NCBI RefSeq assembly: GCF_947497005.1
Contig: NZ_CANMFF010000011.1
Span: 120,707 to 184,706, forward strand
Direction of reading: 5' to 3'
Origin: an uncultured Ruegeria sp.
GTDB taxonomy: Bacteria > Pseudomonadota > Alphaproteobacteria > Rhodobacterales > Rhodobacteraceae
Length of the DNA stretch: 64,000 bases
Made by a program: the position numbers and the translations under genes. Under the pieces are notes generated by a model. The model did no database searches. It worked only from the letters and a program-made list of their open reading frames with translations, and was not told where the DNA came from. The number at the start of each line of letters is the position of its first letter. The first letter of the stretch is position 1. Positions 1 to 64,000 of this stretch are shown here, piece after piece.

Positions 1-1123
1 GCGCATAGTCCAGTCTGAAAGGCGATCTGAATAAAAAGATCAGGGCGGCTGCCATCGTAAGGATCGACATCGCGATCAAGGCCAGAGCTTCGCCCTTGTG
101 CCGTTCCAATGTGACGGAGATCTTCTGTGCTTCAGCGACCTGGCTCAGCCAGTAATCCCGCATATCCTGAGGCAGGGCCTCGATCGGGTTGCTGAGACAG
201 TGTGGGGCAAAAGCGTAAGCGCAGGCCAATGTCACCGCGCCGACAGCGAGGCACGCGCCAAGGCGGCCCCAAAACGACCAGCCGGATCCGATCCATGCCA
301 CCGCGCAAAGACCCAGCGCAGCCACAGTCGCCGGTAAAGCCACACTGATCGTCAGAGCGTCGCAGCTTGGGAACACGAAAGCCTCTTGCCCTGTTGTCGC
401 AAGACTGGCCAGCACAAGCGTCACGGTCAGCCCCGCACCAAATGTGATGGTCGGGCGGCGGGTCGGTTCACCGTTCACGATCCAATCAATTGCAAAAAAC
501 ATCGCGATAAGCGCGATCTGCAATATCGATTCGGCGCCTATTGATACCGACAAGGCAAGACAGGCGCCCAGCCACCACCCCGCATATGGCTTTTCCTTGC
601 GCAGAACAAAGAACGCCAGCGCCGCTGCGAATAGCAGAATCTGAACATTGTGATGATCAAAAGAGAAATAGTCGAACTTCCGGGAATGTTCGAGCGCCAG
701 CACGCCGACAACCAGTGCCGAAATCGACCCTGCACGCGCGCCCAGAACACCTCCGGTCACTGCAAAGGCCCACAAGGTCAGCCCCGCCAACAGGGCTGGC
801 CAGACCAAAGCTGTTGCCTGCAAGGCGATATCAGGCGCCAGAAACACCCCGAACGACCCATAAAGTACCGCAATTGGTGCGTCGATCAACCGGGACCAGT
901 GCATCAGTGTGCCGCCTTCGGGTCCCAGCCGATACTGATAGCTGTCGAACCAACCCTGTCCTACCAGAAGATCCTGCACGACCACCCAGCGCATTACATC
1001 GTCCGAGCCTTCCTGATGGGCTGTGAGTGCCATCAGAGCCAGAAGAGCCGCACAGGCGCATACAAAAATCCTCAAAACCAACCGGTCTGCGAGAATACTG
1101 TATGATCCCTGCTGTTTCTGCAT
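1..1123 (-). CDS. Multi-pass membrane protein, glycosyltransferase/oligosaccharyltransferase-like (C-terminus beyond window edge)
   Basis: Absent from the ORF track because it has no stop inside the window. Reverse-strand reading from ATG at 1123 is open to position 1: MQKQQGSYSILADRLVLRIFVCACAALLALMALTAHQEGSDDVMRWVVVQDLLVGQGWFDSYQYRLGPEGGTLMHWSRLIDAP..., with many hydrophobic segments. Confidence 0.7.
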   Translation of the reverse strand, partial: MQKQQGSYSILADRLVLRIFVCACAALLALMALTAHQEGSDDVMRWVVVQDLLVGQGWFDSYQYRLGPEGGTLMHWSRLIDAPIAVLYGSFGVFLAPDIALQATALVWPALLAGLTLWAFAVTGGVLGARAGSISALVVGVLALEHSRKFDYFSFDHHNVQILLFAAALAFFVLRKEKPYAGWWLGACLALSVSIGAESILQIALIAMFFAIDWIVNGEPTRRPTITFGAGLTVTLVLASLATTGQEAFVFPSCDALTISVALPATVAALGLCAVAWIGSGWSFWGRLGACLAVGAVTLACAYAFAPHCLSNPIEALPQDMRDYWLSQVAEAQKISVTLERHKGEALALIAMSILTMAAALIFLFRSPFRLDYA

Positions 1124-1290
1124 GATGCTTTGCCTTTGACGGTCTTGCCCGCAACAGACCCTAAAGGACAGACGTGACTGAATTGAGGCAAGCAACACAG
1201 TCAGAATTCCTGCCTTTCAGCATGAAAAATCTGGCCAATCGGGACAGGCGGAATTCAGCCGGTCCTGGGTATTAAAGGTCAGGATGACGC

Positions 1291-1752
1291 CTAGCTGACG
1301 CTTTCTTCTTCCAGATGAAGCTTCATCTCGATCAAAACCTGCTGCAGCAAACTGGTTTCTTTCAACAGCCGTTTGGCTTCGTTGACGGTAATGATTCCGT
1401 CTTCGATTGCGGCCTGATATTCGGTCATCAACATCGCGAACCTTTGGCTGAGTGCGATGACATCCGAATTTACGCCACCGGTGCGCGGCGTGGTTGTGTT
1501 ACGGTCACTATAGGACAATGTGATGTTCTTCAAATCCGCCAAAGCGGACGTCACATGTGGGTAACTTGCCGCGTTTTCAAGGCGTGCAACTGCGTCCACA
1601 GGCATGAACCTGTCTGCATGTTCGGCATTGTCTGAATAGTACCGGCCTAATGTGGCCTTGGATTTCCCTGTAATTTCACATGCGGCTTCGATTCCAACAT
1701 CTTTGACCAACGCTTCTGTGTGTTTCTTCAGGTAGGCCCCGATATCTGCCAT
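1291..1752 (-). CDS. Small regulator-like protein, resembling phage CII-type/helix-turn-helix proteins
   Basis: 153-aa ORF with N-terminal MADIGAYLKKHTEALVKDVGIEAACEITGKSKATLGRYYS (HTH-like); palindromic region just upstream. Confidence 0.6.
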   Translation of the reverse strand: MADIGAYLKKHTEALVKDVGIEAACEITGKSKATLGRYYSDNAEHADRFMPVDAVARLENAASYPHVTSALADLKNITLSYSDRNTTTPRTGGVNSDVIALSQRFAMLMTEYQAAIEDGIITVNEAKRLLKETSLLQQVLIEMKLHLEEESVS

Positions 1753-1809
1753 TGTTTTACCTTTGTTACCTGCAAACGCCTGCCCGATGTCCAGACGGGG
1801 GAAAGCGTG

Positions 1810-1850
1810 GGGAAATTTCCCATAACCCAGTCATAATTGAAATGTCATAA
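1810..1850. promoter_or_regulatory. Putative operator/promoter region of the 1291-1752 regulator
   Basis: Perfect 12-bp palindrome GGGAAATTTCCC (1810-1821) plus two GTCATAA repeats (1830-1836, 1844-1850). Confidence 0.35.
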
Positions 1851-2107
1851 ATTGGCTATCCCTCAGATATGCGGGGGATTTTGTGAGTGAGTGGCGGCAG
1901 TTCAAGCCGGTAACGAGTAATTGCAGGGCAGTATTGTTGAGCCTTGCTCCGTTTTGGCCACATGTTGGCCGACGGCGTCGCTGTTGCAGATGTGGGGGTT
2001 CCATCCCCAAAGAGCCTAGCTCGGCCTCTGCAAACGTAACGGCGACGTCGCTCTGGTAAAACGATTGATATCTTGTTCCTTTTCCCCAAGCGTTTTAGAC
2101 CCGCCTC

Positions 2108-2686
2108 ATGGCAAAGCTGTATTTCAATTATTCGACCATGAACGCGGGAAAATCGACCGTGTTGCTGCAGGCGTCGCACAACTATCGCGAGCGCGGTATG
2201 CAGACGTACCTGATGACTGCCGCCCTTGACGGGCGGGCAGGTGTCGGGCGGATCGCATCGCGCATCGGCATCTCTGAGCAGGCTGATACGTTCACGCCCG
2301 CAGACGATGTTTTCGCCATGATCCGGAAACGCCTGAACGACGGCCCAGTAACCTGCGTGTTCATCGACGAGGCGCAGTTTCTGACCGAAGCTCAGGTCTG
2401 GCAACTGGCCCGTGCGGTGGATGATCTGGACGTGCCGGTGCTGGCCTATGGGCTGCGGGTGGATTTTCAGGGCAAGCTGTTCCCGGGATCAGCCGCTCTG
2501 CTGGCCCTTGCTGACGAGATGCGCGAGGTGCGCACCATCTGCAAATGCGGACGCAAGGCCACGATGGTGATTCGTCAGGACGAGAATGGCCGGGCCATCA
2601 CCGAGGGCGCTCAGGTTCAAATTGGCGGGAACGAGACCTATGTCTCGCTCTGCCGCAAACATTGGCGCGAGGCGGTGGGCGACTAG
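2108..2686 (+). CDS. tdk: Thymidine kinase
   Basis: MAKLYFNYSTMNAGKST P-loop, CVFIDEAQFL, lasso/zinc region CKCGRKATM. Confidence 0.95.
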   Translation: MAKLYFNYSTMNAGKSTVLLQASHNYRERGMQTYLMTAALDGRAGVGRIASRIGISEQADTFTPADDVFAMIRKRLNDGPVTCVFIDEAQFLTEAQVWQLARAVDDLDVPVLAYGLRVDFQGKLFPGSAALLALADEMREVRTICKCGRKATMVIRQDENGRAITEGAQVQIGGNETYVSLCRKHWREAVGD

Positions 2687-3633
2687 ACGGGGTTGGGCAG
2701 CGCCCTGCCCGCCACAAAGGCGGCCACGTTGTCCAGCGCCATATGGCCCATGTTGCTGCGCACCTCTTCGGTGGCTGTGCCCAGATGGGGCAACAGAGTG
2801 ACGTTCTCCATCTCACAGAGGGCCTGCGGCATTTTGGGCTCGAACTCGTAAACGTCCAGCCCCGCCCCCGCGATCTGTCGGTTTTCCAGCGCCGAGATCA
2901 GCGCGGCTTCGTCCACGACCTCGCCGCGTGCGATATTGATCAGAATGGCCGACAGGTTCATCGCCTCAAGGGTCTGCGCATTGATCAGGTGGCGTGTTTC
3001 AGCGCCCCCAGGGACCGCGAGCACAAGGAAATCGACCGAAGCCGCCAGTTTGTGCAGGTCAGGCGTGAACTCTGCCGCGAAGTCCAGATCTTTTGCACTG
3101 CGGGACTGGTAGGCCACCTGCATTCCAAAGCCGAAATGGCACCGGCGGGCGATGGCTTGTCCGATGCGGCCCATCCCCACGATACCGACGCGCTTGCCCG
3201 TTACATGATGGCCAAGCATCTGCGTCGGGTGCCAGCCCTGCCATTGACCCGCACGGACCAGTCGTTCGCCTTCGCCTGCGCGGCGCGCTGTGGTCAGCAG
3301 CAGGGTCATCGCGATGTCAGCCGTTGCATCGGTCACTGCGCCGGGTGTGTTGGTCACCTCGACGCCCGCCGCGCGTGCGGACTGAACGTCAATATGGTTA
3401 TAGCCGACGCCGAAATTGGCCAGCAGCTTGCACTGCGGCGAGCCAGCGTCCGCAAAGATCTGAGCCGAGAACTGATCGCCCAATGTCGGCACGACCACGT
3501 CGAATTCCGCCAGCGCGGACAGCATTTCCTGCTGTGACATGGGCAGGGTGTTCTCGCGTATCTCCACGTCGAACTCGGCGCGGGCGCGGGCCTCGACCAC
3601 CGGGGTCATCGGTCGTGCAATCAACAGTTTCAT
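2683..3633 (-). CDS. D-isomer specific 2-hydroxyacid dehydrogenase (glyoxylate/hydroxypyruvate reductase-like)
   Basis: Rossmann motif GKRVGIVGMGRIGQAIA, NIARGEVVDEAALISAL, catalytic LLPHLGTAT. Confidence 0.9.
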   Translation of the reverse strand: MKLLIARPMTPVVEARARAEFDVEIRENTLPMSQQEMLSALAEFDVVVPTLGDQFSAQIFADAGSPQCKLLANFGVGYNHIDVQSARAAGVEVTNTPGAVTDATADIAMTLLLTTARRAGEGERLVRAGQWQGWHPTQMLGHHVTGKRVGIVGMGRIGQAIARRCHFGFGMQVAYQSRSAKDLDFAAEFTPDLHKLAASVDFLVLAVPGGAETRHLINAQTLEAMNLSAILINIARGEVVDEAALISALENRQIAGAGLDVYEFEPKMPQALCEMENVTLLPHLGTATEEVRSNMGHMALDNVAAFVAGRALPNPV

Positions 3634-3971
3634 CAGTGCATCCGCCCGCCAGTTGGAACTTTGCCGTCAGGTCCAATCAAAACGATCTCGCCACTTTCAT
3701 CGGGCAGACCCAACACCAGAACCTCGGACATGAACCTGCCGATCTGGCGCGGAGGGAAATTGACCACGGCCATGACCTGCTTGCCCACCAATGTCGACGG
3801 ATCGTAATGCGCGGTAATCTGAGCCGAGGTCTTGCGCTCGCCAATCTCATCGCCGAAATCGATCCACATCTTGATCGCGGGTTTGCGGGCCTCGGGATAG
3901 GGCTCGGCGCGGATGACCTCACCCACACGGATGTCGACCTTGAGAAAGTCGACAAAAGAAATCTCACTCAC
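3633..3971 (-). CDS. csaA: tRNA-binding protein, CsaA-type
   Basis: SEISFVDFLKVDIRVGEVIRAEPYPEARKPAIKMWIDFG...; GTG start at 3971 overlapping the proC stop; ORF-track start is too far upstream. Confidence 0.85.
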   Translation of the reverse strand: MSEISFVDFLKVDIRVGEVIRAEPYPEARKPAIKMWIDFGDEIGERKTSAQITAHYDPSTLVGKQVMAVVNFPPRQIGRFMSEVLVLGLPDESGEIVLIGPDGKVPTGGRMH

Positions 3972-4779
3972 GTGACAGCTCCTTGGATCGGTCGGTTGCA
4001 GCCTTGACGGCGCGGTGCAGCAGATCGGGGAACCCCTGTTCATCATGCATCAGCACCTCAAGCGCAGCCTGAGTGGTGCCGTTTGGCGAGGTTACGTTGA
4101 CGCGCAGTTGCGTCGGGTCTTCTTCGGCGGCCATGGCCAACGCTCCGGCACCGGCCACGGTGGATTTGGCCAGCTTCATCGCCATCTCCGCAGGCAGGCC
4201 ATGTGCCTCACCTGCAGCGGCAAGGGTTTCGATCAGGTGGAAAACATAGGCCGGACCCGACCCGCTGAGGCCGGTCACGGCATCCATCTGGGACTCAACG
4301 TCCAGTCGCACGGTCTCGCCCACAGCAGACAACAGGCTTTCCGCCAAGGACAAATCATCGTCAGAGGCGTGGCTGTTTCCGATCAGAGCCGTTATGCCCT
4401 GACGGATGGCAGCGGGGGTGTTGGGCATGGCGCGAACAATCGGGGTATCACTGCCCAATACGGATTCGAACGTGGCAATCGAAGTGCCCGCAGCGACTGA
4501 AACAAACAGGCTGCTACCACCGCCCAGCGCCTGTATCGCGGGCAAAGCGTCACCCATCATCTGCGGCTTGACTGCAACCAGCACCACGGCGGGGGATTCG
4601 GGCAAGGGAGTGTTGATGTTGACGCCTTGCGCCTTCAGCCAGTCGGACGGATACGGGTCGATCACCCAAACGGACGCTGGCGGGAGGCCGTGTTCCAGCC
4701 ACCCCGCCAGCATTGCGGACCCCATCTTTCCGCACCCCAGAAGCACAAGCCCCTGTTCGGCTACACGCGTCATGTCCAT
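3964..4779 (-). CDS. proC: Pyrroline-5-carboxylate reductase
   Basis: LLGCGKMGSAMLAGWL, VKPQMM, MPNTPAAIRQG, TGLSGSGPAYVF. Confidence 0.93.
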   Translation of the reverse strand: MDMTRVAEQGLVLLGCGKMGSAMLAGWLEHGLPPASVWVIDPYPSDWLKAQGVNINTPLPESPAVVLVAVKPQMMGDALPAIQALGGGSSLFVSVAAGTSIATFESVLGSDTPIVRAMPNTPAAIRQGITALIGNSHASDDDLSLAESLLSAVGETVRLDVESQMDAVTGLSGSGPAYVFHLIETLAAAGEAHGLPAEMAMKLAKSTVAGAGALAMAAEEDPTQLRVNVTSPNGTTQAALEVLMHDEQGFPDLLHRAVKAATDRSKELSRE

Positions 4780-4818
4780 TTGCCCCTCCCGCGTTACAAA
4801 TCGGTTCGGGGCAAAGCT

Positions 4819-5319
4819 TTACGCCCGGCCGTAGGCCTCTGCAATGGCCACTTGCATCGCGTCTTCTGCCTCCCGGTTGCCCCAGGTGACCAGTTGGATC
4901 GCCGGATAATACCGTTCAGCGCTCATGACAGCAGCGGTGATCATCGTGTCGATCTGTTCGGCACTGGCTGTCTGCCCTCCTGCAAGGACCAGCCCATAGC
5001 GATAGACCATCAGCTTCTGTTTCGCCCAATAGGTAAAGGCACCTGCCCAGCACTGATCATTCATCTTGTTGAGCAACTCATAAAGCTGCATTTCGCGATC
5101 AGCCGGCGGCTCCATTTCGAACGAACACACCATACGCAGCGTTTCGTCATAGTTGGACCAGGCCAGCGTGATCGAATAGGTACGCCATTGGCCTTCAACC
5201 GCCATCGCAATCTGATCGTCGCCAATACGATCGAAATCCCAGTCGTGATGTTCGGCCAGATGTTCAACTATGTCGATCGGATGAAGGTCTTCTTCGAGAT
5301 ACTGCTCGGAAAGGGCCAT
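4819..5319 (-). CDS. YbjN domain-containing protein
   Basis: 166-aa acidic protein with YbjN-type sequence (WRTYSITLAWSNYDETLRMVCSFEMEPP). Confidence 0.8.
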   Translation of the reverse strand: MALSEQYLEEDLHPIDIVEHLAEHHDWDFDRIGDDQIAMAVEGQWRTYSITLAWSNYDETLRMVCSFEMEPPADREMQLYELLNKMNDQCWAGAFTYWAKQKLMVYRYGLVLAGGQTASAEQIDTMITAAVMSAERYYPAIQLVTWGNREAEDAMQVAIAEAYGRA

Positions 5320-5641
5320 AATGCCACCTCACTAATCTCTAGCATTTCGGGGCTGGCAACGCCCCAGCGCTAGTTGCCTGCTCTACAAACCGGGCTTCCC
5401 CCATAGGCCTGTACTAAATATGGTGCGATGTGGCGTAGGTTCTGGCAACCCTATTTGTTGGGGATAACAGCAATAAGTTGTGGACAGACTGCAACGATGA
5501 TCAAAATATTGGAGCTTGGGCCAGCTTTGTCTTGATAAAACTCCGCAACACGTCAGAATACACGTCACCGCACAATCCGGGTTGGATTGCGCGGCGGTCT
5601 ATTTTGTCCTAAATCCTGAAAAACAGAAAACGCCCGGGGCG

Positions 5642-5890
5642 TTATTTGTCCAGTTTTGCCTCAAGCGCGGCGATGCGGGCTTCGAGTGCTGCGTTTTCTT
5701 CGCGCGCTTTCTGGGCCATGGCGCGTGCGGCGTCGAATTCTTCGCGCGTAACGAAATCGCGGTCGGCCAGCCAACGGTCCAGCATCGACTTCATCGCGTT
5801 TTCAGCCTCTTCCCGCGCGCCCTGCGCCACGCCCATGGCGTTGGTCATCAGTTGGGAAACATCGTCAAGGATCTTGTTGCGGGTTTGCAT
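5642..5890 (-). CDS. UbiK-family accessory factor (BMFP domain)
   Basis: MQTRNKILDDVSQLMTNAMGVAQGAREEAE... with C-terminal coiled coil. Confidence 0.85.
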   Translation of the reverse strand: MQTRNKILDDVSQLMTNAMGVAQGAREEAENAMKSMLDRWLADRDFVTREEFDAARAMAQKAREENAALEARIAALEAKLDK

Positions 5891-5987
5891 ATCTTTTCTC
5901 CGGTTTCACGGTTTATCTGTATATGGGCAAAGAATGGCGCGGGCTCAAGGTTGACTTGTCCTGCAAACCCCGGGCAATGAGACGCAC

Positions 5988-6875
5988 ATGCAAGCTGTTC
6001 TGAATTTCCCCGATCTGGCGCCCGAACTGTTCTCGATCTCGTTGTTCGGAATGGAGTTCGCCTTAAGGTGGTATGCGCTGGCCTATATCGTGGGCATCCT
6101 GATCGCGTGGCGACTGGCGGTTGTGGCTTTGCGCCGCCCGGCGCTGTGGCCTACGGATAGTCCGCCGATTAAGCCCGATCAACTGGAGGATCTGGTTACA
6201 TGGATCATTCTGGGCGTGATTCTGGGCGGGCGTCTGGGCTTCGTGCTGTTTTATCAACCCGGGTATTACCTGTCGCATCCGCTTGAGATTCTGAAGGTCT
6301 GGCAAGGCGGCATGGCGTTTCATGGCGGTCTGCTTGGCGTGATTCTTGCATCTTACCTGTTTGCCCGTCGGCATCAGATTCCTGCCCTGTCGCTGGGTGA
6401 TCTGGTCGCCTATACCGTTCCACCCGGACTGCTGCTTGGACGGTTGGCCAATTTCATCAATGCCGAGCTTTGGGGCCGCCCGAGCGAGCTGCCATGGGCC
6501 GTCATCTTTCCCGGCTTTGCCGCACAGGACTGCCCTGGCGTAATCGCAGGTATGTGCGCGCGCCACCCGTCGCAATTGTACGAAGCCGCGCTAGAAGGCG
6601 TGTTGCTGGGCACCTGGCTTCTGTGGCTGGTCTTTCGCCGGGGGGCGTTTCAGAAACCGGGCTTTATCATGGGCATGTTTCTGGCCGGATATGGCGCGTC
6701 GCGCTTTATTGTCGAGTTCTTCCGTCAGCCGGATGCGCAGTTCGTGTCTCCCGGCAACCCGCTGGGGCTGGCCTGGCATGTGGGCGGCTATGGTCTGACC
6801 ATGGGGCAGTTTCTGTCACTGCCGATGATCGCGATCGGCCTGTGGTTTGCCCTACGCGCGCGGCGGGCGGCATGA
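5988..6875 (+). CDS. lgt: Prolipoprotein diacylglyceryl transferase
   Basis: [36 protein letters not shown]. Confidence 0.95.
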
Positions 6876-7939
6876 GCCTGAAGGATCAGTTGATCGCCCG
6901 CATCCAACAGGATGGGCCGATGAGCGTGTCCGACTACATGACCGAGTGTCTGTTGCACCCCACGCTGGGCTATTACACCACGCGCGATCCGCTGGGCGCA
7001 GCGGGGGACTTCATCACAGCGCCGGAAATCAGCCAGATGTTCGGGGAACTAATCGGGCTGTGCTTGGCGCAAAGCTGGATGGATCAGGGAAAGCCCGTGC
7101 GGTTCACCCTGTGCGAGCTGGGACCGGGTCGCGGCACGTTGATGGCGGATATCCTGCGTGCGACGCGGGGCGTGGCCGGATTTCACGATGCGGCGCAGAT
7201 TGTTCTGGTCGAAGCATCGCCGGTATTGCAGCTGGCGCAGGCAGATACTCTGAAGGAGTACCAACCTGACTGGATCGACGGCGTTGCGGATCTGCCGGAT
7301 CAGCCGTTGTTGCTGGTCGCCAATGAGTTCTTTGACGCCCTGCCCATCCGGCAGTTCCTGCGCGAAGGCGACGGCTGGTGTGAACGTCTGGTGGGCGAAC
7401 GCGACGGCTCTTTTTTGTTCGGAAGGGGCCCGACCGAGCCGCAAGTGGCACTGACTGACAGGTTGTCGGATGCCAGCGACGACGATCTGGTAGAGCTATG
7501 CGCGGCTGCGATCCCGATATTGACTGTGATCGCGGGGCGGATTGCCAGCCATGGAGGGGCGGCCCTGATCGTGGATTATGGCGACTGGCGCTCGCTGGGC
7601 GATACGCTGCAGGCTCTGCAAAACCACGAAAGCGTCGACCCACTGGCCACACCCGGTCAGGCCGATCTGACTGCGCATGTAGATTTTGAACCTCTGGCCG
7701 TTGCAACCCGGGCCTGTGGTTGCCGCCATACGCGACTGACCCCGCAGGGCGTGTTTCTGGAACGGCTGGGCATAACCGCCCGCGCGCAGGCTTTGTCCAA
7801 AGCGCTGAGCGGTTCTGAGCTTGATGCATTGGTTACCGCGCATCGCCGGTTGACGCACCCGGATGAAATGGGAAATCTGTTCAAAGTGATGGGCCTTTTC
7901 CCCGCCTATGCCACCCCACCGCCAGGATTAGAGCCATGA
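6872..7939 (+). CDS. Class I SAM-dependent methyltransferase (MidA/NDUFAF7-like)
   Basis: [43 protein letters not shown] and [20 protein letters not shown] overlap with lgt. Confidence 0.9.
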
Positions 7940-8694
7940 CACTGGAAATTCTGACTTCAGACCTGCTTTCCCCGTTTCGTCATGGGTTCTTTACCCGCCG
8001 CGGCGGTGCCTCGTCCGGCATCTTTTCTGGGTTGAATTGCGGCCATGGCTCATCGGATCAGACCGAGGTTGTCGCGCTGAACCGCAGACGCGTTGCTGAT
8101 GCGATGGAAGTTGCGCCCGAGGCAATGATCGGAGTGCATCAGGTCCATTCTCCCGCGGTTCTGACAGTTGAAGGCCCGGTTCAGGGCGACAAACCCAGGG
8201 CCGACGCCATCGTAACGGCGACCCCCGGTCTTGCCCTGACGATTCTGACAGCCGATTGCCAGCCGGTCCTGTTTGCCGACCCCAAAGCCCAAGTGATCGG
8301 CGCCGCCCATGCAGGCTGGCGCGGGGCGCTGGAGGGTGTGCTGGAGGCCACGCTGGATGCCATGGAAGCAATTGGTGCAAAGCGTGGAAACATCAGCGCC
8401 GTCATCGGGCCCAGCATTTCGCAACGCGCCTATGAGGTAGGGCCCGAATTTCTGGATGCCTTCATGGCAGAGTCCCCGGACAACACACGTTTCTTTGCCA
8501 ATGGTCAGGACGACCGGTTGCAATTCGACCTGCCTGGCTTTGGTCTTCACCGTTTGCGGCAGGCCGGAATCGGTCATGCAGACTGGACCCGGCATTGCAC
8601 GTATTCTGATCCGGATCGGTTCTATTCCTACCGCCGTACGACACACGCGAAAGAGGTCGATTACGGGCGGCTGATTTCGGTCATAAGATTGTGA
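7936..8694 (+). CDS. pgeF: Peptidoglycan editing factor PgeF (YfiH/laccase domain)
   Basis: HGFFTRRGGASSGIFSGLNCGHGSSD, VHQVHSPAV, ADCQPVLFAD, AAHAGWRG; ATGA overlap with upstream gene. Confidence 0.92.
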   Translation: MTLEILTSDLLSPFRHGFFTRRGGASSGIFSGLNCGHGSSDQTEVVALNRRRVADAMEVAPEAMIGVHQVHSPAVLTVEGPVQGDKPRADAIVTATPGLALTILTADCQPVLFADPKAQVIGAAHAGWRGALEGVLEATLDAMEAIGAKRGNISAVIGPSISQRAYEVGPEFLDAFMAESPDNTRFFANGQDDRLQFDLPGFGLHRLRQAGIGHADWTRHCTYSDPDRFYSYRRTTHAKEVDYGRLISVIRL

Positions 8695-8782
8695 TTGAGG
8701 CCCAGATTTAGGCGCTCCGCCACTTTTCCGCCACATTTGTTGTGTTTATCGGACTCAGAATCGTAACGAGTTTTTGCCAGCA

Positions 8783-8800
8783 GTCAGATGGTCATCTGAC
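8783..8800. promoter_or_regulatory. 18-bp inverted repeat GTCAGATG-GT-CATCTGAC
   Basis: Perfect 8-bp arms with 2-bp spacer in the pgeF-Hint intergenic region. Confidence 0.45.
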
Positions 8801-8872
8801 GTCCTTGTTTCGGACGCTGGCGTGTTGAGTGGAAGGATGGACCGCCTAAATTTCTTGTCTGCAAAACATCCC

Positions 8873-8887
8873 GGATAAGCCTTATCC
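8873..8887. promoter_or_regulatory. 15-bp inverted repeat GGATAAG-C-CTTATCC
   Basis: Perfect 7-bp arms with 1-bp spacer, upstream of the small ORF at 8964. Confidence 0.4.
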
Positions 8888-8963
8888 CTGCCGCAAACAC
8901 GCGTCACAAAAGGTTCACAGAGGATGCGGGGGTCAGGTCTCCGTTCAGAGCAGGACCAGAAAA

Positions 8964-9092
8964 ATGAAAACCAAATCTCGCTTTCTGAAAGCCATGGTTG
9001 CCGCCACGCGGGACCAGAAGCTGGAAATGCCGTGGAAGCAGGTATCAAGCCATTCTGTCAGGGTCGCCAGCCGTATCGCGGCACGACGCTGA
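8964..9092 (+). CDS. Putative 42-aa basic small protein
   Basis: MKTKSRFLKAMVAATRDQKLEMPWKQVSSHSVRVASRIAARR*; AGGACCAGAAAA precedes ATG. Below the ORF-track length cutoff. Confidence 0.5.
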   Translation: MKTKSRFLKAMVAATRDQKLEMPWKQVSSHSVRVASRIAARR

Positions 9093-9424
9093 GACAGAAG
9101 CGCCCAAGACCAAGCTGCCGGTCTTAACTGGGTGAAATCGCATCAGGATTGCTCCTGCCTGGTGTGTATAGGGTCACGAGCGAGGGGTTCGTGATTTGTT
9201 CAGGAGTTGTGTGTGTGCGGGCAATTTTCGCCCGCGAAGTACGAGTTTGTCTGGGGGGTCAATGTGTTGACCATTGGAAAGCGAGATTTTGTCGCCATGC
9301 GGGGTCTTTTCGGCCGCCGCCCGAGGGTCACCCATTTATTTCAAGACAAAGAACCAGTTCGTCAGATTGGTCTGTACGGGGGTACGCCGCGTCTGATCGA
9401 ACATTTTGAGGGGACGGAATATTT

Positions 9425-10207
9425 ATGACTATTCCAAGTTCACTGGCCCGTGCGGCCAGAAATGCCATCGAAACGACGGCCATGCTGCGGGAAGCACCGC
9501 GGCCAGTCGCAAAACCAAAAGCCCAGCTGCGCCGCTATGAAGTCAGCAGCCTGCTGAAAAACGGTACTGTCACCCAAACCCGACACATCGCGCCCGCTCT
9601 GCCGATGTTCGAAGACGCCTTCTGCGCCTTTACGCGCGGATCGCTGGTCGAAACCGAGCACGGGCCGATGGCGATCGAAGATCTGATGCCCGGAGATACG
9701 GTTCTGACCCAGGATGGCGCATCGGAAACGGTGCTGTGGAAGGGATCTGTCACTCTGATCCCGGGGCGCGAGGATTCACGTGGTCGTACACGGCCTTTGA
9801 CGCGCGTCATGGCGGATACGTTCGGGATGCAAAAGCCGATGTCGGGCGTGATTGCTGGACCCGCGGCGCGGATCGTAGGAACGCCAGCGCATTTGCGGCA
9901 CCTGCATCGCGGGCAACCGATTCTGACACCGGTGTCCGCATTCCAGGATGGGATGGGCGTGATTGAAACAATGCCTCCGACGCCAGTTGAACTGTTTCAT
10001 ATTTGCCTAAAACGGCATTCCGTTATTCGTGTAGATGGTTTACAGTTCGAAACATATCACCCAGGTGTGAACGCGGTCCGGATGATCAGCCACTCGCTAC
10101 GGTCGATTTATCTGAACCTGTTTGCGCATATCGAGTCGCTTAACGATTTTGGCCCGCTGCTGATGCCGCGCGCCGGAGATGGAGAGATCGACGCGATGAC
10201 TGCCTGA
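9425..10207 (+). CDS. Stand-alone Hint (hedgehog/intein-type, Hint_2-like) domain protein
   Basis: FCAFTRGSLVETEHGPMAIEDLMPGDTVLTQDGASETVLWKGS is a typical Hint start region. Confidence 0.85.
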   Translation: MTIPSSLARAARNAIETTAMLREAPRPVAKPKAQLRRYEVSSLLKNGTVTQTRHIAPALPMFEDAFCAFTRGSLVETEHGPMAIEDLMPGDTVLTQDGASETVLWKGSVTLIPGREDSRGRTRPLTRVMADTFGMQKPMSGVIAGPAARIVGTPAHLRHLHRGQPILTPVSAFQDGMGVIETMPPTPVELFHICLKRHSVIRVDGLQFETYHPGVNAVRMISHSLRSIYLNLFAHIESLNDFGPLLMPRAGDGEIDAMTA

Positions 10208-10326
10208 GTACGATAGCGATTACTGCATTATGGGGGGCATCATGCAGCTGTTACTAAGTTGGATTCTATCCTTGGCGGTGGCTGCGATGCTGCCACCAAA
10301 CACCGCACAGCCAAAACGCGTAGGTG

Positions 10327-10827
10327 TCACGCCGTCCGGTTCATTCGTTCTTCCAGAACGTCGAACGGCACGCCTGGCTCGTCTTTTGCGCCGCGGATAA
10401 CAAGCGACGTCTTGACGCTGGCCACGTTTGGCGTGGTCAGCAACTCGCCCGTCAGGAACTGCTGAAAACTGCTCAGGTCGGGTGCGACGCATTTCAGGAT
10501 GAAGTCCACCTCGCCGTTCAGCATGTGGCATTCGCGGACCAGCGGCCATTCGCGGCAGCGTTCTTCGAACGCACGCAGTTCGGTTTCGGCCTGGCTGTCT
10601 AGCCCGACCATGGCGAACACCTGTACCTCGAAGCCCAATTCACGCGCGTTGACCTCGGCGTGGTAGCCGGTGATAAAACCGGATTCCTCAAGCGTGCGTA
10701 CCCGGCGCAGACAGGGCGGTGCCGAGATTCCGACCCGTTTGGCCAGCTCGACATTGGTCATGCGACCGTCTGCCTGCAGTTCCGCCAGAATCTTGCGATC
10801 AATATCATCCAGCCGAGTCGTGACCAT
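10327..10827 (-). CDS. Lrp/AsnC family transcriptional regulator
   Basis: LDDIDRKILAELQADGRMTNVELAKRVGISAPPCLRRVRTLEESGFI. Confidence 0.92.
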   Translation of the reverse strand: MVTTRLDDIDRKILAELQADGRMTNVELAKRVGISAPPCLRRVRTLEESGFITGYHAEVNARELGFEVQVFAMVGLDSQAETELRAFEERCREWPLVRECHMLNGEVDFILKCVAPDLSSFQQFLTGELLTTPNVASVKTSLVIRGAKDEPGVPFDVLEERMNRTA

Positions 10828-11054
10828 AAAATGCTCCTGATTTTTGCGGTTCTTATATCAGTACCCCGCAGGCGCGCAATAATGTTTCGCACTTGCGCAA
10901 TTTTCTTTGTTTTCAATTCTCTCATATTATCTGCACAGTGCACAGGGTCGGTTGAGCGGCCATAATCAGTAAAGGGCTTTAAGCCGGGTCGGTCGGTCGC
11001 TATATCGGGGCGACGGGCCAAAGGCCCAATTCAGGCAATTCGAGCGGAGTTACC

Positions 11055-11996
11055 ATGGCCGACACACGACACACCAAGGTTCTGATCATCGGGTCAGGGC
11101 CCGCGGGATACACTGCGGGCGTTTACGCAAGCCGCGCCATGCTGGAGCCTATTCTGGTGCAGGGGATTGAGCCCGGTGGCCAGCTGACAACAACGACCGA
11201 GGTCGAGAACTGGCCCGGCGACACCGAGGTACAGGGCCCGGATCTGATGGTGCGGATGCAGGATCATGCCAAGGCCATGGGCTGTGAAGTGATTGGCGAC
11301 ATCATCAGCGATCTGGACCTCAGTCAGCGGCCTTTTACGGCCAAAGGCGACAGCGGCACCACCTACACCGCTGACGCAGTCATTCTGGCCACCGGCGCGC
11401 GCGCGAAATGGTTGGGCCTGCCGTCGGAAGAGAAATTCAAAGGCTTTGGCGTCTCGGCCTGCGCCACCTGTGACGGGTTCTTCTATCGCGGACAGGAAAT
11501 CGTGGTGATCGGCGGCGGCAACACGGCTGTGGAAGAAGCCCTGTTCCTGACCAATTTCGCCAGCAAGGTGACGCTGATCCACCGCCGCGATGAGCTGCGG
11601 GCGGAAAAGATCCTGCAGGACCGGCTGATGAAGAATGAAAAGATCGAACCGCTGTGGTTCCACCAATTGGAAGAAGTGGTCGGCACCGACGCGCCTTTGG
11701 GCGTCGAAGGCGTTCGGGTCAAACATGTCGAAACCGGCGAGATCTCTGAAATCCCATGCAAGGGCGTCTTTGTCGCCATTGGCCATGCCCCTGCGAACGA
11801 GTTGGTCAAGGATACGCTTGAAACCCATATGGGCGGCTATGTGGTCACCAAGCCAGGCAGCACCTTAACCTCGGTTCCGGGCGTGTTTGCAGCAGGTGAT
11901 CTGACAGACCATATCTATCGTCAGGCTGTTACCAGCGCCGGTATGGGCTGCATGGCCGCGCTGGATGCCGAACGGTTTCTGGCGGAAAACGAATAG
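11055..11996 (+). CDS. trxB: Thioredoxin-disulfide reductase
   Basis: [18 protein letters not shown], redox [21 protein letters not shown]. Confidence 0.95.
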
Positions 11997-12040
11997 CGCG
12001 AGCTCTGATTTTTCCGGCGTGATCGGGAAAACCCAGATCC

Positions 12041-12143
12041 ATTGGCAATCGGAATTTCAATGAAAGTGCCCCAAGGTTTCGAGGGGCACTGTACGACCAA
12101 AGCTGCAATGTGGCCGTTGGCGGCAATAGCAGCGATTGCCAAT
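12041..12143. other. Candidate structured element in trxB-cyclase intergenic region
   Basis: 11-bp perfect IR ATTGGCAATCG (12041-12051)/CGATTGCCAAT (12133-12143) enclosing 8-bp hairpin AGTGCCCC (12065-12072)/GGGGCACT (12083-12090) and a weaker GCTGC/GCAGC arm (12102-12133). Confidence 0.4.
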
Positions 12144-12207
12144 CCCTTGACCCTCAGGCGGCGGCGTATCAGGATTATTCTGGGAAAAGCGAAGAACAGG
12201 TGAGCAT

Positions 12208-13899
12208 TTGAACAACGCTCTTTGGCGCGGCGGGTGGTCAACCCGACTCAGGATCGGCAGTGGTCTTGTGTTGTTTGTCTTCGCGTTCTTCCATTTCATA
12301 AACATTGGCTTAGGCCTGTTTCATACCGATTATCTGCACGGGATGCAGGACGGCCGGAAGGCCATCACCCGCCACAATGCCATCAGCGTGCTTTTCTATG
12401 CTGCCCTGTTCACGCATGCTGGTCTGGCCCTGACGTCGATCGCGCAACGCAGAACCCTGCGGATGCCCTTCAGCACGGCCTTGCAAGTCGGTCTGGGCTT
12501 GCTGATTCCGCTGCAACTGATCTCGCACATCGTGCAGACGCGGGTCGCGCACGAGGTCTATGACGTAAATGACGAGATGGGATATATCATCATTCTGATG
12601 TGGCCCAGTATCGCAGTATGGATGCAAAGCGCCCTGCTGCTGATCGTTTGGGTGCATGGATGCATCGGCTTGCATATGTGGCTGCGGCTGACCCGGTGGT
12701 GGTCGAAAGCCGTGCCTTATCTGATCGGTGTCGCTGTTTTCATCCCCCTGTTCGCGCTGGCCGGTCTGCTGACTGAAGGCCGCCGCATATGGGCCGACTT
12801 TGCGGATGAATTCCTGCGCGAGCAATATATCGAGCATTACAACTGGCCGTCGCCCGAGACCTTTCAGACCCTGTTCAGCGTAAAAGACTATTCCCTCATG
12901 ACCTTCTGGCTGGCTTTGGCGGCAACGGGTCTTGTTTACGTCGGGCGCAAACTGTGGCGGCGCAGGCATTCTGTACGCGTAAGTTACGCCAAGGGGCCGG
13001 AAGTGGTCGCAGAAAAAGGCATGACCCTGCTTGAGATTTCGCAGGCTAACGGCGTGCCGCATGCGGCGTTGTGTGGCGGCAAAGGGCGCTGCACCACATG
13101 CCGGGTGATCGTGGAAGATGGAGGCGAAGCCCTGCCCCCGCCCGGCGATGTCGAAGCCCGAAGCCTAGCCGCTGTGGGCGCTTCGCCGCAAACACGGCTT
13201 GCCTGCCAGATACGCCCAACCGAACCCACCACCGTTTTTCGTGTCTTTCGACCTGATGGCGGGCGTTTTCGTGGACATGCCAGCCAGGGTCAGGAACGTC
13301 AGTTGGCCGTTCTGTTTCTGGACATGCGCAGCTTTACCGCGCGCACGACCGGTCAACTGCCCTATGACATCGTGTTCCTGCTGAACCGGTTCTTTGACGC
13401 GGTTGTGCCTGCGATCACCAATGAGGGCGGCGTTGTCGACAAATACATGGGGGATGGGCTGCTGGCGGTTTTCGAAAAACCCGACGCCGCGGAGTCCGCC
13501 CGCGCCGGGTTGAGCGCTGCCGTGGAAATCAGCCACGCCCTCGACATGTTCAACCAACAGCTTGATGCCGAAGGCAGCCCCGTTATTCGCATCGGGATTG
13601 GGCTACATCTTGGTGATCTGGTCCTGGGCGAGATCGGAGCGCAGGGACACGCCTCGAAGACGATCATCGGCGATGCCGTCAATGTTGCCAGCCGTCTGGA
13701 AAGCGAAACCAAGGCACTGGGGGTCGAGCTGTTGGTTTCCGAGAAGTTGTTGAAGGCTGCTGGTGTCACCATGCCCAAAGACGATATCAGGCTGTTCCAG
13801 CTGCGCGGTGTGTCCGAGCCGATTCCCGCCCTGCCTGCCACCCGAGCTGCAGAGCTTGGGCGGAGCACCTCGGAACAGGAACAGACATACTCCGCCTAG
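12208..13899 (+). CDS. Membrane adenylate/guanylate cyclase with N-terminal His-rich transmembrane domain and 2Fe-2S ferredoxin domain
   Basis: N-terminal hydrophobic segments with conserved-looking His; CGGKGRCTTCRV ferredoxin cluster motif; class III cyclase LAVLFLDMRSFTART...VVDKYMGDGLLAVFE. TTG start; in-frame TGA at 12148 limits the start. Confidence 0.9.
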   Translation: MNNALWRGGWSTRLRIGSGLVLFVFAFFHFINIGLGLFHTDYLHGMQDGRKAITRHNAISVLFYAALFTHAGLALTSIAQRRTLRMPFSTALQVGLGLLIPLQLISHIVQTRVAHEVYDVNDEMGYIIILMWPSIAVWMQSALLLIVWVHGCIGLHMWLRLTRWWSKAVPYLIGVAVFIPLFALAGLLTEGRRIWADFADEFLREQYIEHYNWPSPETFQTLFSVKDYSLMTFWLALAATGLVYVGRKLWRRRHSVRVSYAKGPEVVAEKGMTLLEISQANGVPHAALCGGKGRCTTCRVIVEDGGEALPPPGDVEARSLAAVGASPQTRLACQIRPTEPTTVFRVFRPDGGRFRGHASQGQERQLAVLFLDMRSFTARTTGQLPYDIVFLLNRFFDAVVPAITNEGGVVDKYMGDGLLAVFEKPDAAESARAGLSAAVEISHALDMFNQQLDAEGSPVIRIGIGLHLGDLVLGEIGAQGHASKTIIGDAVNVASRLESETKALGVELLVSEKLLKAAGVTMPKDDIRLFQLRGVSEPIPALPATRAAELGRSTSEQEQTYSA

Positions 13900-14095
13900 G
13901 CGAATAACCGCAGCTTGTAGGGAACAGATCATCGAATTGATTTCTGAATTAGAAATTCCTTCCAATTCAAAGAATTTCAGCGCATATCCTCCTTTGTTTC
14001 AACGACGCCGGTGGACTTCGCCCATCAGTCGGTGCAAATGCCTTGAGACCGCCCGATATCCACTGGCAAATCAACACTGCGACAAGAGTATTCCG

Positions 14096-15814
14096 ATGAC
14101 GATGTTAAGCAATCTGGCCCCGATTTCCGAACTGTTTGTGTCTTATGACTCGGCTCAAAAGCTGAAAGTCGAAGCTGCCGACCTGACCAGCTGGGATCTG
14201 AGCCCGCGTCAGATCTGCGATCTGGAACTGCTGATGAACGGCGGTTTTAACCCGCTCAAGGGGTTCCTGAGCGAAGCCGATTACGACAACGTGGTCGAGA
14301 ACATGCGTCTGGCTGATGGCACATTGTGGCCAATGCCCATCACTTTGGATGTGAGCAAAGACTTCGCCGAGACCATCGAGCTGGGTCAGGACATCGCCCT
14401 GCGCGATCAGGAAGGCGTGATCCTGGGCACCATGACCGTCACGGACCGCTGGACCCCGGACAAAGCGCGCGAGGCAGAAAAGGTTTTTGGCGCCAATGAC
14501 GACGCCCACCCGGCAGTCAACTACCTGCACAACGTGGCAGGCAAGGTTTATCTGGGCGGGCCCGTGGTCGGTATCCAACAGCCTGTGCACTATGACTTCC
14601 GTGGGCGCCGCGACACCCCGAACGAGATGCGCGCGTATTTCCGCAAACTGGGCTGGCGCCGCATTGTCGCTTTCCAGACCCGCAACCCGCTGCATCGCGC
14701 GCATCAGGAACTGACCTTCCGCGCCGCGAAGGAAGCGCAGGCCAACCTGTTGATCCACCCGGTTGTCGGCATGACCAAGCCGGGCGACGTGGATCATTTC
14801 ACCCGTGTCCGTTGTTATGAGGCGGTGCTGGACAAGTACCCGGCCTCGACCACCTCGATGAGCCTGCTGAACCTGGCCATGCGCATGGCTGGCCCGCGTG
14901 AGGCGGTCTGGCACGGCCTGATCCGTGCCAACCACGGTTGCACGCATTTTATCGTTGGCCGCGACCATGCCGGCCCCGGCAAGAACTCGGCTGGTGAGGA
15001 TTTTTACGGCCCCTATGATGCGCAAGACCTGTTCCGCCAGTTCCAGGACGAGATCGGCGTGGAAATGGTCGACTTCAAGCACATGGTCTACGTGCAGGAA
15101 CGCGCCCAGTACGAGCCAAATGACGAAATTCTCGACAAAGATGACGTCACGATTCTGAACATCTCGGGCACAGAGCTGCGCCGCCGTCTGTCCGAAGGTC
15201 TGGAAATTCCGGAATGGTTCAGCTTCCCCGAAGTTGTGACCGAACTGCGCAAGACCAAGCCGCCACGCAGCCAGCAAGGCTTTACCGTTTTCTTCACTGG
15301 CTTCTCGGGCTCGGGAAAATCCACGATCGCCAATGCGCTTATGGTCAAATTGATGGAGATGGGTGGCCGTCCTGTGACGCTGCTGGATGGGGATATCGTT
15401 CGTAAGAACCTGTCTTCCGAGCTGGGTTTTTCGAAAGAACACCGCGACCTGAACATCCGCCGCATCGGCTATGTCGCCTCTGAGATCACCAAGAATGGCG
15501 GCATCGCCATCTGTGCCCCAATCGCGCCTTATGCCACCACACGCCGTGCGGTTCGTGAAGATGTTGAGCAGTTCGGTGCCTTCTGCGAGGTGCATGTCGC
15601 AACCACCATCGAGGAATGTGAACGCCGCGACCGCAAGGGCCTGTACAAGCTGGCGCGCGAAGGCAAGATCAAGGAATTCACCGGTATCTCGGACCCTTAC
15701 GACGTGCCTCAGAGCCCGGAACTGAGCGTTGAGACGGAGAATGTCGAGGTCGACAACTGCGCCCATCAGGTTCTGCTGAAACTGGAAAGCATGGGCCTGA
15801 TCGCCGCGACCTGA
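14096..15814 (+). CDS. Bifunctional sulfate adenylyltransferase/adenylylsulfate kinase
   Basis: ATP-sulfurylase QTRNPLHRAHQELT and GRDHAGPGKNS; C-terminal APS kinase FTGFSGSGKSTIANAL, LLDGDIVRKNLSSELGFSKEHRDLNIRR. ATG at 14096 preferred over ORF-track start. Confidence 0.93.
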   Translation: MTMLSNLAPISELFVSYDSAQKLKVEAADLTSWDLSPRQICDLELLMNGGFNPLKGFLSEADYDNVVENMRLADGTLWPMPITLDVSKDFAETIELGQDIALRDQEGVILGTMTVTDRWTPDKAREAEKVFGANDDAHPAVNYLHNVAGKVYLGGPVVGIQQPVHYDFRGRRDTPNEMRAYFRKLGWRRIVAFQTRNPLHRAHQELTFRAAKEAQANLLIHPVVGMTKPGDVDHFTRVRCYEAVLDKYPASTTSMSLLNLAMRMAGPREAVWHGLIRANHGCTHFIVGRDHAGPGKNSAGEDFYGPYDAQDLFRQFQDEIGVEMVDFKHMVYVQERAQYEPNDEILDKDDVTILNISGTELRRRLSEGLEIPEWFSFPEVVTELRKTKPPRSQQGFTVFFTGFSGSGKSTIANALMVKLMEMGGRPVTLLDGDIVRKNLSSELGFSKEHRDLNIRRIGYVASEITKNGGIAICAPIAPYATTRRAVREDVEQFGAFCEVHVATTIEECERRDRKGLYKLAREGKIKEFTGISDPYDVPQSPELSVETENVEVDNCAHQVLLKLESMGLIAAT

Positions 15815-15841
15815 TCACGGTCTACACTGACCTTATTGGAG

Positions 15842-15872
15842 GGCCTCCGGATTTACCGGGGGCCGTTTTTTA
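15842..15872 (+). terminator. Rho-independent terminator after sat/cysC
   Basis: GGCCTCCGG-ATTTA-CCGGGGGCC followed by GTTTTTTA. Confidence 0.75.
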
Positions 15873-15939
15873 CTCTGGATTGACAATTGCCGCTGGTCTT
15901 GATGCTTATCGCCAGGTCCAAAGCGGGTTCACAGCCGAT

Positions 15940-16776
15940 ATGACGAGCAAATTGCCAACCATTGCCAGTTTCTGGTTTGGGTCCGATCTGAGCTGGTTGG
16001 AGCAACTGTGTATCCAGTCCTTTCTGGATCAAGGACACCGATTTGTCCTGTATCTTACGCATGAGGTCGACGGCATCCCCGCCGGTGTGGAGATATGTCC
16101 TGCCAGCGATATTTTCTGGCCGCCGCCTTATGCGATGAAAGGTGAAGACCGGCAGGGCGTCGCCGTCTTCTCGGACATCTTCCGGCTGCATCTGATGCGG
16201 CAGAGCGATGCCATCTGGGTCGATCTGGACGCCTATTGCGTTCAAGAATTCAGCTTTTCGACGGAATTCGTGTTTGGCCGCTGCAAGCGGGGCGATTTCC
16301 TGACTGGCGTGTTGCGCCTGCCGGAGAAATCGGCGGTTTTAGAAGCGATGCTGGGTTTTGTTATGTCAGCAAACCCGACCCAGCCCTGGCGCGGGCGCAA
16401 GGTGCACCGGCACAATCAGGACCGTGTTGCGCTTGGCGAAAGCTGGGGCATCGAAACCCTGCCCTGGGGGTGTTCGGGCCCCAAGGCTTTTGCACATTTT
16501 CTGCGCCAGACCGGAGAGGACAGCCACGCGATGACTGCCGAAACCTTTTATCCGCTGACCCCGGAGGAGCTGTGGAAACTGCACGATCCGCGCATTGCGA
16601 CAGAAGAGATCCAAACCGAAGCGGTGCATTCGGTTCACATCTACGGCCACCAAAAGAAACTGATGGTCAACAAGACGGCCGGGCTGCCGGTTTCCGGGTC
16701 ATATCTGCACAGGCTATGCAATCGACACGGGATTGATCCAAAGGTAGCTCCGATCGTTCCGCTAGGCTGGATGTAG
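15940..16776 (+). CDS. Putative glycosyltransferase (DXD-type, capsular polysaccharide/GT32-like)
   Basis: PTIASFWFGSDLSWLEQLCIQSFLDQGHRFVLYLTHEVDGIPAGVEICPA; FSDIFRLHLMRQSDAIWVDLDAYC. Confidence 0.7.
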   Translation: MTSKLPTIASFWFGSDLSWLEQLCIQSFLDQGHRFVLYLTHEVDGIPAGVEICPASDIFWPPPYAMKGEDRQGVAVFSDIFRLHLMRQSDAIWVDLDAYCVQEFSFSTEFVFGRCKRGDFLTGVLRLPEKSAVLEAMLGFVMSANPTQPWRGRKVHRHNQDRVALGESWGIETLPWGCSGPKAFAHFLRQTGEDSHAMTAETFYPLTPEELWKLHDPRIATEEIQTEAVHSVHIYGHQKKLMVNKTAGLPVSGSYLHRLCNRHGIDPKVAPIVPLGWM

Positions 16777-16830
16777 CCTGTCGCGTCCGACAGGGTATTG
16801 CAGGCAGCCCTCGGTCAACGGCCTGTTCAT

Positions 16831-17718
16831 CTATTGAGCGAACTCCGGCAGATCAACTTGACCCCGCATCAGGATATGCCCCTGACCGGCGACCTTTATC
16901 CCTGTCATTGCGTCAGGCGGACCAACACGTGTGACAGCTGCCTGTCCGGGACGGCCCATATCGTGGCCCTGCTCAGCAATGAAACTATCTTTGGTCATCA
17001 ACTCATATTTCCACAAATAGGCCGCCATTGCGCCGGTGGCAGACCCGGTAAACGGATCTTCGGGCGGGCTGGGCGGAGCCAGCAGCAGGCGCGAGAAGGT
17101 ATCGCCCGCTTTGGTGGCCCCTTTTAGCGTGACCAGAAACGGCTCGGCCATATCCGACCCGGAGTACCCCGCGGTCTCGGCCACTTTGCGCAAGGGACCT
17201 TCAACCAATTGCGCCGCACGCAAAGTCTCATGATCGCGCAAAACGGTGATGCAGAAAGGTAAGCCGGTCGAGACCATCTGAGGCGGGGAAATGATGGCTT
17301 CTTGTGGCAAGCCTATGGCTCCTGCCACCAGCTCAGCGGGCACTTGCGCGCCGAATTGTGGTGCGACCTGGGTCATTTCGATCTGCTCGCCCTGCAACCG
17401 GATCGACACAAGGCCCGCGCCGGTTTCCAACGTCAGACTATCGCCCGGGATCATACCGCGGGACCGCATCGCCGCGACGGTGGCAATGGTCGGGTGCCCG
17501 GCGAACGGGATTTCGCGGCTAGCCAGAAAATAACGGACACGGATGTCGGCCACGTCGGACGGGCCGGTAAAGGTGCATTCAACCAAAGAGGTTTCGCGCA
17601 CATAAGCCATACAGACCTCTGACGAAAGGTGTCCGCCGCCATGAACCACGGCACAGCCGTTGCCACCAAATGCACGATCGCTGAACGCGTCCACCCAATC
17701 GAATTCGAACCAACTCAT
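16831..17718 (-). CDS. PhzF family isomerase
   Basis: FDWVDAFSDRAFGGNGCAVV, FAGHPTIATVAA, DPFTGSATGAMAAYL. Confidence 0.9.
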   Translation of the reverse strand: MSWFEFDWVDAFSDRAFGGNGCAVVHGGGHLSSEVCMAYVRETSLVECTFTGPSDVADIRVRYFLASREIPFAGHPTIATVAAMRSRGMIPGDSLTLETGAGLVSIRLQGEQIEMTQVAPQFGAQVPAELVAGAIGLPQEAIISPPQMVSTGLPFCITVLRDHETLRAAQLVEGPLRKVAETAGYSGSDMAEPFLVTLKGATKAGDTFSRLLLAPPSPPEDPFTGSATGAMAAYLWKYELMTKDSFIAEQGHDMGRPGQAAVTRVGPPDAMTGIKVAGQGHILMRGQVDLPEFAQ

Positions 17719-17803
17719 GATGCGCACTCCTGCTTGACCCTCTGCGGCACGATCACCGCAGAGACAGCAAATGTCACGTCATTTCGGCAGAGTTTTGGGT
17801 GGC

Positions 17804-18028
17804 CTAGTGAACGGCCACCGGGGACAGGTCATGTTCGCGTGCCAGCACAAAGGCCAGCTTGCGGTCAGCGACCAGCGCCAGTTGCTGTCCGTCGGAATCG
17901 TGGACGGCATAAAGCTGATCCAGATCGCCCGCCTGTTCTCGGACTTCCCGAGGTAGTTCAGATACGTCGACCGTTTTGACATAAACAATACGGTCGCCTT
18001 CAGCGTTGATTTCAATCGGTGTATTCAT
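17804..18028 (-). CDS. DUF1150 family protein
   Basis: MNTPIEINAEGDRIVYVKTVDVSELPREVREQAGDLDQLYAVHDSDGQQLALVADRKLAFVLAREHDLSPVAVH; adjacent to hsp20. Confidence 0.85.
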   Translation of the reverse strand: MNTPIEINAEGDRIVYVKTVDVSELPREVREQAGDLDQLYAVHDSDGQQLALVADRKLAFVLAREHDLSPVAVH

Positions 18029-18033
18029 TGCTC

Positions 18034-18447
18034 TTACCCCTTCCGTATGTTGATTGTCTGAACCACAGTTTCCGGCACGGCGCGGGTCAGATCCACATGC
18101 AGCAGACCGTTTTCCATGATCGCTTCGCCCACCTCGACCCCGTCGGCCAGCACATACATACGCTGGAATTGACGCGCCGCGATGCCACGGTGCAGGAATA
18201 TGCGCCCCTCGCTGTCGTCGCGCTGACGGCCCCGGATCACCAGTTGGCGGTCCTCGATAGTGATCGACAGATCCTCTTCGGCGAACCCGGCCACCGCCAG
18301 AGTGATGCGGTAGGAAAAGTCCGAGGTCTGTTCGATATTATAGGGCGGGTACCCTTCATTCCCGGCCTTTGCAGACCGCTCCAGAAGGCGTTCCAACTGC
18401 TCGAACCCCAATAGATGCGGGTATGAGCCAAGAGTAAGTTTCGACAC
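18034..18447 (-). CDS. Hsp20/alpha-crystallin family small heat shock protein
   Basis: YPPYNIEQTSDFSYRITLAVAGFAEEDLSITIEDRQLVIRGR...GIAARQFQRMYVLADGVEV; GTG start at 18447 (ORF-track start too far upstream). Confidence 0.92.
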   Translation of the reverse strand: MSKLTLGSYPHLLGFEQLERLLERSAKAGNEGYPPYNIEQTSDFSYRITLAVAGFAEEDLSITIEDRQLVIRGRQRDDSEGRIFLHRGIAARQFQRMYVLADGVEVGEAIMENGLLHVDLTRAVPETVVQTINIRKG

Positions 18448-18610
18448 GTATTCTCGTCCTTTTTTGTCAAAGCGACGTGGTGTGCGGCCCCGTTGCGGCA
18501 ACCGCGTATAGTAGAATATGGGAAGAAACCAGGATGTCCACAAGGTCTGGCGCGATAACGTCTTACACACTATCTTGTTGGAGACGCACCACAACCAGCC
18601 CGAGTCGCCA

Positions 18611-18835
18611 ATGAACGCGCCCACCGATCTTTCGATGAAAACAGATGAAGTTCTGCGGGTTGAATTGGAGGTTTTCCGCCGTCAACACCGCGATCTGGAC
18701 GAGGCGATCGAAGCGCTGCACGAGAAGGGAACAGCCGATCAGCTGACCCTGCGGCGCCTGAAAAAAGAGAAACTGCGCCTGAAAGACTTCATCCGGCTTA
18801 TCGAAGACCGCCTGACCCCCGATATCATCGCCTGA
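18611..18835 (+). CDS. YdcH family (DUF465) protein
   Basis: LEVFRRQHRDLDEAIEALHEKGTADQLTLRRLKKEKLRLKDFIRLIEDRL. Confidence 0.88.
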   Translation: MNAPTDLSMKTDEVLRVELEVFRRQHRDLDEAIEALHEKGTADQLTLRRLKKEKLRLKDFIRLIEDRLTPDIIA

Positions 18836-18911
18836 ACGCCTTGTACCGCATTGCCAGGCAACCGGATTTGGCTATAGTGCGCGCTCTTTCTGAGCGCAGG
18901 GACAGAAGCGG

Positions 18912-19397
18912 ATGAGCGATGTGAAAGTGGGGATCATCATGGGCAGCCAGTCGGACTGGCCCACGATGAAAGAAGCCGCGGATATTCTGGATGAACTGGG
19001 TGTCGCCTACGAGGCGCGCATCGTGTCGGCCCACCGCACGCCGGACCGGCTGTGGGATTATGGCAAGACCGCTGTTTCGCGCGGGCTTCAGGTGATTATC
19101 GCGGGTGCTGGAGGCGCTGCGCATTTGCCGGGCATGATGGCGTCGAAAACACGAGTGCCGGTGATTGGTGTTCCAGTGCAGACCCGCGCCTTGTCGGGTG
19201 TAGATTCGCTTTACTCCATCGTACAAATGCCCAAGGGTTTTCCGGTGGCGACCATGGCGATTGGGTCCGCTGGCGGGGCCAATGCGGGGCTGATGGCCGC
19301 AGGTATTCTGGCGCTGCAGGATGACGCATTGGCCGCACGGTTGGATAACTGGCGCGAGGCTTTGTCGGCTTCAATCCCCGAGGAACCGCAGGAATGA
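18912..19397 (+). CDS. purE: 5-(carboxyamino)imidazole ribonucleotide mutase
   Basis: [54 protein letters not shown]. Confidence 0.95.
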
Positions 19398-20149
19398 GCC
19401 GGATCGGCTTTATCGGCACCGGCCATATCGCCGCGCCAATTGCACGACTGATGGCGGCCAAAGGGCACGAGATCAGCGTGACCGAGCGCAATGCCGAAGT
19501 CTCCGCCAACTTGAAGGCGGAACTGGGCGCGACCGTTGCTGCACCTCAGGCCGTGATTGACGCCTCGGACATCGTGTTTCTGTGCCTGCGCCCTCATATC
19601 GCGGCCGAGGTACTGGCCCCCCTGACGTTCCGTGCAGATCAACAGATCGTTTCAGTGATGGCGGCCGTGTCAGCCGAGCAACTTGCCGCGCTTTGCGTAC
19701 CGGCGTCGGATTTCGTGCAGACCATCCCGCTTGGTTTTCTGGAAACCGGTGGTTGTCCAATGGCGGCTTTTGGCAATGATCGCCTGCTGGCCGAGCTGTT
19801 TGAGCCAGAAAATCCTGTGGTCAAAGTTACGAATGAAGCCGCGCTGAACGCGCATTTCGCCATTTGCGCCATGGTTCCGGGCATTCTGGATTTGATGGCA
19901 ACCGGGGCCAAATGGCTGGGTGACGTGACCGGCGATACGGACGGGGCTGAGTTCTATACCACGCAATTGATGGCGGGTTTTCTGGCTTCGATGGACAAAG
20001 GCACTGCCGGACGATTGGCGCAGGAGCGTGACGCGCTGGCGACCGACGGCACGTTGAGCCTGCAGATGACAGATACCCTGAAGAATCAGGACGCACATAA
20101 GGCGCTGCGTTCAGCGCTTGGCGCAATTGGCAAACGTTTGGAGAGTTGA
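19394..20149 (+). CDS. NAD(P)-binding oxidoreductase, pyrroline-5-carboxylate reductase-like
   Basis: [33 protein letters not shown] Rossmann start; [19 protein letters not shown] overlap with purE. Confidence 0.85.
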
Positions 20150-20151
20150 AG

Positions 20152-21219
20152 ATGGCGGAAATGCTTGCCCAAGGCGCGGTGATCGGAATTCTGGGGGGCG
20201 GTCAACTGGGACGGATGCTGTCTGTGGCGGCCTCCAGATTGGGCTTTGTCAGCCATATCTACGAGCCGGGCGCAAACCCGCCTGCCGAGCAGGTTGCGGA
20301 CCGGGTCACAACAGCAGCTTATGACGATGTTGAGGCGCTGAGAGTTTTTGCTGATGCCGTCGACGTCATCACCTATGAGTTCGAGAACATCCCGACTGAA
20401 GCGCTGGACATTCTGGAAGCCCATTGTCCGATCCGCCCCGGACGCGAGGCGCTGCGCGTCAGTCAGGATCGCCTGACCGAAAAGACCTTTCTGCAAGAGC
20501 TGGCCCTGAAGACGGCCCCGTATGCGGATGTAACTGATCTGGGCAGCATGAAGGAAGCGATCGACCAAATCGGCACCCCTGCTATCCTCAAGACCCGCCG
20601 CTTTGGCTATGACGGCAAGGGACAAGCCCGGCTGCGTAGCCCTGAGGATGCAACGGCCGCTTTGGCCGATATGGCTGGTGCGCCTGCCGTTCTGGAAGGC
20701 TTCGTGGATTTTTCGCATGAGGTCTCGATCATCGCGGCACGCGGGCTGGACGGTCAGGTCGCCTGTTTCGACCCCGGTGAGAATGTGCACCGTGACGGTA
20801 TTCTGCACACGACCACCATCCCCGCCCGCTTGTCCCCTGGTCAGCGCACTGACGCGATCCTGCTGGCGGCCAATATCCTGAATGCGCTGGAATATGTGGG
20901 CGTCATGGGGGTTGAGCTTTTTGTAACGCCCAGCGGATTGATCGTGAACGAGATTGCGCCACGGGTCCATAACTCGGGCCACTGGACGCAGAACGGCTGC
21001 GCCGTGGATCAGTTCGAACAGCATATCCGAGCCGTGGCGGGATGGCCTTTGGGTGATGGGCAGCGTCATTCGGACGTGGTGATGGAAAACCTGATCGGCG
21101 ACGACATGGACCGGGTGCCCGAACTTGCACGCGAACGGGACGTGGCATTGCATCTATACGGCAAGGCCGAGGTTAAAGCCGGGCGCAAGATGGGGCATTT
21201 CAACCGCATCAAACGTTAA
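20152..21219 (+). CDS. purK: 5-(carboxyamino)imidazole ribonucleotide synthase
   Basis: GILGGGQLGRMLSVAASRLGF, ATP-grasp domain, VNEIAPRVHNSGHWT. Confidence 0.95.
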   Translation: MAEMLAQGAVIGILGGGQLGRMLSVAASRLGFVSHIYEPGANPPAEQVADRVTTAAYDDVEALRVFADAVDVITYEFENIPTEALDILEAHCPIRPGREALRVSQDRLTEKTFLQELALKTAPYADVTDLGSMKEAIDQIGTPAILKTRRFGYDGKGQARLRSPEDATAALADMAGAPAVLEGFVDFSHEVSIIAARGLDGQVACFDPGENVHRDGILHTTTIPARLSPGQRTDAILLAANILNALEYVGVMGVELFVTPSGLIVNEIAPRVHNSGHWTQNGCAVDQFEQHIRAVAGWPLGDGQRHSDVVMENLIGDDMDRVPELARERDVALHLYGKAEVKAGRKMGHFNRIKR

Positions 21220-21280
21220 CGTTGTCGCGCGCACGGCGTCTTCGGCAAAACGAATGAGAAAAGGTGAGGCCTGTTCGCGC

Positions 21281-22432
21281 CTAACCGACGAACCGTGCTG
21301 CGATGTCACCTGACATATAGCTGACGCGCCCACCGGCCAAGGTGGCCGCGACGCGTTGGGTTTCCGAATCCAGTATGACCAAATCTGCGCGTTTGCCAGG
21401 GGCGAGCGTGCCCCGGTCCTGCAAGTCCAGCACCTGTGCGGGCCCGGATGAGATCAGCGTCCAGGCCCCAGCCATATCCAGCAGGCCGGTTTTGGCCAAC
21501 ATCAGCGCTGCGCGGCGCGGGCTGGGATAGTGGTAATCCGAAGCCAACGCATCACAGAGACCCATGGCGATCAGTTCGACCGCGCTGGCGTTTCCTTTGT
21601 GCGACCCACCCCGCACCACATTGGGCGAGCCGAGGATTATGTGGTCCCCGGCAGAACGTGCGGCCTCGGCGGCCTCAAGCGTTTCGGGGAATTCGGCGAT
21701 GCGCACGCCTCGATCACGCCACCATGCCCGTGTCTCGGCGGTTGCGTCATCGTGGCTGCCCAGACGCACGTCCATTTCGATGAGTTCAGCGCTGAGTGCT
21801 TCGATTGCAGCGGGCACCTCGTATCTGCGGGCATGCATATTGAGCAGCATCTCAAAATGCGCATCCGGATTGCGTCCGGCTTTCAGCGCCTGCCCAGTCA
21901 GGCGCGGTGGTTTCTTGCGCTGTGCCAAACGATCATGCGGCAGGTGATCATTGAACACCACATAAGGCACCTTCCAATCCGCTATGCGACGGGCCAGACC
22001 ATCGTAGTCCTCGAGCATGTTGGTCTCGAACCGCAATTGCGGGATCAGATCCGTGACGGCGCTGTGTTTGACAGCCGCGATTGCATTGAACACCTGCGCG
22101 GCAAACTCCGGGCCACGCACGCCACCTTCCCAACTGTAGAACTGAGCCAGCACGGCGGTAGTGATGCCATTGGCGGCCAGTTCGGCCTCGACCGACAAGA
22201 TACCTTCATTCATCTGCTTCATCGCTCCCCGGCGCGGGGCGATATGGCGTTCAAACCCGTCACCATGCAGGTCGATGATACCAGGCAGAACCAAATAGCC
22301 CGTCAGATCAATCCTGCGCCTGGTTAGGTCTTCTTGCACCACGCCCTCTGCGATGGTCAGATCGACGCGTGACAGGCCATCACCCGGCACCAGAACCTCT
22401 GCGCCAGTCAAAGTCAGGTCCAGTGCAGTCAT
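21281..22432 (-). CDS. phnM: Alpha-D-ribose 1-methylphosphonate 5-triphosphate diphosphatase (PhnM)
   Basis: [50 protein letters not shown]. Confidence 0.88.
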
Positions 22433-23202
22433 TGTGTGGGCTCCGAATCCGGTTCCGAGCAGTCTTGCCCGATACAGATCTCGTCTATTATTTCTGTCAC
22501 ACCGTCCAGCCACGTGATCTGCGGATCGAAGCGGCCAAATTCGATGAAATGCAGCGCCTGAGCCATAACGCGCGGGTTGTTCATCATGAAGGTATGGGTC
22601 ACAGGCAGAACAAGATGATCGGCCATCCCTTCGACCTTCGTCGTTTCAACCGAGACCTTGCCGTCATCCTGCCCATCAATCAGCGAGGAAAACAGCGGGT
22701 TGAGAGAGTTTTTGCCCGCGATCACGCCAAGCTCAAAATCCACCGGCGGCAGGCGGCGCGGGATGCCTTCGGGGCCTGTACCCAATTGCAGGCCTGCGGG
22801 GCCATTCAGATATCCAAACACCTCCCACGCGCTAAGCTCATCGACCAGTTGGCTGCCCTGATTGGGCGGGCCGAGCATGACGACACGGCCCAGGTTTTCG
22901 GGGCGATGGTCCTGCAGCCAATAGCGCAACAGGATGCCACCCATGGAATGCGCAACAACATTGGCCTTGTCTTCACCGCAAGCCGCGAGCGCGTCCGGGA
23001 TGGTTTGTTCCGCCAGTTCGGGGATGCCGATTTCGGTCGATGGGTAACCGTGGCGTACAACAGTGTAGTCATGCGCCTTGAACAGCTGCTCCATCACGGT
23101 GAACGAGGCCTCGGTTCGCGCAAGACCATGCAGCAGAACAACGCATTTCGCGCTGGCTGCGGCGGGAACAAGGCAAAAGAGTAAGGCGATCAGAAATCTC
23201 AT
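22429..23202 (-). CDS. Secreted alpha/beta hydrolase (lipase/esterase-like)
   Basis: Signal peptide [40 protein letters not shown] nucleophile elbow; PVTHTFMM. Confidence 0.85.
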
Positions 23203-23240
23203 AACCGCCAGATAAAGCCTATGAGCCCCTGATAAAAGCC

Positions 23241-24083
23241 CTAGCCCCGTTGACGTCGCAGCATGGCCAGCGCAATTCCACCCAAAACCAGCCCTGCGCC
23301 AACCCAAAGCCGCGCGTTCGCGGTTTCGCCCAGCAGCACAATACCGCCAAAAATAGCGATGACCGGCACGCTGAGCTGAACGACAGCCGCCGCTGACGGT
23401 GCCAATTGAGGCAACACGCGATACCACAATGCATAGCCTAGACCAGAGGTTACCCCGCCGGACAGCGCGGCCAACAGATACCCTGTTCCGTTCATCTGCC
23501 AGACGCCGCCGCTGGCCAGCAACGCCAAAGCAGTCAACGGCAACGCGACGATAAAGTTGGCGGCTGTTCCCTCCAGAGGGTTCGTTTCTGATCGCCCGGC
23601 TATCGAATAGAGGGCCCAACCGATACCAGCAGCGACCATCAGGGTCGCGCCGAACAGGTCAACCTGAAAGGTACCGGAGGGCCAGAGTACAAAGGCCAGA
23701 CCTGCAAGCGCAACCCCGGCCCCCGCCGCTTGCCGCGCGGTCGGATTTGCGCCGGTCAGGGCGCCGATCGAAAACATGGTGATTTGCACGACGCCAAACA
23801 GGATCAAAGCGCCCAGCCCTGCATCCAGTGTCAGGTAAGCAAGCGAAAACCCGATCATGTAGAGCGTCAGTGACCCAGCACCAAAGGCCCGCCTTCGATT
23901 GCGCAGCGGAAGATGCCCCCCACGCGCCAGCACAAGAGCGGCCAATACCACCGCACCGGTCAGCACCCGCACGATCGCAAACCCAGCAGGATCACTGGCC
24001 CCGCTGTCAATTGCCAGGCGGTTCAGGATGGAATTCGCCGCAAAGGCGCACATGGTCAGGGCGGTTAGAAAGAACAGTCGCAT
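23241..24083 (-). CDS. DMT-superfamily (EamA) transporter
   Basis: [28 protein letters not shown]..., many hydrophobic helices in EamA-like arrangement. Confidence 0.85.
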
Positions 24084-24206
24084 AAAAACCGCATATCCGG
24101 TTGTGGGCAATATGGACACTCATATTGCACGTAAGCGCCGCCTACCCTTCACATTTTTCAGAATACTCCAGTCGAACGCGTGGTCGGGCACTGGCATACA
24201 AACGAA

Positions 24207-24237
24207 TCGGGGCCGCCCAATGGCGACCCCGTTCGTT
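24207..24237 (-). terminator. Terminator hairpin downstream of groL
   Basis: CGGGGCCGCCC-AAT-GGCGACCCCG with flanking AACGAA/TTCGTT complementarity. Confidence 0.65.
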
Positions 24238-24257
24238 AGCACTATGGCCTAAGCAGC

Positions 24258-25937
<1,680 letters not shown>

Positions 25938-25956
25938 TCAGAGAAAGCGCGTGGGC

Positions 25957-26244
25957 TTACTCGATGATCCCCATGATGTCGCTTTCTTTCATCATCAGCA
26001 GCTCTTCGCCGTCGACCTGAACCTCGGTGCCCGACCATTTGCCGAACAGGATCTTGTCACCAGCTTTTACAGCCATCGCGATCAGCTCGCCGCTGTCCTT
26101 GCGCGCGCCTTCGCCGGTTGAGACGACTTCGCCTTCGCTGGGCTTTTCTTTTGCGCTGTCAGGAATGATCAGGCCGCCTGCGGTTTTCTCTTCGCTTTCG
26201 GTACGGCGAACCAGCACACGGTCATGAAGCGGTTTCAATGCCAT
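25957..26244 (-). CDS. groS: Co-chaperonin GroES
   Basis: [40 protein letters not shown]. Confidence 0.98.
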
Positions 26245-26302
26245 CTTTGTAGCTCCTTGGGCTCAAAGTTTGTTTATCCTCCCCTCGCCTTCCGACGAGG
26301 CG

Positions 26303-26329
26303 TTAGCACTCAGATTATGTGAGTGATAA
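26303..26329. promoter_or_regulatory. CIRCE element (HrcA operator) upstream of groESL
   Basis: TTAGCACTC-N9-GAGTGATAA; one mismatch to consensus TTAGCACTC-N9-GAGTGCTAA. Confidence 0.95.
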
Positions 26330-26398
26330 CGACGCATAGCTAGGGAGTCTCAAACACCGAGTCAACAAGTTGTAGGGGATTTTTTTTCGCGGCTTGGG

Positions 26399-27073
26399 TC
26401 AGTCAGCCTGTTCCCAACTGTAGGCCCAGTGTTTCAATCCGTCCGCCCCTTGAGACGTAAGCCCGTAGATGCCCTTTTCAACCTTCTCAAACCAACCATA
26501 GTGATTTTCCCGCATAAGCCGGGTGGCAATCGGAACACCAACCGACTTGGCAACCTCGGCCCCTTTGGCCGGGCCATTCTCAGCCAAAAAGGCTGCGCAT
26601 TTCAGCGCATCCTGCCGATAGGCCGTCACGATGCCATGGCGTGTTGCACCCCCGGCGTTCGGGTCTCCATCCAGCCGGTCGAACTCGCGCAGCAAACGCG
26701 CGGCCCTGGCCTTGTTCTTGCGGGGTGCATAAGGGCCGGGGTCGCATTGCACCTCAACCGTGCCATCAGTCCGTACAGTGATCAGCCCCAGCCCAAGCCT
26801 TCTGCACAGTGCAAGGTTATCCTTCAACGCGCGCCGGGCGGCTCGCCCCGTGGGTTTGCTGACCGCAATGTAAACCTGATCCGTGATTTTCAGCCGCGTG
26901 ATCGCCTGATGGAACAGCGCCAGAGTGAACCTGAGCTTGAGTTCGACAATCACAGGCTCATCCCCATCGCGCATTGCAACGATGTCGGCCGCGCCGACCT
27001 CGCCCTTGACGGTGTACCCCTGACGTTCCAGCAGCGTTTTGATCGGGGGATAGAGATCCTGCTCGCGGTTCAT
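26399..27073 (-). CDS. DUF2161 family putative PD-(D/E)XK-type protein
   Basis: LYPPIKTLLERQGYTVKGEVGAADIVAMRDGDEPVIVELKLRFTLALFHQAITRL (D...ExK-like core). Confidence 0.82.
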   Translation of the reverse strand: MNREQDLYPPIKTLLERQGYTVKGEVGAADIVAMRDGDEPVIVELKLRFTLALFHQAITRLKITDQVYIAVSKPTGRAARRALKDNLALCRRLGLGLITVRTDGTVEVQCDPGPYAPRKNKARAARLLREFDRLDGDPNAGGATRHGIVTAYRQDALKCAAFLAENGPAKGAEVAKSVGVPIATRLMRENHYGWFEKVEKGIYGLTSQGADGLKHWAYSWEQAD

Positions 27074-27183
27074 GCGCCTATGCTACGCAGATTGTTGGGG
27101 AATACCAGACGGACTGCTTGAACATCGGCTGGAGGCATGGCTATGTCTGGTTTCAACTGTTCGACCTTACTCAGGCGGGTTCC

Positions 27184-28164
27184 ATGCGTTTGCTGACAAC
27201 TCTTGCTTTCCTTCTGTTTCCGATCTCGGCCCAGGCCGTGTGTGAAGGGGCGGATCTGCGGCCGCAACTGTCTGCTGAAACCCGGGCTGAGTTGCAAAAC
27301 GCCGTGGCCGACATCGCCTATCCCGAGGGCAATCACTGGATTGCACGCAAAGGCGACACCGTTCTGCATATCATAGGCACGTTACATACGTTCGACCCGC
27401 GCATGGAGGATGTCGTTGATCGCCTGTCACCCGAACTGAGCAAGGTCGACGCGTTCTATTTCGAAGTCACCCAAGCGGAAATGGACGCCTTCGAAAAGAA
27501 TATGGCCAACGACCTGAGCGCTGTGATGATGACCTCGGGGCCCACATTGATCGACCTGATGACGGAGGAGGATTGGGCAGCGCTATCTACGGCACTGGCG
27601 CAACGCGGCATCCCCGGCTGGATGGCGGCCAAAATGCGCCCGTGGTTCCTGACCATGATGCTAAGCATCCCGCCCTGCATGATTGAAGATCCCAACGCTA
27701 CCTATGGAATGGACGCCCGCCTGACCGATCTGGCCGTGGACAAAGCTATCCCTCAATACTCACTGGAACGCATCGAAGACCTGATTGCCATGTTTGACAG
27801 CCATCCGCTGGAGGAACAGGTCGAATCGCTGGTGCGTCTGTCCGGGGCCATGCAGGGCAATGCTGACCAGCTGGCCACCATGACCAACGCCTATATGGAA
27901 GAAAAACACGCCGAGATCATGCAGTTTGCCCGCCTTCAGGGGCTGGAGCAGTCAGGACTGAGCCCCAAGGTTTTTGATGAGGAATGGCAAGGGTTCGAAC
28001 AGCAATTGCTGGTGCAGCGAAACGCCAGTTGGATGGAACAGATTCTGGACATCAGGGACCAGACGGTTGTCATAGCAGTCGGCGCGGGACATCTGAGTGA
28101 TGACCACGGCCTGCTGAACCAGCTGGAGCAGGCCGGATACACTCTGACACGCGCTGCGTTCTGA
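27184..28164 (+). CDS. TraB/GumN family protein
   Basis: Signal peptide; VLHIIGTLHTFDPR; FYFEVTQAEMD; VIAVGAGHLSDDHGLLNQLEQAGY. Confidence 0.88.
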   Translation: MRLLTTLAFLLFPISAQAVCEGADLRPQLSAETRAELQNAVADIAYPEGNHWIARKGDTVLHIIGTLHTFDPRMEDVVDRLSPELSKVDAFYFEVTQAEMDAFEKNMANDLSAVMMTSGPTLIDLMTEEDWAALSTALAQRGIPGWMAAKMRPWFLTMMLSIPPCMIEDPNATYGMDARLTDLAVDKAIPQYSLERIEDLIAMFDSHPLEEQVESLVRLSGAMQGNADQLATMTNAYMEEKHAEIMQFARLQGLEQSGLSPKVFDEEWQGFEQQLLVQRNASWMEQILDIRDQTVVIAVGAGHLSDDHGLLNQLEQAGYTLTRAAF

Positions 28165-28274
28165 TCCGGTTCGGCGGTTTTCAGACCAAGCGTCGCAGAC
28201 CGGCTGCTGCAGCGTGACAACAGCGTTTACCCGCCCTATAACGCGCGCAAAATTCCAATCCGCAGGACTCTGAC

Positions 28275-29195
28275 ATGACTACGCTCGTATTTGGCCACAA
28301 ATCCCCCGACACCGACTCTACAGGTTCGCCGATCCTGTGGTCCTGGTACCTGAACGAAGTCAAAGGTGAGCAGACCGAGCCCGTTTTGCTGGGAGAGCCC
28401 AACACCGAAGCGACGTTCATGCTGGAAAACTGGGATCTTCCCAAGCCGCGTATCATCGACGATCTGGCCGCAGACACTCCGGTGGTTATCGTCGACACCA
28501 ACAACCCGGCTGAATTGCCCGCCAATATCAACGATGCGAATATTCTTGCGATCATCGACCACCATAAGCTGGTCGGTGGTCTGGAAACCAAAGGTCCGAT
28601 CGACATCACCGTGCGGCCGCTGGCCTGCACCGCAACCATCATGGTCGACCTGATGGGTGAAGATTCCGCCAAAATGCCCGATGCGATCAAGGGCGCTGCC
28701 CTGACCTGCATCCTGTCGGACACTCTGGAATTCCGCTCGCCCACAACAACCGCTCATGACCGTGCAGTGGCAGAACGGCTGGCGGCTGAGCTGGAGCTGG
28801 ATATCTCGGCCTATGCCGCAGACATGTTTGCGGCGAAATCGGATGTCTCGTCCTTCTCGGACGCCGAGCTGATCCGCATGGACAGCAAGGAATACGAGGT
28901 TGACGGCACCAAGTTCCGTGTCTCGGTTCTGGAGACCACGGCCCCCGACGTTGTGCTGGACCGCAAGGCCAGCCTGGCGGAGTCGATGGGGGATGTCGCC
29001 AAGGAAGACGGCGTTGATCAGGTTCTGCTGTTCGTGGTCGACATCCTGAACGAGGAGGCCACGCTGCTGGTGCCCAACGATCTGGTCAAAGGTGTTGCAG
29101 AAAAGAGCTTTGGCGCGGCCGTCGACGGTGACACCGTTGTTCTGCCGGGCATCATGAGCCGGAAAAAGCAGATCATTCCGAACCTGAAGGTTTGA
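28275..29195 (+). CDS. ppaC: Manganese-dependent inorganic pyrophosphatase
   Basis: LVFGHKSPDTDSTGSPI, VIVDTNNPAE, IIDHHKLVGG, LSDTLEFRSPTTT. Confidence 0.95.
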   Translation: MTTLVFGHKSPDTDSTGSPILWSWYLNEVKGEQTEPVLLGEPNTEATFMLENWDLPKPRIIDDLAADTPVVIVDTNNPAELPANINDANILAIIDHHKLVGGLETKGPIDITVRPLACTATIMVDLMGEDSAKMPDAIKGAALTCILSDTLEFRSPTTTAHDRAVAERLAAELELDISAYAADMFAAKSDVSSFSDAELIRMDSKEYEVDGTKFRVSVLETTAPDVVLDRKASLAESMGDVAKEDGVDQVLLFVVDILNEEATLLVPNDLVKGVAEKSFGAAVDGDTVVLPGIMSRKKQIIPNLKV

Positions 29196-29213
29196 TCGCT
29201 TAACCACTTATGC

Positions 29214-29243
29214 AAAGGGCGTCCGTTTCGGGCGCCTTTTTTC
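29214..29243 (+). terminator. Terminator after ppaC
   Basis: AAAGGGCGTCCGTTTCGGGCGCC stem (one bulge) followed by TTTTTTC. Confidence 0.6.
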
Positions 29244-29326
29244 TTTTCTACCGGCCATTTGCGGAAACGGCATCGGTTGCTAATCTGGCTTTAGGTGCGA
29301 AGCCTATTCCAGATCAGGCACAGACA

Positions 29327-30403
29327 ATGGTCGTTCGAAAACTTAGCACTACCCGGGGCATCCTTCTTTTTGAAGGCACCGACAAGGCTGCGTATTGGCG
29401 ACGCTTTGCAATGTTGCTGACGCTGTCGGTCGTGATTGCCACCATGGGATTGCTGCGCAATTCCGGCGCAGTTGTCATCGCGGCCATGCTTGTGGCACCG
29501 CTTATGACCCCGATTCTTGGGGTCGCTGCCGCGATGGTTATGGGATGGCTGAAACGCGCAGTGACTCTGGCGCTCACGGTTTGCCTGGCAGCTATTGCCT
29601 GCGTTCTGATGGCCTGGCTTCTGGTCTATGTCGCTGACGTCCCGCGTGGCATACTGATCCCGGATCAGGTCCTTGCGCGCACCGATCCCGGCACAGAAGA
29701 CCTGATCGTCGCGCTCGCCGCCGGGGTTGCCGGGGCCTATGTTCAGATCAACAAGTCCGAGCTGAGCCTTCTGCCCGGCGCGGCAATTGGCGTGTCGCTG
29801 GTTCCGCCTCTCTCGGCTTCGGGCATTCTGCTGTATTTTGATGAACCTGCCGAGGCCTATGAGGCAGGGCTGCTTTTCGCAACCAACCTGGGTGCGATCA
29901 TTCTGTCAGCCTGCGCGGTCTATCTGGTTTATGCTGCACGGTCAGTGATCTTCAGCAAAGGCAAGCGCAAGCTGAACTTTACGGCAAGCGTGTTTGTTGC
30001 AATCGCATTTTTGGTCATCGTCGTTCTGCAACTCGGGAACTCCACCTATAACCGGTATTTGGAGACGCGGACCGAAGCCCAGTTGGCGGATGCCATTCGG
30101 GAATGGGCCGATCCGGTTTCCGTGGAAATCATCCGCATCGACGTCAACGCCCAACGCAAGCGGGCCGAGGTCTGGCTAATCGTAGACCTGCCAGCGGAAG
30201 CACAGTTCAAAGTCTCGTCTGTGGCAGGTCTGTTGCCAGAGAAGTTGCGTGAAGCGCCTCTGGTCGAGGTGTTACAGGGGGAACTCGGACCCGGTTATAT
30301 GGCGATCATCCGGTATCAGACCCGAATTGGGGCGCAGATCATTCTAGGAACAGAAAACGTTCAGCAGGCCCCGGATGTTTCGGATATTACCGAAGACGAG
30401 TAA
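29327..30403 (+). CDS. DUF389 domain membrane protein
   Basis: MLLTLSVVIATMGLLRNSGAVVIAAMLVAPLMTPILGVAAAMVMG; multiple TM segments. Confidence 0.88.
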   Translation: MVVRKLSTTRGILLFEGTDKAAYWRRFAMLLTLSVVIATMGLLRNSGAVVIAAMLVAPLMTPILGVAAAMVMGWLKRAVTLALTVCLAAIACVLMAWLLVYVADVPRGILIPDQVLARTDPGTEDLIVALAAGVAGAYVQINKSELSLLPGAAIGVSLVPPLSASGILLYFDEPAEAYEAGLLFATNLGAIILSACAVYLVYAARSVIFSKGKRKLNFTASVFVAIAFLVIVVLQLGNSTYNRYLETRTEAQLADAIREWADPVSVEIIRIDVNAQRKRAEVWLIVDLPAEAQFKVSSVAGLLPEKLREAPLVEVLQGELGPGYMAIIRYQTRIGAQIILGTENVQQAPDVSDITEDE

Positions 30404-30505
30404 CGGATTCACCAAATCCTTAGCGCAAACGGGAATGCGGGATGGTGTTCGCGCCCAAGCTTTGCCATAGCTGTCGCAAGCGCGATATCAGACCCAGAGG
30501 CCCCC

Positions 30506-31381
30506 ATGACCCAGATCGTTTCCTCGCTTGCCGAGATTTCCGACCGCTACAAGGCGTTGTTTGTCGACCTTTGGGGCTGTGTTCACAACGGCATTACGGC
30601 CTACCCCGAAGCCGTCGCTGCCTTGCAGTCCTATCGCGCGAACGGTGGACTGGTCGTGCTGGTCACGAACTCTCCGAAACCCCGCGCAGGTGTGGCAGAG
30701 CAGTTGGGGCAGTTCAACGTCCCCGCCGATGCATATGACACCATCGCCACAAGCGGGGATTCCGCGCGGTCGGCGATGTTCCGGGGCGCCGTCGGGCACA
30801 AGGTTTACTTCATGGGAGAATGGCAGCGCGACGCGGGCTTTTTCGAGCCGTTGAAACTGCTGCATCACCCGATCCACATCGAGCGTGTGCCTTTGAAGAA
30901 GGCCGAAGGCATTGTCTGCTGTGGTCCGTTCGACACGATGGCCGACCCGGATGTGAACCGGCCCGATTTCCTGTATGCCAAGCAGATGGGCATGAAACTG
31001 CTCTGTGCCAATCCTGATATCGTGGTCGACCGGGGCGAAGTGCGGGAATGGTGCGCTGGCGCCTTGGCCAGGCTTTATACCGAAATGGGCGGAGAGAGCC
31101 TGTATTTCGGTAAACCACATCCGCCGATCTATGATTTGGCCCGCCTGAGGTTGCAGGAATTGGGTAATGATATTCCCGATGGCGACATTCTGGTGATCGG
31201 TGACGGTCCTCATACGGACATTCTGGGCGGCATGGGAGAGGGTATTGATTCTCTGTTCATCTCAGGCGGACTGGCCGCGGCCGAGACAAAAACGTCGCAT
31301 CATCCGCACCATGAATCCCTAACCGCCTATATCGAAAGGGAAAAGATTAATCCGACCTATACAATTGGTCGCTTGCGATAG
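30506..31381 (+). CDS. TIGR01459 family HAD-type hydrolase
   Basis: KALFVDLWGCVHNGITAYPEAVAAL, VLVTNSPKP, YFGKPHPPIYDLA, LVIGDGPHTDILGG. Confidence 0.9.
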   Translation: MTQIVSSLAEISDRYKALFVDLWGCVHNGITAYPEAVAALQSYRANGGLVVLVTNSPKPRAGVAEQLGQFNVPADAYDTIATSGDSARSAMFRGAVGHKVYFMGEWQRDAGFFEPLKLLHHPIHIERVPLKKAEGIVCCGPFDTMADPDVNRPDFLYAKQMGMKLLCANPDIVVDRGEVREWCAGALARLYTEMGGESLYFGKPHPPIYDLARLRLQELGNDIPDGDILVIGDGPHTDILGGMGEGIDSLFISGGLAAAETKTSHHPHHESLTAYIEREKINPTYTIGRLR

Positions 31382-31482
31382 TCAGAAAAGACTTGATTTT
31401 CTGCATCTGCGAAGTAATAAAGTTGCCAACCTTGGCCAAATGATGGTTTTTTCTTTCACGGCCGATTTCGAGTGAGGGCAAC

Positions 31483-31926
31483 ATGTTGGACAATCTTCCA
31501 CGCGGAACGATCTGTATCGAAGACATCGAAATGGGCATGTCCCGCCACCTGCGCAAAGTGGTTACGGATGAGGACATCGAGATGTTCGCGCAGATCTCGA
31601 CCGACCGGAATCCGGTGCATCTGGATGACGACTATGCCCGCGATACGATCTTCGAAGGCCGTATTGCCCACGGGATGCTGACAGCCGGTCTGATTTCGGC
31701 TGTGATCGGTGAACAACTGCCCGGCCATGGCACGGTTTACATGGGCCAGTCCCTGAAATTCCTGGCCCCCGTGCGCCCGGGAGACATGGTTTATGCCGAG
31801 GTGAAAGTGGTCGACATCGACTTTTCCAGGCGCCGCGTTAAGCTGGACTGCCACTGCTCGGTCGAAGGCAAGAAGGTTCTGATTGGTGAAGCTATGGTGC
31901 TAGCCCCGTCGCGCAAGTTCGACTGA
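31483..31926 (+). CDS. MaoC family dehydratase
   Basis: VTDEDIEMFAQISTDRNPVHLDDDYARDTIFEGRIAHGMLTAGLISAVIG. Confidence 0.9.
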   Translation: MLDNLPRGTICIEDIEMGMSRHLRKVVTDEDIEMFAQISTDRNPVHLDDDYARDTIFEGRIAHGMLTAGLISAVIGEQLPGHGTVYMGQSLKFLAPVRPGDMVYAEVKVVDIDFSRRRVKLDCHCSVEGKKVLIGEAMVLAPSRKFD

Positions 31927-31946
31927 TTGGCAAACCAACCCATGTA

Positions 31947-31978
31947 AAAGGCGCCCAACCGGCGCCTTTCTTCTTTTA
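31947..31978 (+). terminator. Terminator after maoC-like gene
   Basis: AAAGGCGCC-CAACC-GGCGCCTTT followed by CTTCTTTT. Confidence 0.85.
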
Positions 31979-32002
31979 GACACTGGTTTTTGCGTGAAGC
32001 CG

Positions 32003-32992
32003 TCAGGAAGGGCGGGCGCGTTTACGTCCTTTCAACGCGCCGGATTCCAGAATGATATCTGAAACCACATGTTCGCGCCTGTAAGCCATCACATGGACCC
32101 CGGAAACTCCGGCGATGTCCCGGATCTGCTGGATCAGTTCGATACAGATCTTCTTGCCCTCTTCAGCAGGCTTTTCGACCTTCTCCATCCGCTCGATAAC
32201 CGGATCCGGGATATGAATGCCGGGCACATTGGAGCGCATCCAACGCGCCGCGCGCGCCGAAGCGATCGGACCCACACCCGCGATGATGAACACTTTCTTG
32301 TCCAGACCGGCATCCCGCACTCGCGCCATGAATTTCTCAAAGAGCGGGATATCGTAGATGTAATTGGTCTGAATATATTCGGCCCCGGCCTCGACCTTTT
32401 TTGCCAGCCGATCCGGACGCCAGTCGTAAGGTGGTATGCAGGGGTTTTCCGCCGCCCCCAAGAACAGTTGCGGTGGGCGCGTGATCTTACGACCCGAGAG
32501 GAACTTTCCCTGATCGCGCATCGTTCGGATCGTACGCAGCAAGGTCAGGGAATCGAAGTCAAACACCGGTTTCGCGCCCGGCTGATCCCCGACGCCCACA
32601 CCATCGCCGGTCAAGCAGAGCACGTTGCTCACGCCCAGCGCCGCAGCCCCCAGAACATCGCCCTGAATTGCGATCCGGTTCCGGTCTCGGCAAGAAATCT
32701 GGTAGACCGGGGAATACCCAGCGCGCGTCAACAAGGCACAGATTCCGATAGAGGACATATGGCAATTGGCGCCCGAAGCATCGGTTGCATTGATCGCATC
32801 CGCCACTTCGCCCAGCGGCTGCGCAGCTTGGAAAACATCCTCGGGATCAGCGCTGTCGGGTGGGTTCAGTTCGGCGGTCACAGCGAAACGACCCGAGCGC
32901 AACACCCTCTCTAATCGACTGTGCGACACATATCCTTCAGGAACTGGAACATAGCCTATCGGCTCTACTTCGCTGCGATGGGCGTCACTCAT
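32003..32992 (-). CDS. Methylenetetrahydrofolate reductase catalytic domain (MetF-like)
   Basis: FAVTAELNPPDSADPEDVFQAAQPL, ISCRDRNRIAIQGDVLGAAALGVSNVLCLTGD, GAEYIQTNYIYD. Confidence 0.88.
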   Translation of the reverse strand: MSDAHRSEVEPIGYVPVPEGYVSHSRLERVLRSGRFAVTAELNPPDSADPEDVFQAAQPLGEVADAINATDASGANCHMSSIGICALLTRAGYSPVYQISCRDRNRIAIQGDVLGAAALGVSNVLCLTGDGVGVGDQPGAKPVFDFDSLTLLRTIRTMRDQGKFLSGRKITRPPQLFLGAAENPCIPPYDWRPDRLAKKVEAGAEYIQTNYIYDIPLFEKFMARVRDAGLDKKVFIIAGVGPIASARAARWMRSNVPGIHIPDPVIERMEKVEKPAEEGKKICIELIQQIRDIAGVSGVHVMAYRREHVVSDIILESGALKGRKRARPS

Positions 32993-33570
32993 TTCTTCAG
33001 CTCCTGATTCACCGCGTTGGGCGGTTCAGCGGCCAGCGGGGCCGCCGAGGGTTCATTCTCGCGCGCCTCCGGGAAGGCCTGCGCCAGAGTTTCGCGTGCT
33101 GCGTCCATGGCGTCGCGTTCCTGCGCTGCAATCTCGCGGCTGACCCGCAACCATGATGACGATCCCTTCAACGTGTGTTCCACCGGCGGAAGAACTTCTT
33201 TTATTTTGTCGCCCCCGTGCCGCATACGGCTGGCTCCGTCCCAGGCCAGAGCCCAGACACATTTCATATCGGGCTTCACCTCGCAGAACTCACCGGGGCG
33301 TACGCCGCCGCATGGGCCGTTGCGCAATTGCTTTGGGCAGTTCATCGGGCAGGACATGCCGGTTGATGACAACACGCATTGCCCGCACATCTTGCAGTCA
33401 AACAACAGGGTTTTTACGCCCTTTTCGACCAGCGCGATGGGGCGTTCGACGCGGTTGTATCCGATTTTGGCAAAGAGCGGGTCCATCGCGACCATGCCGC
33501 GTTCGACGTATTTGTAGATCCACTCGAATGTGCGGGCATGGCGAATCGCGAACAGTCGCAATCGATACAT
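32989..33570 (-). CDS. MTHFR C-terminal-domain-like, cysteine-rich partner (MetV-like)
   Basis: CKMCGQCVLSSTGMSCPMNCPKQLRNGPCGGVRPGEFCEVKPDMKCVW; 4-nt overlap with the MetF-like gene. Confidence 0.85.
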   Translation of the reverse strand: MYRLRLFAIRHARTFEWIYKYVERGMVAMDPLFAKIGYNRVERPIALVEKGVKTLLFDCKMCGQCVLSSTGMSCPMNCPKQLRNGPCGGVRPGEFCEVKPDMKCVWALAWDGASRMRHGGDKIKEVLPPVEHTLKGSSSWLRVSREIAAQERDAMDAARETLAQAFPEARENEPSAAPLAAEPPNAVNQELKK

Positions 33571-33831
33571 GGGTCTGCCTCCTGTGCTGGGTTCATGTGA
33601 ACCTGGCCGGGCCATAATCCGGTTCGCGGCATGTTCCGGGGACCGGATGTTCAGTCTACACTCAGGTTTTTTTTTGAATCAAGCAGTTGGCCGAATGCCG
33701 CGCGACAATCAGGGGATGGTCGCGTGTGTTTTTAGGTTTGATGATTGGTTTTGGGCTGTTTCGTCAGGGTGCGGTCATTGAATTCAAACTGCTGCTTGAA
33801 CAAATCGCAACGCAACGCTACGCAATCGCCT

Positions 33832-34764
33832 ATGCACATCATCCGGGATTTCCAGTTTGTCGAGCCAGAAGATCGCGGCGCCAGCGTGGCGATCGGGAAT
33901 TTTGACGGCGTCCATGTGGGTCACCAGTCGGTGATTGAACTGGCGCTAAACGCCGCCCCCGAAGCGCCGCTGGGTGTCATGACCTTTGAACCCCATCCGC
34001 GTGAGTATTTTGCACCTGACTCTCCTCCGTTTCGTCTGATGCGGGGCAATGCGCGGGCGCACCGGCTTGAGAAGCTGGGTGTAAAGAAGCTGTATGAGCT
34101 GCCGTTCAACGCGGCGCTGGCGGGTCTGTCGCCAGAGGAGTTCGCGCGTATTGTCATCTGTGACGGGCTGGGCCTGTCTCATGTGGTTGTGGGGGCCGAT
34201 TTCTGCTTTGGTAAGGGCCGCAGCGGTACCGCCGACGATCTGGTAAGGTTCGGACAAGAGATGGGATTTGGCGTGACGATAGCCCCTTTGATGGAACGGT
34301 CTGAGAACGTGGTGTCGTCAACCGCCATCCGTACCGCGCTGAGCGAGGGCCGCCCAAGAGACGCAGCCGCGATGCTGGGCCATTGGCACAGGATCGAGGG
34401 CGAAGTGATCGGTGGTGAGCAGCGCGGGCGGGAACTGGGCTTTCCGACCGCAAACATGTCCATCGAAGGGCTGCACCCGCCCAAATTCGGAGTCTACGCC
34501 GTATTGGTCGATGTGCTGGATGGCCCGCATCAGGGCAGCTATCACGGCGCGGCCTCGGTCGGGGTGCGCCCGATGTTTCACGGCGAAGTGCCCAATATCG
34601 AAACCTTCCTTTTCAACTTTTCGGGCGATCTGTACGGAGCAACGCTGTCGGTGGGCCTGATCGATTTTCTGCGCCCTGAAATGACCTTTGACGGGCTGGA
34701 TGGTCTGATCGCGCAGATGAATGCCGATTGCAAAAAAGCTCAAGGCATTCTGGCCGCCCTATGA
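33832..34764 (+). CDS. ribF: Bifunctional riboflavin kinase/FAD synthetase
   Basis: SVAIGNFDGVHVGHQSVI, VVGADFCFGKGRSG, VSSTAIRTALSEG, GRELGFPTANM. Confidence 0.95.
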   Translation: MHIIRDFQFVEPEDRGASVAIGNFDGVHVGHQSVIELALNAAPEAPLGVMTFEPHPREYFAPDSPPFRLMRGNARAHRLEKLGVKKLYELPFNAALAGLSPEEFARIVICDGLGLSHVVVGADFCFGKGRSGTADDLVRFGQEMGFGVTIAPLMERSENVVSSTAIRTALSEGRPRDAAAMLGHWHRIEGEVIGGEQRGRELGFPTANMSIEGLHPPKFGVYAVLVDVLDGPHQGSYHGAASVGVRPMFHGEVPNIETFLFNFSGDLYGATLSVGLIDFLRPEMTFDGLDGLIAQMNADCKKAQGILAAL

Positions 34765-35234
34765 GCGCTGATCCGATTGAACGCGCAGGCCTGCCTGCCC
34801 GGTTTTGGGAACGCAAACCGCTGCGCAAGATGAACCAGCGCGAGTGGGAGGCTTTGTGCGACGGATGCGGTAAATGCTGCCTGAACAAGCTGGAAGATGA
34901 AGACACGGGCGAAGTCGCCCTGACCTGCGTTGCTTGCCGTCTGCTGGACGATGAAAGCTGCCGCTGCACACAATACGACATCCGGCACCAATTCGTGCCT
35001 GAATGCATCGTCATGACACCCGACAATATCGATGAGCACGCCTATTGGTTGCCACAAACCTGCGCGTATCGGCTGCTTTGGGAAGGCAAGCCGCTTTATG
35101 ACTGGCACCCTTTGATTTCAGGTACACCGGACAGCGTGCACGCGGCAGGTGTATCGGTTCAGGGGCGCACGGTGTCCGAGTTCGAAACCCCCATGGAAGA
35201 GTGGGAAGACTATATCATCGAGGAGCCAAGCTGA
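34761..35234 (+). CDS. YcgN family cysteine cluster protein (UPF0260)
   Basis: EWEALCDGCGKCCLNKLEDEDTGEVALTCVACRLLDDESCRCTQYDIR; ATGA overlap with ribF. Confidence 0.92.
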   Translation: MSADPIERAGLPARFWERKPLRKMNQREWEALCDGCGKCCLNKLEDEDTGEVALTCVACRLLDDESCRCTQYDIRHQFVPECIVMTPDNIDEHAYWLPQTCAYRLLWEGKPLYDWHPLISGTPDSVHAAGVSVQGRTVSEFETPMEEWEDYIIEEPS

Positions 35235-36268
35235 TGTATTTCGCGTCTGACAATTCCGGACCGGTTCACCCACAGGTCATGGCCAAACTGGCCGAGGCCA
35301 ATCGAGGCTATCAGATGGCCTATGGCGCCGACACGATGATGAATGAGGTGCGCGACTGCATCCGCAGCATTTTTGAGGCCCCCGGCGCTGCCGTTTATCT
35401 GGTGGCGACAGGGACGGCGGCAAATTCGCTGGCTCTGGCGACCCTGTCCAACCCCTGGGAAACGATCTTCTGCTCTCCGGTCGCTCATATCCATGAAGAC
35501 GAGTGCAACGCGCCTGAGTTTTACACTGGCGCCAAGCTGACCCTTGTCCCCGGCGGCGACAAGATGACGCCAGAGGCGCTGCGCGGGTCGATCTTTGGCG
35601 AAGAAACGCGCGGGGTGCACGGGCCACAGCGCGGGCCAGTATCGATCACACAAGTGACCGAGCGTGGATCGGTCTATTCGCTGGAGGAATTGCAGGCACT
35701 GTGCGGCGTTGCCAAGGACTATGGCCTGCCCGTCCATCTGGATGGTGCGCGATTCACCAATGCGCTTGTCGCCCTGAATTGTTCCCCGGCTGACATGACC
35801 TGGAAAGCGGGCGTTGATGCGATCAGCTTTGGGGGCACCAAGAACGGATTGATGGGCGTCGAGGCGGTGGTGTTCTTTGACGAAAGCAAAGCCTGGGAGT
35901 TTGAGCTGCGGCGCAAACGCGGGGCGCATCTGTTTTCCAAACATCGCTACCTGTCCGCTCAGATGGCGGCTTATCTTGAGAATGATCTGTGGCTGCAATC
36001 GGCGCGTCAGGCGAATGCAAATTGTGCCCGGCTGGCCGACGGCCTGCGTGCAAATGGGGCCGAGTTCTTGCACGAACCGCAGGCCAATATGATCTTTGCC
36101 GCTTTTTCACGCGCGAAGCACAAACAGCTGCATGAGGCCGGGGCAATCTATCACCTCTGGGGGGACGAGCTGGAAGGTGGCGATGACGGCCAAAGCCTTG
36201 CATGCAGACTGGTCTGCGACTGGTCGATCGGGACAGCCGAGATCGATCAGTTTCTCAGCCTGTTGTAA
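35234..36268 (+). CDS. Threonine aldolase family (low-specificity L-threonine aldolase-like)
   Basis: MYFASDNSGPVHPQVMAKLAEANRGYQMAYGADTMMNEVRD; VHLDGARFTNALV; SFGGTKNGLMGVEAVVFF; TGATG overlap with YcgN gene. Confidence 0.88.
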   Translation: MYFASDNSGPVHPQVMAKLAEANRGYQMAYGADTMMNEVRDCIRSIFEAPGAAVYLVATGTAANSLALATLSNPWETIFCSPVAHIHEDECNAPEFYTGAKLTLVPGGDKMTPEALRGSIFGEETRGVHGPQRGPVSITQVTERGSVYSLEELQALCGVAKDYGLPVHLDGARFTNALVALNCSPADMTWKAGVDAISFGGTKNGLMGVEAVVFFDESKAWEFELRRKRGAHLFSKHRYLSAQMAAYLENDLWLQSARQANANCARLADGLRANGAEFLHEPQANMIFAAFSRAKHKQLHEAGAIYHLWGDELEGGDDGQSLACRLVCDWSIGTAEIDQFLSLL

Positions 36269-37088
36269 CACCCGTCCCGTGGCCAGCTTTCCAAAGCCCC
36301 TGAAGCAGCGTGCTGGTTTCATGGGGGTGCGAAATGGGCAGCATGTGCCCCGCACTTTGAATGACCTCATGGCGTGCGTTCGGCAGACGGCGCTGCAATC
36401 CATCACAGATTGCGGGGATCGTCGGGTGGGTCTTTGATCCGCTCAGCAACAGGGTTGGCATCGATACACGCTTGCATTTTTCGGGGTCAAGCAACCCGAC
36501 CTGGTCATCGTACAGAACGGGATAAGACGCAGGAACAACATGAATCCCGCGCACCATGCCCGCGCGCGTCCGCTCTGGCAGGTCAGGCCATTTTGGGCCG
36601 ATACCGGTGCTCCACATCCGGTTGAACAACCGCGCGGCCAGCGCTTCGTCGCCTGCTTGGAACGCTGCTTCAATCGGTTGTGACTCTCGCAGGTGCTGAT
36701 CGTACAAATCGGGCGCGTCTTGTTTTGCCACGGCAAAGAACACAGGCTCGATCAGGGTCAAGCTTCGAACAAGGTCCGGATGCTCCATGGCCAGTCTGAG
36801 CGCTACGATCGCCCCAAAGGAATGACCAACTATATCCATGGGCTTGGTCAACTCGACCGCTGCCAGCCCTGTCACCGCATCAAAGAAGTCGCTCTGACCG
36901 TCCCAATCCGGACTGCGCCCATGAGACAGCATATCCGGTGCAACAAGGGACGCGCTGCCATCCAATGCCTTGGACAGGTCAGACCACGCGCCGGAATGCG
37001 CAATGGTGCAATGAAGGGCAAGCAAGTTGCGCCCTCCGTCGCCCAATCGTCTGACGAAGACGGATTGCATCTCCGTCGGGGCTGTCAC
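36255..37088 (-). CDS. Alpha/beta fold hydrolase
   Basis: LLALHCTIAHSGAW, DIVGHSFGAIVALRLA, catalytic-His region QSAGHMLPISHP. Confidence 0.85.
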   Translation of the reverse strand: MTAPTEMQSVFVRRLGDGGRNLLALHCTIAHSGAWSDLSKALDGSASLVAPDMLSHGRSPDWDGQSDFFDAVTGLAAVELTKPMDIVGHSFGAIVALRLAMEHPDLVRSLTLIEPVFFAVAKQDAPDLYDQHLRESQPIEAAFQAGDEALAARLFNRMWSTGIGPKWPDLPERTRAGMVRGIHVVPASYPVLYDDQVGLLDPEKCKRVSMPTLLLSGSKTHPTIPAICDGLQRRLPNARHEVIQSAGHMLPISHPHETSTLLQGLWKAGHGTGVTTG

Positions 37089-37687
37089 CCTTGCATCTCC
37101 GACAGATGCCGATCCAGATCGTCCAGGCGATCCTGCCCCCAGAAGCGTTGATCGTCCGGCGTGATGTAGAACGGCGCGCCGAACACGCCGCGATCCACGG
37201 CTTCTTCCAAATTGGCGGCATAAGTTTCGGCCCCGACCAGCAGTCCACTGTTGGCCAGTTCAGGATCAAACCCGGCATTTGCCAGGCAGTCCCGGATCAC
37301 ATCATCTTGTGCGACGTCCTTTTCCTCGGCCCAGCAGGAACGCAGGATCGACTGGCACAGCTTGCCCACGTCACCCGACCCATCCTTGATCGCAGCGATA
37401 ACCGCATAAGAGGACGGCGCCATGTTGGTCGGCCAGTGGGCGGGCTGCAGATTGAACTCCATCCCCAGATTTTTCGACTGACGCAGCAATTCCTGAGCAC
37501 GGTGTTCGATGCGAGAGATATGGCGGTCTTTTGGCGGCGTCCCACCGGTGCGCGCGAACAGGGCCATGATGTCCAGCGGCTTGTAGTTGATCGTCGCGCC
37601 TTGCTTCGCCGCGATCTCTTCCAACCGGTTCCCGGCCAGATAGCTGTAGGGCGAAATTGTCGCAAAATAGTAGTCAATCTGGGTCAT
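37085..37687 (-). CDS. 2-hydroxychromene-2-carboxylate isomerase-like (DsbA family)
   Basis: MTQIDYYFATISPYSYLAGNRLEEIAAKQGATINYKPLDIMALFARTGGTP; GVFGAPFYITPDDQRFWGQDRLDDL. Confidence 0.88.
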   Translation of the reverse strand: MTQIDYYFATISPYSYLAGNRLEEIAAKQGATINYKPLDIMALFARTGGTPPKDRHISRIEHRAQELLRQSKNLGMEFNLQPAHWPTNMAPSSYAVIAAIKDGSGDVGKLCQSILRSCWAEEKDVAQDDVIRDCLANAGFDPELANSGLLVGAETYAANLEEAVDRGVFGAPFYITPDDQRFWGQDRLDDLDRHLSEMQG

Positions 37688-37794
37688 GTTCACTTTCTCC
37701 GCTGCGTTACCTTTGCGGGACGGTAAGGCCATGCTAAGCGGTGTCAACATCACGAATCTGTCACATTGCCATTGCTGCCCGGGGACCTCAGCCG

Positions 37795-38814
37795 ATGCCG
37801 ACACTTCACGAACCCAAGCTTATCGCTGGGAACGCCAACCTTCCTCTTGCCAAAACCATCGCACGCCGTATGAGCCTTTATCGAGGTGTGGACCAGGGTT
37901 TGGTCGATGCGCGCGTCGAACGATTCAATGACGGAGAGATCTTCGTCGAGGTGTTCGAGAACGTACGCGGCGAGGATATGTTCATTATCCAGCCGACGTC
38001 GAACCCGGCCAATGACAACCTGATGGAGCTGCTGATCATCGCCGATGCGCTGCGTCGCTCTTCTGCCCAGCGGATTACGGCCGTGATCCCCTATTTCGGC
38101 TACGCTCGTCAGGACCGCCGCACCAAGGCCCGGACGCCAATCAGTGCGAAGCTGGTGGCCAACATGCTGACCGGCGCAGGGATCGAACGGATTCTGACAA
38201 TGGACCTGCACGCAGCGCAGATTCAGGGCTTTTTCGATATGCCGGTCGACAACCTCTACGCCTCGCCGATCTTTGCTTTGGACGTAAAGAACCAGTTCAA
38301 GGACAGCCTGGATGAGATCATGGTGGTTTCACCCGACGTTGGCGGCGTTGCACGTGCGCGCGAGCTGGCCAAGCGGATCAACGCGCCACTGTCGATCGTG
38401 GACAAACGCCGCGAGAAAGCCGGCGAAGTGGCTGAGATGACTGTGATCGGCGACGTTAAGGACAAGATCTGCCTGATCGTCGATGATATGTGTGACACCG
38501 CCGGGACGCTTTGCAAGGCCGCACAGGTGCTGCTGGATAACGGCGCGAAAGAGGTCCATTCCTACATCACGCATGGCGTCATGAGCGGCCCCGCGGTCGA
38601 GCGTGTGACGAACTCGGTGATGAAATCGCTGGTTCTGACCGATACGATCCAGCCGACCAAAGAGATTGCCAAGGCCAAGAACATTCGCATCGTGCCTACC
38701 GCGCCGATCTTTACCCAGGCGATCCTGAACATCTGGAACGGCACCAGCGTGTCTTCGCTGTTCGAAGACAAAACGCTGACGCCGATCTACGAATCCATGT
38801 ACCAGATGGATTGA
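37795..38814 (+). CDS. prs: Ribose-phosphate pyrophosphokinase
   Basis: [66 protein letters not shown]. Confidence 0.95.
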
Positions 38815-38820
38815 ACTTGG

Positions 38821-38847
38821 AAGGGCGGGCACAAGTGCCGCCCTTTT
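38821..38847 (+). terminator. Terminator after prs
   Basis: AAGGGCGGGCAC-AA-GTGCCGCCCTT followed by TT. Confidence 0.75.
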
Positions 38848-38933
38848 GCTTTATTGAAATACTGATCGGCACCCCTTTGCAGGTTTAAAGCGATGGCTGC
38901 GAGCCGATCGGCAAAACAAGTGGAATGATCTCC

Positions 38934-39383
38934 ATGACCGCAAGCAAGCGCATTGTCCTTTCCAGCGACCACGCAGCGATCGAGCTGCGCCAGGCCGTGG
39001 CCAATCACATTTCCCAGCAAGGCTGGGACGTGGTCGATATCGGTCCGACGACACCCGAGAGCACCCATTACCCCAAACATGGCAAGGCCGCAGCGCAGGC
39101 TGTCGCGTCAGGTGATTGCGGTTTGGGCATCATCCTGTGCGGTACCGGTCAGGGCATCATGATGGCCGCCAATAAAGTGCCGGGCATTCGCTGCGGTGTG
39201 TGTTCAGACGCGTTCTCGGCCCGCATGATCCGCCAGCACAACGACGCCAACATGCTGTCGATTGGCGCCCGTGTTGTCGGTGAAGGTCAGGCATTGGATA
39301 TCGTGGATGCGTTTCTGGATGCCGAATTCGAAGGCGGCCGCCACGCCACACGTGTGGACATGATCGAAGCGCAGGACGACTGA
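38934..39383 (+). CDS. rpiB: Ribose 5-phosphate isomerase B
   Basis: IVLSSDHAAIELRQAVANHI, CGTGQGIMMAANKVPGIRCGV, HNDANMLSIGARV. Confidence 0.93.
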   Translation: MTASKRIVLSSDHAAIELRQAVANHISQQGWDVVDIGPTTPESTHYPKHGKAAAQAVASGDCGLGIILCGTGQGIMMAANKVPGIRCGVCSDAFSARMIRQHNDANMLSIGARVVGEGQALDIVDAFLDAEFEGGRHATRVDMIEAQDD

Positions 39384-39427
39384 GTTAAGCGCAACAGTTC
39401 AAACGCTTGAAAAACGGCAGACCCGGG

Positions 39428-39778
39428 TCAGGAAATATTCCAGTCGTCCGGGTGGGCCACCTCTCCTAATGCGGTCCAGCTTGCCCGGATGCGGGCGATC
39501 CGAGTGTCGGACCATGTCCGAAACACCGCATCAAAGCCTTCGGTGGTGATGTTCTCGGCCTGCACTTCGGCCCGCAGCGCCGAGGACGTGTCGACATCCC
39601 AAAGCGATATTCCGATCTGAACGGCAGGCGGGGTGCGAAATGGTTCTTTGAATTGAATGGATGTGCGACGTTCGCGAGGGCCCTGCCCGGTCCACATCTC
39701 ACCGCCTTCGGCAAATTCCGAAAACAGCACTTCTTCGCCCTGATCAACTCCAATGGGATGGGTTAGGAATTTTTTCAT
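39428..39778 (-). CDS. H-type lectin domain protein
   Basis: GPRERRTSIQFKEPFRTPPAVQIGISLWDVDTS...RIARIRASWTALG; start uncertain (39778 or 39856). Confidence 0.75.
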   Translation of the reverse strand: MKKFLTHPIGVDQGEEVLFSEFAEGGEMWTGQGPRERRTSIQFKEPFRTPPAVQIGISLWDVDTSSALRAEVQAENITTEGFDAVFRTWSDTRIARIRASWTALGEVAHPDDWNIS

Positions 39779-39837
39779 TTTGTCATCATTATTCTTGAAT
39801 TCCCGCAACTTATCCCGGCTTTTTGGCAAAAGCACGA

Positions 39838-39868
39838 CAAAAAAACGGCCCCGCAAATGCGAGGCCGC
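39838..39868 (-). terminator. Terminator of atp operon, downstream of atpC
   Basis: Minus-strand read: AGCGGCCTCGCATTTGCGGGGCCGTTTTTTTG. Confidence 0.8.
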
Positions 39869-39893
39869 TCAAGTCTTTCACTGAAAAGCCTGA

Positions 39894-40304
39894 TTACAGG
39901 CTCATATGCGTCCCAAGCGCTTCCATGTCGGCCAGCAGCTTGGCAGCATCGTCGACAATGGTCTGATCATCGCCACCCTTGGCGGCCTCGTGCGAGGCGC
40001 GGGCGTCTTCGATCAGCTCGTCCAGCTGTGCGCGGGTCACTTCCGCTACCGGAATGGCCTTTTCGGCCAGAACCGACAAGCTGTCGCCGTTGATTTGGGC
40101 AAAACCGCCGGTGACCAGGTATTCGCTGGACCCTTCGGGTGCCTCAACCTTCAGCAGACCGGGGCGCAGCGTAGTGATGGTGGGGGCATGATCGGGCATC
40201 GCCGTCATGTCCCCGTCCGCGCCGGGAATCTGGACCGCGGTCGCGCTGAGCGAAGCTAGGCTCCGCTCGGGGCTGACGAGGTCGAATTGCATCGTGTTTG
40301 CCAT
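39894..40304 (-). CDS. atpC: F1 ATP synthase epsilon subunit
   Basis: [45 protein letters not shown]; after atpD. Confidence 0.95.
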
Positions 40305-40316
40305 CAGGTGTGCTCC

Positions 40317-42640
<2,324 letters not shown>

Positions 42641-42655
42641 ATGCCCGCCTCTCCC

Positions 42656-44194
42656 TTAAGCGAAGGTTGCGGCGTATTCGTCAATCGCAGCCTTGATCTT
42701 GTCGGAAGCGTCGCCCTTGATCTTGGGATCTTCGTCGGTGATCCACTGAAGCAGGTCGGCGTGCTTGCCGCGCAGATGCGCCAGCAGGCCAGCCTCGTAG
42801 CGGCCAACATCGGATACGTTGATCTTGTCGAGGTAACCGTTGGTACCGGCGAAGATGACGCAGACGATTTCAGCGTTGGTCAGCGGCGAATACTGCGGCT
42901 GCTTCATCAGTTCGGTCAGACGGGCACCACGGTTCAGCAGCTGCTGGGTCGCGGCGTCAAGATCGGAACCAAACTGCGCAAACGCAGCCATCTCGCGATA
43001 CTGCGCCAGTTCCAGTTTAACCGGACCGGCAACCGACTTCATCGAGTTGGTCTGAGCAGACGAGCCCACACGCGAAACCGACAGACCGGTGTTCACGGCA
43101 GGACGGATACCCTGATAGAACAGCTCGGTTTCCAGAAAGATCTGACCGTCGGTGATCGAGATCACGTTGGTCGGAATAAACGCGGAAACGTCACCACCCT
43201 GAGTTTCGATCACCGGCAGAGCGGTCAGCGAACCGGCGCCGAAATCTTCGTTCAGCTTCGCCGAACGCTCCAGCAGGCGGGAGTGGAGGTAGAAAACGTC
43301 ACCAGGATAGGCTTCACGGCCGGGCGGACGACGCAGCAACAGCGACATCTGACGATAAGACACAGCCTGTTTCGACAGGTCATCATAGATGATCAGCGCG
43401 TGGCGGCCGTTGTCACGGAAGAATTCGGCCATCGCGGTTGCGGCATAGGGTGCCAGAAACTGCATCGGTGCCGGGTCGGACGCGGTTGCAGCCACAACGA
43501 TCGAATAGTCAATCGCGCCGGATTCTTCCAGTTTCTTCACCAACTGGGCAACGGTCGAACGCTTCTGACCGATCGCGACGTAAACGCAGTACAGCTTCTT
43601 CGACTCGTCGTCGCCTGCTGCTTCGTTGTAGGTTTTCTGGTTCAGGATCGCGTCCAGAGCAACAGCAGTTTTACCGGTCTGACGGTCACCAATGATCAGT
43701 TCCCGCTGGCCACGGCCAATCGGGATCATCGCGTCAACCGATTTCAGGCCGGTTGCCATCGGCTCGTGCACCGATTTACGCGGGATGATGCCCGGCGCCT
43801 TAACGTCTGCAACGCCGCGCTCGGTCGATTCGATGGGACCTTTGCCGTCCAGCGGGTTGCCCAGACCGTCAACAACACGACCCAGCAGACCGTTACCAAT
43901 CGGAACGTCCACGATTGAGTTCGTGCGCTTGACGGTGTCACCTTCTTTGATGTCACGGTCGGACCCGAAGATAACGACACCAACGTTGTCGCTTTCCAGG
44001 TTCAGCGCCATGCCCATGATGCCGCCGGGGAATTCGACCATTTCACCCGCTTGCACGTTGTCCAGGCCGTATACACGGGCAATCCCGTCACCGACGCTCA
44101 GCACGCGGCCGATCTCGGCCACTTCGGCTTCCTGACCAAAATTCTTGATCTGGTCCTTCAGGATTGCAGAAATCTCTGCAGCTTGGATTCCCAT
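42656..44194 (-). CDS. atpA: F1 ATP synthase alpha subunit
   Basis: [37 protein letters not shown]. Confidence 0.98.
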
Positions 44195-44761
44195 TTATCC
44201 GACCTCTTTCATTGCATTCTGTAGGGAGTTGAGCTTCGAACGGATCGAGCTGTCGATCATCTTCGAGCCCACTTTAACGACAAGACCGCCGATGAGGCTT
44301 TCATCCACGGTCGCATTGATTGTCACGGTTTTGCCCACACGCTCGGACAGCGTCTTGGACAGTTTATCCATCTGAGTTTTTGTCAGCGCCTTGGCCGATG
44401 CGACATCCGCTGTCACTTCGCCGCGCTGATCCGCCAGCATGTCGCGCAGAACTTGCACCAGCTGCGGCACAACGAACAGGCGGCGTTTCTGTGCCATCAA
44501 AGCCAACGTGTTGCGCAGGATGGCATGCAGGCCCATCTTGTCAGCAATTGCAGTGATCGCGCCTTCCTGTTCAACGCGGGAAACCAACGGCGAGGCGATC
44601 AGGTCGCGCAACTCGATGCTGTCGCCCAGTGCTGCTGTCAAATCATTGATGCCGGATTCCAGACCTGCAAGGTCATTATTCTCTTTTGCGATCTCAAAAA
44701 TCGCTGTGGCATAGCGCTCGGCAATGCCTGTGGAAATCGAAGCTGGTTCGGACACGTCCAC
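44195..44761 (-). CDS. atpH: F1 ATP synthase delta subunit
   Basis: GIAERYATAIFEIAKENNDLAGLE...LIGGLVVKVGSKMIDSSIRSKLNSLQNAM; GTG start at 44761. Confidence 0.93.
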   Translation of the reverse strand: MDVSEPASISTGIAERYATAIFEIAKENNDLAGLESGINDLTAALGDSIELRDLIASPLVSRVEQEGAITAIADKMGLHAILRNTLALMAQKRRLFVVPQLVQVLRDMLADQRGEVTADVASAKALTKTQMDKLSKTLSERVGKTVTINATVDESLIGGLVVKVGSKMIDSSIRSKLNSLQNAMKEVG

Positions 44762-45058
44762 CCTTCCGATACTTTGGGCCCCGAATTCGCGTGCGGCAGC
44801 TACCCCGGGGGCGTGAAGAAACCCCGTCCATAAAGGGCGGGGATCAAAATCACCGGGGATGTAACAGAGGTGAACCAACCAAGCAATACGCTATAGCGGT
44901 AACAGATTTATCCACAAATCATTACTTTTCAACTACTTACACCAAGTGCGACGGTTTGAACACATCGACCCAGTTGAAAAATGTTACGAATATGCAGGTT
45001 TTTGCGATTCCTGTGACTTTTTTCCCGCGATTTTATCGCATGGTAATGCCCGTGATTG

Positions 45059-45793
45059 TCATGCGGGCTTCAACAAACCATCCAGCGCCTTGATCGGTTT
45101 TTTGACAGCATCCTTGGTGATGTTGCCGCTGGGCGGACGGATACGTTTGCTGACTTCGACCATCAGCACACCGCCTGCCATCACGGTCGGCATTCGCTGG
45201 CCGGTCTTTTCAATCAGGCTGCCGGATTTCAGCCAAAACCGGCGAAAAGACGGCGGCATGTACAAAGCCGAGCAATGTGCCTCGGGCAGGAAGTGATGCG
45301 CCTTGAGCTGGTTTTCCAGCTGAGTGGCGGAATAAGGGCGCCCAAATCCAAACGGAGTTTTATCCGAACGCGACCAAAGGCCCGCGCGGTTGGGAACTAT
45401 GAAAACGGCCCTGCCGCCGGGTCCAAGAACACGCCAGCATTCATCCAGCAACTGGTTTGGCCGCTCAGACGTTTCCAGCCCGTGCATCACCACCAGCTTG
45501 TCCACATGGCCGGTCTCAATCGGCCAGAGCGTCTCTTCGGTCAGGACCGAGACATTGGGCATACCAGCGGGCCATGGCATCACGCCCTGCGGGCCGGGCA
45601 TCAGCCCGAGCACCCTGCGTGCATCGGCCAGATAGGGGCGCAGCAATGGCACGGCAAAACCGAACCCGGCGACTGTCTGACCTTTGGCTTCGGGCCAAAG
45701 CTCGGTCAGGCGACCACGAATAGCCGCCTGCGCCGCACGCCCCAGGGTGCTGCGGTAGTAGAAATTCCTCAGATCCTGCACATCAAGATGCAT
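45059..45793 (-). CDS. Class I SAM-dependent methyltransferase
   Basis: [72 protein letters not shown]. Confidence 0.85.
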
Positions 45794-45854
45794 TGCGGAC
45801 ATCCGGTCAATCGGCTTAGCTGGGCGCAGTCTAGCAATGAAAGGGCAAAAGGCC

Positions 45855-46622
45855 ATGCCTCTTGAAATCGTTACAATCCCATGCCTCAGCGACAATTACG
45901 CCTTTCTGGCTCATGATGCCGTCAATGGCCAGACCGCCCTGATCGATGCGCCCGAAGCCACACCGGTTCTAAATGTGCTTGATGATCGGGGATGGACGCT
46001 GTCACACGTGCTGTTGACCCATCATCATTGGGATCACGTAGACGGATTGGCGAAAATCCTGGCCGAACACCCGGCAAAGGTCATCGGTGCCGCCGCTGAC
46101 GCGCATCGCCTGCCACCGCTGGACCAGCAGGTTACCGAAGGCGAAAGTTTCGACATCGGCGGCGAACCAGTTCAGGTGCTGGACGTTTCCGGGCACACGG
46201 ACGGCCATATCGCCTTCTATATGCCGCAAAGCGCGGCCGTGTTTACAGCTGACAGCCTGATGGCGCTTGGCTGTGGGCGCCTGTTTGAGGGCACACCGGC
46301 GCAAATGTGGGTGTCTTTGAACAAACTTGCCGCTCTGCCGGACAACACACTGGTCTGTTCGGGCCATGAATACACACAATCCAACGCCAAATTTGCGATT
46401 ACAGTCGATCCTGACAACCAGGCCCTGAAAGATCGTGTGGCTGATATCGACCGTGCACGCGCCGCTGGTAAGGCAACCGTTCCTTCGACTCTGGCCCTTG
46501 AAAAGGCCACAAACCCGTTTCTGAGGGCTGCTGATCCGGCGATTCAGGCGCATCTTGGTATGGTTGGAGCCGACCCCGAGGTCGTTTTTGCAGAGATTCG
46601 GGGTAGAAAAGACCGGTTTTGA
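45855..46622 (+). CDS. gloB: Hydroxyacylglutathione hydrolase
   Basis: [16 protein letters not shown] metallo-beta-lactamase motif; [25 protein letters not shown]. Confidence 0.95.
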
Positions 46623-46796
46623 TGCCTATTTGCCCCTCTTCACGGCCACGGTCACAACAAATGTGACTGTCAAGAGCAAGAAAACCCTTGAAGCCGGGGC
46701 ACGATCAACCAAACTCTAATAGTATGAGGACATGGTTGGGATGGGGTTCCGGCCGAAAGCTCGCCCCCTTCTGACCCAATACAGAGGAGCACCCGC

Positions 46797-49121
46797 GTGC
46801 CTTCATTCTCGAGCACATTGGAACAAGCCATCCACGCGGCCCTTGCGGCTGCCAATGAACGGCGACATGAATTTGCAACGCTGGAGCATCTGCTACTGGC
46901 GCTTCTGGAAGAGCCTGACGCGATCCGGGTCATGAAAGCCTGCAGCGTCGATCTGGACGAACTTCGCAACACTCTGGTCGAATTCATCGACGAAGATCTT
47001 TCGAATCTGGTCACGGATATCGACGGATCCGAAGCCGTTCCAACGGCCGCGTTCCAGCGCGTCATTCAGCGTGCCGCGATCCACGTACAAAGCTCGGGCC
47101 GGACCGAAGTGACCGGCGCCAATGTACTGGTCGCCATTTTCGCTGAACGCGAAAGCAATGCCGCCTACTTCCTGCAGGAACAGGATATGACCCGTTACGA
47201 CGCGGTCAATTTCATCGCGCATGGCGTGGCCAAAGACCCCGCTTATGGCGAAAGCCGCTCGGTATCCGGCGCGGATCACGTAGAAGAAGACGCCCAGACC
47301 ACGTCTGGCGAGACCGAACAGAAAGAAAGCGCGCTTGGGAAATACTGCGTCGATCTGAACGCGAAATCCCGCGCTGGCGATGTCGACCCGCTGATTGGCC
47401 GCTCGGATGAGGTGGAGCGCTGCATTCAGGTGCTGTGCCGCCGCCGCAAGAATAACCCACTGCTGGTGGGGGATCCCGGCGTTGGTAAAACCGCCATCGC
47501 CGAAGGCCTGGCGCATAAGATCATCGGCGGAGAGGCCCCCGATGTGCTGGCCAACACCACGATCTATTCACTGGACATGGGCGCGCTGCTGGCCGGAACC
47601 CGCTATCGCGGTGATTTCGAAGAGCGTCTGAAGGCGGTCGTAACAGAGTTGGAGGATCACCCAGACGCGGTCCTGTTCATTGACGAAATTCACACCGTGA
47701 TCGGTGCCGGTGCGACCTCAGGCGGGGCAATGGATGCCTCGAACCTGCTGAAGCCCGCGCTTCAGGGCGGCAAACTGCGCACTATGGGCTCGACGACGTA
47801 CAAGGAATTCCGTCAGCACTTCGAAAAAGACCGCGCGCTGAGCCGCCGGTTCCAGAAGATCGACGTGAATGAACCTTCGGTCGAAGACAGTGTGAAAATC
47901 CTGCGCGGTCTGAAACCCTATTTTGAAGAACATCACGACATCAAATACACCGCTGATGCGATCAAGACCGCGGTGGAGCTGTCGGCCCGCTATATCAACG
48001 ACCGCAAATTGCCCGACAAGGCCATCGACGTCATCGACGAGGCCGGCGCGGCGCAGCATCTGGTTGCGGAAAGCAAGCGGCGCAAGACCATCGGGGTCAA
48101 GGAAATCGAAGCGGTTGTCGCCAAGATCGCCCGCATTCCGCCCAAGAACGTCACCAAAGACGATGCCGAGCTGCTCAAAGACCTCGAAGCTTCGCTGAAA
48201 CGCGTGGTGTTTGGTCAAGATCTGGCCATCGAGGCGCTGTCCAGCGCGATCAAATTGGCGCGTGCAGGTCTGCGTGAGCCTGAAAAACCCATCGGGAATT
48301 ACCTGTTCGCCGGTCCGACCGGGGTCGGTAAGACCGAAGTTGCAAAACAGCTGGCGGATACGCTGGGCGTGGAACTGCTGCGTTTTGACATGTCTGAATA
48401 CATGGAAAAACACGCGGTCAGTCGGTTGATCGGTGCACCTCCGGGCTATGTCGGGTTCGATCAGGGTGGTCTGCTGACCGACGGTGTCGACCAGCATCCA
48501 CATTGCGTGCTGCTGCTGGACGAGATCGAAAAGGCGCACCCGGACGTGTTCAACATCCTGTTGCAGGTGATGGACCACGGCGAGCTGACGGATCACAACG
48601 GCCGTACCGTAAACTTCCGCAATGTGGTTCTGATCATGACCTCAAACGCGGGCGCGCAGGAACAGGCCAAAGCTGCCATCGGTTTCGGTCGCGACCGTCG
48701 CGAAGGCGAAGACACCGCCGCGATCGAGCGCATGTTTACCCCGGAATTCCGCAACCGTCTGGATGCCGTGATCTCGTTCGCACCGCTGCCGAAAGAGGTC
48801 ATCCTGCAAGTGGTCGAAAAGTTCGTTCTGCAGCTTGAGGCGCAACTGCTGGATCGCGGTGTGACCATTGATCTGACGCCCAAAGCCGCCGAATGGCTGG
48901 CCGATAAAGGGTATGACGACAAGATGGGTGCGCGACCGCTGGGCCGTGTCATCCAAGAGCACATCAAGAAACCGCTGGCCGAGGAACTGCTTTTCGGCAA
49001 ACTGGCCAAGGGTGGCGTGGTGCGGGTCTCGGTCAAGAAGGGCGAATTGGACCTGGAAATTCTCGGCCCGGATCAGCGGCGCATTCCAGGGGACAAGCCC
49101 CCGCTGTTGACTGCGGACTGA
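46797..49121 (+). CDS. clpA: ATP-dependent Clp protease ATP-binding subunit ClpA
   Basis: Clp N-domain; Walker [16 protein letters not shown] and [15 protein letters not shown]; ClpA-type spacing; GTG start. Confidence 0.96.
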
Positions 49122-49145
49122 GTGCCGATGGACACCTAAAACAGA

Positions 49146-49173
49146 AAACCCGCCGATCAGGGCGGGTTTTTTA
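49146..49173 (+). terminator. Terminator after clpA
   Basis: AAACCCGCC-GATCA-GGGCGGGTTTTTTA. Confidence 0.85.
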
Positions 49174-49213
49174 TTTGCGGCGGCATCACCAGGACATGGC
49201 CGCTTTGCTATAA

Positions 49214-49798
49214 TTACCGGATACGAGACTGGCGGTTTCGCACCGGGCAAAGCACCCGGAAAACCTGAAGCTGCCTGCGCCTTGCCGCATAATATTCGGT
49301 CAGGATGCAATAGGCATAACGCACCTCGTCACCGCGCCGACACAGAGCCGACAGGAGCGCGATACCCACATCGCGGAATTTGCGAAGCCACCCGGCTTCG
49401 GCAGGCACGAAATATTCGAAGTCAATGAACCGTATCTGACGCCCGTCCCAACACATGTCCCGTAAGGCAGGGCGTCCATGAGCGAAGCCCGCCGAATGCA
49501 GACGCGCCAGAGCATGTCTTGCCGCACGGCACGCTTTGAGTTTCTCGGCAGTCGTGACAAAATTGGTCCCGCAGAGTTTAGTCAAGCTGACACCGGCATC
49601 CTCAACAGCCATAAACCCGTCGTCTTCAGCTACGATTCTGGGAACAGGCATACCGTAATCCCATAAGAATCGATGAGACCACCGATCGCGGTCAAACGCC
49701 TGCTCGGGTTTTCGCTTTACCAGCCAGAGGTGGGGCGCGAAACGTTCGACCCGTTTCAGCCAGAACCGGTCCCCTCGCAGAGTCCGGCACAGTGTCAC
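49214..49798 (-). CDS. Small kinase-fold protein (lipopolysaccharide kinase/BUD32-like)
   Basis: FMAVEDAGVSLTKL, ARLHSAGFAHGRPALRDMCWDGRQIRFIDFEYF; GTG start, in-frame stop shortly upstream. Confidence 0.6.
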   Translation of the reverse strand: MTLCRTLRGDRFWLKRVERFAPHLWLVKRKPEQAFDRDRWSHRFLWDYGMPVPRIVAEDDGFMAVEDAGVSLTKLCGTNFVTTAEKLKACRAARHALARLHSAGFAHGRPALRDMCWDGRQIRFIDFEYFVPAEAGWLRKFRDVGIALLSALCRRGDEVRYAYCILTEYYAARRRQLQVFRVLCPVRNRQSRIR

Positions 49799-49989
49799 AC
49801 GCTGATAGGGCGCACGCAGAGCCTTTTCGACCGCAATGCGTACATCTGTTGCCCTGTTGTTCCTCCGCAGCCCCGATCAACCTTTGATACGGATATAGGG
49901 CTGCGCCCATCCCGTTTCACCAGATGTACGCCAATAATCTGCGCAGAAAAAAGCAGCGTGGATGACAGATCAGAACACGGTTGATGTCG

Positions 49990-51732
49990 TCACCGCTCAG
50001 TCAGTTTCAGCTCGATCCGTCGGTTTTGCGCACGGGCCTCGGGCGTGTCAGCCGGATTGACCGGCTGGAACTCACCAAACCCGTTGGCCGCCAAACGGTT
50101 GGGCGGGATACCCAGCGCATCGACCATATAGCGCACAACTGACAGCGCCCGACCCTGGCTGAGTTCCCAGTTGTCGCGATACCGGCCTGAACCGGCCAGC
50201 GGGACGTTGTCGGTGTGGCCATCGACCCGGATCACCCAGTTCAGACCTGAAGGGATTTCAGCCGCCACACTACGCAGGATGTTGGCGACCTTGGCAACCT
50301 CTTGCCGCCCTTCTGCGGACAGCACGGCTGAACCCGTCGGGAACAGAACCTCGGACGAGAACACGAATCGGTCACCCTCAATCCGCACTCCGTCCTGATC
50401 GCCCAGAACATCCCGCAGTCGACCGAAGAATTCTGATCGATAGCGTTGCAGGTCTTCCGCCTGCGCCGTCAATTCCTGATTCTGACCGGCCAACGCCTCG
50501 GCCTCGGCCTCAAGGCGCAGACGTTCCGCTTCTTCCAGCAGGCGACGCCTGCGTTCTTCCGATGCAGCACGCGCCAGCGCGGCGTTCAAGTCCTGCCCCA
50601 AGGTTTGGATCTGCACCTCGGCGGTGGCATTGCGTTCTTCGAAATCGTCCAGCAATGCCTGCAACGACCCCAACTGTCCCCGCAGGGCGGCAATCTGCTG
50701 GTTCAGCAAGGCTGCTTCGCGCTGCGCCTCAACCGAGATTTCTTTCTCCTCCGAAAGCGTCGTTTCGGCGAGGGCCAACAGGGCTTGTCTCTGCTCAGCC
50801 AAAGTGCGTTGTTCATCAGCATCAGTCTGCGCCTGCGTCTGCGCTTGCAAGGCGGCTTCAAGCTGGGCTCGCAACTCGTCTGGGTTTACGTCACCGAATT
50901 GTCGCTCAAGCTCGGCCCGCGCGGCTTGCGCGGCGGCCAAAAGGGTCAATGTGCCTTCGGCCTCCTTGCGCTGCGCTTCTAAGGCCAGTGTCATGGCAGT
51001 CAGCTCGGCATCAGCGTCCTGCAAACGGTTGCGCAATGCCTCGGCAGCGGCGGCTTCGGCCAGTCGGGCGGCTTCTTCTTCGCTTAACTGCTGTTCCAGA
51101 GCCGTAATTTCAGCAGCCCGTTTCTCACCGCTTTGTTCCAGATCCGCCACCAGAGCTTCCAGCGCTTCACGGCGGGCGGCGGCCAGCCGGGCAGCCTCGG
51201 TCTGCGCATCGATTTCGTCACGGCTTTGCGCCAAGGCGAGGTTCAGTGCTTCTTGCTCGCTCAGCAGTTGCTCACGCTGTGTTTCAAGCGCCGTGATATC
51301 GCCCAGCGCCTGTTCCTGATCGGCCAGAAGGGCCGCAACCTGCGCTTCAAACTTTGTGATCCGCGTCTGTGCCTGATCCAGCGCGGCGTCCTGACGATCA
51401 CGTTCGGTTGTCAGTGATGCGATCAGCGACTGAGCCTGGGCCAAATCGTCTTCGGCCCGCGACAGGGTTGTATTCAACGCCCCGAGACGCGCTTGCAACC
51501 GGCTGTTTTCACGCTCTTCCAAGCCCAGCGCGCCCGCTAGTGCTGCGATTTCGTCCGCCAGCGTGGTCAGCTCATCTTCCTGCCCCGAAATGGTTTCGCG
51601 CAGCACGAATTGAATCACCATGAAGATGGTCAGAACGAAGGTCAGTACCATCAGCAGCCCCGTCATCGCGTCCACGAATCCAGGCCAGACTGAGCCCTGA
51701 AACCGTTGACCGGTGCGGCGGGACAGCGCCAT
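49990..51732 (-). CDS. MotB-like OmpA-domain protein with long coiled coil
   Basis: N-terminal TM MTGLLMVLTFVLTIFMVIQFVL; about 350-residue coiled coil; C-terminal OmpA domain VIRVDGHTDNVPLAGSGRYRDNWELSQGRALSVVRYM. Confidence 0.88.
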   Translation of the reverse strand: MALSRRTGQRFQGSVWPGFVDAMTGLLMVLTFVLTIFMVIQFVLRETISGQEDELTTLADEIAALAGALGLEERENSRLQARLGALNTTLSRAEDDLAQAQSLIASLTTERDRQDAALDQAQTRITKFEAQVAALLADQEQALGDITALETQREQLLSEQEALNLALAQSRDEIDAQTEAARLAAARREALEALVADLEQSGEKRAAEITALEQQLSEEEAARLAEAAAAEALRNRLQDADAELTAMTLALEAQRKEAEGTLTLLAAAQAARAELERQFGDVNPDELRAQLEAALQAQTQAQTDADEQRTLAEQRQALLALAETTLSEEKEISVEAQREAALLNQQIAALRGQLGSLQALLDDFEERNATAEVQIQTLGQDLNAALARAASEERRRRLLEEAERLRLEAEAEALAGQNQELTAQAEDLQRYRSEFFGRLRDVLGDQDGVRIEGDRFVFSSEVLFPTGSAVLSAEGRQEVAKVANILRSVAAEIPSGLNWVIRVDGHTDNVPLAGSGRYRDNWELSQGRALSVVRYMVDALGIPPNRLAANGFGEFQPVNPADTPEARAQNRRIELKLTER

Positions 51733-51735
51733 GGG

Positions 51736-52914
51736 TTACTCTCCTTCCGGCGTGGTGCGCACTGCGCCGCGCGGCAGGGTCAGAGCCTTGACCAGCAGTT
51801 CGATATCCTTGCGGAATTCGTTCATGCTTTCTTGTCGACCAGCCGATATCTCTTCGAGAATACGCAGCAGCTGCACGTCCATCGAGCGTAGGCGCATCCG
51901 GCTTTCGGCGTCTATGCCTTCACCTGAACCATGATCGCGCATGTGATCCAGCAATGCGTCCTGCCCAAGAGCCACTCGCTCCAAAGCCGAGGTGACAGTT
52001 TCGGTACTGGCCTGACGATTGTTCATCTCACCAATCACATCGACCAATTGTCCGAGTTTGGCCGAAACTTCTGCCCGCTCACTTTCCTGAGTCGAAAACA
52101 GATTCTGCAACGCATCCATCTGTTCTGACATGGCGTCGAGAACAGGCGTGAGCACAGCGATTTCGGCACCGCCGTCTTCACCGCCCGCAAAACCGACGCG
52201 GGTGATCGAGGACAACCATTCTTCGAGCTCGCGATAAAAACGATTTTGACCGTGCCCCGCAAAAACTTCCAGCAGACCAACGATCAGCGATCCGGCCAAA
52301 CCCAGTAATGACGAGCCAAATGCAACCCCCATCCCTTGCAGCTGCGCCTCGAGCCCGGTCATCAGGCGGTTGAAAACCGCCAGTCCTTCCTCACCTTCCT
52401 GCGGGTTCAGGCTGCGGATGGTATCGACGATGGCGGGTACGGTTGTTGCCAGACCAAAGAAGGTGCCCAGCAGACCCAGATAGATCAGCACGTTGGTGAT
52501 ATAACGGGTAATTTCCCGCTCTTCCTCGACCCGCTCGGCCACGGAATCCAGAATGGAACGGGTTGAGGTAGAACTGATCTGTGACCGCGCCCCTCGTTCG
52601 CGCAGCAATGAAGCCAAGGGCGCAAGCAATTGCGGAGTGCGGGCATCTTCGCGAACAACGCCACCGACAAAGGCCTCGATCCAGCGCACAGACCCGATCA
52701 GCTGCAAGACCTGGTAGAAACAAGCCAACACGCCGATAAAAAATACCAGCAGGATGAAGCCATTCAGATACGGATTGGCAAAGAAAACCGGCAAGACATA
52801 AGGCAGCGCCAGAAACACCCCCAGCCCGGACAGGCCGATCGCCATCAACATCAACAAGATTTGTCGAGTTGGATGCGAGAATTGGGGTCTCGCGCCCTGA
52901 TGTGCCTGCGCCAT
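51736..52914 (-). CDS. MotA/TolQ/ExbB-like proton-channel protein
   Basis: LIYLGLLGTFFGLATTVPAIVDTIRSL and AFGSSLLGLAGSLIVGLLEVFAGHGQNRFYRELEEWL; C-terminal helical tail. Confidence 0.87.
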   Translation of the reverse strand: MAQAHQGARPQFSHPTRQILLMLMAIGLSGLGVFLALPYVLPVFFANPYLNGFILLVFFIGVLACFYQVLQLIGSVRWIEAFVGGVVREDARTPQLLAPLASLLRERGARSQISSTSTRSILDSVAERVEEEREITRYITNVLIYLGLLGTFFGLATTVPAIVDTIRSLNPQEGEEGLAVFNRLMTGLEAQLQGMGVAFGSSLLGLAGSLIVGLLEVFAGHGQNRFYRELEEWLSSITRVGFAGGEDGGAEIAVLTPVLDAMSEQMDALQNLFSTQESERAEVSAKLGQLVDVIGEMNNRQASTETVTSALERVALGQDALLDHMRDHGSGEGIDAESRMRLRSMDVQLLRILEEISAGRQESMNEFRKDIELLVKALTLPRGAVRTTPEGE

Positions 52915-52983
52915 GCGCGTGGTTCCCGGTTATTGCCTGCTCTGCGTCGAATCTAGCGAAATTACGCTCGTGACGCCAAGAGT

Positions 52984-53514
52984 TTATGCGGTGATACTGC
53001 GGACCCGTTGCGCCAACCACTCAAGATCGTGATCACGCAGTCCGATCTCGGCCAGATGCTCGGCGGTGTTGTACAGGTATTCGTCATTCGGACCGCGCCC
53101 GCCAACCGCATGGGCGATGATCTGGGCCTGATCCTCCAACGGCATCCCGCCGCAATACTGGACGTGGTCCGCATCGATCACATAGGTCACGGCGTTTACG
53201 ATTTCGCCGTTTTCCAGATGCACATCCAGCATGCGTTCAACATAAGCCGATGAAATCAGCTCGCGCTCGCGCAGCTCGTGCAGGGTACGGTCTTCATGGC
53301 CTGCCTCGACGGCAAGGGCCAAACCGGTGCAGTTTGCGTTCACCTGTTCATCCAGCGCCAGCACCAGTCCCGGTTTTTCTTCGGTCCCGCGGTGGTGGAT
53401 CGAACTCATGCAGAAGGACCGGGCATAGCCGTGCAACGTCGCGCGTTCGCTGCGCATCACCGGAAAGCCCGGATTCCACAGCAGCGATCCATATCCGAAA
53501 ACCCACATCGTCAT
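52984..53514 (-). CDS. Gamma-glutamylcyclotransferase (ChaC-like)
   Basis: WVFGYGSLLWNPGFPVMRSERATLHGYARSFCMSSIHHRGTEEKPGLVLALD. Confidence 0.92.
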   Translation of the reverse strand: MTMWVFGYGSLLWNPGFPVMRSERATLHGYARSFCMSSIHHRGTEEKPGLVLALDEQVNANCTGLALAVEAGHEDRTLHELRERELISSAYVERMLDVHLENGEIVNAVTYVIDADHVQYCGGMPLEDQAQIIAHAVGGRGPNDEYLYNTAEHLAEIGLRDHDLEWLAQRVRSITA

Positions 53515-53581
53515 TGCACTGGTCCTTGCCTGTTTGGGCCTATAAACATCAATTCCGAGGCAGGAAAAAGGGCCATTTCAG

Positions 53582-54580
53582 ATGCGTCTGTTACGAGTAT
53601 TGATTTTTGTTACCCTGGCATGGAGCGCATATTGGTTCGTGGCCGGCTATGGCCTGCGCACCGCGATCACCAGTTGGTTCGACCAACAGGAGGCACGAGG
53701 CTGGCAAGCGGATTTCTCGGATGTCGCGACGGCAGGATATCCAACCCATCACCTGACCCGCCTGAACAATCCGGCGCTGGCCGATCCGGTGAACGGCACA
53801 GCGTGGAGCGCGGACTGGATCGAATTCAAAAGCCCCGCCATCTGGCCCGGTCGCCAGGTGTTGCGGTTCTCCGATACGCCGCAACGCCTGTCGTATTTCG
53901 ACCAGACATCGATAATTGTGGCAGATGAACTGCTTGCAGAATTACAGTTGCAACCCGGTGTCTCACTCGTGCTCGAGAAAATGGCGCTGACAGCCGGGAT
54001 CTGGTCGGTGACGGAAAACACCACCGCCTTGGCTTCCGGAGACACGCTGAGCCTGATCATGGAACAGGCGTCACAGCCCGAAGCCTATGCCATCACTGCC
54101 CGCGCGGATGGGTTCACGCCAGGGGAGAAACTGCGGGCACTGATGCACTCGGCTACCTCGTTGCCGCAAAGCTTTGAAACGCTGGAACTGGACATGGTCA
54201 CCACTTTCGACAAGGTTTGGGACAGGTCCGCATTGGAAGACAGCCGACCGCAGCCCGTGGCCATCGACCTGCGTTTGGTCGAGATCAAATGGGGTGAGTT
54301 GCGCCTGTTCGCGACCGGCGATCTGGACGTGGACGCCCAAGGCATACCCGCCGGAGAGATCGCCGTGAAAGCCGAGAACTGGCGCGATATGATCGCCATG
54401 GCAAATGCGGCGGGCGCCCTGCCCGATCAGGCGGTCGACCCCGTCACCAGGGCGCTGAACTTTCTGGCCGGATTGGGTGGGAATCCAAACGCGCTGGACC
54501 TGCAGCTGAACTTTCGGGATGGATTTGTGGCGCTCGGTCCTCTGCCTCTAGGCCCTGCCCCGCGCCTGATCCTGCGTTAG
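53582..54580 (+). CDS. DUF2125 domain protein
   Basis: WFVAGYGLRTAITSWFDQQEARGWQADFSDVATAGYPTHHLTRLNNPALADP. Confidence 0.85.
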   Translation: MRLLRVLIFVTLAWSAYWFVAGYGLRTAITSWFDQQEARGWQADFSDVATAGYPTHHLTRLNNPALADPVNGTAWSADWIEFKSPAIWPGRQVLRFSDTPQRLSYFDQTSIIVADELLAELQLQPGVSLVLEKMALTAGIWSVTENTTALASGDTLSLIMEQASQPEAYAITARADGFTPGEKLRALMHSATSLPQSFETLELDMVTTFDKVWDRSALEDSRPQPVAIDLRLVEIKWGELRLFATGDLDVDAQGIPAGEIAVKAENWRDMIAMANAAGALPDQAVDPVTRALNFLAGLGGNPNALDLQLNFRDGFVALGPLPLGPAPRLILR

Positions 54581-55410
54581 CGGCAGTAGGGACCGCTGCG
54601 ATAACGGGCCGTATCCAGGTGAAAATGGTCCTTGTGATAGCGATCCGAGTTTGGGCCCAGAACGGTGCCAAACGGGCCACAAGCCCCGCGCCAGATCTTC
54701 TTCAGCTGTTTCTGAGATGGGTTCTTGCGCCATCCGCTGAGGACGGTCACAACTTCGCCATCGGCCATCTTGAACCCCGAGATATCGATGGCTCGCCCCT
54801 TGCCATGCTCGGATATCCGCGCGCCCTTGCGGTTGTTGCGGGTCCGGCAGGCATAGTGCGCCGCCACCTGCAATTCGACCACGGGGCCGCGACGTTTGAA
54901 GGTGGGCTTGACCGTCTTGTCGACCCATTTGTTCAGCGCAATGGCGGTGCCGCAATCCATCGTTGATGGGCGGCTGAGCACCACTCCGGACACCGAGGTG
55001 ATCTGCACCGCATCCTTTACGCCGCAGGCCGAGTTCTTGCTGCCGACTTTGCCAACAGGTTTGCCTTGAATAGCAATATCGCCGCAAACAGATCCTTTGC
55101 GCAGCTTGCGTCTTTTGAACAGCACCTGCTGTTCGACCGACTCAGGCCGCAAATAGGGCATGAGAGACGTGTCAGGTCCAAGAAGCGGCAGTTCCGACGG
55201 ACGCGCAGCAGCGGCCGAAACTTGCGGTGAAACCGGACGCGAGACCGGACGCAGTTTGATAACATCAGAGACAACAGGCGTGTTTACAGCCTGCTGAGAC
55301 AGCGAGGGGCGCGTGAGCGGCACAAGAGACTGGTCAAGAGGCGCGGCCTGAACTGTCACAGCGCCCAAAGCCACGACCCCGATCAGAATAAACCTCCAGC
55401 GCAAACTCAT
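54577..55410 (-). CDS. Extensin family protein (extensin-like C-terminus)
   Basis: CGTAIALNKWVDKTVKPTFKRRGPVVELQVAAHYACRTRNNRKGARISEHGKGRAIDISGFKMADG. Confidence 0.9.
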   Translation of the reverse strand: MSLRWRFILIGVVALGAVTVQAAPLDQSLVPLTRPSLSQQAVNTPVVSDVIKLRPVSRPVSPQVSAAAARPSELPLLGPDTSLMPYLRPESVEQQVLFKRRKLRKGSVCGDIAIQGKPVGKVGSKNSACGVKDAVQITSVSGVVLSRPSTMDCGTAIALNKWVDKTVKPTFKRRGPVVELQVAAHYACRTRNNRKGARISEHGKGRAIDISGFKMADGEVVTVLSGWRKNPSQKQLKKIWRGACGPFGTVLGPNSDRYHKDHFHLDTARYRSGPYCR

Positions 55411-56327
55411 GAACTTGCCTTTCCCCGCCCGAAATCCGGTGCATCCGTGTCCTGCCCGGCATCGATAATGCCGCGACGAATAGCACGGGTCCGGGTGAAG
55501 TAGTCAAACAAATGCTCACCGTCGCCGGTGCGGATGGCGCGTTGCAGGGCAAACAGCTCTTCGGTGAACCGGCCAAGGATTTCCAACGTCGCGTCCTTGT
55601 TGGACAGAAACACATCGCGCCACATGGTCGGGTCCGAAGCTGCGATGCGGGTGAAATCCCGAAAACCGGCAGCCGAGTATTTGATGACCTCGCTATCGGT
55701 GACCCGGCGCAGATCATCCGCTACGCCGACCATCGTGTAGGCGATCAGGTGCGGTGCATGAGAGGTTACGGCCAGAACCAAGTCATGGTGATCTGCGTCC
55801 ATCTCATCGACACTGGATCCCATTCCTTCCCACAACGCTCGCAGGCGGGCTACGGCGTCCGGGTCAGATCCTTCGACCGGCACCAACAGGCACCAGCGAT
55901 TGTCGAACAGTTCGGCAAAACCCGATTCCGGTCCGGAATGCTCGGTCCCGGCCAAAGGGTGCGCGGGAATGAAATGGACACCTTCGGGGATATGCGGCTG
56001 AACCGCCTGAATGACGTGCCGCTTGACCGAGCCCACATCCGAAACGGTCGCGCCGGGCTTCAAAACCGCCGCGATATCTTCTGCAACTGCGCCCATAGCC
56101 CCCACAGGGACGCAAAGCACGACCAGATCAGCGCACTCTACAGCTTCACGCGCCGTATCGCACACGCGGTCACACAATCCGATCCTGCGCGCGGTATCCC
56201 TGGTCGCCTCAGACCGGGCATACCCCGTCACCTCTCCGGCCAGACCAGCGCGTTTGATCGCCCAGAACATGGACGAGGCAATCAGGCCCAGCCCGATCAG
56301 AGCAACGCGGTCGTAAATCTGGCTCAT
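55407..56327 (-). CDS. Prephenate/arogenate dehydrogenase family protein
   Basis: [69 protein letters not shown]. Confidence 0.92.
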
Positions 56328-57409
56328 GCTACGCCCTCTTTGAATGCTGTGATCGCCGCAACGACACGGCGGCAGGCTTCTTCGTCGCCCACAGTGATCC
56401 GCAGGGCGTTCGGCAGGTTGTAGCCTGCAACCCGGCGGACAATCAAACCCTGCGTTTTCAGGTGGTCGTCGCAGGCTTCGGCCTCGGCCCTATCGGAAAA
56501 ACGCGCAAGGACGAAATTGGTACAGGACGGGTCCGAGGGAACGCCGATCTTAGCCAACTCATCCGACAGCCACACACGCAGCCGTGCGTTTTCAGATTGG
56601 CAAAAGGACAGAAACTCAACATCGTTCACTGCGGCCTCTGCCGCGGTCAGAGCGGTCAGTGACAGGTTGAAGGGTTGGCGCACCCGGTTCAGAACGTCAA
56701 TGATCGGTTGATGCGCATAGCCCCAGCCAACCCGCATGCCGCCCAACCCATACACTTTAGAGAAAGTGCGGGTCATGATCACATTCTCATGGGCGTCGAC
56801 CAGCGACGCGCCGCCATCGAACCCGTCAACAAACTCAGCATAAGCGCCATCCAAAACCATCAGGCAGGTATCGGGAAGACCCAGCGCCAAGCGTTCCAGT
56901 TCGTCGTTCGAGATCATGGTCGAGGTCGGGTTGCCGGGGTTCGTGACAAATACGATCCGCGTCTGCCCCGTCACAGCGGCCAGAATGGCATCCACATCCA
57001 CCTTGCGGTCAAGCTCGGCCACCATGACCGGCGTCGCGCCAGCCATGCGGGCAATGATCGGGTACATCGAAAACCCATGCTCGGTATAGATCACCTCATC
57101 CCCCGGCCCCGCATAGGCCTGCGCGATGAATTGCAGCACTTCATCGCTGCCGACACCGCAGATGATGCGCGCTGAGTCCAGCCCATGACGCGCGCCGATG
57201 GCCGCGCGCAGGTCCGCGTGATCCGTGCTGGGATAACGATGCAATGTGGCCGCGCTATTGCGCACAGCCTCAATTGCCTTGGGGCTTGGCCCGAAGGGGT
57301 TTTCGTTCGAACTCAGCTTGATCACATGCTCCACACCGGCCACATGCGACTGCCCGCCCTGATAGAGTGCGATGTCCATAATGCCGGGTTGTGGGGTGAT
57401 CTTGGTCAT
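56324..57409 (-). CDS. hisC: Histidinol-phosphate transaminase
   Basis: [47 protein letters not shown]. Confidence 0.93.
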
Positions 57410-57473
57410 GAGAGGCTCCGTTGACTGGGCCTCTCATACCTGTCTCAACGGGTTGAGAAAAGCAGCAATTCCA

Positions 57474-58889
57474 TCATGCGGCTTTGAAGCGTGCGGTCGC
57501 CGGGTCGGCATTATAATACGGCGCGAACTCTTCTGTCCGATGAGACAGGTCATTGACGCTGTCGATGATGAACTGAACTGTTTCCTCGCTCATCAGATAC
57601 GAAAAGTTCAGCCGTACCCAACCGGGCTTTTTCATCTCTTCCCCTGCCGACAAGGCTGCGTGCAGTTTTTCCGACGTCGCTCGATCGATGCCCAGCAAGC
57701 GATGCGCGTAAGGCCCCGCGCAGGCACAACCGCCTCGTGCCTGAATGCCGTAGATGTCGCTGAGCATCCGGGTGAACAGTTGCTGATGCACGGGCTGCCC
57801 GGAATTGTCCCGGACAAGGAAAGAATAGATCGGCAGACGATGCGGGTTCTCGACCCCAAGCAAGGTCAGGTTCGGGTTGTCCTTCCACCCGTTCAGAGCC
57901 ATCTGATTGAATTGCGTCTCGCGCCGGGCGATTTCTTCCGTTCCGACGACATCCTTGACGATGAAGGTCAGCGCCGCACGAATGTCTCCGATCACGTTGG
58001 GTGTTCCCGCCTCTTCCCGTGTAGACAGATCAGCGCTGTAGTCGTGGCGCCAGGGTGAAACGAAACTGACTGTTCCGCCACCGGGCCAGCTGGGGCATTT
58101 CCGCTGCACTGCAGTCTGGTTCACAATCAAGACACCGGACGCGCCCGGACCACCAGGGAATTTATGTGGGGAAACCACGATAGCATCCTTGCGCGCATCT
58201 TCTGCTCCCATATCCATCGGCAGGTACGGCCCGCCCCCGGCGTAATCCCAAACTGCCAAAGCGCCATGCGCCTTGAGCAAACGGGTAACGGGATCGGGGT
58301 CGGTTATGATGCCGGTGACATTGGACGCCGCCGAAAACGATCCAATCAGCAGATCAGCATCGACATGCGCCTCCAGCGCGCCTTTCAGCGCTTGTAGATC
58401 GACACCTCCGCCGTCCCCTTCGGGGATTTCTACCACGCGCGCCTTGCTTTCCCGCCATGGCAGAATGTTTGAATGATGCTCGTACGGACCGATTAAAACA
58501 ACCGGCTGGGCAGCCTCTGCCACCCCTAGCAGACTGACCAACCGGTTGAGCCCCGCCGTGGCACCGGACCCGGTGAAGATCACCGCGTCCTCTCCCCTCG
58601 CGCCAACAAGGCGGGCTATCTCTTCGCGCGCCTCACGGCGCAGACGTGTCATGTAAGATCCGCAATAGGAGGCCTCGGTGTGGCTGTTGGCGTAAAACGG
58701 CAACACATGTTGCGCGACAAAGTCTTCGACCTGCCGCAGCGCACGGCCCGAGGCGACGTAATCCGCGTAGACAAGCGGCACGTCCCTGTGCAAGCCCGGG
58801 ATCAGAACATTCTCTCCGATCAGCCCATCGCGCAGATTGGAATTGTGAGTGGTGGAACGGAGTTCCGCACGAAATTTGGACAGGGTCAT
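57474..58889 (-). CDS. Class V aminotransferase-fold PLP enzyme (cysteine desulfurase-like)
   Basis: VYADYVASGRALRQVEDFV, YANSHTEASYCG, VVSPHKFPGGPGASGVLIVN, RGGCACAGPYAHRLLGI. Confidence 0.85.
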   Translation of the reverse strand: MTLSKFRAELRSTTHNSNLRDGLIGENVLIPGLHRDVPLVYADYVASGRALRQVEDFVAQHVLPFYANSHTEASYCGSYMTRLRREAREEIARLVGARGEDAVIFTGSGATAGLNRLVSLLGVAEAAQPVVLIGPYEHHSNILPWRESKARVVEIPEGDGGGVDLQALKGALEAHVDADLLIGSFSAASNVTGIITDPDPVTRLLKAHGALAVWDYAGGGPYLPMDMGAEDARKDAIVVSPHKFPGGPGASGVLIVNQTAVQRKCPSWPGGGTVSFVSPWRHDYSADLSTREEAGTPNVIGDIRAALTFIVKDVVGTEEIARRETQFNQMALNGWKDNPNLTLLGVENPHRLPIYSFLVRDNSGQPVHQQLFTRMLSDIYGIQARGGCACAGPYAHRLLGIDRATSEKLHAALSAGEEMKKPGWVRLNFSYLMSEETVQFIIDSVNDLSHRTEEFAPYYNADPATARFKAA

Positions 58890-58991
58890 GTCATTGGCTC
58901 CTAACTGCCCTATCAATGTGATTTATTAACCATGCGGAAACTTCCCCTATCTTTGCGTAGATTTCAAAATTTTTGTGTCATATGATCAGGT

Positions 58992-59453
58992 ATGGCATCA
59001 AAACTAGATCAAGTTGACACAAGTATTCTAAAAGAGCTTCAAAAGGATGCCACCTTGTCTCAGCGTGAACTGGCGGATCGTGTTGGCCTGTCACAAAATG
59101 CCTGCTGGCGACGCTTAAAAGCTTTGAACGAAAATGGCGTCCTGATTGGATCCACCGCTCGCATCGCGCGTGAGAAACTAGGGTTGAGCCTTGTCGTCTT
59201 TGTCATGCTGCGCACAAGACATCATTCCGCCGAATGGCTTCAGGCCTTTCGCAGACACGTTCTGACGATCCCCGAGGTTGTTGATTTTCATCGGGTCGGC
59301 GGAGATTACGACTATCAATTGAAAGTCGTAACACAGGATATGGCGTCATATGACAAGGTCTATCAACGACTGATTGAAAAGGTCGAGCTGGACAGCGTAA
59401 CCTCGTATTTCGCAATGGAAGCGATCGCCGAGGGTAGACCGCTGCCAATCTGA
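58992..59453 (+). CDS. Lrp/AsnC family transcriptional regulator
   Basis: LDQVDTSILKELQKDATLSQRELADRVGLSQNACWRRLKALNENGVL. Confidence 0.93.
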   Translation: MASKLDQVDTSILKELQKDATLSQRELADRVGLSQNACWRRLKALNENGVLIGSTARIAREKLGLSLVVFVMLRTRHHSAEWLQAFRRHVLTIPEVVDFHRVGGDYDYQLKVVTQDMASYDKVYQRLIEKVELDSVTSYFAMEAIAEGRPLPI

Positions 59454-59526
59454 TCCGCACTTCATCTGGCCAAAAGTACCTCAGGGGAATCGCGGCCCGC
59501 CGAGATGGGGGCAGAGCCCCCCACCA

Positions 59527-59558
59527 ACAAAAAAAGACCGCGCAAGTGCGCGGCCTTT
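59527..59558 (-). terminator. Terminator of rpsD
   Basis: Minus-strand read: AAAGGCCGCGCACTTGCGCGGTCTTTTTTTG. Confidence 0.85.
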
Positions 59559-59580
59559 CGGAATTCGATTTCGGCGAAGA

Positions 59581-60201
59581 TTAGTTCTTCGCGTAGAATT
59601 CGACGACCAGGTTCGGCTCCATGACAACCGGGTAAGGCACATCGCTCAGGCCCGGTGCGCGCACGAACGTCGCGGTCATTTTCGAGTGATCGGTGTCGAT
59701 GTAGTCAGGAACATCACGCTCGGCCAGAGCGGCAGCTTCCAGAACAACAGCCAGTTGTTTGGACTTGTCGCGGACCTCGATCACGTCGCCTTCCTTGACG
59801 CGGTAGGACGGGATGTTGACGCGCTTGCCGTTCACTTTGACGTGGCCGTGGTTCACGAACTGACGCGCTGCAAAGACGGTTGCAACGAATTTGGCGCGGT
59901 AAACGACGGCATCCAGGCGGCGTTCCAACAAACCGATCAGGTTTTCGCCGGTGTCGCCTGCAACACGTTCGGCTTCAGAGTAGATGCGGCGGAATTGCTT
60001 TTCAGTCAGATCGCCGTAGTAGCCTTTCAGCTTCTGTTTGGCGCGCAGCTGGATACCGAAATCGGACAGTTTGCCCTTGCGGCGCTGGCCGTGCTGGCCG
60101 GGGCCATATTCGCGACGGTTGACCGGGGATTTCGGACGCCCCCAGATGTTTTCGCCCATGCGGCGGTCGATTTTGTGCTTGGCAGACGTGCGTTTGGTCA
60201 C
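59581..60201 (-). CDS. rpsD: 30S ribosomal protein S4
   Basis: [65 protein letters not shown] start. Confidence 0.97.
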
Positions 60202-60300
60202 GGCTGATCTCCTTCGTTAAAGTCGAAGCCCCTAAGGGCCACTATGAAGGGCGTTGTCCTCTTGAGGTTTCCCCCATGACAGGCATCCCCTTGCAGGGGC
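60202..60300 (-). promoter_or_regulatory. Hairpin-rich rpsD 5' leader
   Basis: Hairpins CTTCG/CGAAG (60212-60228, touching the Shine-Dalgarno), GCCC/GGGC (60228-60239), CCTC/GAGG (60258-60267), CCCC/GGGG (60287-60299). Confidence 0.35.
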
Positions 60301-60446
60301 CACCAACACCAATGAAGCCGCGCTTATATCCGCAAAACCGGCAGAGTCAACACGGCATTCAGCATAGTTCAGAAAATCGATCCAGGTATGCGGACAGGTG
60401 ATCGCGCCAACAGGAAACTGCCCAATAGCGACGTGTCACGCTGCGT

Positions 60447-60890
60447 TCAAGTCGGGAAAGAGATAACGGTCGCTCCGCGCTCTGCGACCGGTTTCTGGAT
60501 CATCGCAAGCTCGGTCACTTCGAAAACCCAAAAATCCTCATCGCGCGGCGGGCAAGCGCCGTCGAACACGAGGGTCGGTGCGGCGTCTTTGCCATCGACA
60601 ACAACGCTGGCTGAGAATTTCTGCGCACCGTTGGTAAGGGTAAGAGCACCGGTCACATGGCCGGATATCTCTCGGACAATCGGAAAGTGGTTGTTTACAT
60701 GGGTTGCAACGCCTCGGGCGTTTCCCATTTGCTCGACGCTTTGCTCGGCAACAGCGCTCAGGACAACCGCCTGTCCGCGCCATGACCATGCTGCCCCGAT
60801 CGCCAAACAGGAAAGAGGCGAATCCTCAAGCCCGTCAATTTCCGTCTGGCACCAAGAAATAGCTATTTGACCGTTTGTTCCGGCTCTCAT
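60447..60890 (-). CDS. Conserved-looking hypothetical protein
   Basis: 147-aa ORF from MRAGTNGQIAISWCQTEIDGLEDSPLSCLAIGAAWSWRGQAVVL; coherent composition, no family recognised. Confidence 0.55.
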   Translation of the reverse strand: MRAGTNGQIAISWCQTEIDGLEDSPLSCLAIGAAWSWRGQAVVLSAVAEQSVEQMGNARGVATHVNNHFPIVREISGHVTGALTLTNGAQKFSASVVVDGKDAAPTLVFDGACPPRDEDFWVFEVTELAMIQKPVAERGATVISFPT

Positions 60891-61039
60891 CTGCCCACTC
60901 GCACTTACTAACACCCCAACATTCAATCTCTCACTTATCAGTACAAAATCCGGCGGAAAAGAGACAGAACTGCAGCAATCACAAGAATGTTGTTAATGTG
61001 ACTCAGTGTTTCATGCCGTTTGTCGTGTTTCATGACCAC

Positions 61040-61310
61040 CAATTGACGTCTGTGGCGCGTTTGACTGCGCAAAGGAAGACCCTTGGGTATGGGCCATGCA
61101 GGTTGGCCACACGGCGCCATTCCTGGTGGGGTTGACCCGCCTCCCACAGCTTGTCCTATAACCCGCCCAGCAGGTCGCTTGACGCGTACAGTTCCCAGGC
61201 CAGTTCGCCCGAAAAAGACAAGCGCGTGGCGATCAGAGGAATAGCCGCAACGGTGATCTCCTGTGCCTTGAGCCAGCCGAAATTTGGTATTGTCCAACGC
61301 GACGTTGGGT
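61040..61310 (-). pseudogene. Frameshifted GcvT-like fragment (sarcosine oxidase alpha/dimethylglycine dehydrogenase C-terminal type)
   Basis: NVALDNTKFRLAQ | AQEITVAAIPLIATRLSFSGELAWELYASSDLLGGL* | DKLWEAGQPH | GMAPCGQPAWPIPKG occur consecutively but in different reverse frames with an in-frame stop. Confidence 0.65.
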
Positions 61311-61983
61311 TGCACGGCCACTGCTGATTATCCGACAGCCAGTGATCGATGATCCCGGTGAATCCGTCCACCTTTGACCACCGGATCGGTGCTGAGCAGC
61401 AATAGCTGGGCGGAACCGAAAACGCCAAATCCTGCGAACGCAGTCCCGGAAAATGCCCGGGGGGGGCTCTCACTGGCTCATGCCCTCGAAACACGCCATG
61501 CGAACCTTGTAAAATCAATCCACGATGAGGATCGCCCCACCCTCCTTCCCTTAAAAGAAAGCGTATGGATGAACGGCTTTTGCACAGCCCGCAGCAGGTT
61601 AAATCAACCGCCATCGCGGCCGCTTTTTTCACCGTCGTTCTCACGTGGCCAAAGAACATCTTAGTGACAGGCACAGGTTCGTCGTTAAAATTGACTTATT
61701 TCCCGGGGTACCCGGACAAGTCGCATCTCACCCGGTTTCTTTACAGTTCAGACCGGCATAACCCCAACGGGTTGCTGCGAAAAATCGTGCTTGCGTCAGT
61801 CATACAAGCGCTGCCCGGTTGGTATTGCTCGACTGGCTGGTTAACCCATGGTGGTGTTTTGGTGTCGCAACCACAAGACGCGAGCCAATTTGTGATCCAA
61901 GGCCTTGATCATATATGGTTTACATTGGAACGTACCCGGGCCACCGCGCTACTGGCCAAACTCTTACCTTTGGGAAATACCGA

Positions 61984-63132
61984 ATGACACTGAACCTTCC
62001 TGAGACGGGAACTTTCGTTGGGCGCATTTGGTTGCCTGATGTGCAAGGCCCTGCTGTAGTGGCAAGGCGAGGCGACCGTCTGGTTGACATTTCATCGCCA
62101 GAACAGCCCACCATGCAAGCTCTGCTGGAGCACGACAATCCGGCGATAGTGGCCCGCGACGCGCAAGGGACCGATATTGGGAGCCTGTCCGATATCGCTG
62201 AAAACTCGACCGAAACACCGGATCCCGCCAAACCTCGCTTTCTGGCGCCTTCAGATTTGCAACCGATCAAGGCCTGCGGCGTGACCTTTGTGTCATCAAT
62301 GCTGGAACGCGTGATAGAGGAACAGGCCAAGGGCGATCCTGCCAAAGCCGACGCGATCCGTGCGCGATGCACCGAAATCCTGGGCGACAGCCTGCGTTCG
62401 GTTGTACCGGGATCGGACAAGGCCATGGCCCTCAAAGACGCGCTGATCGCCGAAGACATGTGGTCGCAATACCTTGAAGTTGGCATCGGCCCCGACGCCG
62501 AGGTCTTTACCAAATCGCAGGCCATGTCAGCTGTCGGGTTTGGGGCCAGTGTCGGTTTGCACCCGGTGTCCACCTGGAACAATCCCGAGCCTGAAATGGT
62601 TCTGGCGATTGACAGTACCGGTACGATCAAAGGCGCAACTCTGGGCAATGACGTCAATTTGCGCGATGTCGAAGGGCGTTCAGCGCTGTTGCTGGGCAAG
62701 GCAAAGGACAACAATGCCTCATGCGCACTTGGTCCGATGCTTCGGTTGTTCGATGAAAGCTTTGATCTTGATGACGTACGCCGCGCCGAGCTGACCCTGC
62801 GCGTGATCGGGGGAGATGGCTTTGTGCTGAACGGCACCAGTTCCATGTCCGAGATCAGCCGCGATCCCGAGAATCTTGTGGGTCAAGCCCAAGGTGCACA
62901 TCATCAATATCCGGATGGTTTCTTCCTGATGCTCGGGACACTTTTCGCCCCGACTCAAGATCGCGACACCCCTGGCGAGGGGTTCACCCATAAGCTGGGC
63001 GATGTCGTGGAAATATGCAATCCCGAGCTTGGCACGCTTTCCAACACAGTCCGGTTGTCGACAGAATGTCCGCCCTGGGGCTTTGGAACCGGCGCATTGA
63101 TGAAGAACCTCGTGTCGCGACATTTAATATAA
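61984..63132 (+). CDS. Fumarylacetoacetate hydrolase family protein
   Basis: GVTFVSSMLERVIEEQAKGD; GIGPDAEVFTKSQAMSAVGFGASVGLHPVSTWNNPEPEMVLAI; NDVNLRDVEGRSALLLGKAKDNNASCALGPMLRLFD. Confidence 0.87.
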   Translation: MTLNLPETGTFVGRIWLPDVQGPAVVARRGDRLVDISSPEQPTMQALLEHDNPAIVARDAQGTDIGSLSDIAENSTETPDPAKPRFLAPSDLQPIKACGVTFVSSMLERVIEEQAKGDPAKADAIRARCTEILGDSLRSVVPGSDKAMALKDALIAEDMWSQYLEVGIGPDAEVFTKSQAMSAVGFGASVGLHPVSTWNNPEPEMVLAIDSTGTIKGATLGNDVNLRDVEGRSALLLGKAKDNNASCALGPMLRLFDESFDLDDVRRAELTLRVIGGDGFVLNGTSSMSEISRDPENLVGQAQGAHHQYPDGFFLMLGTLFAPTQDRDTPGEGFTHKLGDVVEICNPELGTLSNTVRLSTECPPWGFGTGALMKNLVSRHLI

Positions 63133-63358
63133 GGGGCAAGAAATGGGCGCGGAGCGTCTGACAGCAGAAAGAGCTTTGTTGTGTGGGGGCGCCTAACCGT
63201 CTGTCGCAATGGTGTTCTCATCGCGTTACTGTTCACTTGCTGACAGACCTTTGGTAGAGCCTCTTTCCTAAGAGGGTGCCACTCCAACCAGTAGGCGACG
63301 ATGCTGTTGAATGGCGAGGTCTCCGAGAGATGTTCATAGCGTCGTTTCAGCAGCGACC

Positions 63359-63757
63359 AAAATCCGAAATCGACCTCTGCCATCGCAAATCGAGGCAGCC
63401 GTCCATGCGATTGATCAATCTGACGATCTTATTGTGTCTCTGCCGACAAGCGCCGGAGTACCGCGCACAGCGGAGCTCAGCATATTACGTTGTCATGCCG
63501 CAGGACGACAGGTGGTTTCTGTCACACCTCTTCGTGCTTTCTTTGCCCAAACGGAAACCACGCTACAAATGACGTTCGGTCCACTTAGGATAACGATCAT
63601 GGCGCGCCACCGCAGCGTCTGGGTCCGTGGGTTTGACGAAGACGCGATCTGCGAACGCGATATTGTGGTAGCAACACCCAAGAAGTTCGACTTCGTTCTG
63701 CGCAACGAACCCACGCACCTTCGCTTTCTTCCCCCTGCATCTGGGGTCACTGGGTGA
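63359..63757 (+). pseudogene. Degraded DEAD/DEAH-box (Ski2-like) helicase N-terminal fragment
   Basis: IRNRPLPSQIEAAVHAIDQSDDLIVSLPTSAGVPRTAELSILRCHAAGRQVVSVTPLRAFFAQTETTLQ...DIVVATPKKFDFVLRN: Q motif, motif Ia-like TPLRA and motif Ib-like VVATPKK present; Walker A expected PTSAGKT is PTSAGVP; stops before motif II. Confidence 0.65.
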
Positions 63758-63812
63758 AGGCGAGAATTCCCTTGGGTTACAGGATTAAGTGTTTGTTTTC
63801 TGAGGTTATATT

Positions 63813-63838
63813 TGGTTGCGGGAGTAGGATTTGAACCT
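63813..63838 (-). pseudogene. 3' part of an initiator-tRNA-like (fMet) sequence: T arm, acceptor 3' strand and CCA
   Basis: Minus strand: AGGTTCAAATCCTACTCCCGCAACCA; the 5' T-stem partner (expected GTAGG) is disrupted (AGAGG). Confidence 0.65.
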
Positions 63839-63868
63839 CTGGTCCTGCGCGTTGCGCGTTCGTCAGGC

Positions 63869-63889
63869 GATCGATCCACTGGATCGATC
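63869..63889. repeat. Palindrome GATCGATCCA-C-TGGATCGATC
   Basis: 10-bp perfect arms, 1-nt centre. Confidence 0.9.
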
Positions 63890-63904
63890 TCTATTCTTCC
63901 TCAC

Positions 63905-63928
63905 CCTTCAGGTTATGAGCCTGTCGAG
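63905..63928 (-). pseudogene. fMet-like anticodon arm (CAT anticodon)
   Basis: Minus strand: CTCGACAGGCTCATAACCTGAAGG, i.e. CAGG-CTCATAA-CCTG stem-loop. Confidence 0.6.
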
Positions 63929-63942
63929 GTGAAGACGTTAAG

Positions 63943-63965
63943 CAATTGATCCAGTGGATCAATTG
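63943..63965. repeat. Palindrome CAATTGATCCA-G-TGGATCAATTG
   Basis: 11-bp perfect arms, 1-nt centre; shares GATCCASTGGATC core with 63869-63889. Confidence 0.9.
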
Positions 63966-64000
63966 TAGTCTGAACGGGCTGCTTTGGATTTTCTGACGCT

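What the first reader, a model, noticed from the sequence alone, without database searches (positions are those of the whole stretch)
63359..63757. Relict Ski2-like helicase next to the tRNA-like site: possible eroded defence island
The translated fragment keeps helicase motif spacing but has lost the Walker A lysine (PTSAGVP instead of PTSAGKT) and ends before motif II. Large helicases of this type occur in anti-phage loci such as Hachiman (HamB); that link is inference. With the interrupted tRNA-like sequence about 60 bp away, this fits a decayed integrative element, with more accessory DNA possibly beyond the edge.
Basis: partly seen in the sequence, partly recalled or inferred. Interest (0 to 1): 0.6.

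Follow-up and report, generated by a model that had tools for sequence, protein, structure and literature searches.

The report
Dead fragment of a Hachiman helicase
This is a broken, non-functional piece (about 555 bases) of the helicase gene of a known anti-phage system called Hachiman, lying among other gene debris beside a tRNA-fMet-like sequence; it is a genuine genetic fossil but an ordinary one.

Summary
Window 63168-63722 (+) is an internal fragment of HamB, the Hachiman sensor helicase. It matches PADLOC HamB at E=7e-46 and solved HamB (PDB 8vx9) at 4e-37; Hel308/Ski2 helicases match only at about 1e-4 or worse. It covers HamB codons ~237-422 of 1172, with a TAG stop (63255-63257), a one-base deletion (~63378), Walker A GKT changed to GVP, and an end before motif II. 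The relic carries 23 private amino-acid changes in 111 codons, against 0-2 in intact relatives, so it evolves as a pseudogene. No HamA and no other HamB piece was found in the genome. The window edge is a contig end at a repeat; beyond it most likely lies an rRNA operon ending in tRNA-fMet, or the attR of an fMet element. Gene order shared with congeners stops at ~61005; the 2.8 kb to the fMet-like site is a patchwork. A complete 2.65-kb integrase element sits at an intact fMet elsewhere in this genome, so a decayed element is plausible but unproven. 'Defence island' is not supported.

The parts
63168..63722 (+). hamB pseudogene fragment (Hachiman helicase, codons about 237-422 of 1172; end of N-terminal region plus RecA1 up to motif Ib)
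   Evidence: DNA alignments to four intact hamB genes and tblastn; PADLOC and PDB hits
63255..63257 (+). in-frame TAG stop in the pseudogene
   Evidence: tblastn frame
63377..63380 (+). one-base deletion (frameshift) at the conserved W308 codon
   Evidence: DNA alignment shows a single gap here against L020 and L023
63443..63463 (+). Walker A, PTSAGVP instead of PTSAGKT
   Evidence: 82 of 83 intact loci read PTSAGKT; K335 and T336 are among 15 invariant residues lost
63311..63757 (+). 148-aa chance ORF over the second half of the pseudogene (first 22 aa out of frame, last ~11 aa not HamB)
63814..63839 (-). 3' end (T arm and acceptor) of a tRNA-fMet-like sequence; att-like half site
   Evidence: exact 26-bp repeat at C7, C9 and C46; only copy in the window
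63786..63813 (-). flank resembling the sequence that follows tRNA-fMet in C9 and in many congener fMet genes
   Evidence: 85% over about 53 bp with C9:52-105; 80-87% in congeners
63840..64000 (-). interrupted pseudo-tRNA-fMet block with two 19-bp palindromes, ending at the contig end
   Evidence: 99% to C7:273046-273233; partial matches beside fMet genes of congeners
61984..63132 (+). complete FAA-hydrolase-family gene, without its usual operon partners
   Evidence: Pfam FAA_hydrolase; 82-84% aa identity to congeners over 382 aa; in a congener an aldehyde-dehydrogenase-like gene follows (named from sequence, not by a family search)
61006..63813 (.). 2.8-kb patchwork between conserved chromosome (to about 61005) and the fMet-like site
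   Evidence: synteny alignments with congeners

Best explanation
A Hachiman (hamA-hamB) locus, or a piece of one, was once acquired near an rRNA-operon-linked tRNA-fMet site. Deletions removed hamA, the first ~236 codons and the last ~750 codons of hamB. The surviving internal piece then took a stop codon, a frameshift and many missense changes, including loss of the Walker A lysine. It encodes no working helicase and is simply decaying. Shown: identity as HamB, truncation, disabling lesions, relaxed constraint, absence of the rest of the system from the assembly. Inferred: that it entered with, or by recombination near, an element that used the adjacent fMet site.
For: HamB is the best hit by about 30 orders of magnitude over other helicases. 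Homology is bounded at about 63168 and 63722. There is a stop and a frameshift. 23 private amino-acid changes in 111 codons, against 0-2 in five intact genes; the relic's private nucleotide changes fall at codon positions 1 and 2 (14 and 11), whereas intact genes have none at position 2. The relic is 72-73% identical to intact genes that are 89-95% identical to one another. No HamA or other HamB piece in the genome. fMet elements with tyrosine integrases exist in the same genome and genus. Synteny is broken at about 61005.
Against: The link to an fMet element is circumstantial. Seven intact hamB loci of roseobacter-type and related genomes have no tRNA within the stretches held. No second att copy or integrase lies in the adjacent patchwork. 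The flank 63786-63813 is also found at fMet genes followed by housekeeping genes in congeners, so it may be ordinary rRNA-operon flank. The HamA search in the genome had no positive control.
Confidence: 0.93

Rival explanations
1. The HamB piece is general genomic debris captured by recombination next to an rRNA operon, not cargo of an integrative element at fMet (a rival only to the inferred route of arrival, not to the identification as a dead hamB).
For: The 2.8-kb stretch also holds an orphan FAA-hydrolase gene cut out of its operon and a GCV_T-like fragment with a sub-threshold match, unlike a single element. No integrase or second att site was found nearby. Intact relatives have no tRNA close by.
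Against: The fMet 3' end is a landing site in this genome (C9 element), and contig C7 shows a truncated copy of the same integrase next to the same 188-bp block.
Confidence: 0.45
2. The 148-aa ORF is an expressed, functional helicase-like protein, for instance a dominant-negative or DNA-binding regulator.
For: An open frame of 148 codons exists.
Against: It starts out of frame, lacks the Walker A lysine, motif II and RecA2, carries changes at 15 of 65 positions that are invariant in 55 intact proteins, and has no relative of similar architecture among the searches made.
Confidence: 0.02
3. The lesions are assembly errors at a contig end and the real locus is an intact Hachiman system.
For: The contig ends 243 bp past the ORF at a repeat.
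Against: Homology stops on both sides inside unique sequence, and there are many private missense changes. No other part of hamAB was found in a genome rated 100% complete.
Confidence: 0.02
4. It is a remnant of another Ski2-like helicase (Hel308 or a related SF2 type) rather than Hachiman.
For: It shares the general SF2 motifs.
Against: HamB E-values are 1e-37 to 1e-46, against about 1e-4 or worse for Hel308/Ski2. DNA identity reaches 78% over 509 alignment columns with an intact HamB locus of Mameliella.
Confidence: 0.01

Closest known systems
Hachiman HamB (HamB of PDB 8vx9; PADLOC HamB PDLC00174; closest intact copy found: Mameliella sp. MMSF_3455, L120)
   Same: Collinear amino-acid and DNA homology over about 185 codons: Q-motif region, motif I position, Ia and Ib. 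72% aa identity over 176 codons to L120.
   Different: Only codons ~237-422 of 1172 remain. Stop, frameshift, no Walker A lysine, no motif II, no RecA2, no HamA. Not a working system.
fMet-specific tyrosine-integrase element (C9:1-2728 in the same genome; 9.2-kb element in G028, L088)
   Same: Same tRNA-fMet 3' repeat and, for C9, a similar 28-bp flank next to it.
   Different: The window stretch has no integrase, no second att copy and no recognisable arm sites; element origin is inferred only.

Membership tests
Hachiman (HamAB) | Sequence homology of the helicase to HamB above other SF2 helicases | tested here: met
   PADLOC HamB 7.2e-46, PDB HamB 3.9e-37, Hel308 2.6e-4
Hachiman (HamAB) | Adjacent hamA (effector nuclease) | tested here: not met
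   No HamA homology beyond chance in 61900-64000 or elsewhere in the genome (no positive control)
Hachiman (HamAB) | Functional ATPase motifs in HamB (Walker A GKT, motif II DEGH) | tested here: not met
   GVP in place of GKT; homology ends before motif II
Hachiman (HamAB) | Full-length HamB with RecA1, RecA2 and HamA-binding region | tested here: not met
   Only codons ~237-422 present; no other piece in the genome
tRNA-fMet integrative element | Duplicated tRNA 3' end bounding the element (attL and attR) | tested here: inconclusive
   One half site at 63814-63839; none elsewhere in the window; contig ends 161 bp further on
tRNA-fMet integrative element | Integrase gene at the element end | tested here: inconclusive
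   None next to the relic in the window; a truncated integrase lies beside the near-identical 188-bp block on C7, which shows only what could lie beyond the edge
Defence island | Two or more clustered defence genes | tested here: not met
   No second defence gene among the ORFs examined at 57.4-64 kb, by Pfam only apart from the relic; sequence beyond the contig end unknown

The most novel reading that the evidence does not exclude
The rRNA-operon-linked tRNA-fMet genes of this genus, with their tandem pseudo-fMet copies, form a recurrent landing and decay site for small elements carrying anti-phage genes. The Hachiman relic, the C9 mini-element (integrase plus a weak HEPN_Apea match) and a NACHT-domain gene beside an fMet in congener G005 would be three snapshots of it.
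Probability: 0.25. Interest if true: 0.35.

Novelty: new member of a known kind. Interest (0 to 1): 0.13.

Why it matters
It shows that this lineage once met a Hachiman locus and lost it. It also points to the rRNA-linked fMet gene as a place to look for mobile, possibly defensive, cargo in the genus. By itself it adds no mechanism and no working system.

Tried and rejected
First genome-contig scan with the fragment alone found nothing, probably because the peptide patterns fell on decayed residues; a scan with an alignment of intact HamB worked. The idea that the flank 63786-63813 proves an element's left end was dropped: similar flanks precede housekeeping genes (AsmA, thiolase) at fMet genes of congeners. 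The tail 63723-63800 as a decayed motif II region was rejected by shuffle test. PADLOC on large ORFs next to congener fMet genes gave only one weak hit (DRT-like, 1.6e-6). Rfam gave nothing credible in 60-64 kb. No phage record encodes a relative of the fragment. A second helicase-like match on contig C14 (29% identity, one stop) was not pursued as a HamB piece because its identity is that of a distant SF2 helicase. A literature search for fMet-linked islands in Rhodobacter relatives gave nothing directly relevant among the papers listed.

Full report
Observation. The ORF at 63311-63757 matches Pfam DEAD just above its cut-off. Against solved structures it matches HamB of Hachiman at E=3.9e-37, while Hel308 reaches only 2.6e-4 and Ski2 about 0.02. 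PADLOC assigns it to HamB (PDLC00174, 7.2e-46).

Extent and lesions. DNA alignments give 63168-63722 at most. Neither the stretch before nor the tail after scores above shuffles. Of 83 intact loci, 82 read PTSAGKT where the relic reads PTSAGVP, and the other did not match the pattern searched. Over 111 codons the relic has 23 private amino-acid changes, against 0-2 in five intact genes, and it breaks 15 of 65 positions invariant in 55 intact proteins. Intact alphaproteobacterial copies are 89-95% identical here while the relic is 72-73% to each. This is a pseudogene. The closest intact copy found is in Mameliella (72% aa over 176 codons, 78% DNA over 509 alignment columns).

Rest of the system. 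Intact relatives on plasmids have hamA directly before hamB. In this genome no other HamB piece and no HamA was found (the latter without a positive control). In the order sampled (395 genomes), one genome has a close intact copy (70%) and two more have 46% copies. The Hachiman mechanism (HamB sensor helicase restraining the HamA nuclease) is described in PMC12278908; nothing of it can operate from this fragment.

Surroundings. The window is C11:120707-184706 and its right edge is the end of the contig. The last 188 bp are 99% identical to C7:273046-273233. Another contig, C46, carries 23S-5S-tRNA-fMet and ends exactly at the tRNA. In a congener the order is fMet, spacer with palindrome, pseudo-fMet, terminator-like flank (L054). 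So the sequence beyond the edge is most likely an fMet gene and rRNA operon, or, as on C7, an attR followed by an integrase.

Element or debris. A complete 2.65-kb element lies at fMet on C9: tRNA, one cargo gene with a weak HEPN_Apea match, a tyrosine integrase, and a second tRNA 3' end. A 9.2-kb element with a related integrase sits between two fMet 3' ends in a congener. This makes an element origin plausible. Against it, chromosome order conserved with congeners stops at about 61005, and the 2.8 kb from there to the fMet-like site contains a complete FAA-hydrolase gene without the aldehyde-dehydrogenase-like gene that follows it in a congener (that name is my reading of the sequence), a GCV_T-like fragment below threshold and the HamB piece, with no integrase or second att site. 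Flanks similar to the one next to the tRNA 3' end are also seen where ordinary genes follow. I rate the element link at roughly even odds.

Verdict. A real but ordinary pseudogene fragment of a known defence system. 'Relict helicase' is confirmed, 'HamB' is confirmed, 'decayed integrative element' is possible, and 'defence island' is not supported.

Noticed in passing
L010 (C9) 1-2728: Complete 2.65-kb integrative element in tRNA-fMet of the same genome: a 298-aa cargo protein with a weak HEPN_Apea match (E=0.0025, below cut-off), a 415-aa tyrosine integrase, and a duplicated tRNA 3' end of about 45 bp beginning in the anticodon loop.
   Followed up: partly
63840-64000 and C7:273046-273233: Degenerate tRNA-fMet-like copies interrupted by short inserts with near-perfect palindromes (ATYGATCCASTGGATCRAT), with relatives beside fMet genes across the genus (L049, L051, L054, L055). 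In this genome the pattern occurs only in these blocks and one truncated copy at C7:262345. Origin unexplained.
   Followed up: partly
L009 3919-4350 and 15393-15755: Two truncated tyrosine integrases on C7 (arm-binding domain only), one beside tRNA-Ser and one beside the fMet att site; the former is cut by the same palindrome-bearing repeat.
   Followed up: partly
L092 (G005:C30) 5405-10270: A 1622-aa NACHT-domain protein encoded close to a tRNA-fMet gene in a congener; a possible defence gene at the same type of site.
   Followed up: no
61156-61674 (-): GCV_T (aminomethyltransferase)-like fragment, sub-threshold, between conserved chromosome and the FAA-hydrolase gene.
   Followed up: no
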